Assembly: GCA_017620205.1 (NCBI GenBank)
Contig: JAFZQX010000044.1
Location: forward strand, 1-64,000
Source: Clostridia bacterium
GTDB lineage: Bacteria > Bacillota > Clostridia > UMGS1883 > UMGS1540
DNA: 64,000 nt
Reading direction: 5' to 3'
This document shows, piece by piece, positions 1-64,000 of this stretch (position 1 is its first letter; the number at the start of each line of letters is the position of its first letter). The notes under the pieces were generated by a model that was given only the letters and a program-made list of their open reading frames with translations, was not told the origin of the DNA and searched no databases. A program made the translations under genes and the position numbers.

Positions 1-1
1 C

Positions 2-2743
2 GCGACAGAGCTTTCATACACATTGTCAAGCACCAAATGCGCTGCAGGTATAATGGGTTCTTGCGGCAATGTAGGTCATAGTGCAGCGAACTGCTATACA
101 ACACACTCAAAAATCCAGGGAAATGTATCTGCTACAGATTCATATATGGTAACTGCAAACTGCTACGCTAAAGACGCAATCGCAAGCGCAACACCTGCGA
201 ATTTAGGACTATCATATATAAAAGACCTTGACGGAATAAACAATGGGTATCCTGTTTTGGTGTGGGAATATGAAAAGGAAAATCCGGGAGCTGTAAAAAG
301 TACGGTTTCTGTAAACAAATCAGGAAACGGCAGTATTGATTTTGTTCCTTCTGCGATTACAGAAACAAGCATACCGGTTTATACAGGTCAGGGACTTGGT
401 TTTACCGTTTCACCTTCACCGGGTTCTGTTGTGACAAAGGTTAATTATGACGGTTTGGCGTTGACACAGGATGTTAACGGTAAACATACTTTTAATGTTG
501 AAGGGGACGGAACATTAACGGTATCGTTCAAAACTCCTTCGTCGAATGATATAACTATTTATGTGTCAGGGAACGGAAATGACGCAAACGATGGTTCACA
601 GGCGGCGCCGCTGAAAACAATACCGGCGGCTATACTTGCCACAAGAGAGGCGCTGGGGAACAAGACTATCAATATTGCTGACGGTGAATATTCCGCGGAG
701 AATACAATAATACTCAGCGACATTGATGACAACATAAATTTCTGCGCATATCAGGGCGGAGAAGTTATATTTAACGGCGGAAAGAACATTGATAAAGCAT
801 TGTTTAGCGAATACAGTGAAAACCCAAATATTCTTGTTGCGGACTTGACCTCGGCAGGCATTACGGATTTCGGAAGAATTAAGACTGTCGGATACGGAGC
901 TTATGCTAACGTTCCTGATGCCGGTTATAATCCCGTTGTAGCAATTGACGGAGAATACCAGACTCTTGCAAGGTATCCTAATAGTGGGTATATGTCTGTC
1001 AACAGCATAGTTTCGGGCTCGACAAACAGTGAGAATCTTTCATTTACAACATCATCTGTTAATGCGACAAAATGGCAAAATGAAGATAACCTCGGTGTGT
1101 TTGGCTTTTTTGCAAATACATGGGCTGATTTGAGCGCTCCTGCAACTGTGACTGCTAACGGAACAATCTCGTTAAATACACCAAGCTATTACGGCGCAGA
1201 TGCTTCATCATCGCGGTTTTATATATTTAACGCGCTTTCCGAACTTGACACAGCCGGTGAATACTATCTTGATACAACAAACGGAATGCTGTATATATAT
1301 AAACCTGAAAATTGGGCTAGCGTTGAGGAAATATCGTTTTCAGCGGGAAACAATAATATTGTTTCTGTAAATGATGCGGTAAATGTGACATTTGAAGGTA
1401 TTACCTTTGAAAACACCAATGCAACCGGTTTGAGAGCCCAAAATGCAGAAGGATTATCTGTTTTAAACTCAAAGTTTAAAAACATTGGTAAATTTGGCGT
1501 ATATGTTTCTTCGTCAAGTAATGCAACAATCAGTAATAATACTATTGAAAACATTGGTGTATCAGGAATAGTTTATAATAACAGCGGCACAAGAGATACA
1601 TTAACTTCGTGTAATACAGTGATTTCCGACAACGACATCAGCTATGTAGGCTATACACGAAAAGCAGGTTCGTATGCTGTTGATATAACTAACACGGTGG
1701 GAGTTACGGTATCCGGAAATATAATTCATAATATGCCTCATGGCGCTATTTTGTATCAGACATGTAATGATACGATCATGGAGTATAATCAAATCTACAA
1801 TACTAACACCGATGTATTTGACTCCGGCGCATTTTATAGCGGACGCGATTGGACAACAAGAGGTAATATTATAAGATATAACTATATTCATGATTTGGGA
1901 ATCAATCCGTATTCGTCCGAGGCGGATGTTCAGGCGATATATCTTGATGACGCACATTCCGCAACTACTGTACTCTACAATGTGTTTTACAAAGTTCCGG
2001 CAGTTATAAAAATTGGCGGCGGAAGAGACAATGTTTTCAGATATAACTTGGTTATAGATTCAAATTACTTCTTTAAGGTTGACGAACGCTTGACAAGATC
2101 TGCATTCAGCAGCGGTTATGAGACTATAAAAGAAAGATATGCGGCAGTTCCGTACACTTCTGCCGCATGGTCAAAGTATAATCATATATCTAACATTATG
2201 CAAGACAATCCGACAAGAGCTAAATATAACAATATTGAGTATAACGTAAGATATAATTGCAGCAATTATTTTTCTCACCCATCGGATGCATTTCTTACAA
2301 ACGGATACAATAATGTGAATAATAACCAGACAATTAGTAATACCGGCTTTTTCCTTGATTATACAAATGGTGAATTTTCTCTGTCAAGTTCGGCAAATTC
2401 AATAAATTCAACGGCGTATAACTATATAAAGGATATTCCGTTTGAAAGAATGGGATTTTCAACAAACATAATTAAGGTAAACTCTTTTGATTTAACAGAA
2501 GCCGGAACAACTTTGACGGCATCTGCAAACGTATCAAATTATACAGGCGAGGATAATATTGTTATGCTTTACATTGCACAATACAGTGATGACTCGCTTG
2601 TCAAAGCCGATATAAAGAGAATACCTGTCAGCGCAAAAGCCGCAGCGTCCGACACACTGGTAACGACAAAGCATAATGACGCCTCAAGCGTAAAAGCGTT
2701 CTTGTGGGACTATGACCTTAAGCCTCTTTGTAGGGCTAAATAG
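2..2743 (+). CDS. Secreted right-handed beta-helix protein, 5' partial
   Basis: The reading frame is open to the window edge, so the true start and any signal peptide lie upstream; about 913 residues are visible. The first 60 visible residues are cysteine-containing and GLUG-like (repeated Gly/Asn/Cys segments). Around visible residue 185 a GNDANDGS...PLKTI segment marks the usual beginning of DUF1565/pectate-lyase-type parallel beta-helix proteins. Residues about 440-700 show the short repeating rungs (ISNN, VSGN, IRYNYIHD) of a right-handed beta-helix. The last 90 residues look like a small beta-sandwich. Such proteins are usually secreted polysaccharide lyases, epimerases or glycan-binding proteins. 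The GH88 gene directly downstream supports a polysaccharide-degradation role, since GH88 removes the unsaturated uronate a lyase leaves. I cannot identify catalytic residues, so activity is unproven. Confidence 0.8.
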   Translation, partial: ATELSYTLSSTKCAAGIMGSCGNVGHSAANCYTTHSKIQGNVSATDSYMVTANCYAKDAIASATPANLGLSYIKDLDGINNGYPVLVWEYEKENPGAVKSTVSVNKSGNGSIDFVPSAITETSIPVYTGQGLGFTVSPSPGSVVTKVNYDGLALTQDVNGKHTFNVEGDGTLTVSFKTPSSNDITIYVSGNGNDANDGSQAAPLKTIPAAILATREALGNKTINIADGEYSAENTIILSDIDDNINFCAYQGGEVIFNGGKNIDKALFSEYSENPNILVADLTSAGITDFGRIKTVGYGAYANVPDAGYNPVVAIDGEYQTLARYPNSGYMSVNSIVSGSTNSENLSFTTSSVNATKWQNEDNLGVFGFFANTWADLSAPATVTANGTISLNTPSYYGADASSSRFYIFNALSELDTAGEYYLDTTNGMLYIYKPENWASVEEISFSAGNNNIVSVNDAVNVTFEGITFENTNATGLRAQNAEGLSVLNSKFKNIGKFGVYVSSSSNATISNNTIENIGVSGIVYNNSGTRDTLTSCNTVISDNDISYVGYTRKAGSYAVDITNTVGVTVSGNIIHNMPHGAILYQTCNDTIMEYNQIYNTNTDVFDSGAFYSGRDWTTRGNIIRYNYIHDLGINPYSSEADVQAIYLDDAHSATTVLYNVFYKVPAVIKIGGGRDNVFRYNLVIDSNYFFKVDERLTRSAFSSGYETIKERYAAVPYTSAAWSKYNHISNIMQDNPTRAKYNNIEYNVRYNCSNYFSHPSDAFLTNGYNNVNNNQTISNTGFFLDYTNGEFSLSSSANSINSTAYNYIKDIPFERMGFSTNIIKVNSFDLTEAGTTLTASANVSNYTGEDNIVMLYIAQYSDDSLVKADIKRIPVSAKAAASDTLVTTKHNDASSVKAFLWDYDLKPLCRAK

Positions 2744-2755
2744 TTTGCAAAGCAT

Positions 2756-2784
2756 AGGCGGCACCATATTAAACGGTGTCGCCT
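2756..2784 (+). terminator. Hairpin after the beta-helix gene, probable weak terminator
   Basis: Inverted arms AGGCGGCACC and GGTGTCGCCT pair over 10 positions with one mismatch around a 9-nt loop, starting 13 bases after the stop codon. The following AATAAATT is only weakly T-rich, so termination is likely but may be partial. Confidence 0.5.
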
Positions 2785-2838
2785 AATAAATTAAGTACAT
2801 GAGTTTATTTGTTAGATTTTGGAAGGAAGGACAACGGT

Positions 2839-3981
2839 ATGTCAAAAATACCTGAATCGCTAAAGAAAAAAATTAAACGTAATATAGAAAAGATAGGGGC
2901 GGATTTAAGAGGGTTTCCGGAGACAATTGACGGCAATTATTTATCAAACAGAGAAACTGCAATAAAAATAGGACATATTTTTAACTGGACACAGAGCTTT
3001 TTTACGGGCATGGCATTATGGGCATATATTGACACCGGTGACGAATTGTTTCTTGATTGGGCAAAGCAATTTAAAGACGAGTATGCCGATAAAGTTTTTA
3101 AAACGCCGATGGATACAATGCATGATATCGGATTTTTATATTCGCCGTATGCGGTAATGCTTTACAGCATTACCGGCGATGAAGAATTTAAGGATATTGC
3201 TGTAAAAGCAGCTGATGTTCTGGCAATGCGCTTTGAACCGAAGGGCAGTTATATAAGAGCTTGGGGGAGAATGGATAATATAATTCCCGGTTATGTCAGC
3301 GATGAGCTTGCCGGCAATCATTTTTTTACCGAGAGCAGAGGCCTTGCAATTATCGACTGTATGATGAACGTGCCGCTGCTGTTTTGGGCAAGTGAAGTTA
3401 CGGGGCATCCGTTTTATAAAAAAATAGCAATAGCTCATATTGATACAATATTAAAAAACTTTATACGGGATGATTATTCAATAACACACGCATTCAGATT
3501 TTCAGAAGAAACAGGCTTGCCGTTGGGAGAAACAAGTTATGACGCCTTTTCCGGAGACTCTCATTGGGCAAGAGGAACAGCTTGGGCGATTTATGGATTT
3601 GCAATAGCCTACAATTATACTAAAAAAACAGAGTATCTTGATGTTTCCGTTAAGCTGCTTTGTAAGTTTATGCGTGAGTGTCACGGTGAAATTCCTATAT
3701 GGGATTTCAGACTTCCCGATAATGAGGAGAAAAATACAGATACTTCCGCCGCGGCGATTGCGTTATGCGGAATTATTGAAATTGAAAAGAATAAAAACAG
3801 TATTCAGCTTAAAAACTATAAAAAGATTTTGAGAGAAAAACTTGAGAAATATATAGATTATAATGAAAACGTCATGGGGATTTTAAAAGAACAAAACGGA
3901 AGACACGTTTATGCGTCATATGGCGATTATTTTCTTATTGAGAGCTATATGAAAGCAGAGGCTGATATAAAGATATGGTAA
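2839..3981 (+). CDS. Unsaturated glucuronyl hydrolase, GH88 family
   Basis: This 380-residue protein matches the GH88 family in length and motifs. The enzymes are cytoplasmic and hydrate the 4,5-double bond of the uronate that polysaccharide lyases leave at the non-reducing end, releasing it as a 5-keto sugar acid. The two conserved acids are visible as the Asp of MHDIGF (about residue 96) and of IIDCMMN (about 173), followed by SHWARGTAWAIYGFA (about 245-260) of the alpha6/alpha6 barrel. ATG at 2839 is chosen because GGAAGGAAGG lies just upstream; an in-frame TTG at 2809 has no ribosome binding site. The product would enter the KduI-KduD-KdgK-Eda route encoded at 15.2-18.6 kb. Substrate preference (chondroitin, hyaluronan, heparin or plant glycans) cannot be read from sequence alone; GH105 is a less likely alternative. 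Confidence 0.87.
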   Translation: MSKIPESLKKKIKRNIEKIGADLRGFPETIDGNYLSNRETAIKIGHIFNWTQSFFTGMALWAYIDTGDELFLDWAKQFKDEYADKVFKTPMDTMHDIGFLYSPYAVMLYSITGDEEFKDIAVKAADVLAMRFEPKGSYIRAWGRMDNIIPGYVSDELAGNHFFTESRGLAIIDCMMNVPLLFWASEVTGHPFYKKIAIAHIDTILKNFIRDDYSITHAFRFSEETGLPLGETSYDAFSGDSHWARGTAWAIYGFAIAYNYTKKTEYLDVSVKLLCKFMRECHGEIPIWDFRLPDNEEKNTDTSAAAIALCGIIEIEKNKNSIQLKNYKKILREKLEKYIDYNENVMGILKEQNGRHVYASYGDYFLIESYMKAEADIKIW

Positions 3982-4062
3982 GGTGTTTTAATAATTTGAC
4001 CTTTTATTAAGTCAAAGATAAAACAGGACACTGATTACAGAAAGAGAGGCAGAATAGATACA

Positions 4063-5358
4063 ATGATTAGAATTGGTGTGCTCGGAGCATACAGAGGGAC
4101 AAGTATGATTAACTATTGCAAAGCTTCTAAGAAGGCAAAGGTTGTTGCAATTTGTGATAAATGGAGCGAAGCAATAGAAGCACAAAAAAAGAATTTAAAT
4201 GATGACACCATAACATATTATGATGATTTTGAAGATTTTATCAAGCATGATATGGACGCGGTTGTTTTGGCTAATTATGCTAATGAACACGCGCCGTTTG
4301 CGATAAGATGTCTGAATTTAGGATTTCATGTTTTCAGCGAGGTTTTGCCCTGCCAGACAATGAAGGAAGCCATTGAGCTTATTGAAACGGTTGAAAAGAG
4401 CGGAAAGGTTTATGCATATGGTGAGAATTATTGCTATATGCTTGCACCATACGAAATGAAAAAACTGTATAAAGAAGGAAAAATAGGCGAATTTGAGTAT
4501 GGCGAGGGCGAATACATACATAACTGTGAGAATATATGGACATCACTTACATACGGTGATGAAACCCATTGGAGAAACAATATATATTCAACGTTTTACT
4601 GTACTCATTCGCTTGGTCCCATAATTCATATAACGGGATTAAGGCCTGTTTTTGTTACAGGCTTTGAAGGAACAAAAAATGAAAGAAAACTGAATGTCGG
4701 AGCTAAGATTGGTTCATTCGGAATAGAAATGGTTCTTCTTGAAAATGGCGGTATTGTAAAGAGTATTCATGGAGGATTATATAAGAATTCTGTTTGGTAT
4801 TCTGTTTATGGATCAAAGGGAAGAATGGAATCAGCCCGCGAAGACGCAAAAGCCGGTGAAGTATCAAGAATATATGTAAATGTTGATGGATACCCCGGTG
4901 AGTATGGAGAGGAAAAGATTGAAAGCTATGAGCCGAAAGGTTATGCGGATAATTTAGATAAATATTTCGGTCATGGCGGCTCCGATTATTACTGTATGGA
5001 CCAGTTTGTAAAAAGAATACAGGGTGACGATGATGCAGATATTATTGATATTTATGAGGCTATGGATATGTTCCTGCCCGGAATGTTTGCATATCGCTCT
5101 ATATTAAAGGGTGGAATACCTATGGAAGTTCCAAATCTACGAGATAAAGCTGTTCGTGACAAATTCAGAAACGATACTATGTGTACCGATCCGAAAGTTG
5201 CGGGAGAAATGCTTATTCCCACATTCTCAAAAGGAACTCCCGATATTCCCGATGAAGTATACAAAAAGCAAAAGGAACAGATGGAAAAAGGACTTGAAAA
5301 CAGCGAGTATTTTATTGCCGCAACAACACAAGGCAAAATTGATAAGGAAAGTGAATAA
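4063..5358 (+). CDS. Gfo/Idh/MocA family oxidoreductase
   Basis: The 431-residue product begins with a Rossmann nucleotide-binding strand (RIGVLGAYRGTSM, residues 3-15) and continues with the C-terminal alpha/beta domain of NAD(P)-dependent sugar oxidoreductases such as inositol dehydrogenase. Members oxidise or reduce sugar hydroxyl groups or act as glycosidases through a transient oxidation. Where most members have EKP with a catalytic lysine, this protein reads EVLPC (about residue 93), so the usual lysine is absent. The gene opens a run of six tightly spaced genes to 10263 and probably shares their transcript. The substrate is unknown. Confidence 0.8.
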   Translation: MIRIGVLGAYRGTSMINYCKASKKAKVVAICDKWSEAIEAQKKNLNDDTITYYDDFEDFIKHDMDAVVLANYANEHAPFAIRCLNLGFHVFSEVLPCQTMKEAIELIETVEKSGKVYAYGENYCYMLAPYEMKKLYKEGKIGEFEYGEGEYIHNCENIWTSLTYGDETHWRNNIYSTFYCTHSLGPIIHITGLRPVFVTGFEGTKNERKLNVGAKIGSFGIEMVLLENGGIVKSIHGGLYKNSVWYSVYGSKGRMESAREDAKAGEVSRIYVNVDGYPGEYGEEKIESYEPKGYADNLDKYFGHGGSDYYCMDQFVKRIQGDDDADIIDIYEAMDMFLPGMFAYRSILKGGIPMEVPNLRDKAVRDKFRNDTMCTDPKVAGEMLIPTFSKGTPDIPDEVYKKQKEQMEKGLENSEYFIAATTQGKIDKESE

Positions 5359-5361
5359 CTA

Positions 5362-6072
5362 ATGAAACGCACTATAAGAACGCCGTATTTTGAAATCGGA
5401 ACTAAGAATTATATTTACGGAGACACACTTCTGGAATACGCGAAGGCGGCTGACAAAGCGGCGGAAAAGTATGATATAGATGTGCTTTTTATCTGCCCTG
5501 CGGTTGAAATACGCAGAGTTGTCGAAAACACAAAAAATCTTATTGTTTTAGCGCCGTATATGGATACGCTCCGCCCCGGACGCGGCATGGCGGATATTCT
5601 GCCCGAGGCACTGAAAGCTGCGGGCGCAGAGGGCGTTGTTGTAAACCACTGTGAAAAACCTATGAGCTTGCCGCAGATAAAGGCGACTATTGACAGGGCA
5701 AGAGAGCTTGATATGCTCGTTTTTGCGTGCGCGGACAGCGTTGCGGAAACAAAAGCTATAGCTGAGCTTCATCCCGATATAATAAACCCCGAGCCGTCGG
5801 AGCTTATAGGCGGCGCGGGCGGCAAGGTAAGCGATATGAGCTATGTTATGGAGGTTATAAACGAGATACGCAAGATAGATAAGGATATACTTATTGAGCA
5901 GGCGGCAGGTATCACAAACGGTAAGCAGGTTTATGACTTTATTATGGCAGGCTCGGAGGCTGCGGGAGCGGCATCGGGCATTATGAACGCGAAAGACCCC
6001 TTAGCCATGATAGACGAAATGATAGGTGCTGTGCGCCGCGCGGCAGACGATTTAAAGAAGGGGGAAAACTGA
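5362..6072 (+). CDS. Triosephosphate isomerase-family protein
   Basis: The 236-residue protein resembles the short archaeal-type triosephosphate isomerase fold. VVNHCEKP (about residues 93-100) corresponds to the catalytic histidine segment (INHSE in classic members). NPEPSELIGGAGG (about 143-155) corresponds to the catalytic glutamate and phosphate-binding loop. Relatives in sugar operons isomerise phosphorylated ketoses and aldoses other than triose phosphates, for example tetrulose phosphates, and a clostridial core TIM would be expected elsewhere in the genome. It starts 3 bases after the preceding stop and ends 1 base before the YjbQ-like gene. I infer a pathway-specific sugar-phosphate isomerase; the exact reaction is unknown. 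Confidence 0.72.
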   Translation: MKRTIRTPYFEIGTKNYIYGDTLLEYAKAADKAAEKYDIDVLFICPAVEIRRVVENTKNLIVLAPYMDTLRPGRGMADILPEALKAAGAEGVVVNHCEKPMSLPQIKATIDRARELDMLVFACADSVAETKAIAELHPDIINPEPSELIGGAGGKVSDMSYVMEVINEIRKIDKDILIEQAAGITNGKQVYDFIMAGSEAAGAASGIMNAKDPLAMIDEMIGAVRRAADDLKKGEN

Positions 6073-6073
6073 T

Positions 6074-6568
6074 ATGACATACAGAGAATCCTTTAAGGTA
6101 CAGTCCAAAGACCGTGCTTATACGTTTCATGACGTTACGGCGCAGGCAAAAGAAATAGTCAAAAAATCGGGCATTAAAGAGGGAATATGCGTTGTGTATT
6201 CTCATCACACAACCTGCTGTGTCATAACGCAGGAGTGCGCTTTTGACATGTCAATGACAGGTCTTGAAACGCTCCAACAGGATCTTGTAAACGTTATGGA
6301 CAAAATGATACCCGAATGTAAGTATGAAGGCATGTATCTGCACCCCGGCCCGAAGGCTTTAAAATTTGCGGAGGAGCATGATGAGGACGCATGGGGCTGT
6401 CACAATACGGACGCGCATCTCCGCTCGTCAATTATTGGCAGAAGCGAAACGATTGTAATTGAAAACGGTGAGCTTGACCTCGGTGAGTTTGGCTTTATAC
6501 ATTTTATAGATTTTGATAACACAAGAGCAAGACAGAGAACTGTTCAAGTATTGGTTATGGGGGAATAA
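6074..6568 (+). CDS. YjbQ / UPF0047 family protein
   Basis: At 164 residues this is a full-length UPF0047 (YjbQ) protein. Visible family motifs are SHHTTCCV near residue 43, the HPGPKA segment near 92, and GCHNTDAHLRSS near 108, whose histidines line the proposed active site. Some members have thiamine-phosphate synthase activity in vitro, but the physiological role is unsettled. Its place between a TIM-family protein and a sugar isomerase in one operon suggests a role in sugar catabolism rather than thiamine synthesis, which is inference. The gene is packed between its neighbours with gaps of 1 and 2 bases. Confidence 0.85.
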   Translation: MTYRESFKVQSKDRAYTFHDVTAQAKEIVKKSGIKEGICVVYSHHTTCCVITQECAFDMSMTGLETLQQDLVNVMDKMIPECKYEGMYLHPGPKALKFAEEHDEDAWGCHNTDAHLRSSIIGRSETIVIENGELDLGEFGFIHFIDFDNTRARQRTVQVLVMGE

Positions 6569-6570
6569 AA

Positions 6571-7953
6571 ATGAAAATAGGATTACTACCGCTTTACGTA
6601 AAGCTTTATGACGATTTCACACCTGCTTCAAGAACGCGCCACGAGGCGTTTTATGAAGAAATATCCAAACTTTTTGAAAAGAAAGGCACAGTAGTTGTAA
6701 AAAGCTCTTTTTGCAGAATAGAAAGTGAGTTTGCAGAGACTGTAAAGCTTTTTGAAACTGAAAATGTTGATGCGATAGTAACGCTTCACATGGCTTATTC
6801 TCCTTCACTTGAAAGCGTAAAGATACTGTCGAATACAAAGCTTCCTATCGTTGTGCTTGATACAACATCTGTTTTTGAGTTTGATAATATGAAAAGCCCT
6901 GCCGATATAACATATTGTCACGGAATTCACGGCGTTATGGATATGTGTTGTATGCTGAAACGTTACGGAAAGGACTTTGCAATCGCGGCGGGACATTACA
7001 GTGAGTCTGATGTTATTGAAAGGGTTTGCGGATATGTAAGAGCGACAATAGCGAAGAAAGCGTTTTCCGAGACAAAGGTTGCAATGTTCGGCGGCCTTTT
7101 TGACGGTATGGGCGATTTTCGCGTGGAAAACGAATTGTTATTGGGACGGTTTGGGATTAAAGTCATTGAGAAATCGGCTGCTGAAATGAATAAATATATG
7201 GACGATGTACCCGATAATGAAATAGCATTGGAGTATGAAAAAGATAAAACAAAATATGATTTCGACGAAAGTGTAATTGAAGCTGAATATACCGAGGAAC
7301 TTAGGTCTTCGTTGGCTGTTCGTAAATGTATAGAAAAAGAGCAATTTACTGCCTTTACAGCCAATTTCAGAAACATGGGGAAAAAGTCGGGGCTTTCGAC
7401 AATGCCGTTTTTGGAAGCGTGCAAAAGTATGGAAAACGGTATTGGGTATGCCGGAGAGGGTGATCCGCTTACCGCGTCGCTTGTTGGCGCGTTGTTAAAG
7501 GGATATCCTGAAACTACTTTTATGGAAATATTTTGTCCTGATTGGAAAAAAGATTTATTGTTTTTGAGTCATATGGGTGAAGTTAATTATAGGATTGTAA
7601 ACAGTAAGCCGTATATAAGAAGGGCAAAAATCAACTATGCCGAAGGAACCATGCCCTATGCCGGATATGCAAGAATGAAGGGCGGAAAAGGTGTTTTTGT
7701 AAATATATGCCCGACAAAAGATGATTTTCGTTTGGTTATTTGCAATGCCGAAATGCAGGAATATGCGGAAGATAATTTTCCGTATAACGTAAGAGGCTGG
7801 ATGAAACCTGACAATCTTACCACTGCAGAATTTCTTGAAAAGTTAAGCATAAACGGCGCAACACATCATTCTGCTTTTGTTTATGGCGCAACGGTAAGCG
7901 AACTTGAATATTTCGGAAAACTTTTGAAAATAGAAACCGTAATAATAAAATAG
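6571..7953 (+). CDS. Sugar isomerase of the L-fucose/L-arabinose isomerase superfamily
   Basis: The 460-residue protein has the three-part layout of AraA/FucI-like isomerases. An N-terminal Rossmann-like part contains VDAIVTLHMAYSP (about residues 68-80). The middle has GLFDGMGDFRVEN (about 175-187) and MPFLEACKSMENGIGYAGEGD (about 280-300). The C-terminal half ends near residue 460. Family members interconvert aldoses and ketoses with a divalent metal. It is distinct from the true L-fucose isomerase at 19.9 kb, so it likely serves a different sugar. The FGGY kinase 9 bases downstream would phosphorylate its ketose product. Confidence 0.72.
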   Translation: MKIGLLPLYVKLYDDFTPASRTRHEAFYEEISKLFEKKGTVVVKSSFCRIESEFAETVKLFETENVDAIVTLHMAYSPSLESVKILSNTKLPIVVLDTTSVFEFDNMKSPADITYCHGIHGVMDMCCMLKRYGKDFAIAAGHYSESDVIERVCGYVRATIAKKAFSETKVAMFGGLFDGMGDFRVENELLLGRFGIKVIEKSAAEMNKYMDDVPDNEIALEYEKDKTKYDFDESVIEAEYTEELRSSLAVRKCIEKEQFTAFTANFRNMGKKSGLSTMPFLEACKSMENGIGYAGEGDPLTASLVGALLKGYPETTFMEIFCPDWKKDLLFLSHMGEVNYRIVNSKPYIRRAKINYAEGTMPYAGYARMKGGKGVFVNICPTKDDFRLVICNAEMQEYAEDNFPYNVRGWMKPDNLTTAEFLEKLSINGATHHSAFVYGATVSELEYFGKLLKIETVIIK

Positions 7954-7962
7954 GAGAAATGT

Positions 7963-9246
7963 ATGTATATAGGACTTGATATAGGTACGTCTTCCGTAAA
8001 AGGCATTTTGACAACAAATGACGGAGAGATAATAAAAACATCTCATAAGAGCTTTTATTATACATATTTAGATAACGGCGGTGTTGAAATATCTGCCGAA
8101 GATTATATAGATGTATGTTTTGAAGCCATAAAAGAGCTTGCGGCGGGTGATGTTCAAATTGATGGATTTTGCGCGTCATCTGCAAGCGGGAATCTGCTTT
8201 TGCTTGATAATGATATGAAACCCGTAACACCAATATATAATTGGCAGGATAAAAGAGTAACTACAGAAGCAAAAGAAATTCTCGGCGAAATGGATACTTA
8301 TGAGTTATATAAACGCACAGGCTGGCCGTTTTCATACAAAACTATGCCGCTTGCGCTTTTATGTTATATAAAGAAGCATGAGCCTGATAAAATCAAACAA
8401 TGCGGGAAAGTATGTATGAGTACTGAATATCTTTATTATAAATTAACAGGGAAATGGGGAATCAGCACATCATCGGGTACACCATTTTTCCTTATTGACC
8501 AAAACAACGGCAAGTATATACCCGAAATACTTGAAAAGATTGGTATAAACGAGAATGATCTTCCTCCCATTATGCCTTGCGGCAGTGTGCTTGGCAAAGT
8601 AACTAAAGAAGCTGAAAGGCATTGCGGACTGAAAGAAAACACGCCTGTTGTGCTCGGCAGCTTTGACCATCCTTCAGCCGCAAGAGGCGTTGGAGTTTTG
8701 GAAGAAGGCGAGATGCTTTTGTCATGCGGTACATCGTGGGTGGCGTTTGTTCCCGTAAAGGACAGGAGCAAGATAGAAAAAGCGGGAGCGCTTATAGACC
8801 CATTTCTTTCCGAAAAGGGAGGACCTTGGGGCGCGATGGTGTCCGTGTCGTCTGTATCAGAGAGGATAAAACTCTATGTTGATAGGTATATAGACAATAC
8901 AGACAAAAAGTTTGAGATTTTGTCAGGGCTTGCACAGAATAACTCATCAAACGGTCTTGTACTGCGCCTTACAGACGAGCCGTGTGACCAAAAAGTTGAA
9001 GGTTACGGAAAAGGCAATATAGCACATGCAATAATGGAAAGCGCAGTAAGGCTTTTAAAAGAGAAAATAGGAGCACTTGAAGATGTAGGGCTTTATGCAG
9101 AGTCTGCCGTTATGGTCGGCGGGCCTTCGTCAAATCCGCTGTGGCCGAAGCTTATATCCGAAATGCTGAAAATAGAGGTAAAAGTTAAACACGGCGCGTT
9201 TGCGGGAGCAATGGGAGCCGCAGAAATTGCTAAAGGAGAGATATAA
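7963..9246 (+). CDS. FGGY-family carbohydrate kinase
   Basis: This 427-residue kinase shows the FGGY/xylulokinase pattern. LDIGTSSVKG (residues 5-14) is the phosphate 1 loop. LLSCGTSWVAFVP (about 249-261) is the second phosphate motif. MVGGPSSNPLWPKLISEML (about 384-402) is the adenosine-binding segment. It lies between the isomerase gene and the amidohydrolase gene with almost no spacing, so it most likely phosphorylates the ketose made by the isomerase. It is shorter than typical FGGY kinases of about 500 residues. The sugar cannot be assigned; L-fuculose is possible because no other fuculokinase is seen in the window. Confidence 0.83.
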   Translation: MYIGLDIGTSSVKGILTTNDGEIIKTSHKSFYYTYLDNGGVEISAEDYIDVCFEAIKELAAGDVQIDGFCASSASGNLLLLDNDMKPVTPIYNWQDKRVTTEAKEILGEMDTYELYKRTGWPFSYKTMPLALLCYIKKHEPDKIKQCGKVCMSTEYLYYKLTGKWGISTSSGTPFFLIDQNNGKYIPEILEKIGINENDLPPIMPCGSVLGKVTKEAERHCGLKENTPVVLGSFDHPSAARGVGVLEEGEMLLSCGTSWVAFVPVKDRSKIEKAGALIDPFLSEKGGPWGAMVSVSSVSERIKLYVDRYIDNTDKKFEILSGLAQNNSSNGLVLRLTDEPCDQKVEGYGKGNIAHAIMESAVRLLKEKIGALEDVGLYAESAVMVGGPSSNPLWPKLISEMLKIEVKVKHGAFAGAMGAAEIAKGEI

Positions 9247-10263
9247 ATGCTTAATTTTGAAATTACCGATTATGACAAGTATGTCTACGAAAAAGAACTC
9301 CGTGATTTTTTGCCGGATGAGTTTATTGATTTTCATACTCACCTCAGTAAGAAGAGTTTTGAACGAACAGGAAAACATAACGGCGGCTCAACTTGGACAA
9401 GCCTTGTATATGACGAACAGACAGCAGAAGATTTGCTTGATGCATATAATAAAATGTTTACGGGTAAAACTGTGACGCCAATGATTTTCGGAGGGTGTAT
9501 ATTTGAAGTAAAGACAGTAAATAATTATGTTCATGATAAAGGGATTGAGCATAAATTACCAACTCTATACAGAACGACATACGATATGGACGCGGATGAG
9601 CTTGAGGCGGAAGTGAAAAAAGGCGGCTTTTTAGGGCTTAAACCGTATCTTTCAAATTGTCCGCCGTATTTACCGCCGAACGAAATAAGGATATTTGATT
9701 TTCTGCCTCATTCGCATCTTGAAAAAGCAAACAAAAACGGCTGGATAGTTATGCTGCATATCCCAAGACCCGGCAGACTTAAAGATAAAGTAAACCTCGC
9801 ACAGCTTGCGGAAATAGAAGAAAAATATCCGAATATCAAACTGATAATTGCACATATCGGCAGGGCATATGCTAAAGAAGATATAGGGAACGCCTTTGAC
9901 ATAGTAGGCAAAGGCGAAAATACATATTTTGATTTTACCGCAAATCTCTGCGACGACGCTATAAGGGCGTGTATAAATGCGGCAGGAACAAAAAAACTCA
10001 TTTTCGGCTCAGATATGCCGATAGCTATAATGCGAATGTACCGCATTGTAGAAAACGGCGTTTACTATAATATTGTGCCGCGTGGACTTTACGGAGATGT
10101 TGACGGCGAACCGCATATGCGTGAAACTGATGAAACAGATGTAACGCTTATGATGTATGAACAACTAAAAGCGTTTAAGCGTGTCGCACACGAATTAAGG
10201 CTGCCCGACAGGGATATAGAAGCTGTTATGCGTACTAATGCAGAAAAACTACTGAATGTTTGA
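9247..10263 (+). CDS. Amidohydrolase-family (COG2159-type) metal hydrolase
   Basis: The 338-residue protein carries amidohydrolase barrel signatures. DFHTH (about residues 27-31) is the first metal pair, MLHIPRP (about 168-174) and IAHIGRAY (about 199-206) carry further ligands, and FGSDMPIA (about 255-262) carries the terminal aspartate. COG2159 enzymes hydrolyse or decarboxylate small ring or acyl substrates, including sugar lactones. It follows the FGGY kinase directly and is the last of the tightly coupled operon; a lactonase-like role is speculation. Confidence 0.75.
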   Translation: MLNFEITDYDKYVYEKELRDFLPDEFIDFHTHLSKKSFERTGKHNGGSTWTSLVYDEQTAEDLLDAYNKMFTGKTVTPMIFGGCIFEVKTVNNYVHDKGIEHKLPTLYRTTYDMDADELEAEVKKGGFLGLKPYLSNCPPYLPPNEIRIFDFLPHSHLEKANKNGWIVMLHIPRPGRLKDKVNLAQLAEIEEKYPNIKLIIAHIGRAYAKEDIGNAFDIVGKGENTYFDFTANLCDDAIRACINAAGTKKLIFGSDMPIAIMRMYRIVENGVYYNIVPRGLYGDVDGEPHMRETDETDVTLMMYEQLKAFKRVAHELRLPDRDIEAVMRTNAEKLLNV

Positions 10264-10285
10264 AAGAGAGGATAAGTGTTTTAAT

Positions 10286-11434
10286 ATGCTTAATCAGTAT
10301 GCTGTTGAGATACGAAGAAGGTTACATATGTATCCGGAGATAGGATTTGACTTACCAAAAACGCTTGAATTGGTTAAAGATGAGCTTTCAAAAATAGGTG
10401 TTGATTATACTGAAAAATTTGGCAAAAGCAGTATTGTGGCAACGTTAAATCCCGAAAAAAAGAATTATACTATAGGCATAAGAGCCGATATGGATGCACT
10501 CCCGATTTCAGAAGAAAATGATGTGCCGTATAAATCGAAAATTGACGGCAGAATGCACGCTTGCGGTCATGATGCGCACACGGCAATAGCCTTAGCAACA
10601 TTAAAAGAACTGTATGCCATGAAAAATCAAATAAACTGTTGTGTTAAGTTTTTGTTTCAAAGTGCGGAAGAGGCTTACTGCGGAGCTAAATATATGACAG
10701 ACGATGGAGTTATGAATGATATTGACTGTATTGTAGCCTTACATATGGAACCAAAATGCCAAACGGGTAAAATATTATTATGTCCGGGCGCGCAAAACGC
10801 AAATGCGGATCATTTCACTTTGGAGTTTTTTGGAAAACATGCTCATGTTGCATTCCAACAAAATGGAATTGATGCTAATATGGCTGCGATGAGAGCGTGT
10901 ACGGAAATCGAATGTATGATAGCAAAAGAACTTTCGTTTCATGACATTGCTATATTTAATGCAGGCGAGGTTCGCGGCGGGACGGCAAGTAATATTATTT
11001 CAGATTACTGCCGTGTAAATTGCACGCTTCGTACGTGGGAAAAAGGTATTGAGAATAAAGTTCTTGACAGAATAAAAATAATAGCCGAAATGTCTGCTCA
11101 AATGTGGGGCGCAAAAGCAAAGCTTACTTTATTAAACCATTATCCAACCTTGTTTAACAACAATGAAATTGTAAACAAATTAAAATGTTCTGCTGCAAAA
11201 GTAATTGGATCAGAAAACATATCAGCCAATCCCCGTAGCATGGGTAGTGAAGATTTTGCATATTTTGCAGCTGAGAAACCCGGCGCTATGTTTCGGCTTG
11301 GTATTGCAAATGAGGAAAAAAGAAAAACATATGGTCTCCACAGTTCAAGATTTGATATTGATGAGGATGCTCTTGATATCGGGGTAAATATTTTTAAACA
11401 ATTTGTTTTTGATAATATGGAACAAAGAATATAA
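10286..11434 (+). CDS. M20-family amidohydrolase / peptidase
   Basis: This protein of about 382 residues fits the M20D (aminoacylase / N-acyl-amino-acid amidohydrolase) family. RRLHMYPEIGFD (near residues 9-20) and RADMDALPI (about 70-78) are family landmarks. GRMHACGHDAHTAI (about 90-104) supplies metal-binding Cys and His, and SAEEAYCGAKYM supplies the catalytic glutamates. The dimerisation domain lies in the middle. An upstream in-frame ATG at 10256 overlaps the previous gene by 8 bases but lacks a ribosome binding site. AGAGAGGA precedes the ATG at 10286 at a rather long spacing, so the start is tentative. It could deacylate an amino sugar or an N-acyl amino acid. Confidence 0.82.
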   Translation: MLNQYAVEIRRRLHMYPEIGFDLPKTLELVKDELSKIGVDYTEKFGKSSIVATLNPEKKNYTIGIRADMDALPISEENDVPYKSKIDGRMHACGHDAHTAIALATLKELYAMKNQINCCVKFLFQSAEEAYCGAKYMTDDGVMNDIDCIVALHMEPKCQTGKILLCPGAQNANADHFTLEFFGKHAHVAFQQNGIDANMAAMRACTEIECMIAKELSFHDIAIFNAGEVRGGTASNIISDYCRVNCTLRTWEKGIENKVLDRIKIIAEMSAQMWGAKAKLTLLNHYPTLFNNNEIVNKLKCSAAKVIGSENISANPRSMGSEDFAYFAAEKPGAMFRLGIANEEKRKTYGLHSSRFDIDEDALDIGVNIFKQFVFDNMEQRI

Positions 11435-11509
11435 AAGTATTAGCTTCGAGATGAAAAAGAAAAGAATATATAGAAATTTAGTAAAGGTTATTTGGATAGG
11501 GAAAGGAGA

Positions 11510-13894
11510 ATGTTGGGGTTTAATTTGCTCCCCAAAAGTGATATTATGACCGGATGGATAAGAAGTAAGTATAATCCCTGCCTGCCTCTCGGCGAAAACG
11601 GTGCGAGAGCTACAGGCTCTGAAAAACACTTGGCTCTTTCAAGAACCATTGCTGCCGAAGGTGTTGTACTTTTAAAGAATAACGGAGTGTTGCCGCTTCA
11701 TAGAAGTAATACCGTGGCTTTATTTGGAATACACCAAATAGAGTACATAAAAGGTGGCTCCGGAAGCGGTAACGTTACTGTTGAGTATGTAACAAATATA
11801 TATGACGGTTTGAAAGAAAAAGCAGCGGAAGGCAAGATAAGTCTATATGCTGCTCCGAGCGATTATTATATAAAAATTTTACCTGACCTTCTTAAAGGAG
11901 TACGCACAGAAGGTTTACTTTTGGCAGATCCTTTTGTTGAAGAGCCGGTTTTGCCGGGTGAAATAGTTCAAAAAGCTGCAAAAAATGCAGATGTTGCAAT
12001 TTGCGTTATAGGCAGAAATTCCGGAGAAGAATGTGACCGAGCAGGTAATAAAGGCGATTTTTATTTATCTGATACCGAAGAAAATATGCTTTCAGATATA
12101 AAAAAATATTTTGAAAAAATCGTGGTTGTTGTAAATTCGGGCGGAATTATTGATTTTGCGCATTTTGAAAGAGATGACAAGATCTCAGCTGTAATAATGG
12201 GCTGGCAAGGCGGGCAGCAAGGCGGTATAGCAATGGCTGATGTGCTTTGTGCCGATGTGTGTCCTTCAGGAAGGCTGACAGATACAGTGGCAGAAAGATT
12301 TGAAAGCTATCCTTTTTCAGATGCTTTTTCTGATACTAATAATTTTGTTAAGTATTATGAAGATATATATGTAGGATACAGATATTTTGAAACATTTGCA
12401 AAGGAAAAGGTTGTTTATCCGTTTGGCTTTGGACTTTCATATACAAAATTTGAAATAAGCGATTTAAAAGGTTCAGATGACGGAAAGACAATCAAAGTAA
12501 GCGCAACCGTAACAAACACAGGCGATATGCCCGGCAAAGAAGTGTTGCAGGTGTATTACAGCGCGCCGCAAGGCAAGCTTCATAAGCCTGAGTATGAGCT
12601 TGCTTCATTTGCTAAAACGAAATTGCTTTCACCCGGAGAAAGCGAACACCTGACGGTGGAATTCGATATAAATATAATGGCAAGCTATGACGATTTGGGC
12701 AGATGTGAAAAATCAGCTTATATTTTGGAATCGGGAAACTATTTTGTATATGCTGGAACGAATGTCAGAAATATAGTAAAGATTGATTACGATTTCTGCG
12801 TACAAGAAGAATACAGAGTAATAGAAAAGCTTTCACCCAAATGCGTGCCATACAGACTTGAAAAAAGACTTTCCGGCGAAGGGTGGGAAATGTTGCCTGT
12901 CAGCAGCAAACCCGAATTTGAGTATAAGGATATACCCGAAAACCCGGCAGAACCGCCCGAAACTCTTACAAAACTTGAAGATGTTGCCGATGGCAAATGC
13001 AGTATAGACAGCTTTATAAAGCAACTTACAGACGAAGAAAAAGCAAAACTGCTTTGCGGAACTGCCGACCCGGGGACATGGGGCAAAGGACCTTTCAACG
13101 GGTGGGCTGATTCCGGAGTTTCAAACACGGCGGGATTTGGCAACTGCCAAAGGCTTGGTGTTCCTCCGGTTATGACAGCTGACGGACCTGCGGGACTGAG
13201 GCTTTTAAAAGATTTGGGGATATACGCTACGGCATGGCCTGTCGCGACAATGCTTGCATGCACATGGAATACGGACCTGCTTTATGAATATGGCGTTGCG
13301 GTCGCAACAGAAGTAAAAGAAAACAATATCGGCGCATGGCTTGGTCCGGGTCTTAATATTCACAGAAATCCTTTATGCGGCAGGAACTTTGAATACTTTT
13401 CTGAAGATCCGGTTGTTTCCGGCAAAATGGCGTCAGCTGTAATTAAAGGCGTTCAGTCATTAAAAATTGCAGCGACACCAAAACATTTTGCCTGCAACAA
13501 CAAAGAAACTAACCGTAAAAAGAGCGATTCTGTAATTTCGGAAAGAGCCTTGCGTGAGATTTATCTTAAAGGCTTTGAAATAGCAGTAAAGGAAGCTTCG
13601 CCATGGCTTATTATGACATCTTACAATAAGATAAACGGATATAATGCCTCAGTAAATTATGATTTGATTACAGGCATTCTTCGCGAAGAATGGGGATATG
13701 ACGGCGCTGTCACAACAGACTGGATTTCGTACGGAATTCACGGGTTTGAAGTTAAAGCGGGTAATGATCTTAAAATGCCGTGGGGTTATCCGCAGGAAAT
13801 TAACGATTTTGTTATGTCGGAAGTGCTTCCGCAATCTTATATTGATAATTCTGTAAAGCGCTTATTAGAACTGATATTAAAAATTGACTGTTAA
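11510..13894 (+). CDS. Glycoside hydrolase family 3, permuted domain order
   Basis: This 794-residue enzyme is a GH3 beta-glycosidase whose domains are in reversed order. The alpha/beta sandwich domain usually found C-terminally comes first (IAAEGVVLLKNNGVLPL near residue 45, GEECDRAG near 180). A fibronectin-III-like segment follows (about 300-430). The catalytic TIM barrel comes last (VPPVMTADGPAGLRLL near 548, KHFACNNKETNRKKSDS near 663). The barrel ends with GAVTTDW near 730, whose Asp aligns with the nucleophile. No signal peptide is seen, so it is probably cytoplasmic. AAAGGAG at 11502-11508 precedes ATG 11510 closely, and the TTG at 11513 is an equally good start. Beta-glucosidase, xylosidase and N-acetylglucosaminidase activities all occur in the family. 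Confidence 0.88.
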   Translation: MLGFNLLPKSDIMTGWIRSKYNPCLPLGENGARATGSEKHLALSRTIAAEGVVLLKNNGVLPLHRSNTVALFGIHQIEYIKGGSGSGNVTVEYVTNIYDGLKEKAAEGKISLYAAPSDYYIKILPDLLKGVRTEGLLLADPFVEEPVLPGEIVQKAAKNADVAICVIGRNSGEECDRAGNKGDFYLSDTEENMLSDIKKYFEKIVVVVNSGGIIDFAHFERDDKISAVIMGWQGGQQGGIAMADVLCADVCPSGRLTDTVAERFESYPFSDAFSDTNNFVKYYEDIYVGYRYFETFAKEKVVYPFGFGLSYTKFEISDLKGSDDGKTIKVSATVTNTGDMPGKEVLQVYYSAPQGKLHKPEYELASFAKTKLLSPGESEHLTVEFDINIMASYDDLGRCEKSAYILESGNYFVYAGTNVRNIVKIDYDFCVQEEYRVIEKLSPKCVPYRLEKRLSGEGWEMLPVSSKPEFEYKDIPENPAEPPETLTKLEDVADGKCSIDSFIKQLTDEEKAKLLCGTADPGTWGKGPFNGWADSGVSNTAGFGNCQRLGVPPVMTADGPAGLRLLKDLGIYATAWPVATMLACTWNTDLLYEYGVAVATEVKENNIGAWLGPGLNIHRNPLCGRNFEYFSEDPVVSGKMASAVIKGVQSLKIAATPKHFACNNKETNRKKSDSVISERALREIYLKGFEIAVKEASPWLIMTSYNKINGYNASVNYDLITGILREEWGYDGAVTTDWISYGIHGFEVKAGNDLKMPWGYPQEINDFVMSEVLPQSYIDNSVKRLLELILKIDC

Positions 13895-13906
13895 AGGAGA
13901 GCTGAT

Positions 13907-15142
13907 ATGAGTATCCCAGTACCGAAACAATACATAAGGGATTTTGAGCGGCTTGGGTTTGGACTTTTTGTTCATTGGGGACTGTATTCGCAACTTGGTC
14001 AAGGAGAATGGACTTATAAAATACACAACCGTAGTATGAAGGAATATCAAAAACTGAAAGATACATTTACTGCAGAAGATTTTGATGCAGAAAAGCTGGT
14101 TTTACTTGCCAAAAATGCGGGGTGTAAATATATTACGCTTACAACACGTCATCATGAAGGATTTTCTCTTTATGACACTTGCGGATTGAGCGATTTTGAC
14201 GCCGTGCACAGTCCTGCGGGCAGAGATTTGGTTAAAGAGTTTACAGATGCTTGCAACAAGCACGGCATTGTTCCTTTTTTATACCACACAACTCTCGATT
14301 GGCATAACAATGATTTTAATGATGATTTTGACAAGTATCTTGAATATCTCAGTAAGAGCGTAGAAATTCTTTGCAGAAACTATGGGAAAATCGGAGGACT
14401 TTGGTTTGACGGAAATTGGAGCAGACCTGATGCTGACTGGAAAGAGGATGAACTATATAAAACAATAAGAAAATACCAACCGGAAGCTATTATTGTTAAT
14501 AATACAGGGCTTTCCAACAGGGGAGCTGCCGGTAATCCTGAAATAGACTCAGTCACTTTTGAACAGGGTACTCCGGAACCTATGAACCGTGAGGGAATGT
14601 CAAAATATATTGCTGCAGAAATGTGTCAGACAATAAATAACCATTGGGGAACAGCGGATTTGGATATTGACTATAAATCGCCGAGAGAACTTATAGAGAA
14701 TCTCTGCCGGTGCAGAAAAGTTGGCGCAAATTACCTTTTAAACATTGGTCCTTCGGCGCAGGGCGGTATATCCCGATATCAGGAATGCCTTATGGAAACT
14801 GTGGGAAAATGGATGAAGCTGTACGGCGAAGCTATATACTGCGGAAGACCATATAATGCAAAAGGAAATAAAATGAACTTTATTTTAAAAGGTGATAAGG
14901 AGTTGTATTTATACTTCTTTGATATTGGAATTAAGGGCGACGATAATGTAGTAGAAATAAAAAATGATGATGGTGCATTAACTTTTGAGAATGTTCCGGA
15001 CAAGGTTAAATCAATAGAATGGCTTGACAACAGAGAACAGCTTGAGTTTATCCAAGACGGCACCACACTTTCCGTAAATGCAACCAAATATCCTTACGGT
15101 ATGTCAACGTGTGTCAGAGTTGCACGTGCAAAATTAGCATGA
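13907..15142 (+). CDS. Alpha-L-fucosidase, GH29 family
   Basis: The 411-residue protein is a GH29 alpha-L-fucosidase that hydrolyses terminal L-fucose with retention. Family features are FGLFVHWGLYS near residue 20, ITLTTRHHEGFSLYD (76-90), and GGLWFDGNW, whose Asp at about 168 is the expected nucleophile. The C-terminal 70 residues form a short beta domain. There is no signal peptide, so it should act on imported oligosaccharides. It starts 12 bases after the GH3 gene with AAAGGAGAG upstream, so the two are probably co-transcribed. The released fucose can feed the L-fucose isomerase at 19.9 kb. Confidence 0.92.
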   Translation: MSIPVPKQYIRDFERLGFGLFVHWGLYSQLGQGEWTYKIHNRSMKEYQKLKDTFTAEDFDAEKLVLLAKNAGCKYITLTTRHHEGFSLYDTCGLSDFDAVHSPAGRDLVKEFTDACNKHGIVPFLYHTTLDWHNNDFNDDFDKYLEYLSKSVEILCRNYGKIGGLWFDGNWSRPDADWKEDELYKTIRKYQPEAIIVNNTGLSNRGAAGNPEIDSVTFEQGTPEPMNREGMSKYIAAEMCQTINNHWGTADLDIDYKSPRELIENLCRCRKVGANYLLNIGPSAQGGISRYQECLMETVGKWMKLYGEAIYCGRPYNAKGNKMNFILKGDKELYLYFFDIGIKGDDNVVEIKNDDGALTFENVPDKVKSIEWLDNREQLEFIQDGTTLSVNATKYPYGMSTCVRVARAKLA

Positions 15143-15223
15143 TTGAATAATTTACATCATTTTCATGGCGGTATTATCACAAACAGAAATAAACTGAAAA
15201 TATATTAGGAGGATTTAAGTAAG

Positions 15224-16054
15224 ATGGAAGTCAGATGTGCGTCAAACCCGAAGGACGTTAAACACTATACAACAGACAGATTAAGAGAAGAATTCCATAT
15301 TTCAAAGCTTTTTACAAAAGATAATATAAGAATGGTTTACAGCCATATCGACAGAATTATAACGGCAGGCGTAATGCCAGTTTTCCAGACGCTCAAGCTT
15401 GAAGCGGGAAAAGAACTTGCAGCTGAGTATTTCCTCGAAAGACGTGAAATGGGTTGTATAAATGTTGGCGGCAAAGGTGTTATTACTGTTGACGGAACCG
15501 AATACGAAATGAATCCCAGAGACGGAATATATATAGGTATGGGCAACAAAGAAGTTACATTTAAGAGCATGGACGAAAACGACCCTGCGAAATTCTATGT
15601 TTCATCCTGCCCCGCACATGCGTCTTATCCGATAGTTAAAATAGATATTACAAAAGCTAAGAAAGTTCCCTGCGGCTCGGTTGAAGAGTGTAACAAGCGC
15701 GTAATCAATCAGTACATTCACCCCGAAGTTATGAAAAGCTGTCAGCTCGCCATGGGTCTTACCCAGCTTGAAACGGGCTCAAACTGGAACACAATGCCGT
15801 GCCATACGCATGACAGAAGAATGGAAGTTTATCTCTATCTCGATATGGACGAAAACGACGTTGTATTCCACATGATGGGCGAACCTCAGGAAACACGCCA
15901 TATCATAATGCATAATGAAGAAGCGGTTATATCACCGAGCTGGTCAATTCACTCGGGCGTCGGCACAAAGAACTACTCGTTCATTTGGGCAATGTGCGGT
16001 GAAAACCAGGAATTTACCGATATGGACCATATTGAAACAAGAGATTTGAAATAA
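15224..16054 (+). CDS. kduI: 5-dehydro-4-deoxy-D-glucuronate isomerase
   Basis: The 276-residue protein is KduI, matching the usual length of about 278. It converts 5-keto-4-deoxyuronate, formed from unsaturated uronates by GH88 or GH105 hydrolases, to 2,5-diketo-3-deoxygluconate. The cupin-like barrel carries the metal site in MPCHTHDRRMEVYLY (about residues 190-204), with two His and one Glu; a further His is expected in the WSIHSGVGTKNYSFIWAMCG segment near 245. AGGAGG lies upstream of ATG 15224. It heads a row of uronate genes (kduI, eda, kdgK, kduD) and links directly to the GH88 gene at 2.8 kb. Confidence 0.95.
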   Translation: MEVRCASNPKDVKHYTTDRLREEFHISKLFTKDNIRMVYSHIDRIITAGVMPVFQTLKLEAGKELAAEYFLERREMGCINVGGKGVITVDGTEYEMNPRDGIYIGMGNKEVTFKSMDENDPAKFYVSSCPAHASYPIVKIDITKAKKVPCGSVEECNKRVINQYIHPEVMKSCQLAMGLTQLETGSNWNTMPCHTHDRRMEVYLYLDMDENDVVFHMMGEPQETRHIIMHNEEAVISPSWSIHSGVGTKNYSFIWAMCGENQEFTDMDHIETRDLK

Positions 16055-16114
16055 TCTGCTTAATTTTGCATATTTACTTAATTTCATATACTACTCCCTA
16101 TTTAGTGGCTTTAG

Positions 16115-16142
16115 GGCAGTCCGCGCTTATGTGCGGGCTGCC
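16115..16142 (+). repeat. Hairpin family copy 7, between kduI and eda
   Basis: Arms at 16115-16126 and 16131-16142 pair over 12 positions with two G-U pairs around a TTAT loop, and CTTT/AAAG extends the stem outside. A pyrimidine-rich CATATACTACTCCCT lies 15-30 bases upstream, resembling the leader of the hairpins at 19.7 and 23.2-23.5 kb. There is no T run after it. It sits in the intercistronic gap and could stabilise or process the mRNA. Confidence 0.55.
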
Positions 16143-16176
16143 AAAGAAGCTGCAATGTAACGAAGGAGACAAACAA

Positions 16177-16731
16177 ATGGAAAAATATATACCTGTTGTA
16201 GTAATAAAAGAATTGGAAGAGGTAGATAAAATACTTCCCGCGCTTAAAGCAAACGGCATAAACTGTGCGGAGATAACTTTCAGAACATCGTGCGCCGCAG
16301 AAGCTATAAAGCTGGCTTTGGAAAAATATACCGATATGCTTATAGGCGCCGGTACCGTTATAAACGCGGAGCAGTGCGAAGCCGCTCTGAAGGCGGGCGC
16401 GAAGTTTATAGTATCTCCCGGTCTTTCGGTAGCTGTTGCAAAGATTTGCAACGAGAAAAACATTCCGTACTATCCCGGCTGCGTAACGCCTACGGAGATT
16501 ATGCAGGCTTTGGAGCTTGGTATAACAACAGTTAAGTTTTTTCCTGCCAACGTATACGGCGGACTTAAAGCTTTAAAGGCGCTTTCGGGACCGTTCCCGC
16601 AGGTTAAGTTTATTCCTACGGGCGGTGTTGACAGAAGCAATATAGACGAGTTTTTGTCTTTTGATAAGATAGCGGCAATAGGCGGAAGCTTCTTTGTTAA
16701 AGAAGCGCTTGCGAAAATGGAGGAGAAATAA
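16177..16731 (+). CDS. eda: 2-keto-3-deoxy-6-phosphogluconate aldolase
   Basis: The 184-residue aldolase cleaves KDPG to pyruvate and glyceraldehyde-3-phosphate, the last step of the uronate route. EITFRTSCA (about residues 32-40) holds the catalytic Glu, and TVKFFPANVYGG (about 123-134) holds the Schiff-base Lys. GAGT and SPGLS contact phosphate and substrate. ATG 16177 follows CGAAGGAG. An in-frame extension to 16066 would run through the hairpin at 16115-16142 and shows no coding character. It ends 1 base before the kdgK start, so the two are translationally coupled. Confidence 0.93.
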   Translation: MEKYIPVVVIKELEEVDKILPALKANGINCAEITFRTSCAAEAIKLALEKYTDMLIGAGTVINAEQCEAALKAGAKFIVSPGLSVAVAKICNEKNIPYYPGCVTPTEIMQALELGITTVKFFPANVYGGLKALKALSGPFPQVKFIPTGGVDRSNIDEFLSFDKIAAIGGSFFVKEALAKMEEK

Positions 16732-16732
16732 T

Positions 16733-17755
16733 ATGGCAAGAGTAGTTACATTCGGTGAAATAATGCTCAGGCTTGCGCCAAACGGTTATTATAGATTTTT
16801 CCAGAATGACCAGATGCAGGCAACCTTTGGCGGCGGTGAGGCAAACGTTGCGGTATCGCTCGCAAATTACGGGCTTGACAGCGTATATGTAACAAAGCTT
16901 CCGAAGCACGCGATAGGTCAGGCTGCCGTAAACAGCTTAAGATATTTCGGTATTGATACTTCAAAAATCGTCAGAGGCGGGGAGAGAGTAGGTATATACT
17001 TCCTCGAAAAAGGCGCTTCACAGCGTGGCTCCGTATGTATATATGACAGAGCGCACTCCGCTATTCAGACGGCGTCAAAGGAAGACTTTAATTGGGACGA
17101 TATTTTTGAAGGCGCGGATTGGTTCCACTTCACAGGCATAACGCCCGCGCTCGGTGAAAACGTAGTTGAAATATGCAGAGAAGCCTGCAAAGTGGCAAAG
17201 GCGAAAGGCGTTAAAATCTCCTGCGACTTAAACTACCGCGGCAAGCTATGGACAAGGGATGAAGCGCGCAAGGCCATGACAGACCTTTGTCAGTATGTTG
17301 ACGTTTGCATATCAAACGAAGAAGACGCGAAAGATGTTTTCGGCATAGAAGCCGAAGGCACTGATATATACGGCGGAAAGCTTAATCACGAAGGCTATAA
17401 GAGCGTTGCAAAGCAACTCGCCGATAAGTTCGGATTTGAAAAGGTTGCGATAACGCTCAGAACTTCAATATCCGCAAGTGACAATGACTGGGCGGGTATG
17501 CTCTATGACGGAGAGGATTTTTACTTCTCAAAATCATATCATTTGCACATTGTAGATAGGGTCGGCGGCGGCGATTCCTTCGGCGGCGGACTTATATATT
17601 CTCTGCTTTCGGGCAAAAGCTCAAAGGACGCCATTGAATTTGCTGTTGCGGCTTCGGCTTTAAAGCACTCGGTTGAAGGCGACTATAACAGAGTATCCGT
17701 AGCCGAGGTTGAAAAGCTCGCCGGCGGCGACGCCAGCGGCAGAGTTCAAAGATAA
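16733..17755 (+). CDS. kdgK: 2-keto-3-deoxygluconate kinase, PfkB family
   Basis: This 340-residue PfkB-family kinase phosphorylates 2-keto-3-deoxygluconate to KDPG. TFGEIMLRLAPNG opens the protein, FGGGEANVAVSLA (about residues 30-42) is the first PfkB signature, and RVGGGDSFGGGLIYSLL (about 268-284) is the second, with the catalytic Asp in GGGDSF. AGGAGAAATA precedes ATG 16733; an earlier in-frame ATG at 16694 lies inside eda. The neighbours eda and kduD fix the assignment better than sequence alone, because fructokinases share the fold. Confidence 0.9.
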   Translation: MARVVTFGEIMLRLAPNGYYRFFQNDQMQATFGGGEANVAVSLANYGLDSVYVTKLPKHAIGQAAVNSLRYFGIDTSKIVRGGERVGIYFLEKGASQRGSVCIYDRAHSAIQTASKEDFNWDDIFEGADWFHFTGITPALGENVVEICREACKVAKAKGVKISCDLNYRGKLWTRDEARKAMTDLCQYVDVCISNEEDAKDVFGIEAEGTDIYGGKLNHEGYKSVAKQLADKFGFEKVAITLRTSISASDNDWAGMLYDGEDFYFSKSYHLHIVDRVGGGDSFGGGLIYSLLSGKSSKDAIEFAVAASALKHSVEGDYNRVSVAEVEKLAGGDASGRVQR

Positions 17756-17776
17756 TTAAAACAAGGAGGATATATT

Positions 17777-18562
17777 ATGTTCAGATTAGACGGTAAAATT
17801 GCGCTTATAACAGGCGCGTCATACGGCATAGGCTTTGCCATTGCAAAGGGAATGGCAAACGCCGGAGCGACTATTGTATTTAACGATATTAAACAGGAGC
17901 TTGTAGACAAAGGCCTTGAAGCATACAAGGTAGAGGGAATAGAAGCACACGGCTATGTATGCGACGTAACGGACGAGGACGCCGTAAACGCTCTTGTAGC
18001 ACAGATTGAAAAAGAAGTCGGCGTTATTGATATTTTGGTAAATAACGCGGGCATTATAAAGAGAATACCGATGACCGAAATGAAGGCTTCGGAATTCAGA
18101 CAGGTTATAGACGTTGATTTAAACGCTCCGTTTATAGTTTCAAAAGCCGTTATCCCTTCAATGATTAAAAAAGGTCACGGCAAAATTATAAATATATGCT
18201 CCATGATGAGCGAGCTCGGACGTGAAACGGTTTCCGCTTACGCGGCAGCTAAAGGCGGACTTAAAATGCTTACAAGAAATATCTGCTCCGAATACGGAGA
18301 ATATAACATTCAGTGTAACGGCATAGGCCCCGGCTACATAGCAACGCCGCAGACGGCGCCGCTTCGCGAAATCCAGCCGGACGGCTCAAGACATCCGTTT
18401 GACAAATTTATCTGCGCAAAAACTCCTGCAGGCAGATGGCTTCAGCCCGACGAGCTTGCAGGTCCCGCAGTATTTTTAGCAAGTGAAGCTTCAAACGCCG
18501 TAAACGGACATATACTCTATGTTGACGGCGGTATTCTCGCTTATATCGGCAAACAGCCGTAA
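17777..18562 (+). CDS. kduD: 2-deoxy-D-gluconate 3-dehydrogenase (SDR family)
   Basis: The 261-residue short-chain dehydrogenase has TGASYGIG (about residues 13-20) for NAD(P) binding, NNAGI (about 91-95), and the catalytic Ser-Tyr-Lys set in CSMMSELGRETVSAYAAAK (about 141-159). KduD reduces 2,5-diketo-3-deoxygluconate, the KduI product, to 2-keto-3-deoxygluconate for KdgK. AAGGAGG lies upstream. Position after kdgK and completeness of the route support KduD; gluconate 5-dehydrogenase is the closest alternative name for the same family. Confidence 0.9.
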   Translation: MFRLDGKIALITGASYGIGFAIAKGMANAGATIVFNDIKQELVDKGLEAYKVEGIEAHGYVCDVTDEDAVNALVAQIEKEVGVIDILVNNAGIIKRIPMTEMKASEFRQVIDVDLNAPFIVSKAVIPSMIKKGHGKIINICSMMSELGRETVSAYAAAKGGLKMLTRNICSEYGEYNIQCNGIGPGYIATPQTAPLREIQPDGSRHPFDKFICAKTPAGRWLQPDELAGPAVFLASEASNAVNGHILYVDGGILAYIGKQP

Positions 18563-18593
18563 TAATAAGTTAAACTAAAAAGGAGAGAATAAC

Positions 18594-19454
18594 GTGAGAT
18601 ACAGGTTTTTGCGTTTTCCCGGCGGCAAAGCCAAAGCCGTGACTTTTAGCTATGATGACGGATTTAAAAGTGACAAACGGCTTGCAGAGACACTTTCCGA
18701 ATACGGATTAAAATGTACTTTTAATCTGAATAATTTCAATACGGATGATAAATTAAGCGATGACGATGTAAAAAAATACATTCTCGGAAATGGTCATGAA
18801 ATAGCTGTTCATGGTAAAATGCATCGCGCGGAAGGCGCTATGCGTAAAATAGAAGGTATTACAGATATTCTCGATTGCAGACGGGAATTGGAGAACAAAT
18901 ATTCTTTAATTATACGCGGTATGGCATACCCCGATTTCGGAATAAGAAAATTCACCGCTAATGTTACTTATGAGGATGTGAAAAATTATCTTAAAGAACT
19001 CGATATAGCATATTCGCGTACGCTTGGTGGAGATAATAACCGCTTTGAGATGCCAACTGATTGGTATGCCTGGATGCCGACAGCGCATCATGATAACCCT
19101 TGCATTATGGATTACATTGATGAGTTTATATCCATTGATATAGGTGTTCCGAATTATTTGATTTCATATCTTGAGCCAAGATTGTTTTATATTTGGGGAC
19201 ATAGCTATGAATTTGAAAGAAAAAACAATTGGAAACACCTTGATGACATTTGTCAAAAGATTTCCGGCAAAGAAGATATATGGTACGCAACAAACATTGA
19301 AATATATAATTATGTACAGGCGTATCATTCTCTGATTTATAGCGCTGACAGCCTAACGATATATAATCCAACCCTTTATACTGTTTATTTTGTTGCAGAC
19401 GGTAAGTTATACAGTGTCAATCCAGGCGAACAGATAAAAATAAATGAAGATTAG
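18594..19454 (+). CDS. Polysaccharide deacetylase family (CE4-type) protein
   Basis: The 286-residue protein starts at GTG 18594 behind AAAAGGAGAG. It has the NodB-homology metal motifs: VTFSYDDG (about residues 17-24) with the Asp pair, and HEIAVHGKMH (about 64-73) with the His-x3-His pair. The family removes N- or O-acetyl groups from sugars such as GlcNAc, xylan or peptidoglycan. No signal peptide is evident, so an intracellular oligosaccharide or a small substrate is likely. The C-terminal 40 residues form a short beta tail seen in some clostridial members. It lies 31 bases after kduD and may be the last gene of that transcript. Confidence 0.8.
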   Translation: MRYRFLRFPGGKAKAVTFSYDDGFKSDKRLAETLSEYGLKCTFNLNNFNTDDKLSDDDVKKYILGNGHEIAVHGKMHRAEGAMRKIEGITDILDCRRELENKYSLIIRGMAYPDFGIRKFTANVTYEDVKNYLKELDIAYSRTLGGDNNRFEMPTDWYAWMPTAHHDNPCIMDYIDEFISIDIGVPNYLISYLEPRLFYIWGHSYEFERKNNWKHLDDICQKISGKEDIWYATNIEIYNYVQAYHSLIYSADSLTIYNPTLYTVYFVADGKLYSVNPGEQIKINED

Positions 19455-19574
19455 ATATTACTGACTGTCAAACGATGTATAAATGTTAATATTATGCCTG
19501 ATTATGTTAATATATTGTCTATAAATAATAGCCTGATAGTTTTATAATGTAATTAGGAGTTAAGGAACTTGCTT

Positions 19575-19697
19575 ATGGATTACTGTATTGGTATGGATGT
19601 TGGAGTCACTAACATTATAGCGGGAATAACAGCTAAACTCTGAAACGATGCGGGTCTTATTGGAAGCGCAATGTTGTGTAAAGAGCTTTTTCAATAA
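19575..19697 (+). pseudogene. Remnant of a ROK-family kinase gene
   Basis: An ATG at 19575 opens 22 codons reading MDYCIGMDVGVTNIIAGITAKL, matching the N-terminal ATP-binding start of ROK kinases (IGIDIGGTNIKAGI type), then a TGA. In the same frame it continues NDAGLIGSAMLCKELFQ and ends at TAA 19695-19697. That second part matches the C-terminal end of ROK proteins; the NagB-ROK fusion at 25.2 kb ends similarly with NDAGALGAAML. So the two ends of a ROK gene are joined after loss of nearly the whole middle, plus a stop. It lies between the deacetylase and fucI genes and cannot make a functional kinase. Confidence 0.75.
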
Positions 19698-19723
19698 ACT
19701 ATGAATTATGATTTTTGCCAAAT

Positions 19724-19805
19724 TGTTTTTTCATACACTCTACACCTTACCTTATGTGAAGTATGGAGAGTTAATAATGATTTAACTCTCCATTTCGCTA
19801 AGGTG
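19724..19805 (+). repeat. Hairpin family copy 1, upstream of fucI
   Basis: A T run and CATACACTCTACACCTTA lead into a two-part stem. The inner stem ATGGAGAGTT (19763-19772) pairs perfectly with AACTCTCCAT (19784-19793) around an 11-nt loop. The outer stem CCTTA (19750-19754) pairs with TAAGG (19799-19803), and CACCTTA at 19743-19749 is an alternative partner. Its layout and leader match the hairpins at 23.2-23.4 kb. It ends 61 bases before the fucI start, in the presumed fucI leader. The rest of the 19455-19866 gap holds only the ROK remnant. Confidence 0.65.
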
Positions 19806-19866
19806 ATAAACAGGCTTAATTAGTTTGTGATTAATAATTAGTTATTAAAAATAGGGGGTTATATTT

Positions 19867-21651
19867 ATGGTAAAACCTAAAATCGGAATAAGACCAACAA
19901 TTGACGGAAGATGGGGCGGAGTACGCGAGAGCCTTGAAGCTAAAACAATGGCAATGGCAAATGCCGCTAAAGAGCTTATCGAGAAAAACGTAAGATATCA
20001 GGACGGCACACCCGCAGAGTGTGTAATATCTCCCTGCACAATAGGTGGCGGCGCAGAAGCCGCAAAGTGCGCGGACTATTTTAAAACGCAGAATGTCTGC
20101 GCGTCTCTTGCCGTAACACCCTGTTGGTGCTACGGAAGTGAAACAATGGATCTTTCCGGCGACACCGTAAAGGCAGTTTGGGGTTTTAACGGTACAGAAA
20201 GACCGGGCGCCGTATATCTCGCAGCCGTTATGGCAGCGTTTGCGCAGCGCGGCCTTCCCGCTTTCTCAATGTACAGTCACGATGTTCAGGATATAGAAGA
20301 CAATTCTATCCCCGAGGACGTTGCGGAAAAGATGATACGCTGGGCAAAGGGCGCTTTGGCAGTAGGTCAGATGAAGGATAAAGCGTATGTAAATCTCGGC
20401 GGCGTTGCAATGGGTATTGCAGGCTCATACTGCGATATGTCCTTTATGCAGAAATACCTCGGCATAAGAGCTGAATTTGTTGACCTTACTGAGATACTGC
20501 GCAGAATTAATCTTGAAATCTACGATAAAGACGAATACGAAAAAGCACTCAAATGGATAAAAGAAAACTGCAAGGAAGGCTTTGATAAAAACGCGGGCAA
20601 AAACTTCCCCGAAATTATCACAAAGTCAAAATATATCCCCGCCGATAAGGATTGGGAATTTATAGCTAAATTTACTATCATAGTAAACGATATATTATAC
20701 GGCAACCCGAAGCTCGATGAAATGGGCTGGCACGAAGAAGCGCTCGGCAAAAACGCGATAGTCGGCGGCTTCCAGGGACAGAGAAACTGGACAGACTGGC
20801 TGCCGAATGCCGATTTTACCGAAGCTATTATGGCAACGTCGTTTAACTGGAACGGCAAGAAAATGCCTACGCCTTTCGCGACGGAAAACGATACCTTAAA
20901 CGGCATTTCCATGCTGTTTGCAACATTACTTACGGGTAAAGCGCCCGCTTTCCACGATGTGCGTACATATTGGTCGCCCGAAAGCGTAAAGCGTGTTACT
21001 GGAAAAGACCTTACAGGCAACGCCAAAAACGGCATAATTCACCTTATAAATTCAGGTGCTACCGCTCTTGACTGCACAGGCGCATCAAAAGACGAAAACG
21101 GTAAAGGAACGCAAAAAGAATGGTGGAACATGACGGACGCCGATATTAAAGCTTGTCTTGAAGCTACCGACTGGTGCAGAGCGGATTATGAATATTTCCG
21201 CGGCGGCGGTTTCTCAAGCCATTTCAGAACACATGCCGAAATGCCCGTTACAATGCTGCGTGTAAACATAGTAGAGGGAATAGGACCCGTTATACAGATT
21301 GCGGAAGGCTATACGTGCGATCTTCCCGATGAAATACACGAAAAACTCGATAAGAGAACAGATCCTACATGGCCTACAACTTGGTTTGCTCCTATCCTTA
21401 CGGGCAAGGGCGCTTTTAAAGACGTATATTCCGTTATGGCAAACTGGGGCGCAAACCACGGCGTAACGGTAGGCGGACACGTTGGCGCAGACCTTATAAC
21501 TCTCTGCTCAATGCTGAGAATACCCGTAACAATGCACAATGTTCCGGAAGATAAGGTTTACCGTCCGCACGCTTGGGCGTCATTCGGCACAGAGGATACA
21601 CAGGCTGCCGACTACGCCGCTTGCAAGAAATACGGACCTATGTATAAATAG
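19867..21651 (+). CDS. fucI: L-fucose isomerase
   Basis: The 594-residue enzyme has the full length of FucI (591 in E. coli) and typical segments: KIGIRPTIDGRWGGVRESLE at the start, PCWCYGSETMDLS near residue 85, GFQGQRNWTDWLPN near 303, and HAWASFGTEDTQAADYAACKKYGPMYK at the C terminus. It converts L-fucose to L-fuculose with Mn2+. D-arabinose is a common second substrate. A ribosome binding site GGGGG lies upstream of ATG 19867. With the GH29 fucosidase it supports fucose use, but no fuculose-phosphate aldolase is in the window; the FGGY kinase at 8.0 kb could act next. The last 20 bases of the gene recur at 23179-23198. Confidence 0.95.
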   Translation: MVKPKIGIRPTIDGRWGGVRESLEAKTMAMANAAKELIEKNVRYQDGTPAECVISPCTIGGGAEAAKCADYFKTQNVCASLAVTPCWCYGSETMDLSGDTVKAVWGFNGTERPGAVYLAAVMAAFAQRGLPAFSMYSHDVQDIEDNSIPEDVAEKMIRWAKGALAVGQMKDKAYVNLGGVAMGIAGSYCDMSFMQKYLGIRAEFVDLTEILRRINLEIYDKDEYEKALKWIKENCKEGFDKNAGKNFPEIITKSKYIPADKDWEFIAKFTIIVNDILYGNPKLDEMGWHEEALGKNAIVGGFQGQRNWTDWLPNADFTEAIMATSFNWNGKKMPTPFATENDTLNGISMLFATLLTGKAPAFHDVRTYWSPESVKRVTGKDLTGNAKNGIIHLINSGATALDCTGASKDENGKGTQKEWWNMTDADIKACLEATDWCRADYEYFRGGGFSSHFRTHAEMPVTMLRVNIVEGIGPVIQIAEGYTCDLPDEIHEKLDKRTDPTWPTTWFAPILTGKGAFKDVYSVMANWGANHGVTVGGHVGADLITLCSMLRIPVTMHNVPEDKVYRPHAWASFGTEDTQAADYAACKKYGPMYK

Positions 21652-21673
21652 GTTAGAGGTGTAATTTTTTGTT

Positions 21674-22852
21674 ATGAATAATATAGATTTTACATATTTA
21701 AAGAATTTTATGGATAGTCTTACCGGGTGGATCATCCCCGGTAATTGTGCGGTTGTATATAAGGACGGCAAAAAGGTTTTTGAATACAGTTCCGGCTTTG
21801 CTGACCTTGAAAACAGAGTCCCTATGACAGGCAAAGAACAGCTCTATATCTATTCATGTTCAAAAATTGCTACCGTTACTGCTGCTTTGCAGCTCTATGA
21901 GCAGGGAAAATTTCTTTTAAGCGATCCGTTATATGAGTATATTCCGGAATATGCTGATATGAAAGTAAAAACCGGAGACAACGAATATAAGAAAGCCGAA
22001 AAACCCATAACAATTCAGAATCTTTTTACAATGACGGCAGGGTTTACATATAATACCAATACCCCCGCATTTCAAAAAGCACGCCAAATAACAAATGGGA
22101 AAATGGATACCATGACTGTTGTAAAATGTCTTTCCGAAGACCCTCTTATGTTTGAACCCGGAGAAAGATGGAATTACAGTCTTTGTCATGATATTCTTGC
22201 AGGTGTTGTTGAGGTAATATCCGGCAAAAAGTTTTCGGACTATGTAAAAGAAAACATTTTCGACAAATTGGGAATGAAAAATTCATATTATCATATAACT
22301 CCTGAAATCATGGCAAAAATGGCACATCAGTATAGATATGAAACTGAAAATGAGCAAGACTTGGTAAACTTGCAGAGCGGAAAATTCCGCAACGGCAAAG
22401 TTGTTGACACAGGTCTTTCAAACCATTTGGTGTTTGGTGATGAGTATGACAGCGGCGGCGCCGGAATAATTACAACTGCAGATGATTATGCACTATTCTC
22501 TGCTGCACTTGCAAACGGCGGTATGGGACTTAACAAAAACCGCATACTTTCATCAAGTACCATAGAACTTTTAAAACAAAACCAATTGAATGAAAAACAG
22601 CTTCCGTATTATAATTGGCCGCAGCTTAAAGGATACGGTTACGGTCTTGGCGTCAGAACTATGATTGATAAAGCTGCAGGCGGCTCGCCCGGCTCTATGA
22701 ATGAATTTGGATGGGGCGGAGCGGCAGGCGCAACTGTACTTATTGATACGGATTTAAACCTTGCTGCGTTTTATTCACATCATATGCTTAATCCACAGGA
22801 AGAATACTATCAACCGAGATTTAGAAATGTTTTGTATTCCTGCTTGGATTAG
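21674..22852 (+). CDS. Serine hydrolase, beta-lactamase class C / esterase family
   Basis: The 392-residue protein has the class C beta-lactamase fold. The nucleophile motif SxxK is SCSK near residue 58 (YIYSCSKIATV). The second motif is the Tyr of WNYSLCHDIL near 162, and FGWGGAAGATVL near 345 corresponds to the third. There is no signal peptide, so it is probably a cytoplasmic esterase acting on acylated sugars rather than an antibiotic-resistance enzyme. It begins 22 bases after fucI, so the two probably share a transcript. Confidence 0.83.
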   Translation: MNNIDFTYLKNFMDSLTGWIIPGNCAVVYKDGKKVFEYSSGFADLENRVPMTGKEQLYIYSCSKIATVTAALQLYEQGKFLLSDPLYEYIPEYADMKVKTGDNEYKKAEKPITIQNLFTMTAGFTYNTNTPAFQKARQITNGKMDTMTVVKCLSEDPLMFEPGERWNYSLCHDILAGVVEVISGKKFSDYVKENIFDKLGMKNSYYHITPEIMAKMAHQYRYETENEQDLVNLQSGKFRNGKVVDTGLSNHLVFGDEYDSGGAGIITTADDYALFSAALANGGMGLNKNRILSSSTIELLKQNQLNEKQLPYYNWPQLKGYGYGLGVRTMIDKAAGGSPGSMNEFGWGGAAGATVLIDTDLNLAAFYSHHMLNPQEEYYQPRFRNVLYSCLD

Positions 22853-22919
22853 TTGATAAACACATAATTATAAAACTTAACAAGACGACAATAATTTCTT
22901 CTTATAATCATCCTTTTTG

Positions 22920-22965
22920 CCGTGTTATGGAGAGACTATGAAAATTATGGCTCTCCATAACACGG
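22920..22965 (+). repeat. Hairpin family copy 4
   Basis: A perfect 15-bp inverted repeat, CCGTGTTATGGAGAG (22920-22934) with its complement at 22951-22965, encloses 16 bases. The arm sequence GGAGAG/GGCTCTCC is shared with copies 1-3, and ATAATCATCCTTTTT lies just upstream. Neither side has the T tract expected of a terminator on the + strand (AACCCTTATT follows). Confidence 0.65.
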
Positions 22966-23027
22966 AACCCTTATTAAAGAAACAATCTATTATTAATAAT
23001 GTATGTTACCGCTTGAGAGCGGCTCAT

Positions 23028-23106
23028 ACTATCTACTCTCTTTAAAAAACCCCGCGTGACAATGGGAACTGCTTTGACAAGTGGCAGTTTCCGGGGCACA
23101 GGGGGC
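23028..23106 (+). repeat. Hairpin family copy 5
   Basis: The leader CTCATACTATCTACTCTCTTT is followed by an outer stem CCCCG (23050-23054) with CGGGG (23092-23096). The inner stem GGAACTGC (23065-23072) pairs with GCAGTTTC (23084-23091) with one G-U. Between the stems the 5' side has about 10 unpaired bases and the 3' side none. GTG/CAC may pair as in copies 2, 3 and 6 in an alternative register. Read on the - strand the stem is followed by TTTTTT, so a minus-strand terminator is an alternative. It precedes a degraded fucI-like remnant. Confidence 0.6.
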
Positions 23107-23199
23107 ATGAACACAAAGGAGGTTATATATTACAAAGGCGGAGCATTATATAAAGCTTTCAAAAAACGAACGCTTTATTACGGACCTATGTATAAATAA
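23107..23199 (+). pseudogene. Remnant of a second fucI-like gene
   Basis: A 30-codon frame ends in YGPMYK plus stop, the exact C terminus of FucI, and shares 20 identical bases (23179-23198) with the fucI end at 21631-21650. Upstream, AAAGGAGGTTATATATT resembles the GGGGGTTATATTT that precedes the fucI start. I read this as the two ends of a fucI paralogue after internal deletion, or as a short recombination scar. With only 31 codons it is not expected to be functional. Confidence 0.5.
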
Positions 23200-23211
23200 A
23201 GTTATAAAAGT

Positions 23212-23294
23212 TTTTTTTCATACACTCCACTCTTTTAGCCCAGTGTGCAATGGGGAACTGTCAGCTTTTTGATGGCTCTCCTTTACACATGGGC
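23212..23294 (+). repeat. Hairpin family copy 3
   Basis: A run of eight T and CATACACTCCACTC leads into GCCCA-GTGT (23238-23246), which pairs with ACAC-A-TGGGC (23285-23294). The inner stem GGGGA...CTGTCA (from 23252) pairs with TGATGG...TCTCC (to 23281) using several G-U pairs. The 5' arm resembles copy 5 and the 3' arm resembles copies 2 and 4, as expected if pairing drifted through G-U intermediates. Confidence 0.65.
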
Positions 23295-23324
23295 AAAGGA
23301 AATACATTTGAATTTTTTTGAATT

Positions 23325-23406
23325 GTTTTTTTCATACTCTACTCACCTTTTTACCTTATGTGTATATGGAGAGCCACAGCATTTTGGCTCTCCGGTGCAC
23401 AAAGGT
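23325..23406 (+). repeat. Hairpin family copy 2
   Basis: The leader TTTTTTTCATACTCTACTCACC is followed by the outer stem ACCTT (23353-23357) with AAGGT (23402-23406), TGTG (23359-23362) with CACA (23398-23401), and the inner stem GGAGAGCC (23368-23375) with GGCTCTCC (23386-23393) around a 10-nt loop. It shares AATTGTTTTTT...CTTATGTG with copy 1 outside the stem, so the two are homologous over about 60 bases. Confidence 0.65.
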
Positions 23407-23445
23407 AACAAACAAAACATTCAGATTCTCCTCGGTTCCGAGGAA

Positions 23446-23527
23446 ATATATAAATCTACTCTTCTTAAAAAACCTGCTTGTGTAGCGGTGGGCTGCTTTA
23501 GGGGAAGCAGCCCCGGCACAAGGGGGA
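23446..23527 (+). repeat. Hairpin family copy 6, upstream of the nagB fusion
   Basis: The leader ATATAAATCTACTCTTCTT is followed by CTTGTG (23477-23482) pairing with CACAAG (23517-23522) and by GGGCTGCTT (23490-23498) pairing with AAGCAGCCC (23505-23513). The unpaired side is 7 bases 5' and 3 bases 3', as in the other copies. It ends 79 bases before the NagB-ROK start. On the - strand it is followed by TTTTTT, so a reverse-strand terminator cannot be excluded. The whole 22853-23600 gap holds five such hairpins and one remnant and no intact gene. Confidence 0.62.
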
Positions 23528-23600
23528 AATGAAAAGCTTTTAAAACTATTGCTAATAATTATATTCTTCATTAATTGAAATAAAAAAGGGAAGTGACATC

Positions 23601-25193
23601 ATGAAAGTTATAGTATGTGAAAATTACGATGAAATGTCAAAAAGAGCCGCTAAAATTATAGCGGCTCAAGTTACAATAAAGTCAGACAGTGTTTTGGGCT
23701 TTGCAACAGGCTCAACGCCCATAGGTCTTTATAGCGAACTCGGAAGAATGTACAGTGAAGAAGAAGTGGATTTTTCCGAGGTTACAACTTTTAATCTGGA
23801 TGAATACTATCCGATAAAGAAATCAAATGAACAGAGTTATGATTATTTTATGAGAAAAAATCTCTTCTCAAAGATAAATGTAAAAGACGAAAATATTCAC
23901 CTTCCAAACGGTGAAGCAGAAGATCCGCAAAAGGAATGTGAGTTTTACGAAAAGATGATAGAGAAAAGCGGCGGAATAGATTTACAGGTGCTCGGTATAG
24001 GCAGAAATGGACATATTGGTTTTAATGAGCCAAACTCTGTTTTAGTTCCTTCAACTCATCTTACAAAGCTGACTGAAAACACAATTAAGGCAAATTCACG
24101 ATTCTTTGATTCTTTTGACGATGTTCCGAAACAGGCGCTTACAATGGGGATTTCAACAATACTTAACGCTAAAAAGATAATAATCCTTGCAAGCGGCGCA
24201 AATAAGAGAAAAGCCGTAGCGGAACTTATAAACGGCGAGATTAACCCCAAAAACCCCGCAACAATGCTTAAAACGCATCACGATGTTACTCTCTTTTGCG
24301 ACAAAGAAGCATTTGCCGGTGCAAAACTCGGAATTGATATAGGCGGAACGGCAATTAAGTTTGCCGTTATAAATAACAATGAAGTTGTATATAAAGACAG
24401 CATTAAAACAGAGGATACGGAAGAAAAAATAATTTCAAGCATTACGGAAAAAGTTATAAGCCTTAAAAAAGACTACGAAATAACGACCGTCGGTATAGGT
24501 ACTCCCGGAAGAATAAAAGAAGGGAAAGTCACGGCAACAAATATTCCGTTTAAAAATACTGCTCTTCAGGACATCATTTCTGAAAAGACAGGTCTTTATG
24601 TAGTTGTCGATAACGATGCAAACTGTGCCGCCCTCGGTGAAATAGAGTTTGGCAGTACAAAAGACTGTGAAAACATAGTTCTTGTAACAATCGGAACGGG
24701 CGTTGGCGGCGGAATTATTATGAACAGACAAATAGCGCGTTCTAATAATAACATGGGCGAGATAGGACACTTTGTCATTCAAGCGAAAAACGGCAGAATT
24801 TGTCCTTGCGGTCAGAAAGGCTGCTGGGAGCAATACTGCTCTATGACGGCTCTTTTGAAAGACGCTCTGAAAGCCGCAAAAAAGGATAAAGAAAGCATAC
24901 TTTATAATAACATAGAAGACGGAAGCCTTACGGGCGAAGCTTTTTTTGACGCCGTCCAAAAAGGCTGCCCTGTTGCACAAAAGGTTTTTGACGATTATAT
25001 CCGATACCTTGCAATGGGTATAAACAGCCTTGTAAATATTTTCGGTCCCGATGCAATAGTTTTGGCGGGCGGCGTTACAAAACAGGGAGAAAAGCTTTTA
25101 GAACCGCTTAAAAAGCTTATTGTCGGCGATTTGCGCTTGGAAATATCAACGCTTCAGAATGACGCGGGCGCTCTTGGCGCCGCAATGCTTTAA
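23601..25193 (+). CDS. Glucosamine-6-phosphate deaminase fused to ROK sugar kinase
   Basis: This 530-residue protein joins two enzymes. Residues 1 to about 235 are NagB: FATGSTPIGLY (about 34-44), FNLDEYY (about 65-71, catalytic Asp) and LGIGRNGHIGFNEP (about 130-143). Residues from about 238 are a ROK kinase: LGIDIGGTAIKFAV starts the ATP site, VVDNDANCAALGE holds the catalytic Asp, and CPCGQKGCWEQYCS is the ROK zinc motif. NagB turns glucosamine-6-phosphate into fructose-6-phosphate and ammonia. The ROK half probably phosphorylates GlcNAc, ManNAc or glucose. With NagA at 27.1 kb it would form GlcNAc kinase, deacetylase and deaminase steps. GGGAAGTGA precedes ATG 23601. The frame is uninterrupted across the join. 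Confidence 0.9.
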   Translation: MKVIVCENYDEMSKRAAKIIAAQVTIKSDSVLGFATGSTPIGLYSELGRMYSEEEVDFSEVTTFNLDEYYPIKKSNEQSYDYFMRKNLFSKINVKDENIHLPNGEAEDPQKECEFYEKMIEKSGGIDLQVLGIGRNGHIGFNEPNSVLVPSTHLTKLTENTIKANSRFFDSFDDVPKQALTMGISTILNAKKIIILASGANKRKAVAELINGEINPKNPATMLKTHHDVTLFCDKEAFAGAKLGIDIGGTAIKFAVINNNEVVYKDSIKTEDTEEKIISSITEKVISLKKDYEITTVGIGTPGRIKEGKVTATNIPFKNTALQDIISEKTGLYVVVDNDANCAALGEIEFGSTKDCENIVLVTIGTGVGGGIIMNRQIARSNNNMGEIGHFVIQAKNGRICPCGQKGCWEQYCSMTALLKDALKAAKKDKESILYNNIEDGSLTGEAFFDAVQKGCPVAQKVFDDYIRYLAMGINSLVNIFGPDAIVLAGGVTKQGEKLLEPLKKLIVGDLRLEISTLQNDAGALGAAML

Positions 25194-25222
25194 TCGGATA
25201 CTGTTAAAGATAGGTGATTTAA

Positions 25223-26032
25223 ATGACAAAAACTTCTTTGGTTATAATGGCGGCGGGAATGGGGAGTCGCTTCGGAGGTCTTAAACAGATAGAGCCCGTC
25301 GGCGAACACGGAGAGGCAATAGTTGACTATTCCGTGACGGACGCTATCCGCGCGGGCTTTGATGAAGTAGTATTTATTATTAAAAAAGAAATTGAAGAAG
25401 ATTTTAAAAGCACGGTGGGCATGAGAACGGAGAAGAGAATACCCGTTAAATACGTTTATCAGACAGTACCGCCGTACAGAAAAAAACCCTTTGGTACGGG
25501 CGACGCCGTTTTGTGCTGCAAAGGCGCGGTTGATAACCCCTTTGCCGTTATAAACGCAGATGATTATTACGGCATAGAAGCATATAAGATACTGCACGAT
25601 CACCTTGTAAGCTCCCCGGATTTTGCTATGGTAGGGTTTGACCTTGCGAATACCGTTTCGGAAAACGGTACGGTTGCAAGAGGAATTTGCACAATAAAAG
25701 ACGGATACCTTACTGACGTTACGGAGGTTACGGATATACCGAAGGATAACGACTATCCCGAAGGCACAATAGTATCCATGAACTTTTGGGGACTTACTCC
25801 CGCGGTTTTTGACGAGCTGACGGAGCAGTTTGAAGCGTTTAAGAAAACCGCAAATATAGAAAAAGACGAATTCTTCCTTCCAAGCGTTATAAACAACATG
25901 GTAAAGGAAGGCAGGGCGCGCGTCCGCGTTTTGGAAACGCGTGATAAATGGTACGGAGTTACATACAAAGAAGATAAAGCCGAAGTTGTTAATGCCATAA
26001 GGAAATTTACGGCGGAGGGTAAATATGAGTAA
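25223..26032 (+). CDS. NDP-sugar nucleotidyltransferase-like protein
   Basis: The 269-residue protein starts with VIMAAGMGSRFGGLKQ (about residues 7-22), the nucleotide-binding signature of sugar-1-phosphate nucleotidyltransferases. FAVINADDYYG (about 112-122) follows, with the metal-binding acidic residues. Relatives next to NahK-type kinases make UDP-HexNAc or UDP-hexose from sugar-1-phosphates. Its 3' end overlaps the kinase gene by 8 bases, so the two products very likely act in sequence. AGGTGA lies upstream of the ATG. Confidence 0.82.
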   Translation: MTKTSLVIMAAGMGSRFGGLKQIEPVGEHGEAIVDYSVTDAIRAGFDEVVFIIKKEIEEDFKSTVGMRTEKRIPVKYVYQTVPPYRKKPFGTGDAVLCCKGAVDNPFAVINADDYYGIEAYKILHDHLVSSPDFAMVGFDLANTVSENGTVARGICTIKDGYLTDVTEVTDIPKDNDYPEGTIVSMNFWGLTPAVFDELTEQFEAFKKTANIEKDEFFLPSVINNMVKEGRARVRVLETRDKWYGVTYKEDKAEVVNAIRKFTAEGKYE

Positions 26033-27101
26033 TTTTAAAGAAGTTATAAGCCATTTCAATATCGACCGGTCGGCAGTTTCATACGGTGACGGACACATAA
26101 ACGACACATATCTTATAGAGGTTACACCGAGTAGGTACATACTTCAAAAGATAAATACAGCAATATTCAAAAACCCCGCTGAGCTTATGGAAAACATTGA
26201 AGCCGTTACGGCGCATCTGGCAGAAGAGATTAAGAAAACGGGCGGCAATCCGAAGCGCGAAACGCTTATGCTTGTTAAAACGACAGACGGCAAAAGCTAC
26301 TATAAGTCATCCGATGACGAATATTTCAGAATGTACAATTTCGTTGAAGATACCGTAACGTATCAATCGGCGCAAAAGCCCGGGCAGTTTTATGCCGCGG
26401 CAAAGGCGTTTGGTCTTTTTCAGAAAAGGCTCTCGGCATTCCCTGCGGAAAAACTCTTTGAAACCATACCGGACTTTCATAATACGGTAAAGAGATTTAA
26501 AGATTTTAAAGAAGCGGTAGATAACGATATTAAGGGAAGAAAAAAAGACGTTTTGCCCGAAATTGAATTTGCGCTTTCGCGTGAAAGCTTTACAGGTATT
26601 ATAACGGACGCACTCGATAAAGGCGAAATACCTACTCGCGTTACGCATAACGACACAAAGCTTAATAATGTTCTTTTTGATAAGGACACGGACGAGGCTA
26701 TATGCGTAATAGACCTTGATACCGTAATGCCCGGCTCGCTATTATACGATTTCGGCGACAGCATACGCTTCGGCGCTTCAAGCGGCGCGGAGGACGAGAA
26801 GGATCTGGATAAGATTTATTGCAGGCTCGACTACTTTGAAGCGTTTGCAAAAGGATTTCTTGAAGCACTCGGCGACGATATAACGAAAAAAGAACTTGAG
26901 CTTTTGCCCATATCCGCTAAGATGATGACTTACGAATGCGGAATACGCTTTTTAGGCGATTATCTAAACGGAGATACATATTTTAAAACGCACTACGCGG
27001 ATCAGAATTTAGACCGTGCACGAACACAGTTTAAGCTTGTTGCCGATATGGAAAACAAAATGGACGAAATGAATATGATTATAGATAGGCTGGCTAAATA
27101 A
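26025..27101 (+). CDS. NahK-like N-acetylhexosamine 1-kinase (APH fold)
   Basis: The 358-residue protein has the aminoglycoside-phosphotransferase fold. YGDGHINDTYLIE (about residues 20-32) is the N-lobe glycine loop, THNDTKLNNVLFD (about 206-218) is the catalytic loop with Asp and Asn, and CVIDLDTVMPGSLLYDFGD (about 226-244) is the metal-binding segment. NahK phosphorylates GlcNAc or GalNAc at C1 in the lacto-N-biose/galacto-N-biose pathway. The overlap with the nucleotidyltransferase and the NagB/NagA neighbours support HexNAc as substrate, but no lacto-N-biose phosphorylase is in view, so specificity is inferred. Homoserine kinase or choline kinase are less likely. Confidence 0.75.
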   Translation: MSNFKEVISHFNIDRSAVSYGDGHINDTYLIEVTPSRYILQKINTAIFKNPAELMENIEAVTAHLAEEIKKTGGNPKRETLMLVKTTDGKSYYKSSDDEYFRMYNFVEDTVTYQSAQKPGQFYAAAKAFGLFQKRLSAFPAEKLFETIPDFHNTVKRFKDFKEAVDNDIKGRKKDVLPEIEFALSRESFTGIITDALDKGEIPTRVTHNDTKLNNVLFDKDTDEAICVIDLDTVMPGSLLYDFGDSIRFGASSGAEDEKDLDKIYCRLDYFEAFAKGFLEALGDDITKKELELLPISAKMMTYECGIRFLGDYLNGDTYFKTHYADQNLDRARTQFKLVADMENKMDEMNMIIDRLAK

Positions 27102-27128
27102 TCCGCATAACTGAAAAGGTGTGAAAAC

Positions 27129-28178
27129 GTGACAGTGTTTAAAAATGCCTGTATTAACGGCAAATTCAAAGATATAAAAATACAAAAAGGTAAAATAGTT
27201 GAAATAGGTAAAATAGAAGATGGCGGAATTGACATCAGAGGCAAGACGGTTATTCCCGGCCTTATAGATATTCACACGCACGGTGCTGTCGGTGTTGACA
27301 CAATGGACGGTGAGAATATTGAAAAAATCAGTCAGTACCTTGCCGAAAACGGTGTAACCGCTTGGCTTCCGACAACAATGACAATGGATATAGCTGACTT
27401 AAAAAAAGTCACCGATTCTATTCCTAATACCAAAGGTGCAAAAATATTAGGTTATCACCTTGAGGGACCTTATATTGCCAAAGGACGAAAAGGCGCGCAG
27501 AATGGTAAGTATATTAAGAATCCGGATATAAATGAGTTTAAAAGCCTTAAAAACATTAAAATGGTAACTATTGCTCCCGAGCTTGAAGGCGGAATGGAGT
27601 TTATCAAGAAATGCGATTCTCTTGTTTCCATAGGCCATACCGACTGTGATTATGAAACAGCAGCAGAAGCTGTCAAAGAAGGTGCTGTTTGTCTTACGCA
27701 TACATTTAACGCAATGCCGCCTTTTAATCACAGAAACCCCGGTCCGATAGGCGCGGCAATAGATGAAAACATATATGTTCAGGTTATATGCGACGGACTT
27801 CACCTTCACAAAAGCGTTATTAAAATGCTATACAAAACATTCGGCGCAAACAGAATGATACTTATAAGCGACTCTATGCGCGCAACAGGACTCTCGGATG
27901 GAGAGTATGAGTTCGGCGGTCAGCCGATAGATGTTATAGATGGCGTTGCCAGAACACGCGACGGCGCACTTGCCGGAAGCACAACAAACCTTCTCGGCTG
28001 CGTTAAAAAAGCCATTGAGTTTGGAATACCTAAATACGATGCTATAAAGATGGCAACGGAAACCCCTGCAAAACTGTTGGGTGTAAATAAAGGCAAAATA
28101 CAAGTTGGGTATGATGCCGACCTTTTGATAGTAGATGATGATTTAAAGATAAAAAACCGCATGATGTCGGGCTTATAA
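27129..28178 (+). CDS. nagA: N-acetylglucosamine-6-phosphate deacetylase
   Basis: The 349-residue enzyme starts at GTG 27129 behind AAGGTG. Its barrel motifs are IDIHTHGAVGVDTMDG (about residues 46-61), YHLEGPYIAKGRKGAQN (about 109-125, metal-binding Glu), SIGHTDCDYETA (about 163-174), LTHTFNAM (about 184-191) and ISDSMRATG (about 244-252, catalytic Asp). It removes acetate from GlcNAc-6-phosphate to give the NagB substrate. It is the last of four consecutive amino-sugar genes. The protein is shorter than E. coli NagA (382) mainly at the C terminus, which ends at RMMSGL. Confidence 0.92.
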   Translation: MTVFKNACINGKFKDIKIQKGKIVEIGKIEDGGIDIRGKTVIPGLIDIHTHGAVGVDTMDGENIEKISQYLAENGVTAWLPTTMTMDIADLKKVTDSIPNTKGAKILGYHLEGPYIAKGRKGAQNGKYIKNPDINEFKSLKNIKMVTIAPELEGGMEFIKKCDSLVSIGHTDCDYETAAEAVKEGAVCLTHTFNAMPPFNHRNPGPIGAAIDENIYVQVICDGLHLHKSVIKMLYKTFGANRMILISDSMRATGLSDGEYEFGGQPIDVIDGVARTRDGALAGSTTNLLGCVKKAIEFGIPKYDAIKMATETPAKLLGVNKGKIQVGYDADLLIVDDDLKIKNRMMSGL

Positions 28179-28255
28179 TTCTAATATATAATGCTCCAAA
28201 GAGCTTTATATACATACACATCCTTTTTCAAACGATAGGAACCAATCCTTTCATG

Positions 28256-28354
28256 CCCTGGTAAAAGATGCAGAGAGCCGCGGCTTTGGTTTTTTTATTC
28301 GTTTTGCCGAACAATTAAGATTACTTAAAAGCCGCAGTTCTCTGATTTACAGGG
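28256..28354 (+). repeat. Long hairpin, possible family copy 8
   Basis: The outer stem CCCTG (28256-28260) pairs with CAGGG (28350-28354), CAGAGA (28271-28276) with TCTCTG (28339-28344), and GCGGCTTT (28280-28287) with AAAGCCGC (28328-28335). The loop is about 40 bases. The 5'-heavy internal loop and an upstream ATACATACACATCCTTTTT resemble the smaller hairpins at 19.7-23.5 kb, but the large loop makes membership less sure. It lies 78 bases after nagA. Confidence 0.5.
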
Positions 28355-28532
28355 TGTTAATACAGGAGGTAAAAAGACAAAAGCAGATTGTCTTGTGAAG
28401 CATAACATTCTAAAATGCTTTACAACATATACAAAAGATAAATCTGCAGTTTTTAAAGAAAGTTATTTTAATATAAAAAACAAAGAATTAAGAGCTATAC
28501 TTATATCTTTATATGCGAAATTTGTTGAATTT

Positions 28533-28573
28533 AGACATATATTGACAAATCATGTCAATATATGTCTTTTTTT
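28533..28573 (+). terminator. Strong intrinsic terminator
   Basis: A perfect inverted repeat with arms 28533-28547 and 28553-28567 (GACATATATTGACA and its complement, flanked by an A-T pair) around the 5-nt loop AATCA is followed by a run of T to 28573. It marks the end of the amino-sugar transcript and insulates it from the integrative module. The remainder of 28179-28780 holds the hairpin at 28256 and a regulatory inverted repeat at 28742. Confidence 0.85.
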
Positions 28574-28741
28574 CGCTATAATTTATTACATAATACTTTT
28601 CTATGCTTTTTTGAGTGCTGAAATACTAAAAAAATTTACCTTCTTTTGCGAAAAAAGTCGAATAAAAAGAACAAAAACAACTTTTTGTCGGTATTTAAAA
28701 CGGTTGTTTATAATAAAACCTCCGATTCGTTACCCGTAAAA

Positions 28742-28772
28742 CCAATTCGTTTTAAAAAAATCGAATTGGAGG
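28742..28772 (+). promoter_or_regulatory. Inverted repeat overlapping the ribosome binding site of the sigma-like gene
   Basis: CCAATTCG (28742-28749) pairs perfectly with CGAATTGG (28762-28769) across a 12-nt A/T-rich loop, and the 3' arm covers the first bases of the GGAGG ribosome binding site. A near copy of the left arm (CGATTCGTT) lies about 20 bases upstream. It may be an operator or an RNA hairpin that limits translation. Confidence 0.45.
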
Positions 28773-28780
28773 AATGTTAA

Positions 28781-29206
28781 ATGGAAAATAAAAAATTTTA
28801 CTGGATTATTGACGGCAAATATTATGAGGTTTCAAACGAAACATACTTAAAATATAAAAAAGATTATGACCATTCCAAAAGGTTAAAAGAATATGAAGCA
28901 GAAGTGACAGTTCTTTCCTTGGATAAAGTAATAACAAATGAACTTGACCTTTCGGAAGTATTGCCGGATCCGAGTGTTAACGTAGAAGACAGCGCAATAA
29001 ATAGTATTCTTCTTGAAAAAATGCGTAAGGAACGAAACAAACTGTCATTGGACGAAAAACTTTTACTTGAACTTTTGTTTGAACGAGGTAAAAGCCAGGA
29101 AGAAGCTGCGAAAATAACAGGAATACCGCAAAGCACCATTAGTTATAGGCTTGAAAGAATACTTAAAAAGCTACGGAAAGCAATGGGGTTGAATAAAAAA
29201 ATTTAA
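28781..29206 (+). CDS. Sigma-70 region 4-like / ICE regulatory protein
   Basis: The 141-residue protein ends with a helix-turn-helix of the sigma region 4 type: RGKSQEEAAKITGIPQSTISYRLERILKKLRKAMG (about residues 104-137). The N-terminal part starts FYWIIDGKYYEVSNETYLKYKK, as in the regulators encoded before xis and int in Tn916-like elements (ORF7-type). Those proteins are thought to promote transcription of the recombination and transfer genes. GGAGG lies 8 bases before ATG. Region 2 of a complete sigma factor is not recognisable. Confidence 0.75.
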   Translation: MENKKFYWIIDGKYYEVSNETYLKYKKDYDHSKRLKEYEAEVTVLSLDKVITNELDLSEVLPDPSVNVEDSAINSILLEKMRKERNKLSLDEKLLLELLFERGKSQEEAAKITGIPQSTISYRLERILKKLRKAMGLNKKI

Positions 29207-29280
29207 ATAATTTAAAAATTTTTTTGGTGAAAATCAAAAAAAACTCACTATATAGTATAGTAGGGGGTAAAATACTTAAC

Positions 29281-29655
29281 CCCGATGATTTTTGACAACT
29301 GAATACCCAAACACGAAACTTTAACAGTAATCCGAGCCTTCAGCAAGTGCGCCGAGACTTCCTGTGAAGGACAAGCCCTTCATAAAAAGGTCGCATATAA
29401 GGAACGAGCGTGTTACCACTTGGCTGTGATACAGATGCGGCTATCTGTGTGTCATGACGATTACTGACGATAATGATACTCCAACTACGGTTGCCCGGAC
29501 GGATGTCGGGGAGGTGAAATTCCTGTGTTGCTTGCCAAAGCATTTCGTGTCAATGCCCGCAAAGTCAGGGGACAGGAATAATACTGATATTAAAGATAAA
29601 CGATTTAAGAATCAAAAATACAGACGCTACGGGTTATCCGTATCGTCTGTGTTAT
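29281..29655 (+). ncRNA. Candidate structured leader RNA upstream of xis
   Basis: The 535-base gap between the sigma-like gene and xis has no convincing ORF but many pairings. CCTTCA (29337-29342) pairs with TGAAGG (29365-29370), and that same TGAAGG can instead pair with a second CCTTCA (29377-29382), giving two exclusive hairpins. ACAGAT (29431-29436) pairs with ATCTGT (29443-29448). CCCG (29494-29497) pairs with CGGG (29507-29510). ACAGACG-TACGG (29620-29632) pairs with CCGTA-CGTCTGT (29638-29650) with one mismatch. The GC-rich run 29331-29580 contrasts with the A/T-rich flanks. It may control expression of xis and int by attenuation. From memory, similar blocks precede xis in related elements, but I could not check. 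Confidence 0.5.
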
Positions 29656-29709
29656 TTGATTGATAAGACGAGTGTTTCGATTAACATAGGATAAGATTGG
29701 GGTGTCAAT

Positions 29710-29730
29710 ATGAAAAATATGATATGTTAA
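29710..29730 (+). CDS. Possible six-codon leader peptide before xis
   Basis: ATG at 29710 opens MKNMIC and stops at TAA 29728-29730, directly upstream of the xis ribosome binding site. GGGGTG lies 8-13 bases before it. Such a mini-ORF could couple or attenuate xis translation, but it is short enough to be chance. Confidence 0.25.
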   Translation: MKNMIC

Positions 29731-29742
29731 AAGGAGAGATAT

Positions 29743-29958
29743 TTGTTGACAGATTTAGTTGCAGCAAACACTATACCAATATGGAAAAAATATAATTTGA
29801 CGCCAAAAGAGGCTGCTGAATACAGCCATATCGGGCTTAATAAATTGGATGAATTATTAAATGATCCTATGTGTAGTTTTGTGTTACACATAGGCAAGAA
29901 ACGCTTGATAAAGCGAAAAGAATTTGAAAAGTTTTTAGAGAGTAGACTGGAGATTTAA
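29743..29958 (+). CDS. xis: Excisionase (Tn916 Xis-like)
   Basis: The 71-residue protein matches the excisionases of Tn916-type elements in size and pattern: IPIWKKYNLTPKEAAEYSHIGLNKLDELL (about residues 11-39) is a winged-helix DNA-binding region, and LHIGKKRLIKRKEFEKFL (about 48-65) is the basic wing and last helix. Xis directs the integrase to excision. The start is TTG 29743, or the next TTG at 29746, behind AAGGAGA. The integrase follows after 111 bases with its own promoter. Confidence 0.88.
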   Translation: MLTDLVAANTIPIWKKYNLTPKEAAEYSHIGLNKLDELLNDPMCSFVLHIGKKRLIKRKEFEKFLESRLEI

Positions 29959-29997
29959 TTATATAATATAGTTTTGACAAGAAATTTTAATACTTAA

Positions 29998-30026
29998 TTG
30001 ACTTTTTAGTTATATTAGGATATAAT
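29998..30026 (+). promoter_or_regulatory. Promoter of the integrase gene
   Basis: TTGACT (29998-30003) and TATAAT (30021-30026) are separated by 17 bases, close to the sigma-A consensus, and lie 44 bases before the int start. This suggests int can be transcribed independently of xis. Confidence 0.75.
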
Positions 30027-30069
30027 ATAAATCTGTGTCAGACTCTTTGTATAAAGGAGTTGATACAAT

Positions 30070-31263
30070 ATGGGAAAAGACTTGAAAGGAAAAGAAATAG
30101 GTGCCGGAATTTACCAGAGAAAAGACAAAAAATACTCCGCAAGATATTTAAGTAGAATTACAGGTAAAAGAGTTGAAAAATATTTTGACAAAGTTAATGA
30201 AGCCAGAAAATGGCTTGCCGAAGCAAAATACGAAGAAGAGCATAATACATATGGTGTGTCTTCAAAAATGACGGTTGATGCTTGGTTTGACTTTTGGGTT
30301 AAAAACATAGTTGCCGATTTGGCACCCAATACTGTTAGAAATTATACTGAAAGATATAAAACTAATATTCAACCTGTAGTAGGCAGACTGTTGTTGTCTG
30401 AGGTAAAACCTCTTCATTGCCAAAAGATATTGAATGATATGAACGAGTTTTATGCTGGCTCTACTATCAGACAAACATATATAACGATGGGAACCGTGTT
30501 TAAATCGGCACTCATGAATGATTTAATATCAAAGCATCCTATGGATGGGATTCGATTTACAAAGCCTGTAAAAGCAGTCAATGACATTAAGTATCTAACC
30601 GTGGAGGAACAAAAGAAGTTTTTAGAAGTAGCAAAGAGGTCACATAATTATTATCAATATGCTTTGATTCTTGAATTGGGTTTAAGAACGGGTGAATTAG
30701 TAGGATTAACATGGGATAGTATTGATTGGAAAAATCGCACCTTGACCGTAAATAAAACATTAGAGTATCGACATAATAATGGTTATTGGCGAGCAGGTCC
30801 CCCAAAAACTCCTACGAGTTACCGTACTATACCGCTTACAAACAGAGCGTATGATATACTGATGGACATATATTCTACAAAAGACACAAGAAAACAATCC
30901 GACATACTATCTCAAAAACTTGATTTTGTAGATAGACATACCGGTGAAAAGTCTACTCTTGTAATGAAAGATCTTGTTTTTATAAATTACAGAACAGGAG
31001 AACCGGCAAAGAACAGTTCTTATGACACCCATTTATATAAGTTGTGCGAAGAAGCAAATATAAGAAGATTTTGTATGCATTGTTTAAGACATACATATGC
31101 AACAAGAGCGGTAGAGGCGGGAGTGAATTTTAAATTTCTCAGTTCTCTGTTAGGTCATGCTTCTATTAAGACCACCCTTGACAGATACGCACATACAACA
31201 AAAGATTCAATGCTTCAAGCTGTTAAGCAATTTGAGACAAAAATGAACGAAATTATGGCATAA
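30070..31263 (+). CDS. int: Tyrosine site-specific integrase (Tn916 family)
   Basis: The 397-residue protein has the three parts of Tn916 Int. An N-terminal arm-binding domain (GAGIYQRKDKKYSARYLSR, residues 11-29) is followed by a SAM-like core-binding domain (about 70-160) and the catalytic domain. Catalytic residues visible are Arg in LELGLRTGELVGL (about 204), His and Arg in HCLRHTYATR (about 337-346), His in LLGHASIKTT, and Tyr in LDRYAHT (about 376). All are intact, so the enzyme looks active. AAAGGAG precedes the ATG. It catalyses integration and, with Xis, excision. Confidence 0.94.
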   Translation: MGKDLKGKEIGAGIYQRKDKKYSARYLSRITGKRVEKYFDKVNEARKWLAEAKYEEEHNTYGVSSKMTVDAWFDFWVKNIVADLAPNTVRNYTERYKTNIQPVVGRLLLSEVKPLHCQKILNDMNEFYAGSTIRQTYITMGTVFKSALMNDLISKHPMDGIRFTKPVKAVNDIKYLTVEEQKKFLEVAKRSHNYYQYALILELGLRTGELVGLTWDSIDWKNRTLTVNKTLEYRHNNGYWRAGPPKTPTSYRTIPLTNRAYDILMDIYSTKDTRKQSDILSQKLDFVDRHTGEKSTLVMKDLVFINYRTGEPAKNSSYDTHLYKLCEEANIRRFCMHCLRHTYATRAVEAGVNFKFLSSLLGHASIKTTLDRYAHTTKDSMLQAVKQFETKMNEIMA

Positions 31264-31288
31264 TTGGCGTAAAATTGGCGTAAACGCC
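31263..31288 (+). repeat. Tandem 11-bp repeat at the right end of the int module
   Basis: ATTGGCGTAAA occurs twice head to tail (31263-31273 and 31274-31284), and the second copy continues to CGCC so that GGCG and CGCC form a small hairpin. It directly follows the int stop codon and lies where integrase arm sites or the attR end are expected. Confidence 0.5.
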
Positions 31289-31337
31289 TTGCGCAAAATG
31301 CCGAAAACCCTTGAAAATAAAGGAGAAATGATTAAAA

Positions 31338-32432
31338 ATGAAACTAGGTATTGTAGGTCTTCCGAATGTAGGAAAGAGCACGCTTTTTAACGCTATAACA
31401 AAGGCCGGCGCGCAGAGCGCCAATTATCCGTTTTGTACTATTGAGCCGAATGTCGGAATAGTAGACGTTCCCGATGAAAGACTTAATGTTCTTGCAAAAA
31501 TGTACAATCCCGAAAAGGTTACGCCCGCGTTTATAGAATTTGTAGATATAGCGGGCCTTGTTAGGGGTGCTAGCAGGGGTGAAGGTCTTGGTAACAAATT
31601 TCTTTCGCATATAAGAGAAGTTGACGCAATTATCCATGTTGTGCGCTGCTTTGACGATGACAATATAGTACACGTTGACGGCAGTATTGACCCGATACGC
31701 GATATAGAAACGATAAATCTGGAACTTATATTTGCCGATCTTGAAACAGTTGATAAGAGATACGAAAGAGTTTCAAAGCTAGTTAAAACCGGCGAAAAGA
31801 AATACGCGCAGGAAGCGGAGGTGCTTTCAGAAATAAAGAAAGCTCTTGAAGACGGAATGCCTGCGCGTGCAGCGAAAATTACAGAAGATGATTGGCTTTT
31901 GGTGCGCGACATGAATCTGCTCACCGACAAAAAGATAATTTATGCAACTAATATGAGTGAAGATGATATAGCAGACGCCGAAAATAACGACTATTATAAA
32001 AAGGTTGCAGAATTTGCAGCAAAAGAAGGCTCGTCCATTATGCCTATTGCAGCTAAAATAGAAGAAGAAATAGCTACACTTGACGATGATGAAAAAGCTA
32101 TGTATCTTGAAGAACTCGGCATAGGAGAATCGGGCCTTGATAAGCTTGTCGCAAAAAGCTACGATCTTTTGGGTCTTATAAGCTACCTTACGGCAGGTCC
32201 CAAAGAAGTACGCGCATGGACAATAAAACGCGGAACGCGCGCACCGCAGGCTGCAGGTAAGATTCACAGCGATTTTGAGCGCGGCTTTATCCGCGCGGAG
32301 GTTGTTGCATATAAAGATTTAATTGAATGCGGCTCAAATCTTGCGGCAAAAGAAAAAGGCCTTGTCCGCAGTGAGGGAAAAGAATATGTAATGCAGGACG
32401 GGGATGTAGTTGTGTTCAGATTTAACGTGTAA
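31338..32432 (+). CDS. ychF: Redox-regulated ATPase YchF (Obg-family GTPase fold)
   Basis: The 364-residue protein has the standard YchF length. GLPNVGKST (about residues 6-14) is the P-loop, DIAGLVRGASRGEGLGNKFL (about 70-89) is switch II, and NMSE (about 201-204) replaces NKxD, which gives ATP preference. A helical hairpin and a C-terminal TGS domain (about 280-364) follow. YchF is a near-universal cytoplasmic protein linked to ribosomes and the oxidative stress response. AAAGGAG precedes the ATG. It marks return to core chromosome right after the integrase. Confidence 0.96.
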   Translation: MKLGIVGLPNVGKSTLFNAITKAGAQSANYPFCTIEPNVGIVDVPDERLNVLAKMYNPEKVTPAFIEFVDIAGLVRGASRGEGLGNKFLSHIREVDAIIHVVRCFDDDNIVHVDGSIDPIRDIETINLELIFADLETVDKRYERVSKLVKTGEKKYAQEAEVLSEIKKALEDGMPARAAKITEDDWLLVRDMNLLTDKKIIYATNMSEDDIADAENNDYYKKVAEFAAKEGSSIMPIAAKIEEEIATLDDDEKAMYLEELGIGESGLDKLVAKSYDLLGLISYLTAGPKEVRAWTIKRGTRAPQAAGKIHSDFERGFIRAEVVAYKDLIECGSNLAAKEKGLVRSEGKEYVMQDGDVVVFRFNV

Positions 32433-32443
32433 GGAATAAAAAT

Positions 32444-33304
32444 ATGTATATTAAAGATTATTTTAAAAAAGATAAATCAATAATTTCTTTTGAGATATTT
32501 CCGCCTAAAAAGGATGCGCCCGTTGAAGGCGTTTTGGAAGCGTCAAAACTGATGGCAGATATGAAACCATCTTATATGAGCATTACATACGGCGCAGGAG
32601 GTACGTCAAGAGACAATACCGTCAGCCTTTCTTCTTATGTTCAGAATGAACTCGGTATAACGGCGCTGTCGCACTTAACGTGCGTCGGAACTAAAAAAGA
32701 AGAACTCCCCCGTATGCTTCGTGAACTTAAAGATAACAACGTAACAAACATACTTGCTCTGCGCGGTGATTTTCCTGAAGGCGGAGAGAATATGCCACTC
32801 CATTATAAGCATGCTTCAAATTTAATAGAAGAGATTAAGAAAACAGGAGACTTTTGCGTAGGCGGTGCTTGCTATCCCGAAGGACACCTTGAAAGTGACA
32901 ATGTTTATATTGACATGGAAAACTTAAAATACAAAGTTGACGCAGGCGTTGATTTTCTCGTGTCACAGCTCTTTTTTGATAACAGCGTATTTTTTAATTT
33001 TCTGTACCGTGCCGCGGCAAAGGGAATAAACGTACCTATAGACGCCGGCATTATGCCCGTTACAAGCAAAAAGCAGATAAAGAGAATGTGCGCTTTATCG
33101 GGCTCGGCTCTTACACCTAAGTATAAATCAATACTCGATAAGTACTATGATAAGCCGGAAAGTCTCGAAAAAGCCGGCATAGCTTATGCTACAGACCAAA
33201 TAATAGATTTAATTGCAAACGGCGTTTCGGGAATACATCTATATACTATGAACAAGCCGGAAATAGCCGGCGCTATTATGAAAAACTTAGAAGGAATAAT
33301 CTGA
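32444..33304 (+). CDS. metF: Methylenetetrahydrofolate reductase
   Basis: The 286-residue protein is MetF, which reduces methylene-THF to methyl-THF for methionine synthesis. SFEIFPPKKD (about residues 15-24) carries the catalytic Glu, SITYGAGGTSRDNT (about 47-60) binds FAD, and LALRGDFP (about 105-112) is the conserved flavin and folate region. It overlaps the next gene by one base, and with metH behind it forms a methionine operon. AAGGA precedes the ATG. Confidence 0.95.
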   Translation: MYIKDYFKKDKSIISFEIFPPKKDAPVEGVLEASKLMADMKPSYMSITYGAGGTSRDNTVSLSSYVQNELGITALSHLTCVGTKKEELPRMLRELKDNNVTNILALRGDFPEGGENMPLHYKHASNLIEEIKKTGDFCVGGACYPEGHLESDNVYIDMENLKYKVDAGVDFLVSQLFFDNSVFFNFLYRAAAKGINVPIDAGIMPVTSKKQIKRMCALSGSALTPKYKSILDKYYDKPESLEKAGIAYATDQIIDLIANGVSGIHLYTMNKPEIAGAIMKNLEGII

Positions 33305-33834
33305 TGGTTATTGATGATGCTTTGAGATATATGGGCGTTTTAAAGCCAACAGGTGACGATAAAAAAAACGTCCGGAACGCCATTAAAGAAATTGAAACCG
33401 TTGCTCAAAAGAAGTGCATTATAAAAGAAATGCCCGTATCCGGTGTTGACGAATTACTCATCGGAAACGATATTTTAAAGCATATTGAAGGATGCGGCAG
33501 AGTGATTTTGTTTTTGGCAACGCTCGGCGCAGGTGTTGACAGGCTTATAAAGCGTGCACAGATAGAAAGCATGGCGGGGGCCGTTTATATTGACGCGGCG
33601 GCATCGGCTTTGCTTGAAGAATACTGCGACAGCTTGTGCAGAGAGATTTCAGAAACTAAAATAATAACAGACAGATTCTCGCCCGGGTACGGCGATATGC
33701 CGATTGAAATTCAGCCGAAGCTGCTGGAAGCGTTGGGGGCGAAAAAAATAGGAGTATCGGTTGCAAAGAGTTTTATGATGGTTCCGACAAAATCAGTATC
33801 TGCTGTAATTGGCGTAAAAGGAGATAAAGCATGA
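33304..33834 (+). CDS. Methionine synthase reactivation-domain protein
   Basis: The 176-residue protein corresponds to the activation (AdoMet-binding) region of cobalamin-dependent methionine synthase, encoded as a separate gene as is common in Clostridia. RFSPGYGDMPIEIQPKLLEALGAKKIGVSVAKSFMMVPTKSVSAVIG (about 122-168) contains the RxSPGYGD and PxKSVS elements that bind AdoMet. It would help reductive methylation of inactive cob(II)alamin in MetH. It overlaps metF by one base and metH by four bases. Confidence 0.88.
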   Translation: MVIDDALRYMGVLKPTGDDKKNVRNAIKEIETVAQKKCIIKEMPVSGVDELLIGNDILKHIEGCGRVILFLATLGAGVDRLIKRAQIESMAGAVYIDAAASALLEEYCDSLCREISETKIITDRFSPGYGDMPIEIQPKLLEALGAKKIGVSVAKSFMMVPTKSVSAVIGVKGDKA

Positions 33835-36170
33835 ATTTTAAAGAAATGCTTGGTAAAGAACTGCTGTTTATAGACGGTGCTATGGGCACAATGATAGGTA
33901 AATGCGATGTTTTGCCCGAAGTGCTTAATATTAAAGAGCCCGAAAGAATTAAAAAAATACATACTGCTTATCTTGAAGCCGGAGCAGATATTATAACGTC
34001 AAACACCTTTGGTGCAAACCGTTTAAAGATGAAAGACTACGCCGTTGAAGAAATAATTTCAGCGGCGCTTAAAAATGCGCGCGAATGTGCGGATAAATAC
34101 GGCAAACTGGTAACTCTTGACATAGGTCCTCTCGGGGCGCTTTTGGCGCCTATGGGAGATGTTTCATTTAAAGAAGCATACGATGTGTTTGCTGAAGCCG
34201 TAAAATGTTCGAAATACGGAGCCGACCTAATATCAATTGAAACGATGACAGATACTTATGAGCTTAAAGCGGCGGTACTCGCGGCAAAGGAAAACTCTGA
34301 TTTGCCGGTTATCGCTACGGTAAGCCTTGACAAAGACGGAAATCTTCTTTGCGGTGCTGATATTCTGTCAGTGATATCGCTTCTTGAAGGACTTGGCGTT
34401 GACGCGCTCGGCGTAAACTGCGGTTTTGGTCCTGCGCAGCTTAATGAGTTTTTCGGTCTGATTAAAAAGTATGCTTCAATTCCCGTTGCCCTTGTGCCAA
34501 ACGGCGGACTTCCCCGGTTTGAAAACGGCGAAACAGTGTATGACTTAACTGCCGATGAGTTTTCAGATTTTATGGCAGGATTTGCAAAAGGCGGCGCGCA
34601 TCTGCTCGGCGGCTGCTGCGGTACAACGCCGGAGCATATAAGACTTACAAAGGAAAAGTGTAAGGATATCAAAATAACACCGCCCGTAAATAAGAACATT
34701 ACATCTGTATCTTCGTTCGGTAAAGGCGTTATAATAGGGGAGAAACCCGTTATAATCGGCGAGAGGATCAACCCGACAGGAAAGAAAAAGCTTAAAGAGG
34801 CTCTCCGCAATAACGAAATTGACTATCTTTTAAGAGAAGGTATAAACCAGGACGAAGCGGGCGCTCATATACTTGATGTAAACGTGGGCCTTCCGGAAAT
34901 TGACGAAGCGGAAATGATGTCAAAATGCGTTTTTGAACTTCAGAGCATTTTGAGCCTGCCTCTGCAGCTTGACAGCAGCTCTCCGGAAGTGCTTGAGAAA
35001 GCCATGAGAATTTATAACGGCAAACCGCTTATAAATTCCGTAAACGGTAAAAAAGTGTCTATGGAAACCGTTTTTCCGCTTGTAAAAAAATATGGCGGCG
35101 TAGTTGTCGGTCTTACGCTTGATGAAAGCGGTATTCCTGATACTGCCGAGGGCAGATACCAAATTGCCGAAAAGATAATAGATACCGCAAATGAGTACGG
35201 TATAGATAAAAAGAATATCATAATAGACCCGCTGACGCTTACGGTAAGTTCCGATCCGCAAGCGGCAAAAGAGACTCTTCGCGCTGTAAAGCTTATTTCT
35301 GAAAAACAAGGAGTAAACACAATACTCGGTGTTTCAAACATCTCATTCGGTCTTCCCCAAAGAGAAAAAATAAACGCCGCATTTTTGTCACTCGCTCTTC
35401 AAAGCGGTCTTTCCGCGGCTATAATGAATCCTTTAAGCGACGCTATGATGGCGGCTTATGATACTTATAATTTGCTGTATGCCAAAGATGCTGATTTTAA
35501 AGATTATTTAAGAAAATACTCAGAAGCTCCCAAGGAAGAAAAAAAAGCGTCTTCGGAACTCTCGCTCAGGGATTTAATAGTATTGGGACTTAAATCGGAA
35601 AGCTATGCTAAAACCGAAGAAATGTTAAAGTCAGTTGATCCGATGACGATAATAAACGAGCATATTATATCTGCTCTCGATGAAGTTGGGCGCGGCTTTG
35701 AAGCAAAGAAGATATATCTTCCGTCCCTTCTGACATCTGCGGAGACGGCGCAGAACGCTTTTGCGGCCATACAGGATAAATCGCCCAAGAAAGAGGAAAC
35801 GGGAGAGAAGATACTGCTTGCCACCGTTTTCGGCGATATCCACGACATAGGCAAAAATATAGTAAAACTCCTGCTTAAGAATTACGGTTATAAAATTATA
35901 GATTTGGGGCGCGATGTTCCGCCCGAAAAAATAGTGGAAGCAGTAAAAGCAGAAAATATTAAGCTTGTCGGTTTGTCCGCGCTTATGACAACAACCGTTG
36001 TATACATGGAAGAAACAATAAAAGCGCTTCGCGAGGCGGGGCTTTCCGCAAAAGTTATGGTCGGCGGAGCTGTGCTTACGCAGGAATATGCCGATATGAT
36101 AGGCGCTGATTTTTACGCAAAAGACGCTTTGGCGTCCGTAACATATGCAAAAACGGTGTTTGGAGCGTAA
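33831..36170 (+). CDS. metH: Cobalamin-dependent methionine synthase without activation domain
   Basis: The 779-residue enzyme transfers the methyl group of methyl-THF to homocysteine through cobalamin. Domains in order: homocysteine-binding barrel (about 1-285; zinc cysteines in GVNCGF and GGCCGTTPEHI), pterin-binding barrel (about 300-560; IIGERINPTGKK and LDVNVGLPEID), helical cap (about 575-650), and the cobalamin Rossmann domain (about 655-779; the lower ligand His lies in FGDIHDIGKNIV). The activation domain is supplied by the preceding gene. Start at 33831 overlaps that gene by four bases behind AAAGGAG. Confidence 0.95.
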   Translation: MNFKEMLGKELLFIDGAMGTMIGKCDVLPEVLNIKEPERIKKIHTAYLEAGADIITSNTFGANRLKMKDYAVEEIISAALKNARECADKYGKLVTLDIGPLGALLAPMGDVSFKEAYDVFAEAVKCSKYGADLISIETMTDTYELKAAVLAAKENSDLPVIATVSLDKDGNLLCGADILSVISLLEGLGVDALGVNCGFGPAQLNEFFGLIKKYASIPVALVPNGGLPRFENGETVYDLTADEFSDFMAGFAKGGAHLLGGCCGTTPEHIRLTKEKCKDIKITPPVNKNITSVSSFGKGVIIGEKPVIIGERINPTGKKKLKEALRNNEIDYLLREGINQDEAGAHILDVNVGLPEIDEAEMMSKCVFELQSILSLPLQLDSSSPEVLEKAMRIYNGKPLINSVNGKKVSMETVFPLVKKYGGVVVGLTLDESGIPDTAEGRYQIAEKIIDTANEYGIDKKNIIIDPLTLTVSSDPQAAKETLRAVKLISEKQGVNTILGVSNISFGLPQREKINAAFLSLALQSGLSAAIMNPLSDAMMAAYDTYNLLYAKDADFKDYLRKYSEAPKEEKKASSELSLRDLIVLGLKSESYAKTEEMLKSVDPMTIINEHIISALDEVGRGFEAKKIYLPSLLTSAETAQNAFAAIQDKSPKKEETGEKILLATVFGDIHDIGKNIVKLLLKNYGYKIIDLGRDVPPEKIVEAVKAENIKLVGLSALMTTTVVYMEETIKALREAGLSAKVMVGGAVLTQEYADMIGADFYAKDALASVTYAKTVFGA

Positions 36171-36280
36171 AATCAAGGCTGAAAAAAGTAAAATGACTTT
36201 TGAGCATTCGGGAGTATTCGGAAGCTTTAGCGAGTATTTAAGAGATTGAAATTGAATTTTTGATTTTTTTGAAAAAAGTG

Positions 36281-36309
36281 TTGACAAACGCCTCAAAGTG
36301 TATTAAAAT
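36281..36309 (+). promoter_or_regulatory. Promoter of the rplM-rpsI operon
   Basis: TTGACA (36281-36286) and TAAAAT (36304-36309) with a 17-base spacer lie 34 bases before the rplM start, preceded by an A/T-rich segment. A consensus-like sigma-A promoter suits highly expressed ribosomal genes. Confidence 0.85.
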
Positions 36310-36342
36310 AGCACATGTTGAAATTAAAGGGAGGTTTAAATT

Positions 36343-36780
36343 ATGGGCAGCTTTATGGCTAACTCTTCAAATGTTGAGAGAAAATGGTATATAATTGATG
36401 CTGCGGGCAAACCCGTTGGCAGAGTTGCAACTATCGCGGCAACACTTTTACGCGGTAAACATAAACCTACATTTACTCCGCACGTTGATTGCGGTGATCA
36501 CGTTATTATCATTAATTCTGATAAAGCGGTTTTCACAGGCAAAAAAGCGGTACAGAAGGTTTATTACAGACACAGCGGCTGGGTTGGCGGTCTTAAATCC
36601 GTTACAGCCGGCGAAATGATGGAAAAGAATTCCGACAGAGCTATGACTCTTGCGGTAAAGGGCATGATTCCCGATACCACGATAGGTCGCGCGGCGCTTA
36701 CACGTCTCAGAGTTTATAAAGACGCTGAACATAAAAACGCAGCACAGAAACCGGAGCTCTGGACCGGTGAAATAAGATAA
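36343..36780 (+). CDS. rplM: 50S ribosomal protein L13
   Basis: The 145-residue protein has L13 hallmarks: KWYIIDAAGKPVGRVATIAATLLRGKHKPTFTPHVDCGDHVIIINS (about residues 13-58) and YYRHSGWVGGLKS. It assembles early into the large subunit and binds 23S rRNA. GGGAGG precedes the ATG at 36343. It is followed by rpsI in the almost universal L13-S9 order. Confidence 0.98.
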   Translation: MGSFMANSSNVERKWYIIDAAGKPVGRVATIAATLLRGKHKPTFTPHVDCGDHVIIINSDKAVFTGKKAVQKVYYRHSGWVGGLKSVTAGEMMEKNSDRAMTLAVKGMIPDTTIGRAALTRLRVYKDAEHKNAAQKPELWTGEIR

Positions 36781-36797
36781 GGAGGTAAGACAAGATT

Positions 36798-37193
36798 ATG
36801 GCAGAAAAAACTCAGTTCTACGGAACAGGCAGAAGAAAAAAATCTGTTGCACGTGTACGTCTTATTCCCGGTAAAGGAAGTATTACGATAAACGGCAGAG
36901 ATATTGATGATTATTTCGGTCTTGAAACACTTAAAACTATCGTTCGTCAGCCGTTCGAGGTACTCGGCGTGCTCGGCAAATTCGATGTAATTTGTCTCGT
37001 TGACGGCGGCGGTGTTACAGGACAGGCAGGCGCTATCCGTCACGGTATTTCAAGAGCTTTGCTCGAAGCTGATGAAGCAAACCGCGCTCAGCTTAAAGCT
37101 GCAGGCTTCTTAACACGTGACCCGAGAATGAAGGAAAGAAAGAAATACGGTCTCAAGGCAGCCCGTCGCGCACCGCAGTTCTCGAAACGTTAA
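36798..37193 (+). CDS. rpsI: 30S ribosomal protein S9
   Basis: The 131-residue protein contains [21 protein letters not shown] near the N terminus and the C-terminal [25 protein letters not shown] tail that reaches the P-site tRNA. It starts 17 bases after rplM behind AAGGAGG. A terminator follows within 25 bases. Confidence 0.98.
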
Positions 37194-37213
37194 ATTTACA
37201 ATTACAAATGCTC

Positions 37214-37248
37214 AAAAATCCCACAACCAAGCGGTTTGTGGGATTTTT
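37214..37248 (+). terminator. Intrinsic terminator of rplM-rpsI
   Basis: AAAATCCCACAA pairs with TTGTGGGATTTT around a 9-nt loop and ends in T-rich sequence. It is the last core-chromosome feature before the second ICE. Confidence 0.92.
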
Positions 37249-37281
37249 CTATGCCCGAAAATCTTTGATGAGTTTGTCCTG

Positions 37282-37470
37282 ATTTGACGAAATTTAACCC
37301 AAAATAAATCAATTTGCTGGGGTTTATAAGGGGTGAAAATGCCTTTTTTGAGGTCAATGGGGTTTATAAAAGGGTGAAAATTGAGTTGTTTTTTTGGGGT
37401 TAGTATAACATTTTCGACTACTCGTTATTTTCATTTGATGGTTTTGTAAGAATTTGACCGAATTTAACAA
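37282..37470 (+). repeat. Two pairs of direct repeats at the ICE left end
   Basis: TGGGGTTTATAAGGGGTGAAAAT (split here as TGGGGTTTATAA plus GGGGTGAAAAT) lies at 37318-37340 and again with two changes at 37358-37381. ATTTGACGAAATTTAAC (37282-37298) recurs as ATTTGACCGAATTTAAC at 37452-37468. The spacing and position, between the rpsI terminator and the first ICE gene, suit integrase arm sites, a replication origin or operator. No gene is seen in 37249-37532. Confidence 0.55.
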
Positions 37471-37532
37471 AACAAAAATAGTTTTATAGTTTTTTCATAA
37501 TAATATTTATGAATCACGAAAGGAGGGGTTGT

Positions 37533-38432
37533 ATGTACCAAGTATTAAACTACGATGATAAAGACACCAAAAGAAAAAAGCATCAGCCTACACTTATGCA
37601 AATTGAATTTAGCACCTTGAAAAAAATCATATTTACATTTGTTATTATGTCTGTGCTAATAGCATTCGTGTATTTTTATAATATCCCCGATCCTAATATG
37701 ATTCTTATTGCCGGATTGGTTTTGTGTTCTGCTGTTTTCGGATACGGTGGTGGAATTACGGCAGGCGTAATTATGCTTTTATATACCCTGTTTTTCTTTT
37801 CGACGGAACACAGCTTTATCCATTTTACAGAACAGAACATACAAAAGGTGTTTGTGACTATTATTGGAATTGTAGCTGATTTGCTTTTGGTATGTTCCTT
37901 AAAGCGTGAAGAAATAAAGGCGTTTAAAGATGTAAAATTTCTTACCGAAAAATTGCAGAACGAAAATGAAAATCTGCAAATTATTTCAATGCAAGATGTT
38001 TTAACAGGACTTCAAAACAGACTTGCACTACGACGGGACTATGATTTGTATAAAAACCGTGAGCTTACAGTTATGATGCTTGATTTAGACAATTTCAAAA
38101 TAATCAATGATACTTACGGTCATACGAAGGGCGACAAAGTTTTGAAAAAAACAGGTGAGCTTCTTGCAAAAACTTTTGGCAAAGATTATTGCTACCGATA
38201 CGGCGGTGATGAATTTCTTGTCCTCTGCCCTGACTTGTCAGAAAGCGAATTTATAGAAAAGCTCAACGATATGATGAAATCAAAACCAAGTTTAAATATA
38301 AATGAAATATCTGTAAATGTAGAGTTTTCATTCGGCTATGTTCACGATTTAGTGAGAGACATAGAAGATTTAAGACAGTTCTTTTCTCTTGCGGATCAGC
38401 GTATGTATGCGGCAAAAAATGCCAAGCAATAA
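37533..38432 (+). CDS. Membrane diguanylate cyclase (GGDEF domain)
   Basis: The 299-residue protein has about four hydrophobic segments between residues 25 and 125, a short coiled linker, and a GGDEF domain (about 150-299). DVLTGLQNRLALRRDY opens the domain, MLDLDNFKIINDTYGHTKGDKVL binds metal and GTP, and RYGGDEFLVL is the intact signature. It should make cyclic di-GMP. The membrane part resembles DUF4118-like sensor regions. Start 37533 follows AAAGGAGG; the in-frame ATG 37509 has no such site. It is the first gene of the element and is followed by its own terminator. Confidence 0.87.
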   Translation: MYQVLNYDDKDTKRKKHQPTLMQIEFSTLKKIIFTFVIMSVLIAFVYFYNIPDPNMILIAGLVLCSAVFGYGGGITAGVIMLLYTLFFFSTEHSFIHFTEQNIQKVFVTIIGIVADLLLVCSLKREEIKAFKDVKFLTEKLQNENENLQIISMQDVLTGLQNRLALRRDYDLYKNRELTVMMLDLDNFKIINDTYGHTKGDKVLKKTGELLAKTFGKDYCYRYGGDEFLVLCPDLSESEFIEKLNDMMKSKPSLNINEISVNVEFSFGYVHDLVRDIEDLRQFFSLADQRMYAAKNAKQ

Positions 38433-38462
38433 TGGTCTTTATATATAATATAATGCTTTTGT

Positions 38463-38513
38463 AAGCGTGTTTACTTTGCTCTTTTTTAAAGAGATAGTGA
38501 ACACGCTTTTTTT
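38463..38513 (+). terminator. Intrinsic terminator after the GGDEF gene
   Basis: AAGCGTGTTTACT (38463-38475) pairs with AGTGAACACGCTT (38496-38508) with one mismatch, and a T run follows. It separates the cyclase gene from the replication genes. Confidence 0.85.
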
Positions 38514-38548
38514 ATTGCCAAAATTTCAAAGAAAGGAAGGAAACAAAA

Positions 38549-38734
38549 ATGATTTACAACAAATGCGATGACCGTAATAACCAAAGCGGTTGCTATGATC
38601 CGACTGCGTACAACGCATTAAGAAAAATTAAAAAGGATGAACGCAGAGCACTCATTCAAAAAATGAATGCCCTTGCCAATCAAAACGGTTATCAGATTAT
38701 CAGTATTATCAAACTTCGTGAAATAGACTTTTAA
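38549..38734 (+). CDS. Small ICE protein of unknown function
   Basis: This 61-residue, basic protein (RKIKKDERRALIQKMNALANQNG in the middle, predicted helix) has GAAAGGAAGG upstream of its ATG and precedes the replication initiator by 35 bases. Short helical proteins are common at this position in related elements. I do not recognise a domain. Confidence 0.6.
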   Translation: MIYNKCDDRNNQSGCYDPTAYNALRKIKKDERRALIQKMNALANQNGYQIISIIKLREIDF

Positions 38735-38769
38735 ATGTTCTTTATTCTGAGCGAAAGGAGGTCAAAGAG

Positions 38770-39630
38770 TTGTATGAATATTTTTACGGAGAGCAATCAA
38801 ATCAGTTTTCGTTTTACAGAATACCAAAAATACTGTTTACTGATGAAGCCTTTAAAAGTATATCACCGGAGGCAAAAATTCTGTACGGCATACTGCTTGA
38901 CAGAATGAGCCTGTCACAGAAAAACGGTTGGACAGACGATTACGGCAGAGTATATATTGTTTTTACCGTTGAAGAAATAATGTCCGCTCTCTGCTGTCAG
39001 AACCAAAAAGCAAATAAACTTATGTACGAGCTTGAAAAAAAGTGCGGTCTTATTGAACGCAAACGGCAGGGCTTGGGAAAACCAAATCTTATATATGTTA
39101 AGAATTTTATTGACAATTCAAAATCACACATCAAGAAATGTGAAAATCACACTTCTGGAAATGTGAAAAACACAAATCAAGAAATGTTAAAATCACACGC
39201 TAATAATACTGATATAAATAATACTGATTTTAATGATACTGATAATCCTTTCCTTCCGGAAACAGATGAGGATGAAAGAGCGAAATACAAAGAGCTCATA
39301 AAAGAAAATGTTGAATATGAGTTTTTAATCAGAAATTATCCGTATGACACAGACACCATAGATGAGATGCTTGAACTGATTTTAGATACAGTTTGCTCTA
39401 AACGGCAGTATATACGAATAGCCGGAGATGATAAACCGCACTCAGTTGTAAAAAGCCAGCTTCTCAAAATTACGAGCGAGCATATATCGTACTGTATGGA
39501 CTGCCTGAAAGAAAGCACATCAGATGTTAAAAATATTCGTCAGTACATACTTGCCGCTTTATATAATGCTCCACTTACCATTTCCAATTATTACGGAATG
39601 AAAGTAAGACACGATATGGCAACAGGATAG
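38770..39630 (+). CDS. Replication initiator protein A-like
   Basis: The 286-residue protein starts at TTG 38770 behind GAAAGGAGG. Its first 110 residues match the RepA N-terminal domain: FYRIPKILFTDEAFKSISPEAKILYGILLDRMSLS and GRVYIVFTVEEIMSALCCQNQKANKLMYELEKKCGLIERKRQG, a winged helix that binds origin DNA. A low-complexity Asn/Asp linker with repeated TDIN/TDFN separates it from a helical C-terminal domain (about 170-286). It probably initiates replication of the excised element. Confidence 0.8.
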   Translation: MYEYFYGEQSNQFSFYRIPKILFTDEAFKSISPEAKILYGILLDRMSLSQKNGWTDDYGRVYIVFTVEEIMSALCCQNQKANKLMYELEKKCGLIERKRQGLGKPNLIYVKNFIDNSKSHIKKCENHTSGNVKNTNQEMLKSHANNTDINNTDFNDTDNPFLPETDEDERAKYKELIKENVEYEFLIRNYPYDTDTIDEMLELILDTVCSKRQYIRIAGDDKPHSVVKSQLLKITSEHISYCMDCLKESTSDVKNIRQYILAALYNAPLTISNYYGMKVRHDMATG

Positions 39631-39642
39631 GAGGTGAAAAAT

Positions 39643-40518
39643 ATGCCAAAGAAGAAAGAATTTGATCCTACAAAAGTATTGGAAGTTAAACTTTCAGAAC
39701 TGCACCCATTCAAAAATCATCCGTTTAAGGTTTTAGACGATGATTTAATGCAGCAGACGGTGGATAGCATAACGCAGGTCGGTGTATTATCCCCTGCTGT
39801 TGTAAGACCGCATCCCGATGGCGGTTATGAAATAATATCGGGACACAGACGGTTAAAAGCCTGTGAGCTTGCGGGACTTGAAACAATGCCCGTTATAGTG
39901 AAAGACTTATCAGATGATGAAGCCGTTATTTTTATGGTGGACAGCAATTTACAGCGTGAGAACATACTGCCGAGCGAAAAAGCAAAGGCATATAAAATGA
40001 AAATGGAAGCCTTAAAACATCAAGGAAAACGCAGAGATTTAACTTCAGACCAACTTGGTCCGAAGTTGTGGGCAGCAGAAAAATTGGCTATTAACAATGA
40101 TGATAGCGCTACGCAGATAAAACGATATATTCGTCTTGCAAGCCTTGAACCAGCCCTTTTAGAAAAAGTTGACAGCAAAGAAATATCATTTACCCCTGCC
40201 GTTGAGCTTGCGAGCCTTTCGCAAGAGGAACAGCAGGGTTTTTTAGATGCAATGGACTATTCACAGAATACGCCGTCACTTTCTCAGGCACAGCGTATCA
40301 GAAAGTTAAGCCAAAGCGGACAATGCACGGTGGAGGCAATGCGAGAGATTATGTCGGAGGAAAAGAAAAGTGAGCTTGATAAAATTATTATTTCAAATGA
40401 TGAACTAAAAAGATATTTTCCCCGTTCTTTTTCACCTAAGCAAATGAGGGATACAATTTTCAAATTACTTGAAAATTGGCTGAAATCAAGAAAACAAAAA
40501 AAGGAGTTGGAAAAATGA
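39643..40518 (+). CDS. ParB/RepB/Spo0J-family partition protein
   Basis: The 291-residue protein has the ParB N-terminal domain: ELHPFKNHPFKVLDDD, VLSPAVVRPHPDGGYEIISGHRRLKACELAG (GHRR nucleotide-binding motif near residue 71) and MVDSNLQRENILPSEKAKAYKMKMEAL. A helix-turn-helix follows (about 140-200). It would bind centromere-like sites and help keep the excised element, or act as a transcription factor; a ParA partner is not present next to it. AGGAGGTG precedes ATG 39643. Confidence 0.87.
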   Translation: MPKKKEFDPTKVLEVKLSELHPFKNHPFKVLDDDLMQQTVDSITQVGVLSPAVVRPHPDGGYEIISGHRRLKACELAGLETMPVIVKDLSDDEAVIFMVDSNLQRENILPSEKAKAYKMKMEALKHQGKRRDLTSDQLGPKLWAAEKLAINNDDSATQIKRYIRLASLEPALLEKVDSKEISFTPAVELASLSQEEQQGFLDAMDYSQNTPSLSQAQRIRKLSQSGQCTVEAMREIMSEEKKSELDKIIISNDELKRYFPRSFSPKQMRDTIFKLLENWLKSRKQKKELEK

Positions 40519-40679
40519 GCAATCAATTATGCCCCAAATGTCAAACTGGTTTAGAAAGCTATCAGCTTGATCCGAAAAGCGAGTCTTGCCCGTATATTGC
40601 CTGTCATAACGGTAATAACTGTGCATTTTTTAAACCATTAAAAGATGAAAGCGAGAGTGATACAGATGAAGGAGTTTGA
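40515..40679 (+). CDS. Small cysteine-rich protein, possible zinc ribbon
   Basis: The 54-residue product begins MSNQLCPKCQTGLESYQL and contains SCPYIACHNGNNCAF, so CxxC and CxxxxC pairs could bind zinc. Its ATG overlaps the parB stop (ATGA) behind AAGGAG, which indicates translational coupling. Its 3' end overlaps the next gene by 14 bases. Function unknown. Confidence 0.65.
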   Translation: MSNQLCPKCQTGLESYQLDPKSESCPYIACHNGNNCAFFKPLKDESESDTDEGV

Positions 40680-41277
40680 AGTAACTGTAACGGAAACCCT
40701 GCAACGAACCGTAACAGTCGAGGCAGATTCAAAAGACGATGCCTTGCAAATGGTTGAAGATATGTACCGAGATTCCGAAATCATTTTAGACAGCGAAGAT
40801 TATGCCGGAGTTGAGTACAGCTCAAACGAAGGAAAAGAAATTGAAAAGGAAAACACAATGGAAGTCCTGCTTGTCAAACCCGGTCAGTATGCAGAAATGA
40901 CCGAGATAAAAGCAGGGCTTTCTTCTATGCAGGAAGTTGTCGGAGGGGATATTGAAGCCGCATACTTTTTCTCCGAGCCTGTTGCTTTGGTCTGTAATGA
41001 AGAAGGTAAATTCAATGGTATGAAGCTGAACAGAGCTGTCAAAGACGAAAACGGCAATATGCTTGATATTATCGCCGGAACCTTCTTTATATGCGGACTC
41101 GGAGATGAAAATTTTACATCATTACAGCCGGAATATCGTGAGAAATTTGAAAAGATGTTTAAAAATCCCGAAGCGTTTCTGAAAATGGGTAAAGGCTTTA
41201 TGGCAATTCCGATTGAACCCGAAAAAGCAAGCAAGTCAAAGGAAAAACCGACTAAAACACACGGACAGGAGCTTTAA
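40666..41277 (+). CDS. DpnD/PcfM-like plus DUF3846 protein
   Basis: The 203-residue product has two parts. Residues 1-45 (EFEVTVTETLQRTVTVEADSKDDALQMVEDMYRDSEIIL) resemble the DpnD/PcfM C-terminal domain. From about residue 66 (MEVLLVKPGQYAEMTEI) it matches DUF3846, with VGGDIEAAYFF and LDIIAGTFFICGLG. Both are found in conjugative elements and their roles are unknown. An internal ATG at 40858 could allow separate expression of the DUF3846 half. Confidence 0.72.
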   Translation: MKEFEVTVTETLQRTVTVEADSKDDALQMVEDMYRDSEIILDSEDYAGVEYSSNEGKEIEKENTMEVLLVKPGQYAEMTEIKAGLSSMQEVVGGDIEAAYFFSEPVALVCNEEGKFNGMKLNRAVKDENGNMLDIIAGTFFICGLGDENFTSLQPEYREKFEKMFKNPEAFLKMGKGFMAIPIEPEKASKSKEKPTKTHGQEL

Positions 41278-41377
41278 GATGAAATTTAAATTATTAAGTT
41301 ACAGGTATATACCGCCTTAGCCGATATATACGCAGTTTACAAATCAAATTCAAGATAAAATATGGAGGTATTTCAAA

Positions 41378-44300
41378 ATGAAGTTTAAAGAAACTCTTAA
41401 ATCAATTCTTTCTACGGTACTTGCCTTGTCATTCATTTTAAGCGCAGTACCGATTACCACAACCTATGCGGCACAGTCAAACGAGTATGTTGATCCCGCT
41501 GATGTTTGGATGAGTGCCAACGGCAGAACAAACGAGTTTGATATGAACGCAACAACCACTTATGAAACGGGTTATTGTACCGTATGTAATAGAGATACTT
41601 TAGGTCTGACCTATCGTGTTCCGGAATATACAAAATCAGGTGAAACCGCATTAAATCGTGGTGTAAGATATTCAGACGGTACTTGTATTGACGGTGTATC
41701 AAAAGGCAATCTCGACAGTGGTTTACCCGGACATGACGCATACTATACGGGTTATCATTGGACAAAATCTGTATGTCAGACCTGCGGCACGATAAACAGT
41801 GTTGACGGTCCCGGCGATTACGACTTTAACAAAAATGTATATTGCTTAAATCCCTGCGACCATAATTTCTTTTTGGATTTTGACAATACCACTTATGAGC
41901 CGTATGATGAGCATTATCACAATACCACTCTAAAAGCCGGCAAGTATTGTCAATTCTGCAAAGGAACAAAAGAGCGTGGTACAGTAAAACATGAAGCGCA
42001 CGACTTTCACGAAGTTGTTGACGCACAGCTTGGAAATAACCGCTTCTATATCCACGAACATTGCGATGACTGCGGATATGAAACAAGCGAATATGTAACT
42101 GCAAAATCCGTTATTTCTTCCTACTACGGAAATGTTGACGGCGAAGCGCACACATTGACTGTTTCAGATTTGTCAGACAAAGGCGTTAAAACTTCTATCA
42201 GATACGGAACAAGCGCCGATAACTGTAATTTGACTTCCGCACCGAACTATACACAAGCCGGATATAACACAGTATATTATAAAATCACATATACCTATGA
42301 CGGCGAAAGTATGACGGAAAACGGTGTTAGCTATGTATGGCTTTTGGAAGAACCTGAAACAAATATCACAATCCTTATTCCCGAAACAAGAAACGACAAG
42401 CACGAACACGATTACAGATATGTCGAAACCGTACCGCCTACTTGCGAAACTCTCGGTTATGAGCGATGGCAGTGTGCGGAGTGCGGAGCTTTGGAAAAGA
42501 AAAATTATGTGCCTATGACGGGACATAATTATGAAACCGTAACTGTAAGAGAAGCAACCTGTAAACAGGGCGGGCTTACATTGCACCTTTGTAAATCCTG
42601 CGGTGATTTCTACACCGAAACTACACCGATGGGAGCGCACCACTATCATACAAAGACTGTAAACCCCACTTGTCAGAGCGTAGGTTATGCAGAGCATACC
42701 TGTGAATTTTGCGGTGATACCTATATAACCGATATTCAGCCGATTGTTTCTCATGCTTTTGAGAGAATTACAAAAGTACCTACCTGTACGGATAAGGGAT
42801 ATACGACTTCAACCTGTGCGGTATGCGGTTTAACTTATGTTTCCGATTATACCGATGCGACAGGACATGAGTGGGACGAAGGACATACCGTTACAAATTC
42901 GACCTGCGAGGGCGAGGGCGTAATTGAGTATCATTGTAAAAATTGTGACGAAAAAATGATAAAATCGACCTCTGCAAACGGTCACAGACCGGGCGTAGCT
43001 GCTACCTGTACTGAGCCTCAAATCTGTGAGGACTGCGGAACTATCTTGCAGCTTCCGAAAGGACACACTTACGAAAGCAGAGTGATTGCCCCGACTTGTA
43101 CTGAAATGGGTTATACGATTTACAGATGTAAAGACTGCGATGATACCTATACGGGTGAATACACAGATAAAGCTCCGCATCATTATCATGCTGATGTAAC
43201 ACAGCCTACTTGCACATCAAGCGGATATACGACATATACCTGTACTGACTGCGGTGATGAATATGTATCTGACTATACAGATAAAACACCTCATAAATTT
43301 AAGGCAGTTGTAACCGAACCTACTTGTACGGAGTTTGGTTTTACAACCTATACTTGTGAGGATTGCGGAGAAAGTTATGTATCTGATTACACCGATAAAA
43401 CACCCCATAATTACAATAAGCAGGTTGTAGCTCCGACTTGTACAGAACACGGTTATACGGTATATACTTGCCCCGACTGCGGCAATGAGTATATCGGAGA
43501 TATTACCGACTGCGAACAGCACAGCTACAAGGAAACGGTAATTCCTCCGACCTGTACCGAAATGGGTTATTCTGTTTTCAAATGCGAAGCGTGCGGAGAT
43601 GAATACAAGGGCAATTACACCGATAAACTTCCGCATAGCTATAAGGCGGTAATAACAAACCCGACTTGCACGGAATTTGGCTTTACTACCTACACTTGTG
43701 AAAACTGCGGTGACAGCTATGTTTCGGACTACACAGACAAGCTCGAACACGATTATACGGTAGCCGTAACAGAGCCGACTTGCACGGAGTTCGGTTTCAG
43801 CACTTATACCTGTAAGGACTGCGGACACTCATATATTGCTGACCATACCGATAAAACTCCCCATGACTACAAAGCGGTAGTGACAAATCCGACTTGTACG
43901 GCTATGGGCTTCACAACCTATACTTGCAAAGACTGTGGAAATTCCTATGTCGCAGATTATACTGATATGTTAGGACATACCCTTTCCGATTGGATAATTG
44001 ATGAAGATGCAACGATTGAACATGGAGGTAAAAAGCATATCGAATGTACCGTATGTGGTGAGGTTTTAAGTTCTGCGGATATTGCACAGCTTGCGGATAC
44101 AGACAGAACAGATGAGGATGGCAATGCAGAGGTTGGAAAATATGCTGTTCTTGTTACAAATAAAGACGGTATCCCCGTGTTTAACTCTGAAATCAGAATT
44201 GATGTAAACGATAATATTACAATCAAACTGCCGGAGGAAAGACTGCTTGATTATGCGGATCAGACGACTGTTACGGTTATGAATACCGAAACAAATTTGG

Positions 44301-46945
44301 GTGCAAACGATATTCGCATCTTTATCTTTGACCGCAAAAATAACGCTGCAACAGGCGTTACAGATGAAAACGGTCAGGTAAAATTCCCGAATAATCAGTC
44401 CTCAACGGGCGATGACAACGGCACTATCGGTAAGGATAATGAAGAAGCAAAGGAAACTTATGTTGTAAGAGTAACCGACAGGCTGAACACTATCATTCCC
44501 GATTGTGATATTTACTTGGGCGAAAGCAATAATATTGTTGTTGACCTTCCTGACGGTTTAAGACCTTCAAGAGAAGAACCCGTTATCATCATTGTTACAG
44601 ATCAGAACGGCGTAGCACAGAAAGATGTTACAATTATCGCTATCGGTGACGATGATTATATCGAAAAGGGCAAAACCGACATTTACGGCAGAGTAACGCT
44701 TCCTATCACCGACAAGGGCTATACGGACGATAACGGAAAGGTAAATGTTGAGCAGTTAAATGTTATCGTTAATGATGAAACCGAGCTTATTCCAAACGCT
44801 TATGTCGTACACAATGAGGACGGAACAATCTCCGTAACGCTGCCGGACGGTAAATCAATCAGCTACGATAACAGAATTACCGTATCTGTATTGGATTCTA
44901 TGGGTAAAGCCGTTCCAAATATCAGCGTGACTGTAAGCGATAAGGCTGAAAAGACTTATACGGCAAATACTGACGAGAACGGCAGAATTGTTGTACCGCC
45001 TGTCAATGAGGATATTACCGATAAGGACGGCAACGGCGTTGTAAACGGTCATAATGTAAATGTATCTGATGAAACGGGCAAGCCGATTGAAAACGCTTTT
45101 ATCACGATTGATGAAAACGGCAAAATCAAGGTAGAGCTTCCCGAAGAAATCAAGATCGACATTGAAAACCGTATTGTCGTAACAGTTACAGACAAAGACG
45201 GAGAACCCGAAAAGGATGTTTCTGTTACCGTAACCGATAAGGACGTTAAGGAAGAAACAAATCTCACAGACGAAAACGGCAAAGCTATCGTACCGCCTAC
45301 CAATATTGATTACACTGATATTAACGGCTACGGTGAGCTTGACGGATATTCCGTTACGGTTAAAAACGCTGACGGAGCTATCGAAAAGGCATATCTTGAA
45401 CTTGACCGTGAAACTAACAGTATTACAGTCACACTTCCTGAAGGAGTAAAGATTGACGATTACAGAAACCGTGTAATCGTGACTGTTCTTAATAAGGCTG
45501 ACAATACTCCTGCAAAGGATATTGATGTTACTGTCAAAGAAACTGTCACAGAGGGCGAGCCTAAAACTGCAAACGGTAAAACAGATGCAGACGGCAAATT
45601 CGTAACGCCTCCGCTGAATGAAGATATTACCGACAATGACGGTAATTCGGGCGTAAGCGAAACCACTACACAGGATGGTAAAGATACAGATGGTGACGGC
45701 GAGATTGATACTCCTGCCGAAACTATAACAACCGAATATAAGGTTACTGTTTCCGATACAACAGGCATAATCACAAATGCCTTTGTAAAAATCGAGGACG
45801 GCAAGGTTTATGTAACGCTTCCCGACGGCAAGACTTTGACTACTTCCAATCAGACAACCGTAACGGTTCTTGATAAGGACGATAAGCCTGTAAAAGATGT
45901 TTCCGTAACCGTAACGGACAGCAACAAGGCAACCGCAACAAAAACTACCGATGCAAACGGCAAAATTACTGTTCCCGTTAAAACTTCAAGCGGTGGTGGC
46001 GGTGGTTCCCGCTCAGGCGGTGGCGGTGGTGGTAGTATTTCTGTAAATACTACTAACATTAAGATCACCGACAAGGACGGTAAGAATGTTACAGGCTTTA
46101 CAAAGAGTAGCGATACAAACGGAAATGTAACGATTACACTCCCGAATGGCAAAACAATTACGGATAAGGACTACTACACTATCACCGTTACGAACGGAAG
46201 CGGTGCTGCAAAGCCGGATATTACTGTAACTCTGAAAGACAAATCAAACAATTCCGCAAGCGGTACTACCGATAAGAACGGTGTTGTAATTCTTCCCGGT
46301 GAGGAACACAAGGCATATATTTTCGGTTATGATGATGGCACTTTCCGTCCCGAAAACGATATGACAAGAGCAGAAGCAGCAGCTATATTCGCAAGACTTG
46401 TTTCTGACAAGAAAGGCGAAAAAATCAGCAGTAATTCAACTTTTGCAGATGTATCTTCAAAGGATTGGTTTGCAAAAGAGGTTGGCTATCTTGAAAAGTA
46501 CAACATCATTAAGGGTTATGAGGATAACACTTTCAGACCGAATGACGCTGTAACAAGAGCCGAGTTTGTAACAATGGCGGTAAGGTATTACAGTCTGTTT
46601 AACAAAGTTAAGAAAACAGGCTATACCGTAAATTATACCGACCTGAGCAATAGTTATTGGGCTTACAGCGATATTGCCTATGCGAAAAATATCGGCTGGC
46701 TCAACGGTTATGCGGACGGCACTTTCAAGGGCGATAACAATATCACCCGTGCAGAAGTCGTAACAGTAGTAAACCGTGCAACAGGCAGAAACGCTGACGA
46801 GAGCTATATCAATAAGAACCTGTCTGTACTCAACAAATTCACCGACCTTAAAAACAATGCGCATTGGGCGTATTACGACATTGAGGAATCGGCAAATACC
46901 CATAGGGCTGTAAATTCTTCTGAAGGTGAAGCTTGGGTAAAATAA
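41378..46945 (+). CDS. Giant S-layer-anchored surface protein with cysteine repeats
   Basis: This 1855-residue protein starts with a signal peptide (about residues 1-31, ending TTYAA). Residues about 345-905 hold about 14 tandem units of about 38 residues with the pattern PTCT..GYTTYTC.DCG..YVSDYTDK.PH, giving three Cys and one His per unit. Further CxxC pairs lie before them. Residues about 910-1530 are Ig-like or carboxypeptidase-regulatory-like beta repeats (VTVTDKDG..., TDENGK...PP). A Gly/Ser linker (about 1540-1560) leads to three SLH domains at the C terminus (about 1645-1805; GYDDGTFRPENDMTRAEAAAIF). It should be secreted and bound to cell-wall glycan through SLH domains. Its place just before pcfB and virD4 suggests contact with recipient cells or host, which is inference. 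Confidence 0.88.
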   Translation: MKFKETLKSILSTVLALSFILSAVPITTTYAAQSNEYVDPADVWMSANGRTNEFDMNATTTYETGYCTVCNRDTLGLTYRVPEYTKSGETALNRGVRYSDGTCIDGVSKGNLDSGLPGHDAYYTGYHWTKSVCQTCGTINSVDGPGDYDFNKNVYCLNPCDHNFFLDFDNTTYEPYDEHYHNTTLKAGKYCQFCKGTKERGTVKHEAHDFHEVVDAQLGNNRFYIHEHCDDCGYETSEYVTAKSVISSYYGNVDGEAHTLTVSDLSDKGVKTSIRYGTSADNCNLTSAPNYTQAGYNTVYYKITYTYDGESMTENGVSYVWLLEEPETNITILIPETRNDKHEHDYRYVETVPPTCETLGYERWQCAECGALEKKNYVPMTGHNYETVTVREATCKQGGLTLHLCKSCGDFYTETTPMGAHHYHTKTVNPTCQSVGYAEHTCEFCGDTYITDIQPIVSHAFERITKVPTCTDKGYTTSTCAVCGLTYVSDYTDATGHEWDEGHTVTNSTCEGEGVIEYHCKNCDEKMIKSTSANGHRPGVAATCTEPQICEDCGTILQLPKGHTYESRVIAPTCTEMGYTIYRCKDCDDTYTGEYTDKAPHHYHADVTQPTCTSSGYTTYTCTDCGDEYVSDYTDKTPHKFKAVVTEPTCTEFGFTTYTCEDCGESYVSDYTDKTPHNYNKQVVAPTCTEHGYTVYTCPDCGNEYIGDITDCEQHSYKETVIPPTCTEMGYSVFKCEACGDEYKGNYTDKLPHSYKAVITNPTCTEFGFTTYTCENCGDSYVSDYTDKLEHDYTVAVTEPTCTEFGFSTYTCKDCGHSYIADHTDKTPHDYKAVVTNPTCTAMGFTTYTCKDCGNSYVADYTDMLGHTLSDWIIDEDATIEHGGKKHIECTVCGEVLSSADIAQLADTDRTDEDGNAEVGKYAVLVTNKDGIPVFNSEIRIDVNDNITIKLPEERLLDYADQTTVTVMNTETNLGANDIRIFIFDRKNNAATGVTDENGQVKFPNNQSSTGDDNGTIGKDNEEAKETYVVRVTDRLNTIIPDCDIYLGESNNIVVDLPDGLRPSREEPVIIIVTDQNGVAQKDVTIIAIGDDDYIEKGKTDIYGRVTLPITDKGYTDDNGKVNVEQLNVIVNDETELIPNAYVVHNEDGTISVTLPDGKSISYDNRITVSVLDSMGKAVPNISVTVSDKAEKTYTANTDENGRIVVPPVNEDITDKDGNGVVNGHNVNVSDETGKPIENAFITIDENGKIKVELPEEIKIDIENRIVVTVTDKDGEPEKDVSVTVTDKDVKEETNLTDENGKAIVPPTNIDYTDINGYGELDGYSVTVKNADGAIEKAYLELDRETNSITVTLPEGVKIDDYRNRVIVTVLNKADNTPAKDIDVTVKETVTEGEPKTANGKTDADGKFVTPPLNEDITDNDGNSGVSETTTQDGKDTDGDGEIDTPAETITTEYKVTVSDTTGIITNAFVKIEDGKVYVTLPDGKTLTTSNQTTVTVLDKDDKPVKDVSVTVTDSNKATATKTTDANGKITVPVKTSSGGGGGSRSGGGGGGSISVNTTNIKITDKDGKNVTGFTKSSDTNGNVTITLPNGKTITDKDYYTITVTNGSGAAKPDITVTLKDKSNNSASGTTDKNGVVILPGEEHKAYIFGYDDGTFRPENDMTRAEAAAIFARLVSDKKGEKISSNSTFADVSSKDWFAKEVGYLEKYNIIKGYEDNTFRPNDAVTRAEFVTMAVRYYSLFNKVKKTGYTVNYTDLSNSYWAYSDIAYAKNIGWLNGYADGTFKGDNNITRAEVVTVVNRATGRNADESYINKNLSVLNKFTDLKNNAHWAYYDIEESANTHRAVNSSEGEAWVK

Positions 46946-46962
46946 AATCAATTCAGTAAAGC

Positions 46963-46994
46963 GGAGCAATCATTCTGTATGGTTGCTCCCTTTT
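46963..46994 (+). terminator. Intrinsic terminator after the surface-protein gene
   Basis: GGAGCAA (46963-46969) pairs with TTGCTCC (46983-46989) and is followed by CTTTTTG, 18 bases after the stop codon. Confidence 0.82.
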
Positions 46995-47019
46995 TGATTT
47001 CGGCAGGAGGTGAGATTTT

Positions 47020-47505
47020 ATGCAGGAAGAAGTTGAAAACAGAACCGTTACGCTTACTGTAAACACAACAAAAATGACGGGCAGAGTCTTAAAAGAAGCC
47101 TTGCGAAAATATTTAGCATATAAAAATGCAAAAAAGCAAGGCAAAGCATATAGAGATGTAAAGCCCACAGGAAAACAGACCGTCAAACAGCTTGTCGGTC
47201 AGAATCAAGGTGTTACCAATGTTGAAATCGAGGATAAAAGCATAAGGGACTTTGAGCGTATTGCCCGTAAATACGGTGTTGACTATGCCATAAAAAAGGA
47301 TAAAACATCGGAAATCCCAAAGTATCTTGTTTTCTTTAAAGCAAGGGACGGCGATGCTTTAAATGCCGCTATGACTGAGTTTGCAAACAAAAAGCTCAAA
47401 ACAAAGTCAAAACCGTCGCTTCTTAAAAAGCTGCGTGATTTATCTCCGCTTGATAAAGGCAGAAAACCGAAAGTCAGAAACAAGGATAAGGGGTTGGAGT
47501 TATGA
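47020..47505 (+). CDS. PcfB-family conjugation protein
   Basis: The 161-residue protein matches PcfB/DUF3801: VTLTVNTTKMTGRVLKEALRKYLAYK at the start, FERIARKYGVDYAIKKD in the middle and a basic C terminus. PcfB of pCF10 is an accessory that links the relaxosome to the coupling protein PcfC. Here the coupling protein gene follows with a 4-base overlap. GGCAGGAGG precedes the ATG. Confidence 0.85.
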   Translation: MQEEVENRTVTLTVNTTKMTGRVLKEALRKYLAYKNAKKQGKAYRDVKPTGKQTVKQLVGQNQGVTNVEIEDKSIRDFERIARKYGVDYAIKKDKTSEIPKYLVFFKARDGDALNAAMTEFANKKLKTKSKPSLLKKLRDLSPLDKGRKPKVRNKDKGLEL

Positions 47506-49319
47506 GGCAAATAAACTATAAAAAACTGCTTATTCCCAATATCCCATATATCTTTATTGCCCTGATTGGTACAAAAATCAGTCAGGGCTTTCGTCTTTCG
47601 CCCGGAGCTGATTTATCGCACAGGCTGTTGCATTTAGGCGAAGGTTACGGCAGGGCTTTTTCATCTTTTATGCCGAGCTTTAACCCGACAGACCTATTGA
47701 TTGGAATAGCACTTGCCGTTATTTTACGAATAAGCGTATATGTGAAAGGCAAAAACGCAAAAAAGTTTCGTAAAAACGAGGAATACGGTTCTGCCCGTTG
47801 GGGTACGCATGAGGATATAGCACCATTTATTGATCCTGTATTTGAAAACAATGTACTGCTTACACAAACGGAACGGCTTACTATGAACAACAGACCGAAA
47901 AATCCGAAGCTGGCAAGAAACAAAAATGTTCTTGTAATCGGTGGTTCGGGCAGCGGTAAAACAAGGTTTTTTATAAAGCCCAATCTTATGCAGATGCACT
48001 CATCGTATGTAGTTACCGATCCAAAAGGCAGTATTCTTGTAGAGTGCGGAAAGCTCTTGCAGGAAAACGGCTATCGTATTAAGGTTTTCAATACAATCAA
48101 TTTTAAGAAAAGCATGCACTATAACCCGTTTGCGTATATAAAAAGCGAAAAAGACATTTTGAAGCTCGTTACCACCCTTATTACCAACACCAAAGGCGAA
48201 GGAAAAAGCGGAGATGATTTTTGGGTAAAGGCTGAAACACTCCTCTACTGTGCTTTGATAGGGCTGATATGGTACGAAGCTCCACCCGCAGAACAAAATC
48301 TCGCAACGCTTGTTGCCTTTATAAACGCTATGGAGGTTCGTGAGGACGATGAAACATTTGAAAACAATGTTGATTTGGCATTTAAGGATTTAGAAGAAAA
48401 AAATCCTGAACATTTTGCCGTAAGACAGTATAAGAAATATAAACTTGCGGCGGGTAAAACGGCAAAGTCAATCAATATTTCCTGCGGTGCAAGATTAGCA
48501 CCGTTTGATATATCGGAACTGCGAGAAATAACAATGTACGATGAATTGGAGCTTGACACTCTCGGAGATAAGATTTTTATCAATGAGCAGGACAAGAATG
48601 ATAAGCGTTATCAAAAAACGGCATTGTTTCTCATTATGTCCGATACGGATACAACTTTTAACTTCCTTATTGCTATGATTTACTCACAGCTCTTTAACCT
48701 TCTTTGCGAAAAGGCAGACGATGTTTACGGAGGCAGACTTCCCGTTCATGTCAGGTGCCTGATTGATGAGTGTGCGAATATCGGGCAGATACCGAACCTT
48801 GAAAAACTGATGGCAACAATCCGAAGCCGTGAAATATCGGCTTGCCTTGTGTTGCAGGCTCAAAGTCAGCTTAAAGCCTTGTATAAGGAAAGTGCCGATA
48901 CCATAATCGGCAACTGCGACACTTCAATTTTTCTCGGCGGTAAAGAACCCACAACGCTCAAAGAACTAAATCAGTCGCTTGGCAAAGAAACGATTGATAC
49001 CTACAACACGGGCGAAAGCAGAGGTCGTGAGGTATCTCACAGCCTTAATTATCAGAAATTGGGTAAAGACCTTGCTACTGTCGATGAGCTTTCCGTCTTG
49101 GACGGAGGTAAATGTATTTTACAGCTTCGTGGTGTACGCCCGTTTAAGTCTGATAAGTACGATATTACCAAACACCCGAATTATAAGTATTTATCAGATG
49201 CAAACCCGAAAAATGCTTTTGATATTGAAAAATATCTGAAGCGTAAATTAAAAGTCAAAAAAGATGATGTTTACGAAACCTTTGAAGTGAACATCACCGA
49301 TGGTAAAACTCCGGCATAA
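47502..49319 (+). CDS. VirD4-like type IV coupling protein
   Basis: The 605-residue ATPase carries the relaxosome to the transfer channel. Two hydrophobic segments lie in the first 90 residues. The Walker A motif is GGSGSGKTRFF (about residues 148-158), the Walker B motif is VRCLIDECANIG (about 421-432), and RSREISACLVLQAQSQLKALY follows. It belongs to the CD1115-type VirD4/TraG family. A hairpin overlaps its stop codon (CGGCAT/ATGCCG at 49312-49326, followed by TTTTTA) and may reduce read-through. Confidence 0.93.
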   Translation: MRQINYKKLLIPNIPYIFIALIGTKISQGFRLSPGADLSHRLLHLGEGYGRAFSSFMPSFNPTDLLIGIALAVILRISVYVKGKNAKKFRKNEEYGSARWGTHEDIAPFIDPVFENNVLLTQTERLTMNNRPKNPKLARNKNVLVIGGSGSGKTRFFIKPNLMQMHSSYVVTDPKGSILVECGKLLQENGYRIKVFNTINFKKSMHYNPFAYIKSEKDILKLVTTLITNTKGEGKSGDDFWVKAETLLYCALIGLIWYEAPPAEQNLATLVAFINAMEVREDDETFENNVDLAFKDLEEKNPEHFAVRQYKKYKLAAGKTAKSINISCGARLAPFDISELREITMYDELELDTLGDKIFINEQDKNDKRYQKTALFLIMSDTDTTFNFLIAMIYSQLFNLLCEKADDVYGGRLPVHVRCLIDECANIGQIPNLEKLMATIRSREISACLVLQAQSQLKALYKESADTIIGNCDTSIFLGGKEPTTLKELNQSLGKETIDTYNTGESRGREVSHSLNYQKLGKDLATVDELSVLDGGKCILQLRGVRPFKSDKYDITKHPNYKYLSDANPKNAFDIEKYLKRKLKVKKDDVYETFEVNITDGKTPA

Positions 49320-49408
49320 AATGCCGTTTTTAATAGATACGACATAAGACACAAGACACCATTACCTATAAAAAATACAATCTTAAAACTCGAAAGGAGC
49401 AATATATT

Positions 49409-49624
49409 ATGGCATTTTTTAATTCAGCAGTACAGGTACTTCAAACTCTCGTTGTCGCACTCGGTGCGGGACTTGGGATTTGGGGTGCAGTAAACCTTAT
49501 GGAAGGGTACGGGAACGACAATCCGGGCGCAAAGTCGCAGGGTATGAAACAGCTTATTGCAGGCGGCGGCGTTGCTCTTATCGGTATTACTCTCGTTCCG
49601 CTTCTGTCCGGACTTTTCGGATAA
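49409..49624 (+). CDS. Maff2-family small membrane protein
   Basis: The 71-residue protein has two hydrophobic stretches (about residues 8-28 and 48-70) around a polar loop (MEGYGNDNPGAKSQG). It matches the Maff2 family found between VirD4 and VirB6-like genes, a VirB2-like pilin candidate. CGAAAGGAGC lies upstream. A perfect 10-bp hairpin follows within 20 bases. Confidence 0.88.
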   Translation: MAFFNSAVQVLQTLVVALGAGLGIWGAVNLMEGYGNDNPGAKSQGMKQLIAGGGVALIGITLVPLLSGLFG

Positions 49625-49641
49625 AATCAAAAGACAGTATT

Positions 49642-49672
49642 AAGCCCTCACGCTTTTTAGGTGTGAGGGCTT
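49642..49672 (+). promoter_or_regulatory. Hairpin between the Maff2 and VirB6-like genes
   Basis: AAGCCCTCAC (49642-49651) pairs perfectly with GTGAGGGCTT (49663-49672) around 11 bases, ending 2 bases before the next ribosome binding site. No T run follows on the + strand, so it more likely protects or punctuates mRNA than terminates it. Confidence 0.6.
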
Positions 49673-49690
49673 ATGAAAGGAGGAAATTCG

Positions 49691-50560
49691 ATGGATTATA
49701 TATTCGACAAATTCACCGAGTGGATAAAAAACCTTCTTGTCAGCGGTATAATGGATAATCTGTCCGGACTTTTTGATAATGTGAATACGAAGGTTGCGGA
49801 TATTGGTACGCAGGTAGGTTCTACGCCGCAGGCTTGGAACGGCAATATCTACAATATGATAAAAACGCTTTCGGATAATGTTATACTCCCCATTGCAGGA
49901 GTAATCCTTGCAATCGTTATGACATTGGAGCTGATACAGCTTATAACAGACAGAAATAATATGCACGATGTTGATACTTGGATGTTCTTCAAATGGATAT
50001 TCAAAACAGCCTGTGCCGTTTTGATAGTTTCGCATACTTGGGATATTGTAATGGGCGTATTTGATGTTGCTCAAACTGTAATAAGCAGAGCTTCGGGCGT
50101 TATTCTGTCAAATACGAATATTGATATTGCATCGCATTTTTCAGACCTTGAAACACGGCTTAACGCTATGGGCGTTGGTGAGCTTTTGGGGTTATGGCTT
50201 CAATCCTTTGTTGTGGGAATATCAATGTGGGCGTTATCTATCTGTATTTTTATCATTGCCTACGGACGAATGATAGAAATATATCTTGTAACCTCTGTTG
50301 CACCTATACCTATGTCAACAATGGTAAACCGTGAATGGGGGCAAATGGGACAAAACTATTTGCGGAGTTTGTTCGCATTAGGATTTCAGGGCTTTTTGAT
50401 TATGATATGCGTAGCAATTTACGCCGTATTGGTACGGAATATGGTAGTTGATACAAATGTGAGTGCTGCTATATGGTCGTGTATGGGCTATACCGTACTC
50501 TTATGCTTTACTCTGTTCAAGACAGGCTCGCTTGCTAAAAGCGTATTCAACGCACATTAA
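49691..50560 (+). CDS. VirB6/TrbL-like conjugation membrane protein
   Basis: The 289-residue protein has about six hydrophobic segments (for example ILPIAGVILAIVMTLELIQL near 64, WALSICIFIIAYGRMIEIYLV near 182, FQGFLIMICVAIYAVLV near 236), as in VirB6/TrbL channel proteins of the CD1112 type. ATG 49691 follows AAAGGAGG; an in-frame ATG upstream at 49673 overlaps the hairpin and is not used as start. It should form part of the inner-membrane channel. Confidence 0.82.
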   Translation: MDYIFDKFTEWIKNLLVSGIMDNLSGLFDNVNTKVADIGTQVGSTPQAWNGNIYNMIKTLSDNVILPIAGVILAIVMTLELIQLITDRNNMHDVDTWMFFKWIFKTACAVLIVSHTWDIVMGVFDVAQTVISRASGVILSNTNIDIASHFSDLETRLNAMGVGELLGLWLQSFVVGISMWALSICIFIIAYGRMIEIYLVTSVAPIPMSTMVNREWGQMGQNYLRSLFALGFQGFLIMICVAIYAVLVRNMVVDTNVSAAIWSCMGYTVLLCFTLFKTGSLAKSVFNAH

Positions 50561-50577
50561 GGAAGGAGGAATTTTGT

Positions 50578-50973
50578 ATGGCTTATGTACCTGTACCGAA
50601 AGATCTGACAAAGGTAAAAACAAAGGTTATGTTCAACCTTACAAAAAGGCAGCTTTTATGTTTCGGCGGTGGGATTGTTTTGGGACTTCCCATCTTTTTT
50701 CTTACAAAAAATTTGCTTGGCACAAGCGTTTCGGCAATGCTTATGATTATCATAATGCTTCCCTGCTTTTTGCTTGCATTGTATGAAAAACACGGTCAGC
50801 CGCTTGAAAAGGTAGTCAAAAACATCATAGAAGTATGCTTCCTTCGTCCAAAAGAAAGACCGTATATGACAAACAACTTTTATGACTGTCTTTTAAGACA
50901 GGACGAACTTGATAAGGAGGTAAAAAACATTGTTAGCAAAGAATTTAAGCCGGGCGGACAAAAAAGCCATTGA
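50578..50973 (+). CDS. PrgI-family conjugation protein
   Basis: The 131-residue protein has VPVPKDLTKVKTKVMFNLTKRQLLCFGGGIVLGLPIFFL near the N terminus and a second hydrophobic segment (about 55-70), matching the PrgI family (VirB3-like). Its 3' end overlaps the VirB4 gene by 44 bases. AAGGAGGA precedes the ATG. Confidence 0.88.
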   Translation: MAYVPVPKDLTKVKTKVMFNLTKRQLLCFGGGIVLGLPIFFLTKNLLGTSVSAMLMIIIMLPCFLLALYEKHGQPLEKVVKNIIEVCFLRPKERPYMTNNFYDCLLRQDELDKEVKNIVSKEFKPGGQKSH

Positions 50974-53311
50974 TACGGCTATCCGCAAGGCTAAAAAAGA
51001 GGACAAAAACAAAAAATCGGCACAGGACAGTATCCCGTTTCTGCAAATGTTCCGTGACGGAATATGCAGAGTGACCGAAAACTATTACAGTAAAACAATT
51101 CAGTTTCAGGACATCAATTATCAGCTTAATCAGAATGAGGACAAAACGGCTATCTTTGACGGTTGGAGTGATTTTCTGAACTACTTTGACAGCTCGGTAA
51201 ACTTTGAGCTTTCGTTTATGAATTTATCGGCAAAGGACGACAGCTTTGCACATCAGCTTGTAATACCGCAGCAGGGTGACGATTTTGACGAAATCCGTGA
51301 GGAATATACGGAAATGCTCCAAAATCAGCTTGCTCGTGGCAACAACGGCTTGGTAAAGACAAAGTACATTACCTTTGGTATTGAAGCCGATAATATCAAG
51401 ACGGCAAAGCCGAGACTGGAGCGTATCGAAATTGATGTGTTAAACAATTTCAAAAAACTTGGCGTTTCCGCTTCGCCTATGGGCGGTACGGAACGGTTAA
51501 AGGTTATGTATGATATGTTTCATCTTGATGCTACAACCTCATTTCGTTTTGATTGGAGATGGTTGCCGGAGTCGGGACTGTCCGTTAAGGACTTTATTGC
51601 TCCCTCCTCGTTTGAGTTTAGGAACGGATATGCTTTTAAAATCGGTAATAAATGCGGAAGTGCATATTTTTTGCAAATTCTCGCTCCGGAGCTTTCTGAC
51701 AGAATGCTTGCGGACTTTCTTGATATGCAAAGCACAATAATCGTGTCAATGCACATTCAGTCGGTTGACCAGATAAAGGCTATAAAAACAATCAAGCGAA
51801 AGATAACCGACCTTGATAAGATGAAGATCGAGGAGCAGAAAAAGGCAGTCCGTGCAGGCTACGATATGGATATTATCCCGTCCGACCTTGCGACATACGG
51901 AAGTGAAGCGAAAAAACTATTGCAGGACTTACAAAGCAGAAACGAGCGAATGTTTTTAATGACATTTATAATCGTAAATCTTGCCGATAAAAAACGGCAG
52001 CTTGACAATAATGTACTGCAAGCAAAATCCCTTGCACAGAAATACAACTGCACATTGGAACGGCTTGATTTTATGCAGGAGGAAGCGTTGATGTCATCAC
52101 TTCCGCTTGGTAAAAACTTAATAGAAATTCAGCGGGGCTTGACTACATCGAGTGTCGCTATTTTTATACCTTTTACCACGCAAGAGCTGTTCCAAACAGG
52201 AAAAGAAGCGTTATATTGCGGTATAAACGCACTTTCAAACAATCTGATTATGGTTGACAGAAAGCTCCTCAAAAACCCGAACGGTCTTATTTTAGGTACG
52301 CCGGGCAGCGGCAAATCTTTCTCCGCAAAAAGAGAAATAGCAAATGTGTTCTTGGTGACGGAGGACGATATTATTATCTGTGATCCCGAAGCCGAGTACT
52401 GGCCGCTTGTTGAAAGACTGCACGGACAGGTGATTAAAATATCGCCCACATCAGAGGACTATATCAATCCTATGGATTTAAACCTCAACTATTCGGAGGA
52501 AGAAAATCCGCTGTCCTTGAAATCGGACTTTATTTTATCGCTTTGCGAGCTTATAGTCGGTGGCAAAGAAGGCTTGCAACCTGTTGAAAAGACGATTATA
52601 GACCGTTGTGTAAGGCTTGTTTACAGAGATTATCTGAATAACCCTGTTCCCGAAAATATGCCTATTCTTGAAGATTTATATAACGAGCTTCGCCGTCAGG
52701 ACGAAAAAGAGGCTCAATATATTGCGACAGCACTTGAAATTTATGTTACAGGCTCACTTAATGTATTCAACCACAGGACAAATGTAAATATCGAAAGCAG
52801 AGTTGTGAGTTACGATATTAAGGAGCTTGGGAAACAGCTTAAAAAGATAGGTATGCTCATTGTTCAGGATCAGGTATGGAACAGAGTTACCGTAAACCGT
52901 GAAGCCCATAAGTCAACCCGATACTATATTGACGAAATGCACCTTTTGTTAAAGGAAGAACAGACGGCGGCATACACGGTTGAGATTTGGAAGCGTTTTC
53001 GTAAATGGGGCGGTATCCCGACAGGTATTACACAGAATGTTAAAGACTTGCTCTCCTCCCGTGAGGTTGAGAACATCTTTGAAAACTCCGATTATGTGTA
53101 TATGCTCAATCAGGCATCGGGCGACAGACAAATTCTTGCGAAACAGCTTAACATTTCCAATCATCAGCTTTCGTATGTAACGCACTCGTCGGAAGGCGAA
53201 GGACTTTTGTTTTACGGAAGTACCATACTGCCGTTCGTTGACAGATTCCCGAAGGACACAAAGCTGTACCGCATTATGACGACCAAACCTCAAGAACAGA
53301 CAAAAAACTGA
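50930..53311 (+). CDS. VirB4-like conjugation ATPase
   Basis: The 793-residue protein starts at TTG 50930 behind AAGGAGG, inside the end of the PrgI gene. The C-terminal ATPase domain has Walker A GTPGSGKSFSAKRE (about residues 453-466), IICDPEAEYWPLVERL and Walker B YYIDEMHLLL (about 664-673). The N-terminal 400 residues are the VirB4 membrane-associated domain. It powers assembly of the transfer apparatus. Confidence 0.94.
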   Translation: MLAKNLSRADKKAIDTAIRKAKKEDKNKKSAQDSIPFLQMFRDGICRVTENYYSKTIQFQDINYQLNQNEDKTAIFDGWSDFLNYFDSSVNFELSFMNLSAKDDSFAHQLVIPQQGDDFDEIREEYTEMLQNQLARGNNGLVKTKYITFGIEADNIKTAKPRLERIEIDVLNNFKKLGVSASPMGGTERLKVMYDMFHLDATTSFRFDWRWLPESGLSVKDFIAPSSFEFRNGYAFKIGNKCGSAYFLQILAPELSDRMLADFLDMQSTIIVSMHIQSVDQIKAIKTIKRKITDLDKMKIEEQKKAVRAGYDMDIIPSDLATYGSEAKKLLQDLQSRNERMFLMTFIIVNLADKKRQLDNNVLQAKSLAQKYNCTLERLDFMQEEALMSSLPLGKNLIEIQRGLTTSSVAIFIPFTTQELFQTGKEALYCGINALSNNLIMVDRKLLKNPNGLILGTPGSGKSFSAKREIANVFLVTEDDIIICDPEAEYWPLVERLHGQVIKISPTSEDYINPMDLNLNYSEEENPLSLKSDFILSLCELIVGGKEGLQPVEKTIIDRCVRLVYRDYLNNPVPENMPILEDLYNELRRQDEKEAQYIATALEIYVTGSLNVFNHRTNVNIESRVVSYDIKELGKQLKKIGMLIVQDQVWNRVTVNREAHKSTRYYIDEMHLLLKEEQTAAYTVEIWKRFRKWGGIPTGITQNVKDLLSSREVENIFENSDYVYMLNQASGDRQILAKQLNISNHQLSYVTHSSEGEGLLFYGSTILPFVDRFPKDTKLYRIMTTKPQEQTKN

Positions 53312-53332
53312 TTATAAAGGAGAATTTTTAAA

Positions 53333-53773
53333 ATGAAAAACAAAGAATTATGCACAGTAAACAAGGAAAAACTTTTTAATCTTGTGAGCAAGGTTATAGG
53401 GCTTTATCAGATAATTGATGACCATTGTATGCTTATGGAAGCGGCGGTTACTCATTGCGACAGACCGAGAAAAACAGATATGAGAGGACTTTCAAGAGGG
53501 CTTTTATCTGAAAGTTTTGATATTTTTGAAAATATCGGCTGTAATCACAAGGCTTTGTTGGAGGACGATGAAGATGATTTGTACGAGGGCATCTTCAAAG
53601 AGCTTGAAGCGGATATATTTGAGGACGAAGAAAACGATAATACTCAAAACACAGATTTCGTTGGATTTTTAAACGCCCTGTCAAAAATTATTTCTTCCGA
53701 CAAGCCCGTTACGGTGTCGGCAGACATTTATATAAACGAAAAAGACAAGGACGATGAAACCGATGAAAATTAA
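53333..53773 (+). CDS. Acidic ICE protein of unknown function
   Basis: The 146-residue product is acidic toward the C terminus (ALLEDDEDDLYEGIFKELEADIFEDEENDN). It sits between VirB4 and the NlpC/P60 gene behind AAAGGAG. No domain recognised; no signal peptide or membrane segment. Confidence 0.65.
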   Translation: MKNKELCTVNKEKLFNLVSKVIGLYQIIDDHCMLMEAAVTHCDRPRKTDMRGLSRGLLSESFDIFENIGCNHKALLEDDEDDLYEGIFKELEADIFEDEENDNTQNTDFVGFLNALSKIISSDKPVTVSADIYINEKDKDDETDEN

Positions 53774-53797
53774 CTACAATCAAGGCGGTGATAAAAA

Positions 53798-55492
53798 ATG
53801 GCAAAGAGATCACCACGACTTCTGTTCACAGACGAGGAACGGCAACAACCCGAACTCAAAAAGATTATTAAAAAAGCCGATAAACAAGCTGCAAAACTTG
53901 AAAAGGCAGAGGCGGACTTACCCAAGAAAAGGGTAAAGAAAAAACAGCGTGTCATTGATAAGAAAACAGGTAATATCAAAACAAAACTGCTGTTTGAGGA
54001 AGTCGATAAAAAGAAGCCGTCCTCATATATTTCAACGGAAATAAAGAAAGCACCCGTCAGAGCTTCGGCGGGTGCTGTCGCAAATGCCCTTCGTGAAAAT
54101 GAAGATGACAGCTCTGCCGCAAACACTACTCACGCCATACAAAAGACAGCGGATACAAGTGTCAGAAGTGCAAAATTCGTAAGACGAAAATCAGCGCTTA
54201 AACCGTATAAGGCTGTACAAAAAGCCGAAAAACAGGCTGACAAGGCGAATGTAAAAGCACTTAATAAGCAGGCAAAGCATACGGCAAGGACAGAGGGCGA
54301 ACATTCAAATCCGTACTCAAAATGGCAGCAGAAACGGGCTATAAAAAAAGAATATGCAAAAGCAAAGCAAGGAAAAGCCACTACAAAGAAAGCGTCTGAA
54401 ATTACGAAAAAGGCTTCGGAGGAAGCCGCAAAAACAAGTAAAAAAGCCGCTGAATTTGTAGCAAAGCACCCCAAAGCCTTCCTTATAATCGGCTTGCTTT
54501 TCGGTATGGTAGTTATCATTATGACTACCATTTCTTCGTGTTCGGTTATGTTTGAGGGAGCTTCTTCCGCTATCATAAGCAGTACCTACCCAAGCACCGA
54601 TGAAGCAATGCTCGGAGCAGAGCAGAGATATGAAGAACTTGAAGCACAGTTACAGGATACGATTGCAAATTATGAGCGTACACACTCTTATGATGAATAC
54701 ATCTATGAGCTTGACGATATTGAACACGATCCGTATGTGTTAATATCTACGCTTACGGCAATGAAACAAGGCGAATGGACGCTCTCGGAGGTTGAAAGTG
54801 ATATTTCAATGCTTTTCGGACGGCAGTATGTTTTAACCGAAACGGTTACAGTAGAACAAAGAACGAGAACCGTAACAAACCCGGACGGCTCGACTTCGGA
54901 GGAAACATATAACTATTATATTTGTACCGTAAAGCTCACAAACAACAACCTTTCGCATATCCCCTGCGAAGTGTTAAGCGAGGATCAGCTAAAACTATAT
55001 GCCGCATATATGCAGGTACTCGGAAACCGTCCCGACCTGTTCGGTGACTCGGTTTATATTGATAAATATATCAATACAGAGTATGCAAGGTATGAGATAC
55101 CGCCCGAAGCTCTTTCCGATGCGAAATTTGCAGCTATGATAAAGGAGGCTGAAAAGTATCTTGGTTTCCCGTATGTATGGGGCGGCGCTTCTCCATCTAC
55201 CTCTTTTGACTGTTCGGGATTTGTTTCGTGGGTAGTAAATCACAGCGGATGGAATTTTGGCAGACTTACGGCTGAAGGACTGAGGCAAAAATGTGTCAGA
55301 GTATCGCCCGAAAATGCAAAGCCCGGTGATTTGATTTTCTTTGAAAAGACATATAACACGGCAGGCGCTTCCCATGTAGGGATATATGTCGGTAACGGTA
55401 TGATGATTCATTGCGGCGATCCGATCCAATATGCAAGCGTAAATTCAAACTATTTCAGAAGTCATTTTATGATGTACGGCAGACTTCCGTAA
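53798..55492 (+). CDS. NlpC/P60 peptidoglycan hydrolase of the conjugation apparatus
   Basis: The 564-residue protein begins with about 220 Lys/Ala-rich cytoplasmic residues and has one transmembrane segment (AFLIIGLLFGMVVIIMTTIS, about 227-246) and an extracellular linker. The C-terminal NlpC/P60 domain (about 445-564) has catalytic Cys in SFDCSGFVSW and His in SHVGIYVGNGMMIH. It is the VirB1-like hydrolase that opens peptidoglycan for the channel (CD1108 type). It starts 24 bases after the previous gene. Confidence 0.9.
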   Translation: MAKRSPRLLFTDEERQQPELKKIIKKADKQAAKLEKAEADLPKKRVKKKQRVIDKKTGNIKTKLLFEEVDKKKPSSYISTEIKKAPVRASAGAVANALRENEDDSSAANTTHAIQKTADTSVRSAKFVRRKSALKPYKAVQKAEKQADKANVKALNKQAKHTARTEGEHSNPYSKWQQKRAIKKEYAKAKQGKATTKKASEITKKASEEAAKTSKKAAEFVAKHPKAFLIIGLLFGMVVIIMTTISSCSVMFEGASSAIISSTYPSTDEAMLGAEQRYEELEAQLQDTIANYERTHSYDEYIYELDDIEHDPYVLISTLTAMKQGEWTLSEVESDISMLFGRQYVLTETVTVEQRTRTVTNPDGSTSEETYNYYICTVKLTNNNLSHIPCEVLSEDQLKLYAAYMQVLGNRPDLFGDSVYIDKYINTEYARYEIPPEALSDAKFAAMIKEAEKYLGFPYVWGGASPSTSFDCSGFVSWVVNHSGWNFGRLTAEGLRQKCVRVSPENAKPGDLIFFEKTYNTAGASHVGIYVGNGMMIHCGDPIQYASVNSNYFRSHFMMYGRLP

Positions 55493-55502
55493 AGGAGGAC
55501 TT

Positions 55503-55748
55503 ATGAACGAAAAAATACAAAAATTCAAAGCCGATTATGAAAAAAATGAGCAAAAAATATCGGCGTTGCAGGAGAAAAGTAAAAAGCTCCTTGCAAAAAT
55601 CACACAGCTTGAAAACGAGGAAATAATCGGGCTTGTAAGAGACAGCAAGCTCGATATTGACGGACTTTCAAGACTGCTCAACAAGGGTAAAAAAGAACCT
55701 ACAATTTATAAAGATTCGGAGGAAAAAGACAATGAAATTCAGGAATAA
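55503..55748 (+). CDS. DUF4315-family coiled-coil protein
   Basis: The 81-residue protein is a predicted coiled coil (EKIQKFKADYEKNEQKISAL) matching the DUF4315 proteins of this ICE type. AAAGGAGG precedes it. Its end overlaps the DUF4366 gene by 17 bases. The role is unknown. Confidence 0.78.
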   Translation: MNEKIQKFKADYEKNEQKISALQEKSKKLLAKITQLENEEIIGLVRDSKLDIDGLSRLLNKGKKEPTIYKDSEEKDNEIQE

Positions 55749-56535
55749 GACCATTACGGTTATTATGGCTGTTATGTGCATATTAACAGCTTTTTCTTTC
55801 AGCGTATCGGCAAATGCAAATACTCAAAAAACCGCCGATACGACAGATTTGAGCGTAAACGACAACACGGAAAGCAAATCGCCCCTGTCCCCAAAGGGCA
55901 ATATGACATCAATAGACGATGTTCATCAGATAACCGATACAAGTGATAAAAATACGATTGAGGATAAGCAGTTTATCACCGTAGAAAGTAAAAACGGCAA
56001 TGTCTTTTATATCATAATTGACCGTAGCGGAGATACGGACAATGTTTATTTCTTAAATGCAGTTGACGAAGCTGACCTTATGGCTCTTATGGAGGACGAA
56101 CAAAAAGCGGAAATCACGGCTGTTTGTACTTGTACCGATAAATGTGAGCTTGGGGCTGTCGATGAAAACTGTACTGTTTGCTCAAAAAACATCACAAAAT
56201 GTATCGGTAAGGAAACTGTGACAGAGGAAAAGGATAAGGATTCGGATAAGGAAACAAAGGAAGAACCACAAAAATCCGGCAGTCCACTTGCAGGACTTAT
56301 AATCCTTGCTCTCTTAGGCGGTGGCGGTGCTTTTTATTGGTTTAAGATAAAGAATAAAAAGCCAAGTACAAAAGGCACAACCGATCCGTCCGATTTTGAG
56401 GAGGACGATGAGGATGATACCGATTCCGAAACCGAAACGGATATTGAAAATGATGACGAACCGGAGTCGGACGAAGATTATGAGTATGATGACGAGGATA
56501 TGGACGAAGCTGACGAAAGCGAGGTCGAAGAATGA
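55732..56535 (+). CDS. DUF4366-family exported membrane protein
   Basis: The 267-residue protein has a signal peptide (about residues 1-27, ending SVSANA), an extracellular domain with CTCTDKCELGAVDENCTVC (about 125-143), and one transmembrane segment (AGLIILALLGGGGAFYWFKI, about 187-206). A very acidic C-terminal tail of Asp/Glu runs follows. DUF4366 proteins belong to the transfer module. GGAGG lies before ATG 55732. It overlaps topB by 4 bases. Confidence 0.82.
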   Translation: MKFRNKTITVIMAVMCILTAFSFSVSANANTQKTADTTDLSVNDNTESKSPLSPKGNMTSIDDVHQITDTSDKNTIEDKQFITVESKNGNVFYIIIDRSGDTDNVYFLNAVDEADLMALMEDEQKAEITAVCTCTDKCELGAVDENCTVCSKNITKCIGKETVTEEKDKDSDKETKEEPQKSGSPLAGLIILALLGGGGAFYWFKIKNKKPSTKGTTDPSDFEEDDEDDTDSETETDIENDDEPESDEDYEYDDEDMDEADESEVEE

Positions 56536-58568
56536 TTAAATTAGTAATCGCAGAGAAACCTTCCGTTGCAAAAGCTATTGCAAAGGTTATAGGTGCAAAC
56601 AAGCAAGAGGACGGATATATCACAGGAGGCGGCTTTGCCGTCTCCTGGTGTTTCGGGCATTTGGCAGAGCTTGCACAGCCCGAAAGCTACAACGAAAGCT
56701 ACGCAAAGTGGAAATATGAGGATTTACCCATTTCCCCCGATGTATGGCAGTATTCCGTCAGCGAGGATAAAAGAAAGCAGCTTGAAACTGTATCCCGACT
56801 TATGAACAGAGATGATGTTACGGAGGTTATAAACGCCTGTGATGCAGGGCGTGAGGGTGAGCTTATATTCCGTACCGTATATACCCTTTCAAAATGCAAT
56901 AAGCCGATAAAACGGCTTTGGATTTCTTCTATGGAGGATAGTGCTATAAAAGAGGGCTTTGACAATCTTAAATCGGGAACGGATTTTAATAATCTGTATA
57001 TGGCAGCACTCGCAAGAAGCAAAGCGGATTGGCTTGTCGGTATCAATGCTACAAGGCTTTTTTCGGTGTTATACCACAGAACTTTGAATGTCGGGCGTGT
57101 TGTTTCGCCAACACTTGCTATGCTTGTTCAGAGAGAAGCAGAGATTTCAGCATTTGAGAGTGAGCCGTTTTATAAGGTGATACTTGATTTCGGGGATTTT
57201 AAGGCAGAAAGCGAGAAAATATCCGATATAAAAAGTGCAGATGCTCTTGCCGGGCTTTGTAAAAGCGAAAAAACCTATGTAAAATCGGTTGAGAAAAAGG
57301 AAAAATCCGAAAAACCGCCTATGCTTTACGACCTTACAACACTTCAAAGAGATGCAAACAGGGTTTTGGGCTATACGGCACAGCAAACACTTGATTATCT
57401 GCAATCCCTTTACGAGAAAAAGCTATGTACCTATCCGAGAACGGACAGCAAATTTTTAACAGACGATATGGCAGAAACCGCAGATGATATTGTAAAAATA
57501 TCGGCAGAGCTTATAGGCGTGGAGCTTCCAAAGCAAATAACCGTTGCTAATGTATGCAATAGTAAAAAGGTATCAGACCACCACGCCGTTATTCTCACAA
57601 AAAGCATAAAAAATACGGAACTTGAGTCTGTTCCCGCAGGAGAACGAGAATTATTAAGGCTCATAGCAAAGAGAATTGTTTGTGCCGTTTCCGAGCCGTA
57701 TTCGTATATTGAAACCGTTATAACGCTTGTATGCGGTAATGCGGAATTTACGGCAAAGGGTAAAACCGTTACAAATATGGGCTTTAAGGCTTATGTCAAG
57801 ACCGAAGAAAACAGCCTCCCCGAACTGTCGGAAGGTCAGACTTTGGAAAACAGGGATATTTCAGTATCGGAGGGCAAAACCACACCACCGAAGCATTATA
57901 CGGAAGATACTATTTTATCCGCTATGGAGAATGTAAAGGATATTCCCGATGAAGCGGAAAGAAAAGGTTTGGGTACGCCCGCAACAAGAGCCGGCATTAT
58001 TGAAAAGCTCATATCCGTCGGCTTTGTTGAAAGAAAAAAGAGCAAAAAAACCGTTTCTCTTATACCGTCCGGCATAGGTATTTCCCTTATTACCATACTC
58101 CCCGAAGAACTGCAATCTCCGCTTTTAACTGCTGAATGGGAAGAACAGCTTTTAGAGATAGAAAAAGGCGAATTAAGCCCCGATAAGTTTTTAGCGGACA
58201 TTGAAACAATGGTAAAAAACATTGTGTCTGATTACAAGGTTATAGACGGTGCAGAGGTATTATTCCCCTCCGGAAGAACGGTTGTCGGGAAATGCCCCCG
58301 TTGTGGAAGTGATGTAACAGAGAGCAAAAAGGGTTATTTCTGTGAAAAGAACTCTTGCAGATTTGCTCTATGGCGTGATAACAGGTTTCTGACAGGTAAG
58401 AAAATAAATCTCACTCATAAAATAGCAGAAAAACTGTTAAAAGACGGCAAAGCTTATGTAAGTGGGATTTACTCCGAGAAAACGGGCAAAAAATACGATG
58501 CCTATATCGTTTTAACTGATGACGGCGAGAAAACAACATTTACTCTTGATTTTGGAAAGGAGCGATAA
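56532..58568 (+). CDS. topB: DNA topoisomerase III, type IA
   Basis: The 678-residue enzyme has the TOPRIM domain (LVIAEKPSVAKAIAKVIGA at the N terminus, DAGREGELIFR near 112), the active-site Tyr in LCTYPRTDSKFL (about residue 300), and a C-terminal zinc ribbon (GKCPRCGSDVTESKKGYFCEKNSC). ICE-borne TopB resolves single-strand entanglement during transfer replication. Overlap of 4 bases with the preceding gene. Confidence 0.93.
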   Translation: MIKLVIAEKPSVAKAIAKVIGANKQEDGYITGGGFAVSWCFGHLAELAQPESYNESYAKWKYEDLPISPDVWQYSVSEDKRKQLETVSRLMNRDDVTEVINACDAGREGELIFRTVYTLSKCNKPIKRLWISSMEDSAIKEGFDNLKSGTDFNNLYMAALARSKADWLVGINATRLFSVLYHRTLNVGRVVSPTLAMLVQREAEISAFESEPFYKVILDFGDFKAESEKISDIKSADALAGLCKSEKTYVKSVEKKEKSEKPPMLYDLTTLQRDANRVLGYTAQQTLDYLQSLYEKKLCTYPRTDSKFLTDDMAETADDIVKISAELIGVELPKQITVANVCNSKKVSDHHAVILTKSIKNTELESVPAGERELLRLIAKRIVCAVSEPYSYIETVITLVCGNAEFTAKGKTVTNMGFKAYVKTEENSLPELSEGQTLENRDISVSEGKTTPPKHYTEDTILSAMENVKDIPDEAERKGLGTPATRAGIIEKLISVGFVERKKSKKTVSLIPSGIGISLITILPEELQSPLLTAEWEEQLLEIEKGELSPDKFLADIETMVKNIVSDYKVIDGAEVLFPSGRTVVGKCPRCGSDVTESKKGYFCEKNSCRFALWRDNRFLTGKKINLTHKIAEKLLKDGKAYVSGIYSEKTGKKYDAYIVLTDDGEKTTFTLDFGKER

Positions 58569-58571
58569 CAG

Positions 58572-60608
58572 ATGGCTGAAAACAAACAGACTGAATTAAA
58601 CGAAACAGCAGAAAAAAAGACGAATAAAGAACGGATAAAGGACATTACCGACAGTATCGAAAAAGGCATAAAAGAACTGTTTGAGTCTGACAAATACAAG
58701 GAATACCTTGCTACAATGAGCCGTTTTCACAGGTACAGCGTAAACAACCAAATGCTTATTTATATGCAAAAGCCGAGTGCAACTCTTGTAGCGGGCTTTA
58801 ACAAGTGGCACGACCAATTTGGGCGTAATGTCAAAAAGGGCGAAAAAGGTATAAAAATTATTGCCCCGACACCGTTCAAGAAAAAAGTTGAGGAAACGAA
58901 ACTTGATCCCGACACAAAGCTCCCTATGCTTGATGATAACGGAAACCCCATAAAAGAAGAAAAGGAAATACAGATACCGATGTTTCATGTTGTTTCCGTA
59001 TTTGATGTAAGTCAGACATACGGAAAACCGTTACCGCAGCTTGCAAGTGATTTATCAGGCAATGTAAAGAATTATGATGCTTTTATGGAAGCCATAAAAA
59101 GAAGTACACCCCTGCCTGTTACCTTTGAGAATACAGGTAGTGCAGACGGTTATTTTTCTGTTGATGAGCAGAAAATCGTTATTCGTGAGGGTATGAGCGA
59201 AACACAGACAGTTTCGGCACTTTTACATGAGCTGGCACATTCAAAGCTCCATAACGAAAAATTGAAAGAAGATATGCTTCAGGAGGTTGAAGTTTTCGGC
59301 AAAAAAGGGCTTTTCTCAAATGACCGCATTGATGTTGATACCTTACCGCCGGGACTTTATTGTTACGATTTAAGGGGTTCTGATGAAGATGTGGGAATAC
59401 CCGCAACTATTGAAGAAAGTGTTACGGTAAATCACGCAGGCTGTATTATTACGACAGAGCCGATGGACTTTGGGGACAGCGACTATATCCCCTTAAATGA
59501 TGAATTGTACTTTACGGGTGGTGAAAAGGGTATCCGTGAGTTTTGGCAGGAGGTATTTCCCGACAAAGCAAAGATTTCAAGAAGCACCGAAGAAGTGCAG
59601 GCAGAAAGCATTTCCTATGCCGTATGTGCCTATTTTGGAATTGCAACGGAGGAAAACAGTTTCGGGTATATTGCTTCTTGGAGTAAGGACAAAGACCTTT
59701 CGGAGCTTAAAAGCTCACTTGAAACAATAAACAAAACCTCAAACACTATGATTTGCGATATAGAAAAGAATTATGCTCAAATCTTAAAGGAACGAGGGCT
59801 TGATAAAACAGAAGATGAGCGTAGTGATGCTATGTACGAAAGCTCTTTAAATTATCTGTATATTTTCCGTAATTCCGAGAACACTTGGGACTATTCCTTT
59901 TACGACAAAAATACGCTTCTTGAAGTGGACGGAGGCAGACTTGATAACAGCGAAATCGGTATTGAAGAAGCAAAAGCGGAAATATTAAAAACCTTTGAAG
60001 TTCAAATCGAATATTCGGAGCCTTTGGAAAATGACCGTGCGGAGCTTATACTTGAAGATATTTTGACAGCGGAACAAAGTCATTCCGAAACACTAAAAGA
60101 TATGCCGGATAAAAGTATTACGCAAAAGGATATGGAAGCGTATGGATATTCAGATGATAATATGCTCCCTCTTACAAAAGAAGCTGCCGACAAGCTGTTT
60201 GATGCCGATGCAGTTATATATATGCTACATTACGACGATACCGAAGCAATGGTGCTTGATAAAAACGATATTAAGAACCATGACGGCATATTCGGTATAG
60301 AAAAAGCGGATTGGGCTGCTGTAAAGGACAATTATCTTAAAAACGCCGAGATGTCAACCGAAGACGATTACGACATGATTGACGGTACGATAAATAACGG
60401 CGATAATAAGCCTACGGTGTCAGAGCTTGAGGAAGCAGCAAAAAGCGGCAAGCCAATATCTGTGCTTGACCTTGCAGAAGCGGTTAAAGCGGAAAGCAAG
60501 GAAAAAATCGCAAAATCCGAAAGACCGTCACTTTTGGCAAAGCTACAAAGACCGCTTCCCGAAAAGAAAAACACCGAAAAACCAAAATCACAAGAAAGAG
60601 AGATGTAA
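58572..60608 (+). CDS. ArdC-like protein with metalloprotease motif and YodL-like domain
   Basis: The 678-residue protein starts with an ArdC N-terminal-like domain (about residues 20-125; YLATMSRFHRYSVNNQMLIYMQKPSATLVAG). VSALLHELAHSKLH (about 213-226) is an HExxH zinc motif. Two C-terminal segments (LLEVDGGRLDNSEIGIEEAK and LPLTKEAADKLFDADAVIYML) resemble YodL-type domains. ArdC proteins bind single-stranded DNA and protect entering DNA from restriction. GAAAGGAGCG lies upstream. The full protein probably protects DNA during transfer. Confidence 0.8.
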   Translation: MAENKQTELNETAEKKTNKERIKDITDSIEKGIKELFESDKYKEYLATMSRFHRYSVNNQMLIYMQKPSATLVAGFNKWHDQFGRNVKKGEKGIKIIAPTPFKKKVEETKLDPDTKLPMLDDNGNPIKEEKEIQIPMFHVVSVFDVSQTYGKPLPQLASDLSGNVKNYDAFMEAIKRSTPLPVTFENTGSADGYFSVDEQKIVIREGMSETQTVSALLHELAHSKLHNEKLKEDMLQEVEVFGKKGLFSNDRIDVDTLPPGLYCYDLRGSDEDVGIPATIEESVTVNHAGCIITTEPMDFGDSDYIPLNDELYFTGGEKGIREFWQEVFPDKAKISRSTEEVQAESISYAVCAYFGIATEENSFGYIASWSKDKDLSELKSSLETINKTSNTMICDIEKNYAQILKERGLDKTEDERSDAMYESSLNYLYIFRNSENTWDYSFYDKNTLLEVDGGRLDNSEIGIEEAKAEILKTFEVQIEYSEPLENDRAELILEDILTAEQSHSETLKDMPDKSITQKDMEAYGYSDDNMLPLTKEAADKLFDADAVIYMLHYDDTEAMVLDKNDIKNHDGIFGIEKADWAAVKDNYLKNAEMSTEDDYDMIDGTINNGDNKPTVSELEEAAKSGKPISVLDLAEAVKAESKEKIAKSERPSLLAKLQRPLPEKKNTEKPKSQEREM

Positions 60609-60613
60609 ACGCT

Positions 60614-60841
60614 ATGACAAATGTTGCAAACACACTTACACACGACGAAACAAACCTTTTATGTATTTATCAGAAAAATACAAGGGTTGGGACAATGGAT
60701 GCTATTGTTGTAATGCAAAAGTATCTTGAAAATGATGAAACGGAGCTTAAATCAATGTCCGATTCGCTTCTCGACAAACTCGAAAAGATGAGTGATGAAG
60801 AATTTTCAGAGCTTGAACTGTATCCGGATTTTAATCTTTAA
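60614..60841 (+). CDS. Transposon-transfer assisting (TTRAP-like) small protein
   Basis: The 75-residue product contains LTHDETNLLCIYQKNTRVGTMDAI, typical of the small TTRAP-like proteins in these elements, and an acidic helical end (LEKMSDEEFSELELYPDFNL). It lies 5 bases after the ArdC-like gene, within the same transcript. AAGAAAGAGAG lies before it. Role in transfer is assumed from the family name. Confidence 0.65.
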   Translation: MTNVANTLTHDETNLLCIYQKNTRVGTMDAIVVMQKYLENDETELKSMSDSLLDKLEKMSDEEFSELELYPDFNL

Positions 60842-60862
60842 TTCATCAAACAAATTTATGAC

Positions 60863-60900
60863 GGGAAGAAGCTCAATGGGTTTCTTCCCTCGATTTTTTT
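60863..60900 (+). terminator. Intrinsic terminator
   Basis: GGGAAGAA (60863-60870) pairs with TTCTTCCC (60882-60889), followed by CGA and seven T. It closes the preceding transfer operon and lies just ahead of the next ribosome binding site, so it may act as an attenuator. Confidence 0.85.
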
Positions 60901-60918
60901 GGAAAGGAGCGAAAAACT

Positions 60919-63900
60919 ATGCCTGCAAACTATCAGGAATATATGCGACACGCCGATGAAGTGGCTTTGACATTAACTAGAAGCCAACAGAATTGGACGG
61001 CTTTTTTAACTACTGCCGCAAGGCTGTATAAATATCCCTATCACGAACAGCTTATGATCTATTCACAACGCCCCGAAGCGACAGCTTGTGCCGAGTTTGA
61101 TGTTTGGAATACACGAATGGGACGGTATATAAAGCGAGGTTCAAAGGGTATTTTTCTATCTGACGGTAAAAATGCAAGATATGTTTTCGATGTATCCGAT
61201 ACAGGTACAAGGGACAGAAACAGACCGTTCAATCTTTGGGAGTATAAAAACGAATATGAACCTGTTATCAGCAAAATGCTGAATGATAAATATAACGCCG
61301 AAGGCAGCGGAATTTACGATCAGCTTTCGGACGCTGTTAAAAAATCCGCAAAAGAATATTGGACGGACAACCGAAAAAATATTCTTGACATCGTTGTAAA
61401 TTCTTTTTTAGAGGATTATGATGAATACAACATCGAGGTTGAATTTGTTGAAGCCGTAAATGTGAGTGTCACATACGCTGTATTATCAAGATGCGGTCTT
61501 GAACCCGACGACTATTTTGAACACGAGGATTTTCTGACTGTATTTGATTTTAATACGGAGGACACTATTGCAGAGCTTGGTACGGCAACAAGCAAAATCA
61601 ACCAAAAAATCCTACGGGATATAGAACTCACAATCAAAAATTTTGAGCGAGCAAGGCTTGCGGAAAGGAACGATGAAAATGACAGAACTGACTTACACGA
61701 AACACGGGGACTATTACCTACCGAACCTGACCTATCCCGAAACGACACCGACCTACGGCAAGTACGGAATGATGCGGGAGGAATACTTGAAGGAACACAA
61801 GACGGGACTTTGGAACAGACTGATACTCCACGCAGAATTAGTACCGCACCTGAACGAGATCGACAAGACGGCGAGAGAGAGGATAGAAGCGATGATGCCG
61901 AAGCTGATGAAATCGGCGGGCGTGACAGAACAGCTCAAACAGACCGACCAAATGAAATGGGTGGGCTTGATGAACAGTTGCAAGGCACAAGCGGAGGAAA
62001 TAATACTCAAAGAGCTAATATACAATTAAGCCTGTTCCCTACGGAAGAAGAACAATTTAATATTATTGATGAAGCGGAGAGTAATAGCGAATTACCCTTC
62101 GCTTTTTCTATATCCGAAACAGATTTTGATAACCTTTTAAGGCTTGGCAGTAATACGCATAATGCCCGAATGATAATTGTATCGGAATTTAGCAAAAATA
62201 AGCCGTTACAGGAAAAAGCAGACTTTTTAAAAACGGTTTTTCACGGCGGTTTCGGTATCAAAGGCGAAATAGACGATTTTACAGCGTGGTATTCTGACGA
62301 CGGTATTCTAACAAACAGAGGAACAACCGCAAGATACTCAAATAACGCAGAGGTTCATTCGTGGGAAAAGGCAGCAGAGCGAATAGATTTTCTCTTGCAA
62401 AACGGTCAGTTTGCAAGCAATGTTGAGCTTGCAGAAGCAGGCGGCTATGAGAGAACAAAAATTGCAGAAAAACTTTGGGACTTGCACCGTGATTTAAGTG
62501 ACGAGGCAAAGGGCTTGGGGTATCTTAAAGTATTAAATCGTGATAAATTTTTGGGTTTTCCCGATGAAACAGCAGAGATTGCCGAAAACTTAAAATCACC
62601 TGAGTTCAGAGCGAATGTTGAAACAGAGCTTGCAAGCCTTATTAAAGATTATGAAACAGATAAAAGTCTTATCCGTTTTAAGTATCATAAACCAAATGAG
62701 CTTTTAAAGAATTTACAGGAATTATCCGTTCCGAGAGCCCAATATTCTTCCGATATTGCAGAAATTGCCGATGTTCCGACCTTTATAACAGATGATGAAA
62801 TAGATGAAAACTTTTGCAGAGGAAGCTCCGTTCAAGGCGGTAAAGGGCGTATTTACGCATACTTTAACGAAAATCATACTATTTCGGAACAAGCAAAATT
62901 TCTCAAAGACGAATACGGTATCGGCGGCAGCTCCCACGCTCTTTCTCGCTCAAATGGAAGTTCACAAGACCATAGTGCAAAAGGTATCAGCTTCAAAAAA
63001 ACAGGCTGTACCGAAATACAAATGTCTTGGAATACTGTCGCAAAGCGTATTGATAATCTCATAAAAAACAATAGATATTTCACACAACAGGAAAAGGAAG
63101 AATATGAGGAAATTCAAAGAGCAAGAGCTTTTGATGGAATATATGACTCATATAATTCTGTTAAAGAGTTTCACCCTTCCGATATTGTGCTGTTTCAGGT
63201 TGGCGATTTCTTTGAAATATTCGGTGAGGATGCGACAAAAGCCGCAGAAATACTTGATTTGCATATTACAAAAAGGGCTGTCCCGAATGTCGGTTCTGTT
63301 GATATGTGCGGTATCCCGTCATTTAAACTCAACGATTATGTAGAAGCATTGCGAGAGCATTATGCCGTAACAATAAATGCCATAGATAGTGAAACCAACG
63401 AGCGTAAAACCTATTCACTACCCAAAATGCTCCCCGATTTACCGGAACAAACAAAAGAGTCTGCGGAGCCTACACCGCAAGAAAGAGAGGATTTTATCCG
63501 TAATTGGAACGGCAATTTGGAAAGCAAACGGCGTGTAAACGAATATATGAGTGTTCACGGCCGAGAGCGTGAAGCTGCCGAGTGGCTTAAAAATGAATAC
63601 GGACAGGAAAGATTTATCATAAGCGGTGACGGACTTATTACCACAGAATTATCTTGGACGGTAGTACAGAGAACGGTAGTACAAATGGTACTGCAAGACA
63701 CTTTCCTTTCAGATGAAGAAAGAGAAATACCGGAGTATGAACCAAAGCAGGAAATTGTCGAGGAAAACTTTGATAATGAGTATTCCGACGATGAGCTTGC
63801 GAGCATTTATGGCGATGATACAAGCGAAAGCCAAAGACAAATCGAGGAAGAAATGTCAGAACTATCCTCCGAAAATGAAAACACACCACAAGCAGATGAC

Positions 63901-64000
63901 TATTCTCAATATATCGGCAGAGAGATTGAAGTTGATGACAGACGGTTTATAGTTGACCGCATCAATGACCTGTTTGAAACCGTAAGCCTCCGTGATATTA
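60919..64000 (+). CDS. Large ICE helicase/LtrC-like protein, 3' partial, with MutS-like segment
   Basis: ATG 60919 behind AAAGGAG opens a frame without a stop to the window end (1027 codons). The N terminus (SQQNWTAFLTTAARLYKYPYHEQLMIYSQRPEATACAEFDVW) is typical of the very large helicase/LtrC-like proteins of Tn1549-type elements. Residues about 240-380 are a low-complexity Asp/Arg/Gly linker that also encodes TnpV in another frame. Residues about 752-785 (HPSDIVLFQVGDFFEIFGEDATKAAEILDL) resemble the mismatch-binding domain I of MutS. The C-terminal part starts a second domain (SQYIGREIEVDDRRFIVDRI). Helicase or methylase motifs would lie further right and cannot be checked. Confidence 0.8.
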   Translation, partial: MPANYQEYMRHADEVALTLTRSQQNWTAFLTTAARLYKYPYHEQLMIYSQRPEATACAEFDVWNTRMGRYIKRGSKGIFLSDGKNARYVFDVSDTGTRDRNRPFNLWEYKNEYEPVISKMLNDKYNAEGSGIYDQLSDAVKKSAKEYWTDNRKNILDIVVNSFLEDYDEYNIEVEFVEAVNVSVTYAVLSRCGLEPDDYFEHEDFLTVFDFNTEDTIAELGTATSKINQKILRDIELTIKNFERARLAERNDENDRTDLHETRGLLPTEPDLSRNDTDLRQVRNDAGGILEGTQDGTLEQTDTPRRISTAPERDRQDGEREDRSDDAEADEIGGRDRTAQTDRPNEMGGLDEQLQGTSGGNNTQRANIQLSLFPTEEEQFNIIDEAESNSELPFAFSISETDFDNLLRLGSNTHNARMIIVSEFSKNKPLQEKADFLKTVFHGGFGIKGEIDDFTAWYSDDGILTNRGTTARYSNNAEVHSWEKAAERIDFLLQNGQFASNVELAEAGGYERTKIAEKLWDLHRDLSDEAKGLGYLKVLNRDKFLGFPDETAEIAENLKSPEFRANVETELASLIKDYETDKSLIRFKYHKPNELLKNLQELSVPRAQYSSDIAEIADVPTFITDDEIDENFCRGSSVQGGKGRIYAYFNENHTISEQAKFLKDEYGIGGSSHALSRSNGSSQDHSAKGISFKKTGCTEIQMSWNTVAKRIDNLIKNNRYFTQQEKEEYEEIQRARAFDGIYDSYNSVKEFHPSDIVLFQVGDFFEIFGEDATKAAEILDLHITKRAVPNVGSVDMCGIPSFKLNDYVEALREHYAVTINAIDSETNERKTYSLPKMLPDLPEQTKESAEPTPQEREDFIRNWNGNLESKRRVNEYMSVHGREREAAEWLKNEYGQERFIISGDGLITTELSWTVVQRTVVQMVLQDTFLSDEEREIPEYEPKQEIVEENFDNEYSDDELASIYGDDTSESQRQIEEEMSELSSENENTPQADDYSQYIGREIEVDDRRFIVDRINDLFETVSLRDI
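61679..62029 (+). CDS. tnpV: TnpV-like protein encoded inside the helicase frame
   Basis: A 116-residue frame lies wholly inside the large ORF, shifted by +1. Its sequence (MTELTYTKHGDYYLPNLTYP at the start; GKYGMMREEYLKEHKTGLWNRL; LNEIDKTARERIEAMM; MKWVGLMNSCKAQAEEIILKELIYN) follows the TnpV family, a small protein encoded by many Tn1549-type elements. AAAGGA (61664-61669) lies 9 bases before ATG 61679; an in-frame ATG is also present at 61673. The host frame in this stretch is a low-complexity linker, which fits overprinting. Function of TnpV is unknown. Confidence 0.82.
   Translation: MTELTYTKHGDYYLPNLTYPETTPTYGKYGMMREEYLKEHKTGLWNRLILHAELVPHLNEIDKTARERIEAMMPKLMKSAGVTEQLKQTDQMKWVGLMNSCKAQAEEIILKELIYN

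Follow-up and report, generated by a model that had tools for sequence, protein, structure and literature searches.

Several described systems resemble the hairpins reported here. The CiaR-dependent csRNAs of streptococci are several related RNAs per genome and are thought to act via anti-Shine-Dalgarno (anti-SD) and anti-AUG sequences in an unpaired region beside stem-loops (PMC3091779). The LhrC1-5 RNAs of Listeria form a multi-copy family whose CU-rich motifs bind the start regions of surface-protein mRNAs (PMC4132741). The cip-cel operon of Clostridium cellulolyticum undergoes selective RNA processing and stabilisation, with stable intercistronic stem-loops in carbohydrate operons (PMC4423207). 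REP elements, associated with RAYT transposases, are intergenic one-strand hairpins occurring in small clusters.

We analysed an array of hairpins in a 64,000-nucleotide stretch of a Clostridia bacterium genome (hereafter, the window) and compared it with these systems. The array lies in a 748-bp gap between the gene of a beta-lactamase-like serine hydrolase (21674-22852) and a NagB-ROK fusion gene (23601-25193), and it contains five hairpins (c1 to c5, Table 1). The genes around it are all on the + strand and resemble genes for fucose, hexuronate and amino-sugar breakdown, encoding alpha-L-fucosidase, KduI, KDPG aldolase, a PfkB kinase, a short-chain dehydrogenase, a polysaccharide deacetylase, FucI, NagB-ROK, a nucleotidyl transferase, an APH-type kinase and an amidohydrolase. 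The fusion gene encodes a glucosamine-6-phosphate deaminase-ROK kinase of 530 aa, and several other Clostridia assemblies contain matches to the entire fusion at 70-76% identity. Elsewhere in the window, a pemK RNA motif (Rfam RF02913, 63 bits) is found at 29470-29528, 3' of a 141-aa reading frame and 5' of an integrase-like gene (30070-31263).

Table 1. Hairpin units of the array and their further copies. Positions refer to the window unless a contig is named.
Feature	Position	Strand	Sequence or evidence
Weak candidate unit 5' of the KDPG aldolase gene (eda copy)	16083-16152	+	same layout; low model score, 12.9 bits
Further unit upstream of fucI (fucI copy)	19725-19804 (tail 19725-19748, hairpin 19749-19804)	+	BLAST, covariance model
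c1 hairpin	22920-22965	+	perfect lower stem of 15 bp; CTACTC tail absent; anti-SD-like CATCCTTTTT immediately 5'
Small hairpin 5' of c2 tail	23009-23022	+	CCGCT-TGAG-AGCGG; sequence
c2 tail	23025-23049	+	antisense of a translation start region; 24/26 bases match C17:88785 gene start
c2 hairpin	23050-23105	+	fold
c3 tail	23211-23237	+	TTTTTTTTCATACACTCCACTCTTTTA; sequence, antisense-start score
c3 hairpin	23238-23294	+	fold, covariance model match
c4 tail	23325-23352	+	reverse complement AAAAAGGTGAGTAGAGTATGAAAAAAAC; antisense-start score
c4 hairpin	23353-23406	+	fold, covariance model match
Small hairpin 5' of c5 tail	23430-23443	+	CCTCGG-TT-CCGAGG; sequence
c5 tail	23449-23472	+	ATCTACTCTnnTTAAAAAACC common to c5 and c2; c5 without anti-AUG
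c5 hairpin	23473-23526	+	fold
C44a, pair on contig C44	C44:46977-47070		covariance model
C44b, pair on contig C44	C44:47077-47174		covariance model

The hairpin gaps also contain gene fragments. A fucI 3'-end-like fragment lies just 5' of c3 (23140-23199) and shares an identical stretch of 20 nt with 21631-21650. In the gap 5' of the fucI copy there is a ROK-type kinase relic (19575-19697), reduced to its N-terminal (MDYCIGMDVGVTNI) and C-terminal (NDAGLIGSAMLCKELF) ends. As these remnants show, genes have disappeared from the hairpin gaps, yet the hairpins kept pairing. The 95-aa + strand frame at 23245-23532 had no Pfam match and was taken as chance.

All five hairpins announced by the first-pass annotation are in place, and their folds beat dinucleotide shuffles with z-scores of -8.9 (c1), -2.5 (c2), -3.8 (c3), -6.5 (c4) and -3.7 (c5). 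The layout that it had ascribed to every copy except the first (T-rich stretch, CATAC..CTACTC-like tail, outer stem, asymmetric internal loop, inner stem) is indeed that of c3 and c4, but c2 and c5 have the CTACTC tail with a small 5' hairpin replacing the T-run. The mixed arms claimed for c3 were found as well, its 5' arm GGGGAACTG resembling c2 and its 3' arm TGGCTCTCC resembling c4 and c1. Covariation of the stems, also proposed there, was borne out: among the four best copies 7/24 pairs are changed on both sides, 0/500 shuffles reach the covariation score, and shifting the partner by 1-3 bases lowers pairing from 92% to 36-48%. When six copies are aligned to the model, the count of pairs changed on both sides becomes 11/24, again with 0/500 shuffles, in an alignment that leans to structure. 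The idea that selection acts on a structured single strand is supported by these compensatory changes and by the folding of the two strands, as the + strand RNA folds better than the minus strand in all nine copies (the further ones are described below), through G-U wobbles. There are 29 G-U pairs on + vs 5 on minus (binomial 4e-5, a value to be read knowing that the copies are related); therefore, the structured molecule is the + strand, the coding strand of the sugar operons. Finally, the hairpins do not behave as plain one-strand terminators, the outcome that would have spoken against that idea: on the + strand the T-run is 5' and not 3' of the hairpin, and a terminator scan matches none of the hairpins.

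A property of the tail had escaped the first-pass annotation. The pyrimidine motif noted there, TTTTTTCATACTCTACTCACCTTTT, is the reverse complement of AAAAGGTGAGTAGAGTATGAAAAAA, which is a Shine-Dalgarno sequence, a spacer and ATG AAA AAA; the motif is thus a translation start in antisense. We scored 48-nt windows with a start-site weight matrix built from 340 gene starts, drawn from the window and from about 390 kb sampled in its genome. Read in antisense, the tails of 7/9 copies (c2, c3, c4, fucI copy, eda copy, C44a and C44b) are in the top 1% of genome windows (0.09-0.89%), although the tail was recognised post hoc and the common ancestry of the copies means that the seven high scores are not independent. 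These scores equal those of many true gene starts; c1 (3.9%) and c5 (21%) failed, and with the same matrix the sense-strand scores of the tails are ordinary. The folds of c2, c4 and c5 leave most of the tail unpaired.

The array is not isolated, as further copies occur in the same window and on contig C44. BLAST of the 748-bp gap against its own genome revealed a C44 copy 80% identical over 81 nt (E 2.8e-9) and matched 19712-19770 in the window. A covariance model built from four copies found, at E < 0.002, the fucI copy, c4, C44:46977-47070, c3, C44:47077-47174 and c1, and nothing else; c1 matches a model built without it at 35 bits, despite its absent CTACTC tail. The weak eda copy came from a scan for CTACTC-like motifs and then stable folds, and brings to nine the copies counted, with about eight related hairpins in the genome. 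The C44 pair follows the genes of a rhamnose isomerase and a class II aldolase, with an FAD oxidoreductase gene on its other side, and 3' of the units comes a + strand hairpin plus T-run, CTGCTCTGC-TTTTACG-GCAGGGCAG-TTTTT. With units at the window and C44 sugar loci, the family is thus present in at least two sugar gene clusters.

Outside this genome, no convincing copy was found among 5 further members of the family, 27 more genomes from the order and about 390 sampled from the class with stricter filters, so that the cross-genome covariation test suggested by the first-pass annotation had no homologues to draw on. Where NagB-ROK has relatives, in other rumen and gut Clostridia, the gene order is different, without the gap and without units. 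The hairpins gave no relevant Rfam match at gathering or relaxed thresholds (LhrC included) and no match to phages by distant BLAST, and a pattern scan of viral contigs returned six stretches, none with a hairpin well above noise. Below-threshold model matches, in this and another genome, turned out to be real gene starts on the opposite strand. The sole other match of model R1 in family, order and class (G058, 38 bits) is a gene start (MKKLLS...) beside an opposite-strand terminator-like hairpin and was rejected; a match of model R2 at C37:24150 (24.8 bits), also rejected, overlaps an opposite-strand lipoprotein-like gene start without a similar hairpin. A real gene start beside a terminator can therefore mimic an antisense-start tail with its hairpin, and model matches should be checked on both strands.

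The units share with csRNAs their occurrence as several related copies per genome, the unpaired stretch complementary to SD and AUG adjoining a stem-loop, found in 7/9 copies, and CAU as anti-AUG in most copies (PMC3091779). Unlike csRNAs, they are arranged in tandem in sugar operons. The CiaR-type direct repeat TTTAAG-N5-TTTAAG has no match in 18265-24049 at up to 2 mismatches, the csRNA nonamer [A/C]UCCUAAA[A/C] has none in the window, and the terminator scan found no intrinsic terminator on the + strand of the window array, the only one being that 3' of the C44 pair. Having no CiaR repeat, nonamer or window-array terminator, the units are not csRNAs by membership. The comparison with LhrC1-5 shows the same multi-copy organisation and a motif complementary to start regions, with the difference that LhrC motifs are also in loops and terminator and here the motif is only in the 5' tail. 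No convincing promoter was seen before each unit, and CATACACT, considered on inspection only as a sporulation-sigma -10, was dropped because it has no consistent -35.

We also looked for start regions to which the tails could pair. The region matched by the c2 tail (Table 1), TTTTTTAAGGAGAGTAGATAATATG, belongs to the gene of a secreted laminin-G-like-domain protein. The predicted duplex, in which 20 continuous base pairs span the SD and 5 more reach the AUG, has an energy of -31.1 kcal/mol and makes C17:88785 the best c2 target among 386 start regions by 6.5 kcal/mol, in a sample of about 390 kb holding roughly a fifth of the genes. The same gene is the best target of c5 among those start regions (19 continuous pairs, -23.9 kcal/mol), but the c2 and c5 tails are related and their common target counts as about one observation. 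An equally good target was found by 1/240 (c2) and 2/240 (c5) dinucleotide-shuffled tails. The c3/c4-type tails, as well as those of the other copies apart from c2 and c5, have no outlier target in the sampled fifth of the genome, and the c4 tail has no other genome-wide site with <=3 mismatches over 19 nt. A start region TTTTTAAGGAGAGTAGANNATATGA is common to two paralogous secreted genes, L086 8785 (G000:C17) and L092 1523 (G000:C18); the C17 protein has laminin-G-like domains and the C18 paralogue is broken, with a stop at codon 3.

Tentatively, and as the reading with the best support, we take the hairpins for a putative lineage-specific family of multi-copy antisense RNAs acting in trans on translation starts, in the manner of csRNAs or LhrC, which is possible without being probable. 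The analysis shows the units, their structure and strand, the antisense-start tail and the one long predicted duplex; from these we infer that the RNAs are transcribed and processed, pair in the cell and repress. Each unit, about 90 nt long, would be transcribed on the + strand with the surrounding sugar-catabolic genes, and would be released from the operon transcript by cutting or else arise from promoters of its own. The unpaired tail, with its anti-AUG CAU and its anti-Shine-Dalgarno sequence, would pair with the ribosome-binding site and start codon of a target and block its translation, while the stable hairpin, selected to remain paired, would protect the RNA. For c2 and c5 the target may be the secreted laminin-G-type protein of C17:88785, perhaps also its broken C18 paralogue.

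The main rival of the antisense RNA reading is mRNA processing and stabilisation, in which an RNase would cleave operon mRNA within the U-rich stretch, and the end of the upstream or downstream piece would be protected by the hairpin, thus setting gene ratios inside the sugar operons. The units are stable intercistronic stem-loops (about -27 to -35 kcal/mol) on the coding strand between sugar genes, without a T-run on their 3' side, as at most described sites (PMC4423207), and a U-rich single-stranded stretch precedes c3, c4 and the fucI copy. However, the hairpins here are one sequence family with an antisense-start tail, several in a row, and stabilisation leaves the conserved tail, the kinship of the copies and five hairpins in succession unexplained. 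We consider it somewhat unlikely; the two readings would be compatible if operon transcripts are the source from which the units are cut. The antisense-start tail also bears on the reverse possibility, that hairpin, ribosome-binding site and ATG are leaders of tiny or decayed minus-strand frames, as the reverse-complemented tails are good start regions, gene relics lie in the same gaps and real gene starts beside terminators look like units. Against this, the G-U asymmetry assigns the structure to the + strand, the frames have about 8-30 codons and are mutually unlike, and the conserved bases that follow the A-run (CAATT in both c4 and the fucI copy) are in different frames, making such leaders very improbable.

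The first-pass annotation had left three suggestions side by side: cis leader, small RNA and mobile hairpin. A small RNA of antisense type is now favoured on account of the tail, whose sequence is that of a translation start site in antisense, and the other two are less likely. That the units act in cis, as leaders or riboswitch-like elements of the sugar operons 3' of them (fucI; nagB-ROK), would suit their position upstream of both on the coding strand, but there is no Rfam match, the loop bases are not conserved as in an aptamer, a terminator-like hairpin stands between the units and the next gene on C44, and nagB-ROK relatives in other genomes lack units; we think this improbable. A hairpin element of low copy number that moves or duplicates (IS200/IS605- or REP-like), spreading as single-stranded DNA with no regulatory role, also seems doubtful. 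Copies about 80% alike occur at separate loci with unrelated flanks, the fold is asymmetric like single-strand transposon ends, and the genome has two Y1_Tnp genes. Yet a cognate transposase flanked by the same hairpin was found neither at the genome's RAYT-like gene (G000:C37:3319-3654, L024), which is flanked by its own, different repeat (GGGGACGTACAC / GTACGTCCCC), nor at the IS200-type gene C8:75575. The units differ from REP elements also in their low copy number, only about eight, and in a stem foot without constant tetranucleotide, CTAC becoming CCAC in c3, C44a and C44b.

Going further within the antisense RNA reading, arrays of paralogous antisense-start RNAs in operon gaps might be freed by processing rather than by promoters and terminators of their own, so that the level of the operon transcript would directly set the repression of secreted glycan-binding proteins. 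We regard this as unlikely in so specific a form; we found no description of a multi-copy operon-to-surface feedback of such kind for the class Clostridia. If true, it would link sugar-operon expression to the translation of secreted glycan-binding proteins, and would extend the idea behind csRNAs and LhrC, several redundant antisense-start RNAs per cell, to poorly known gut-type Clostridia.
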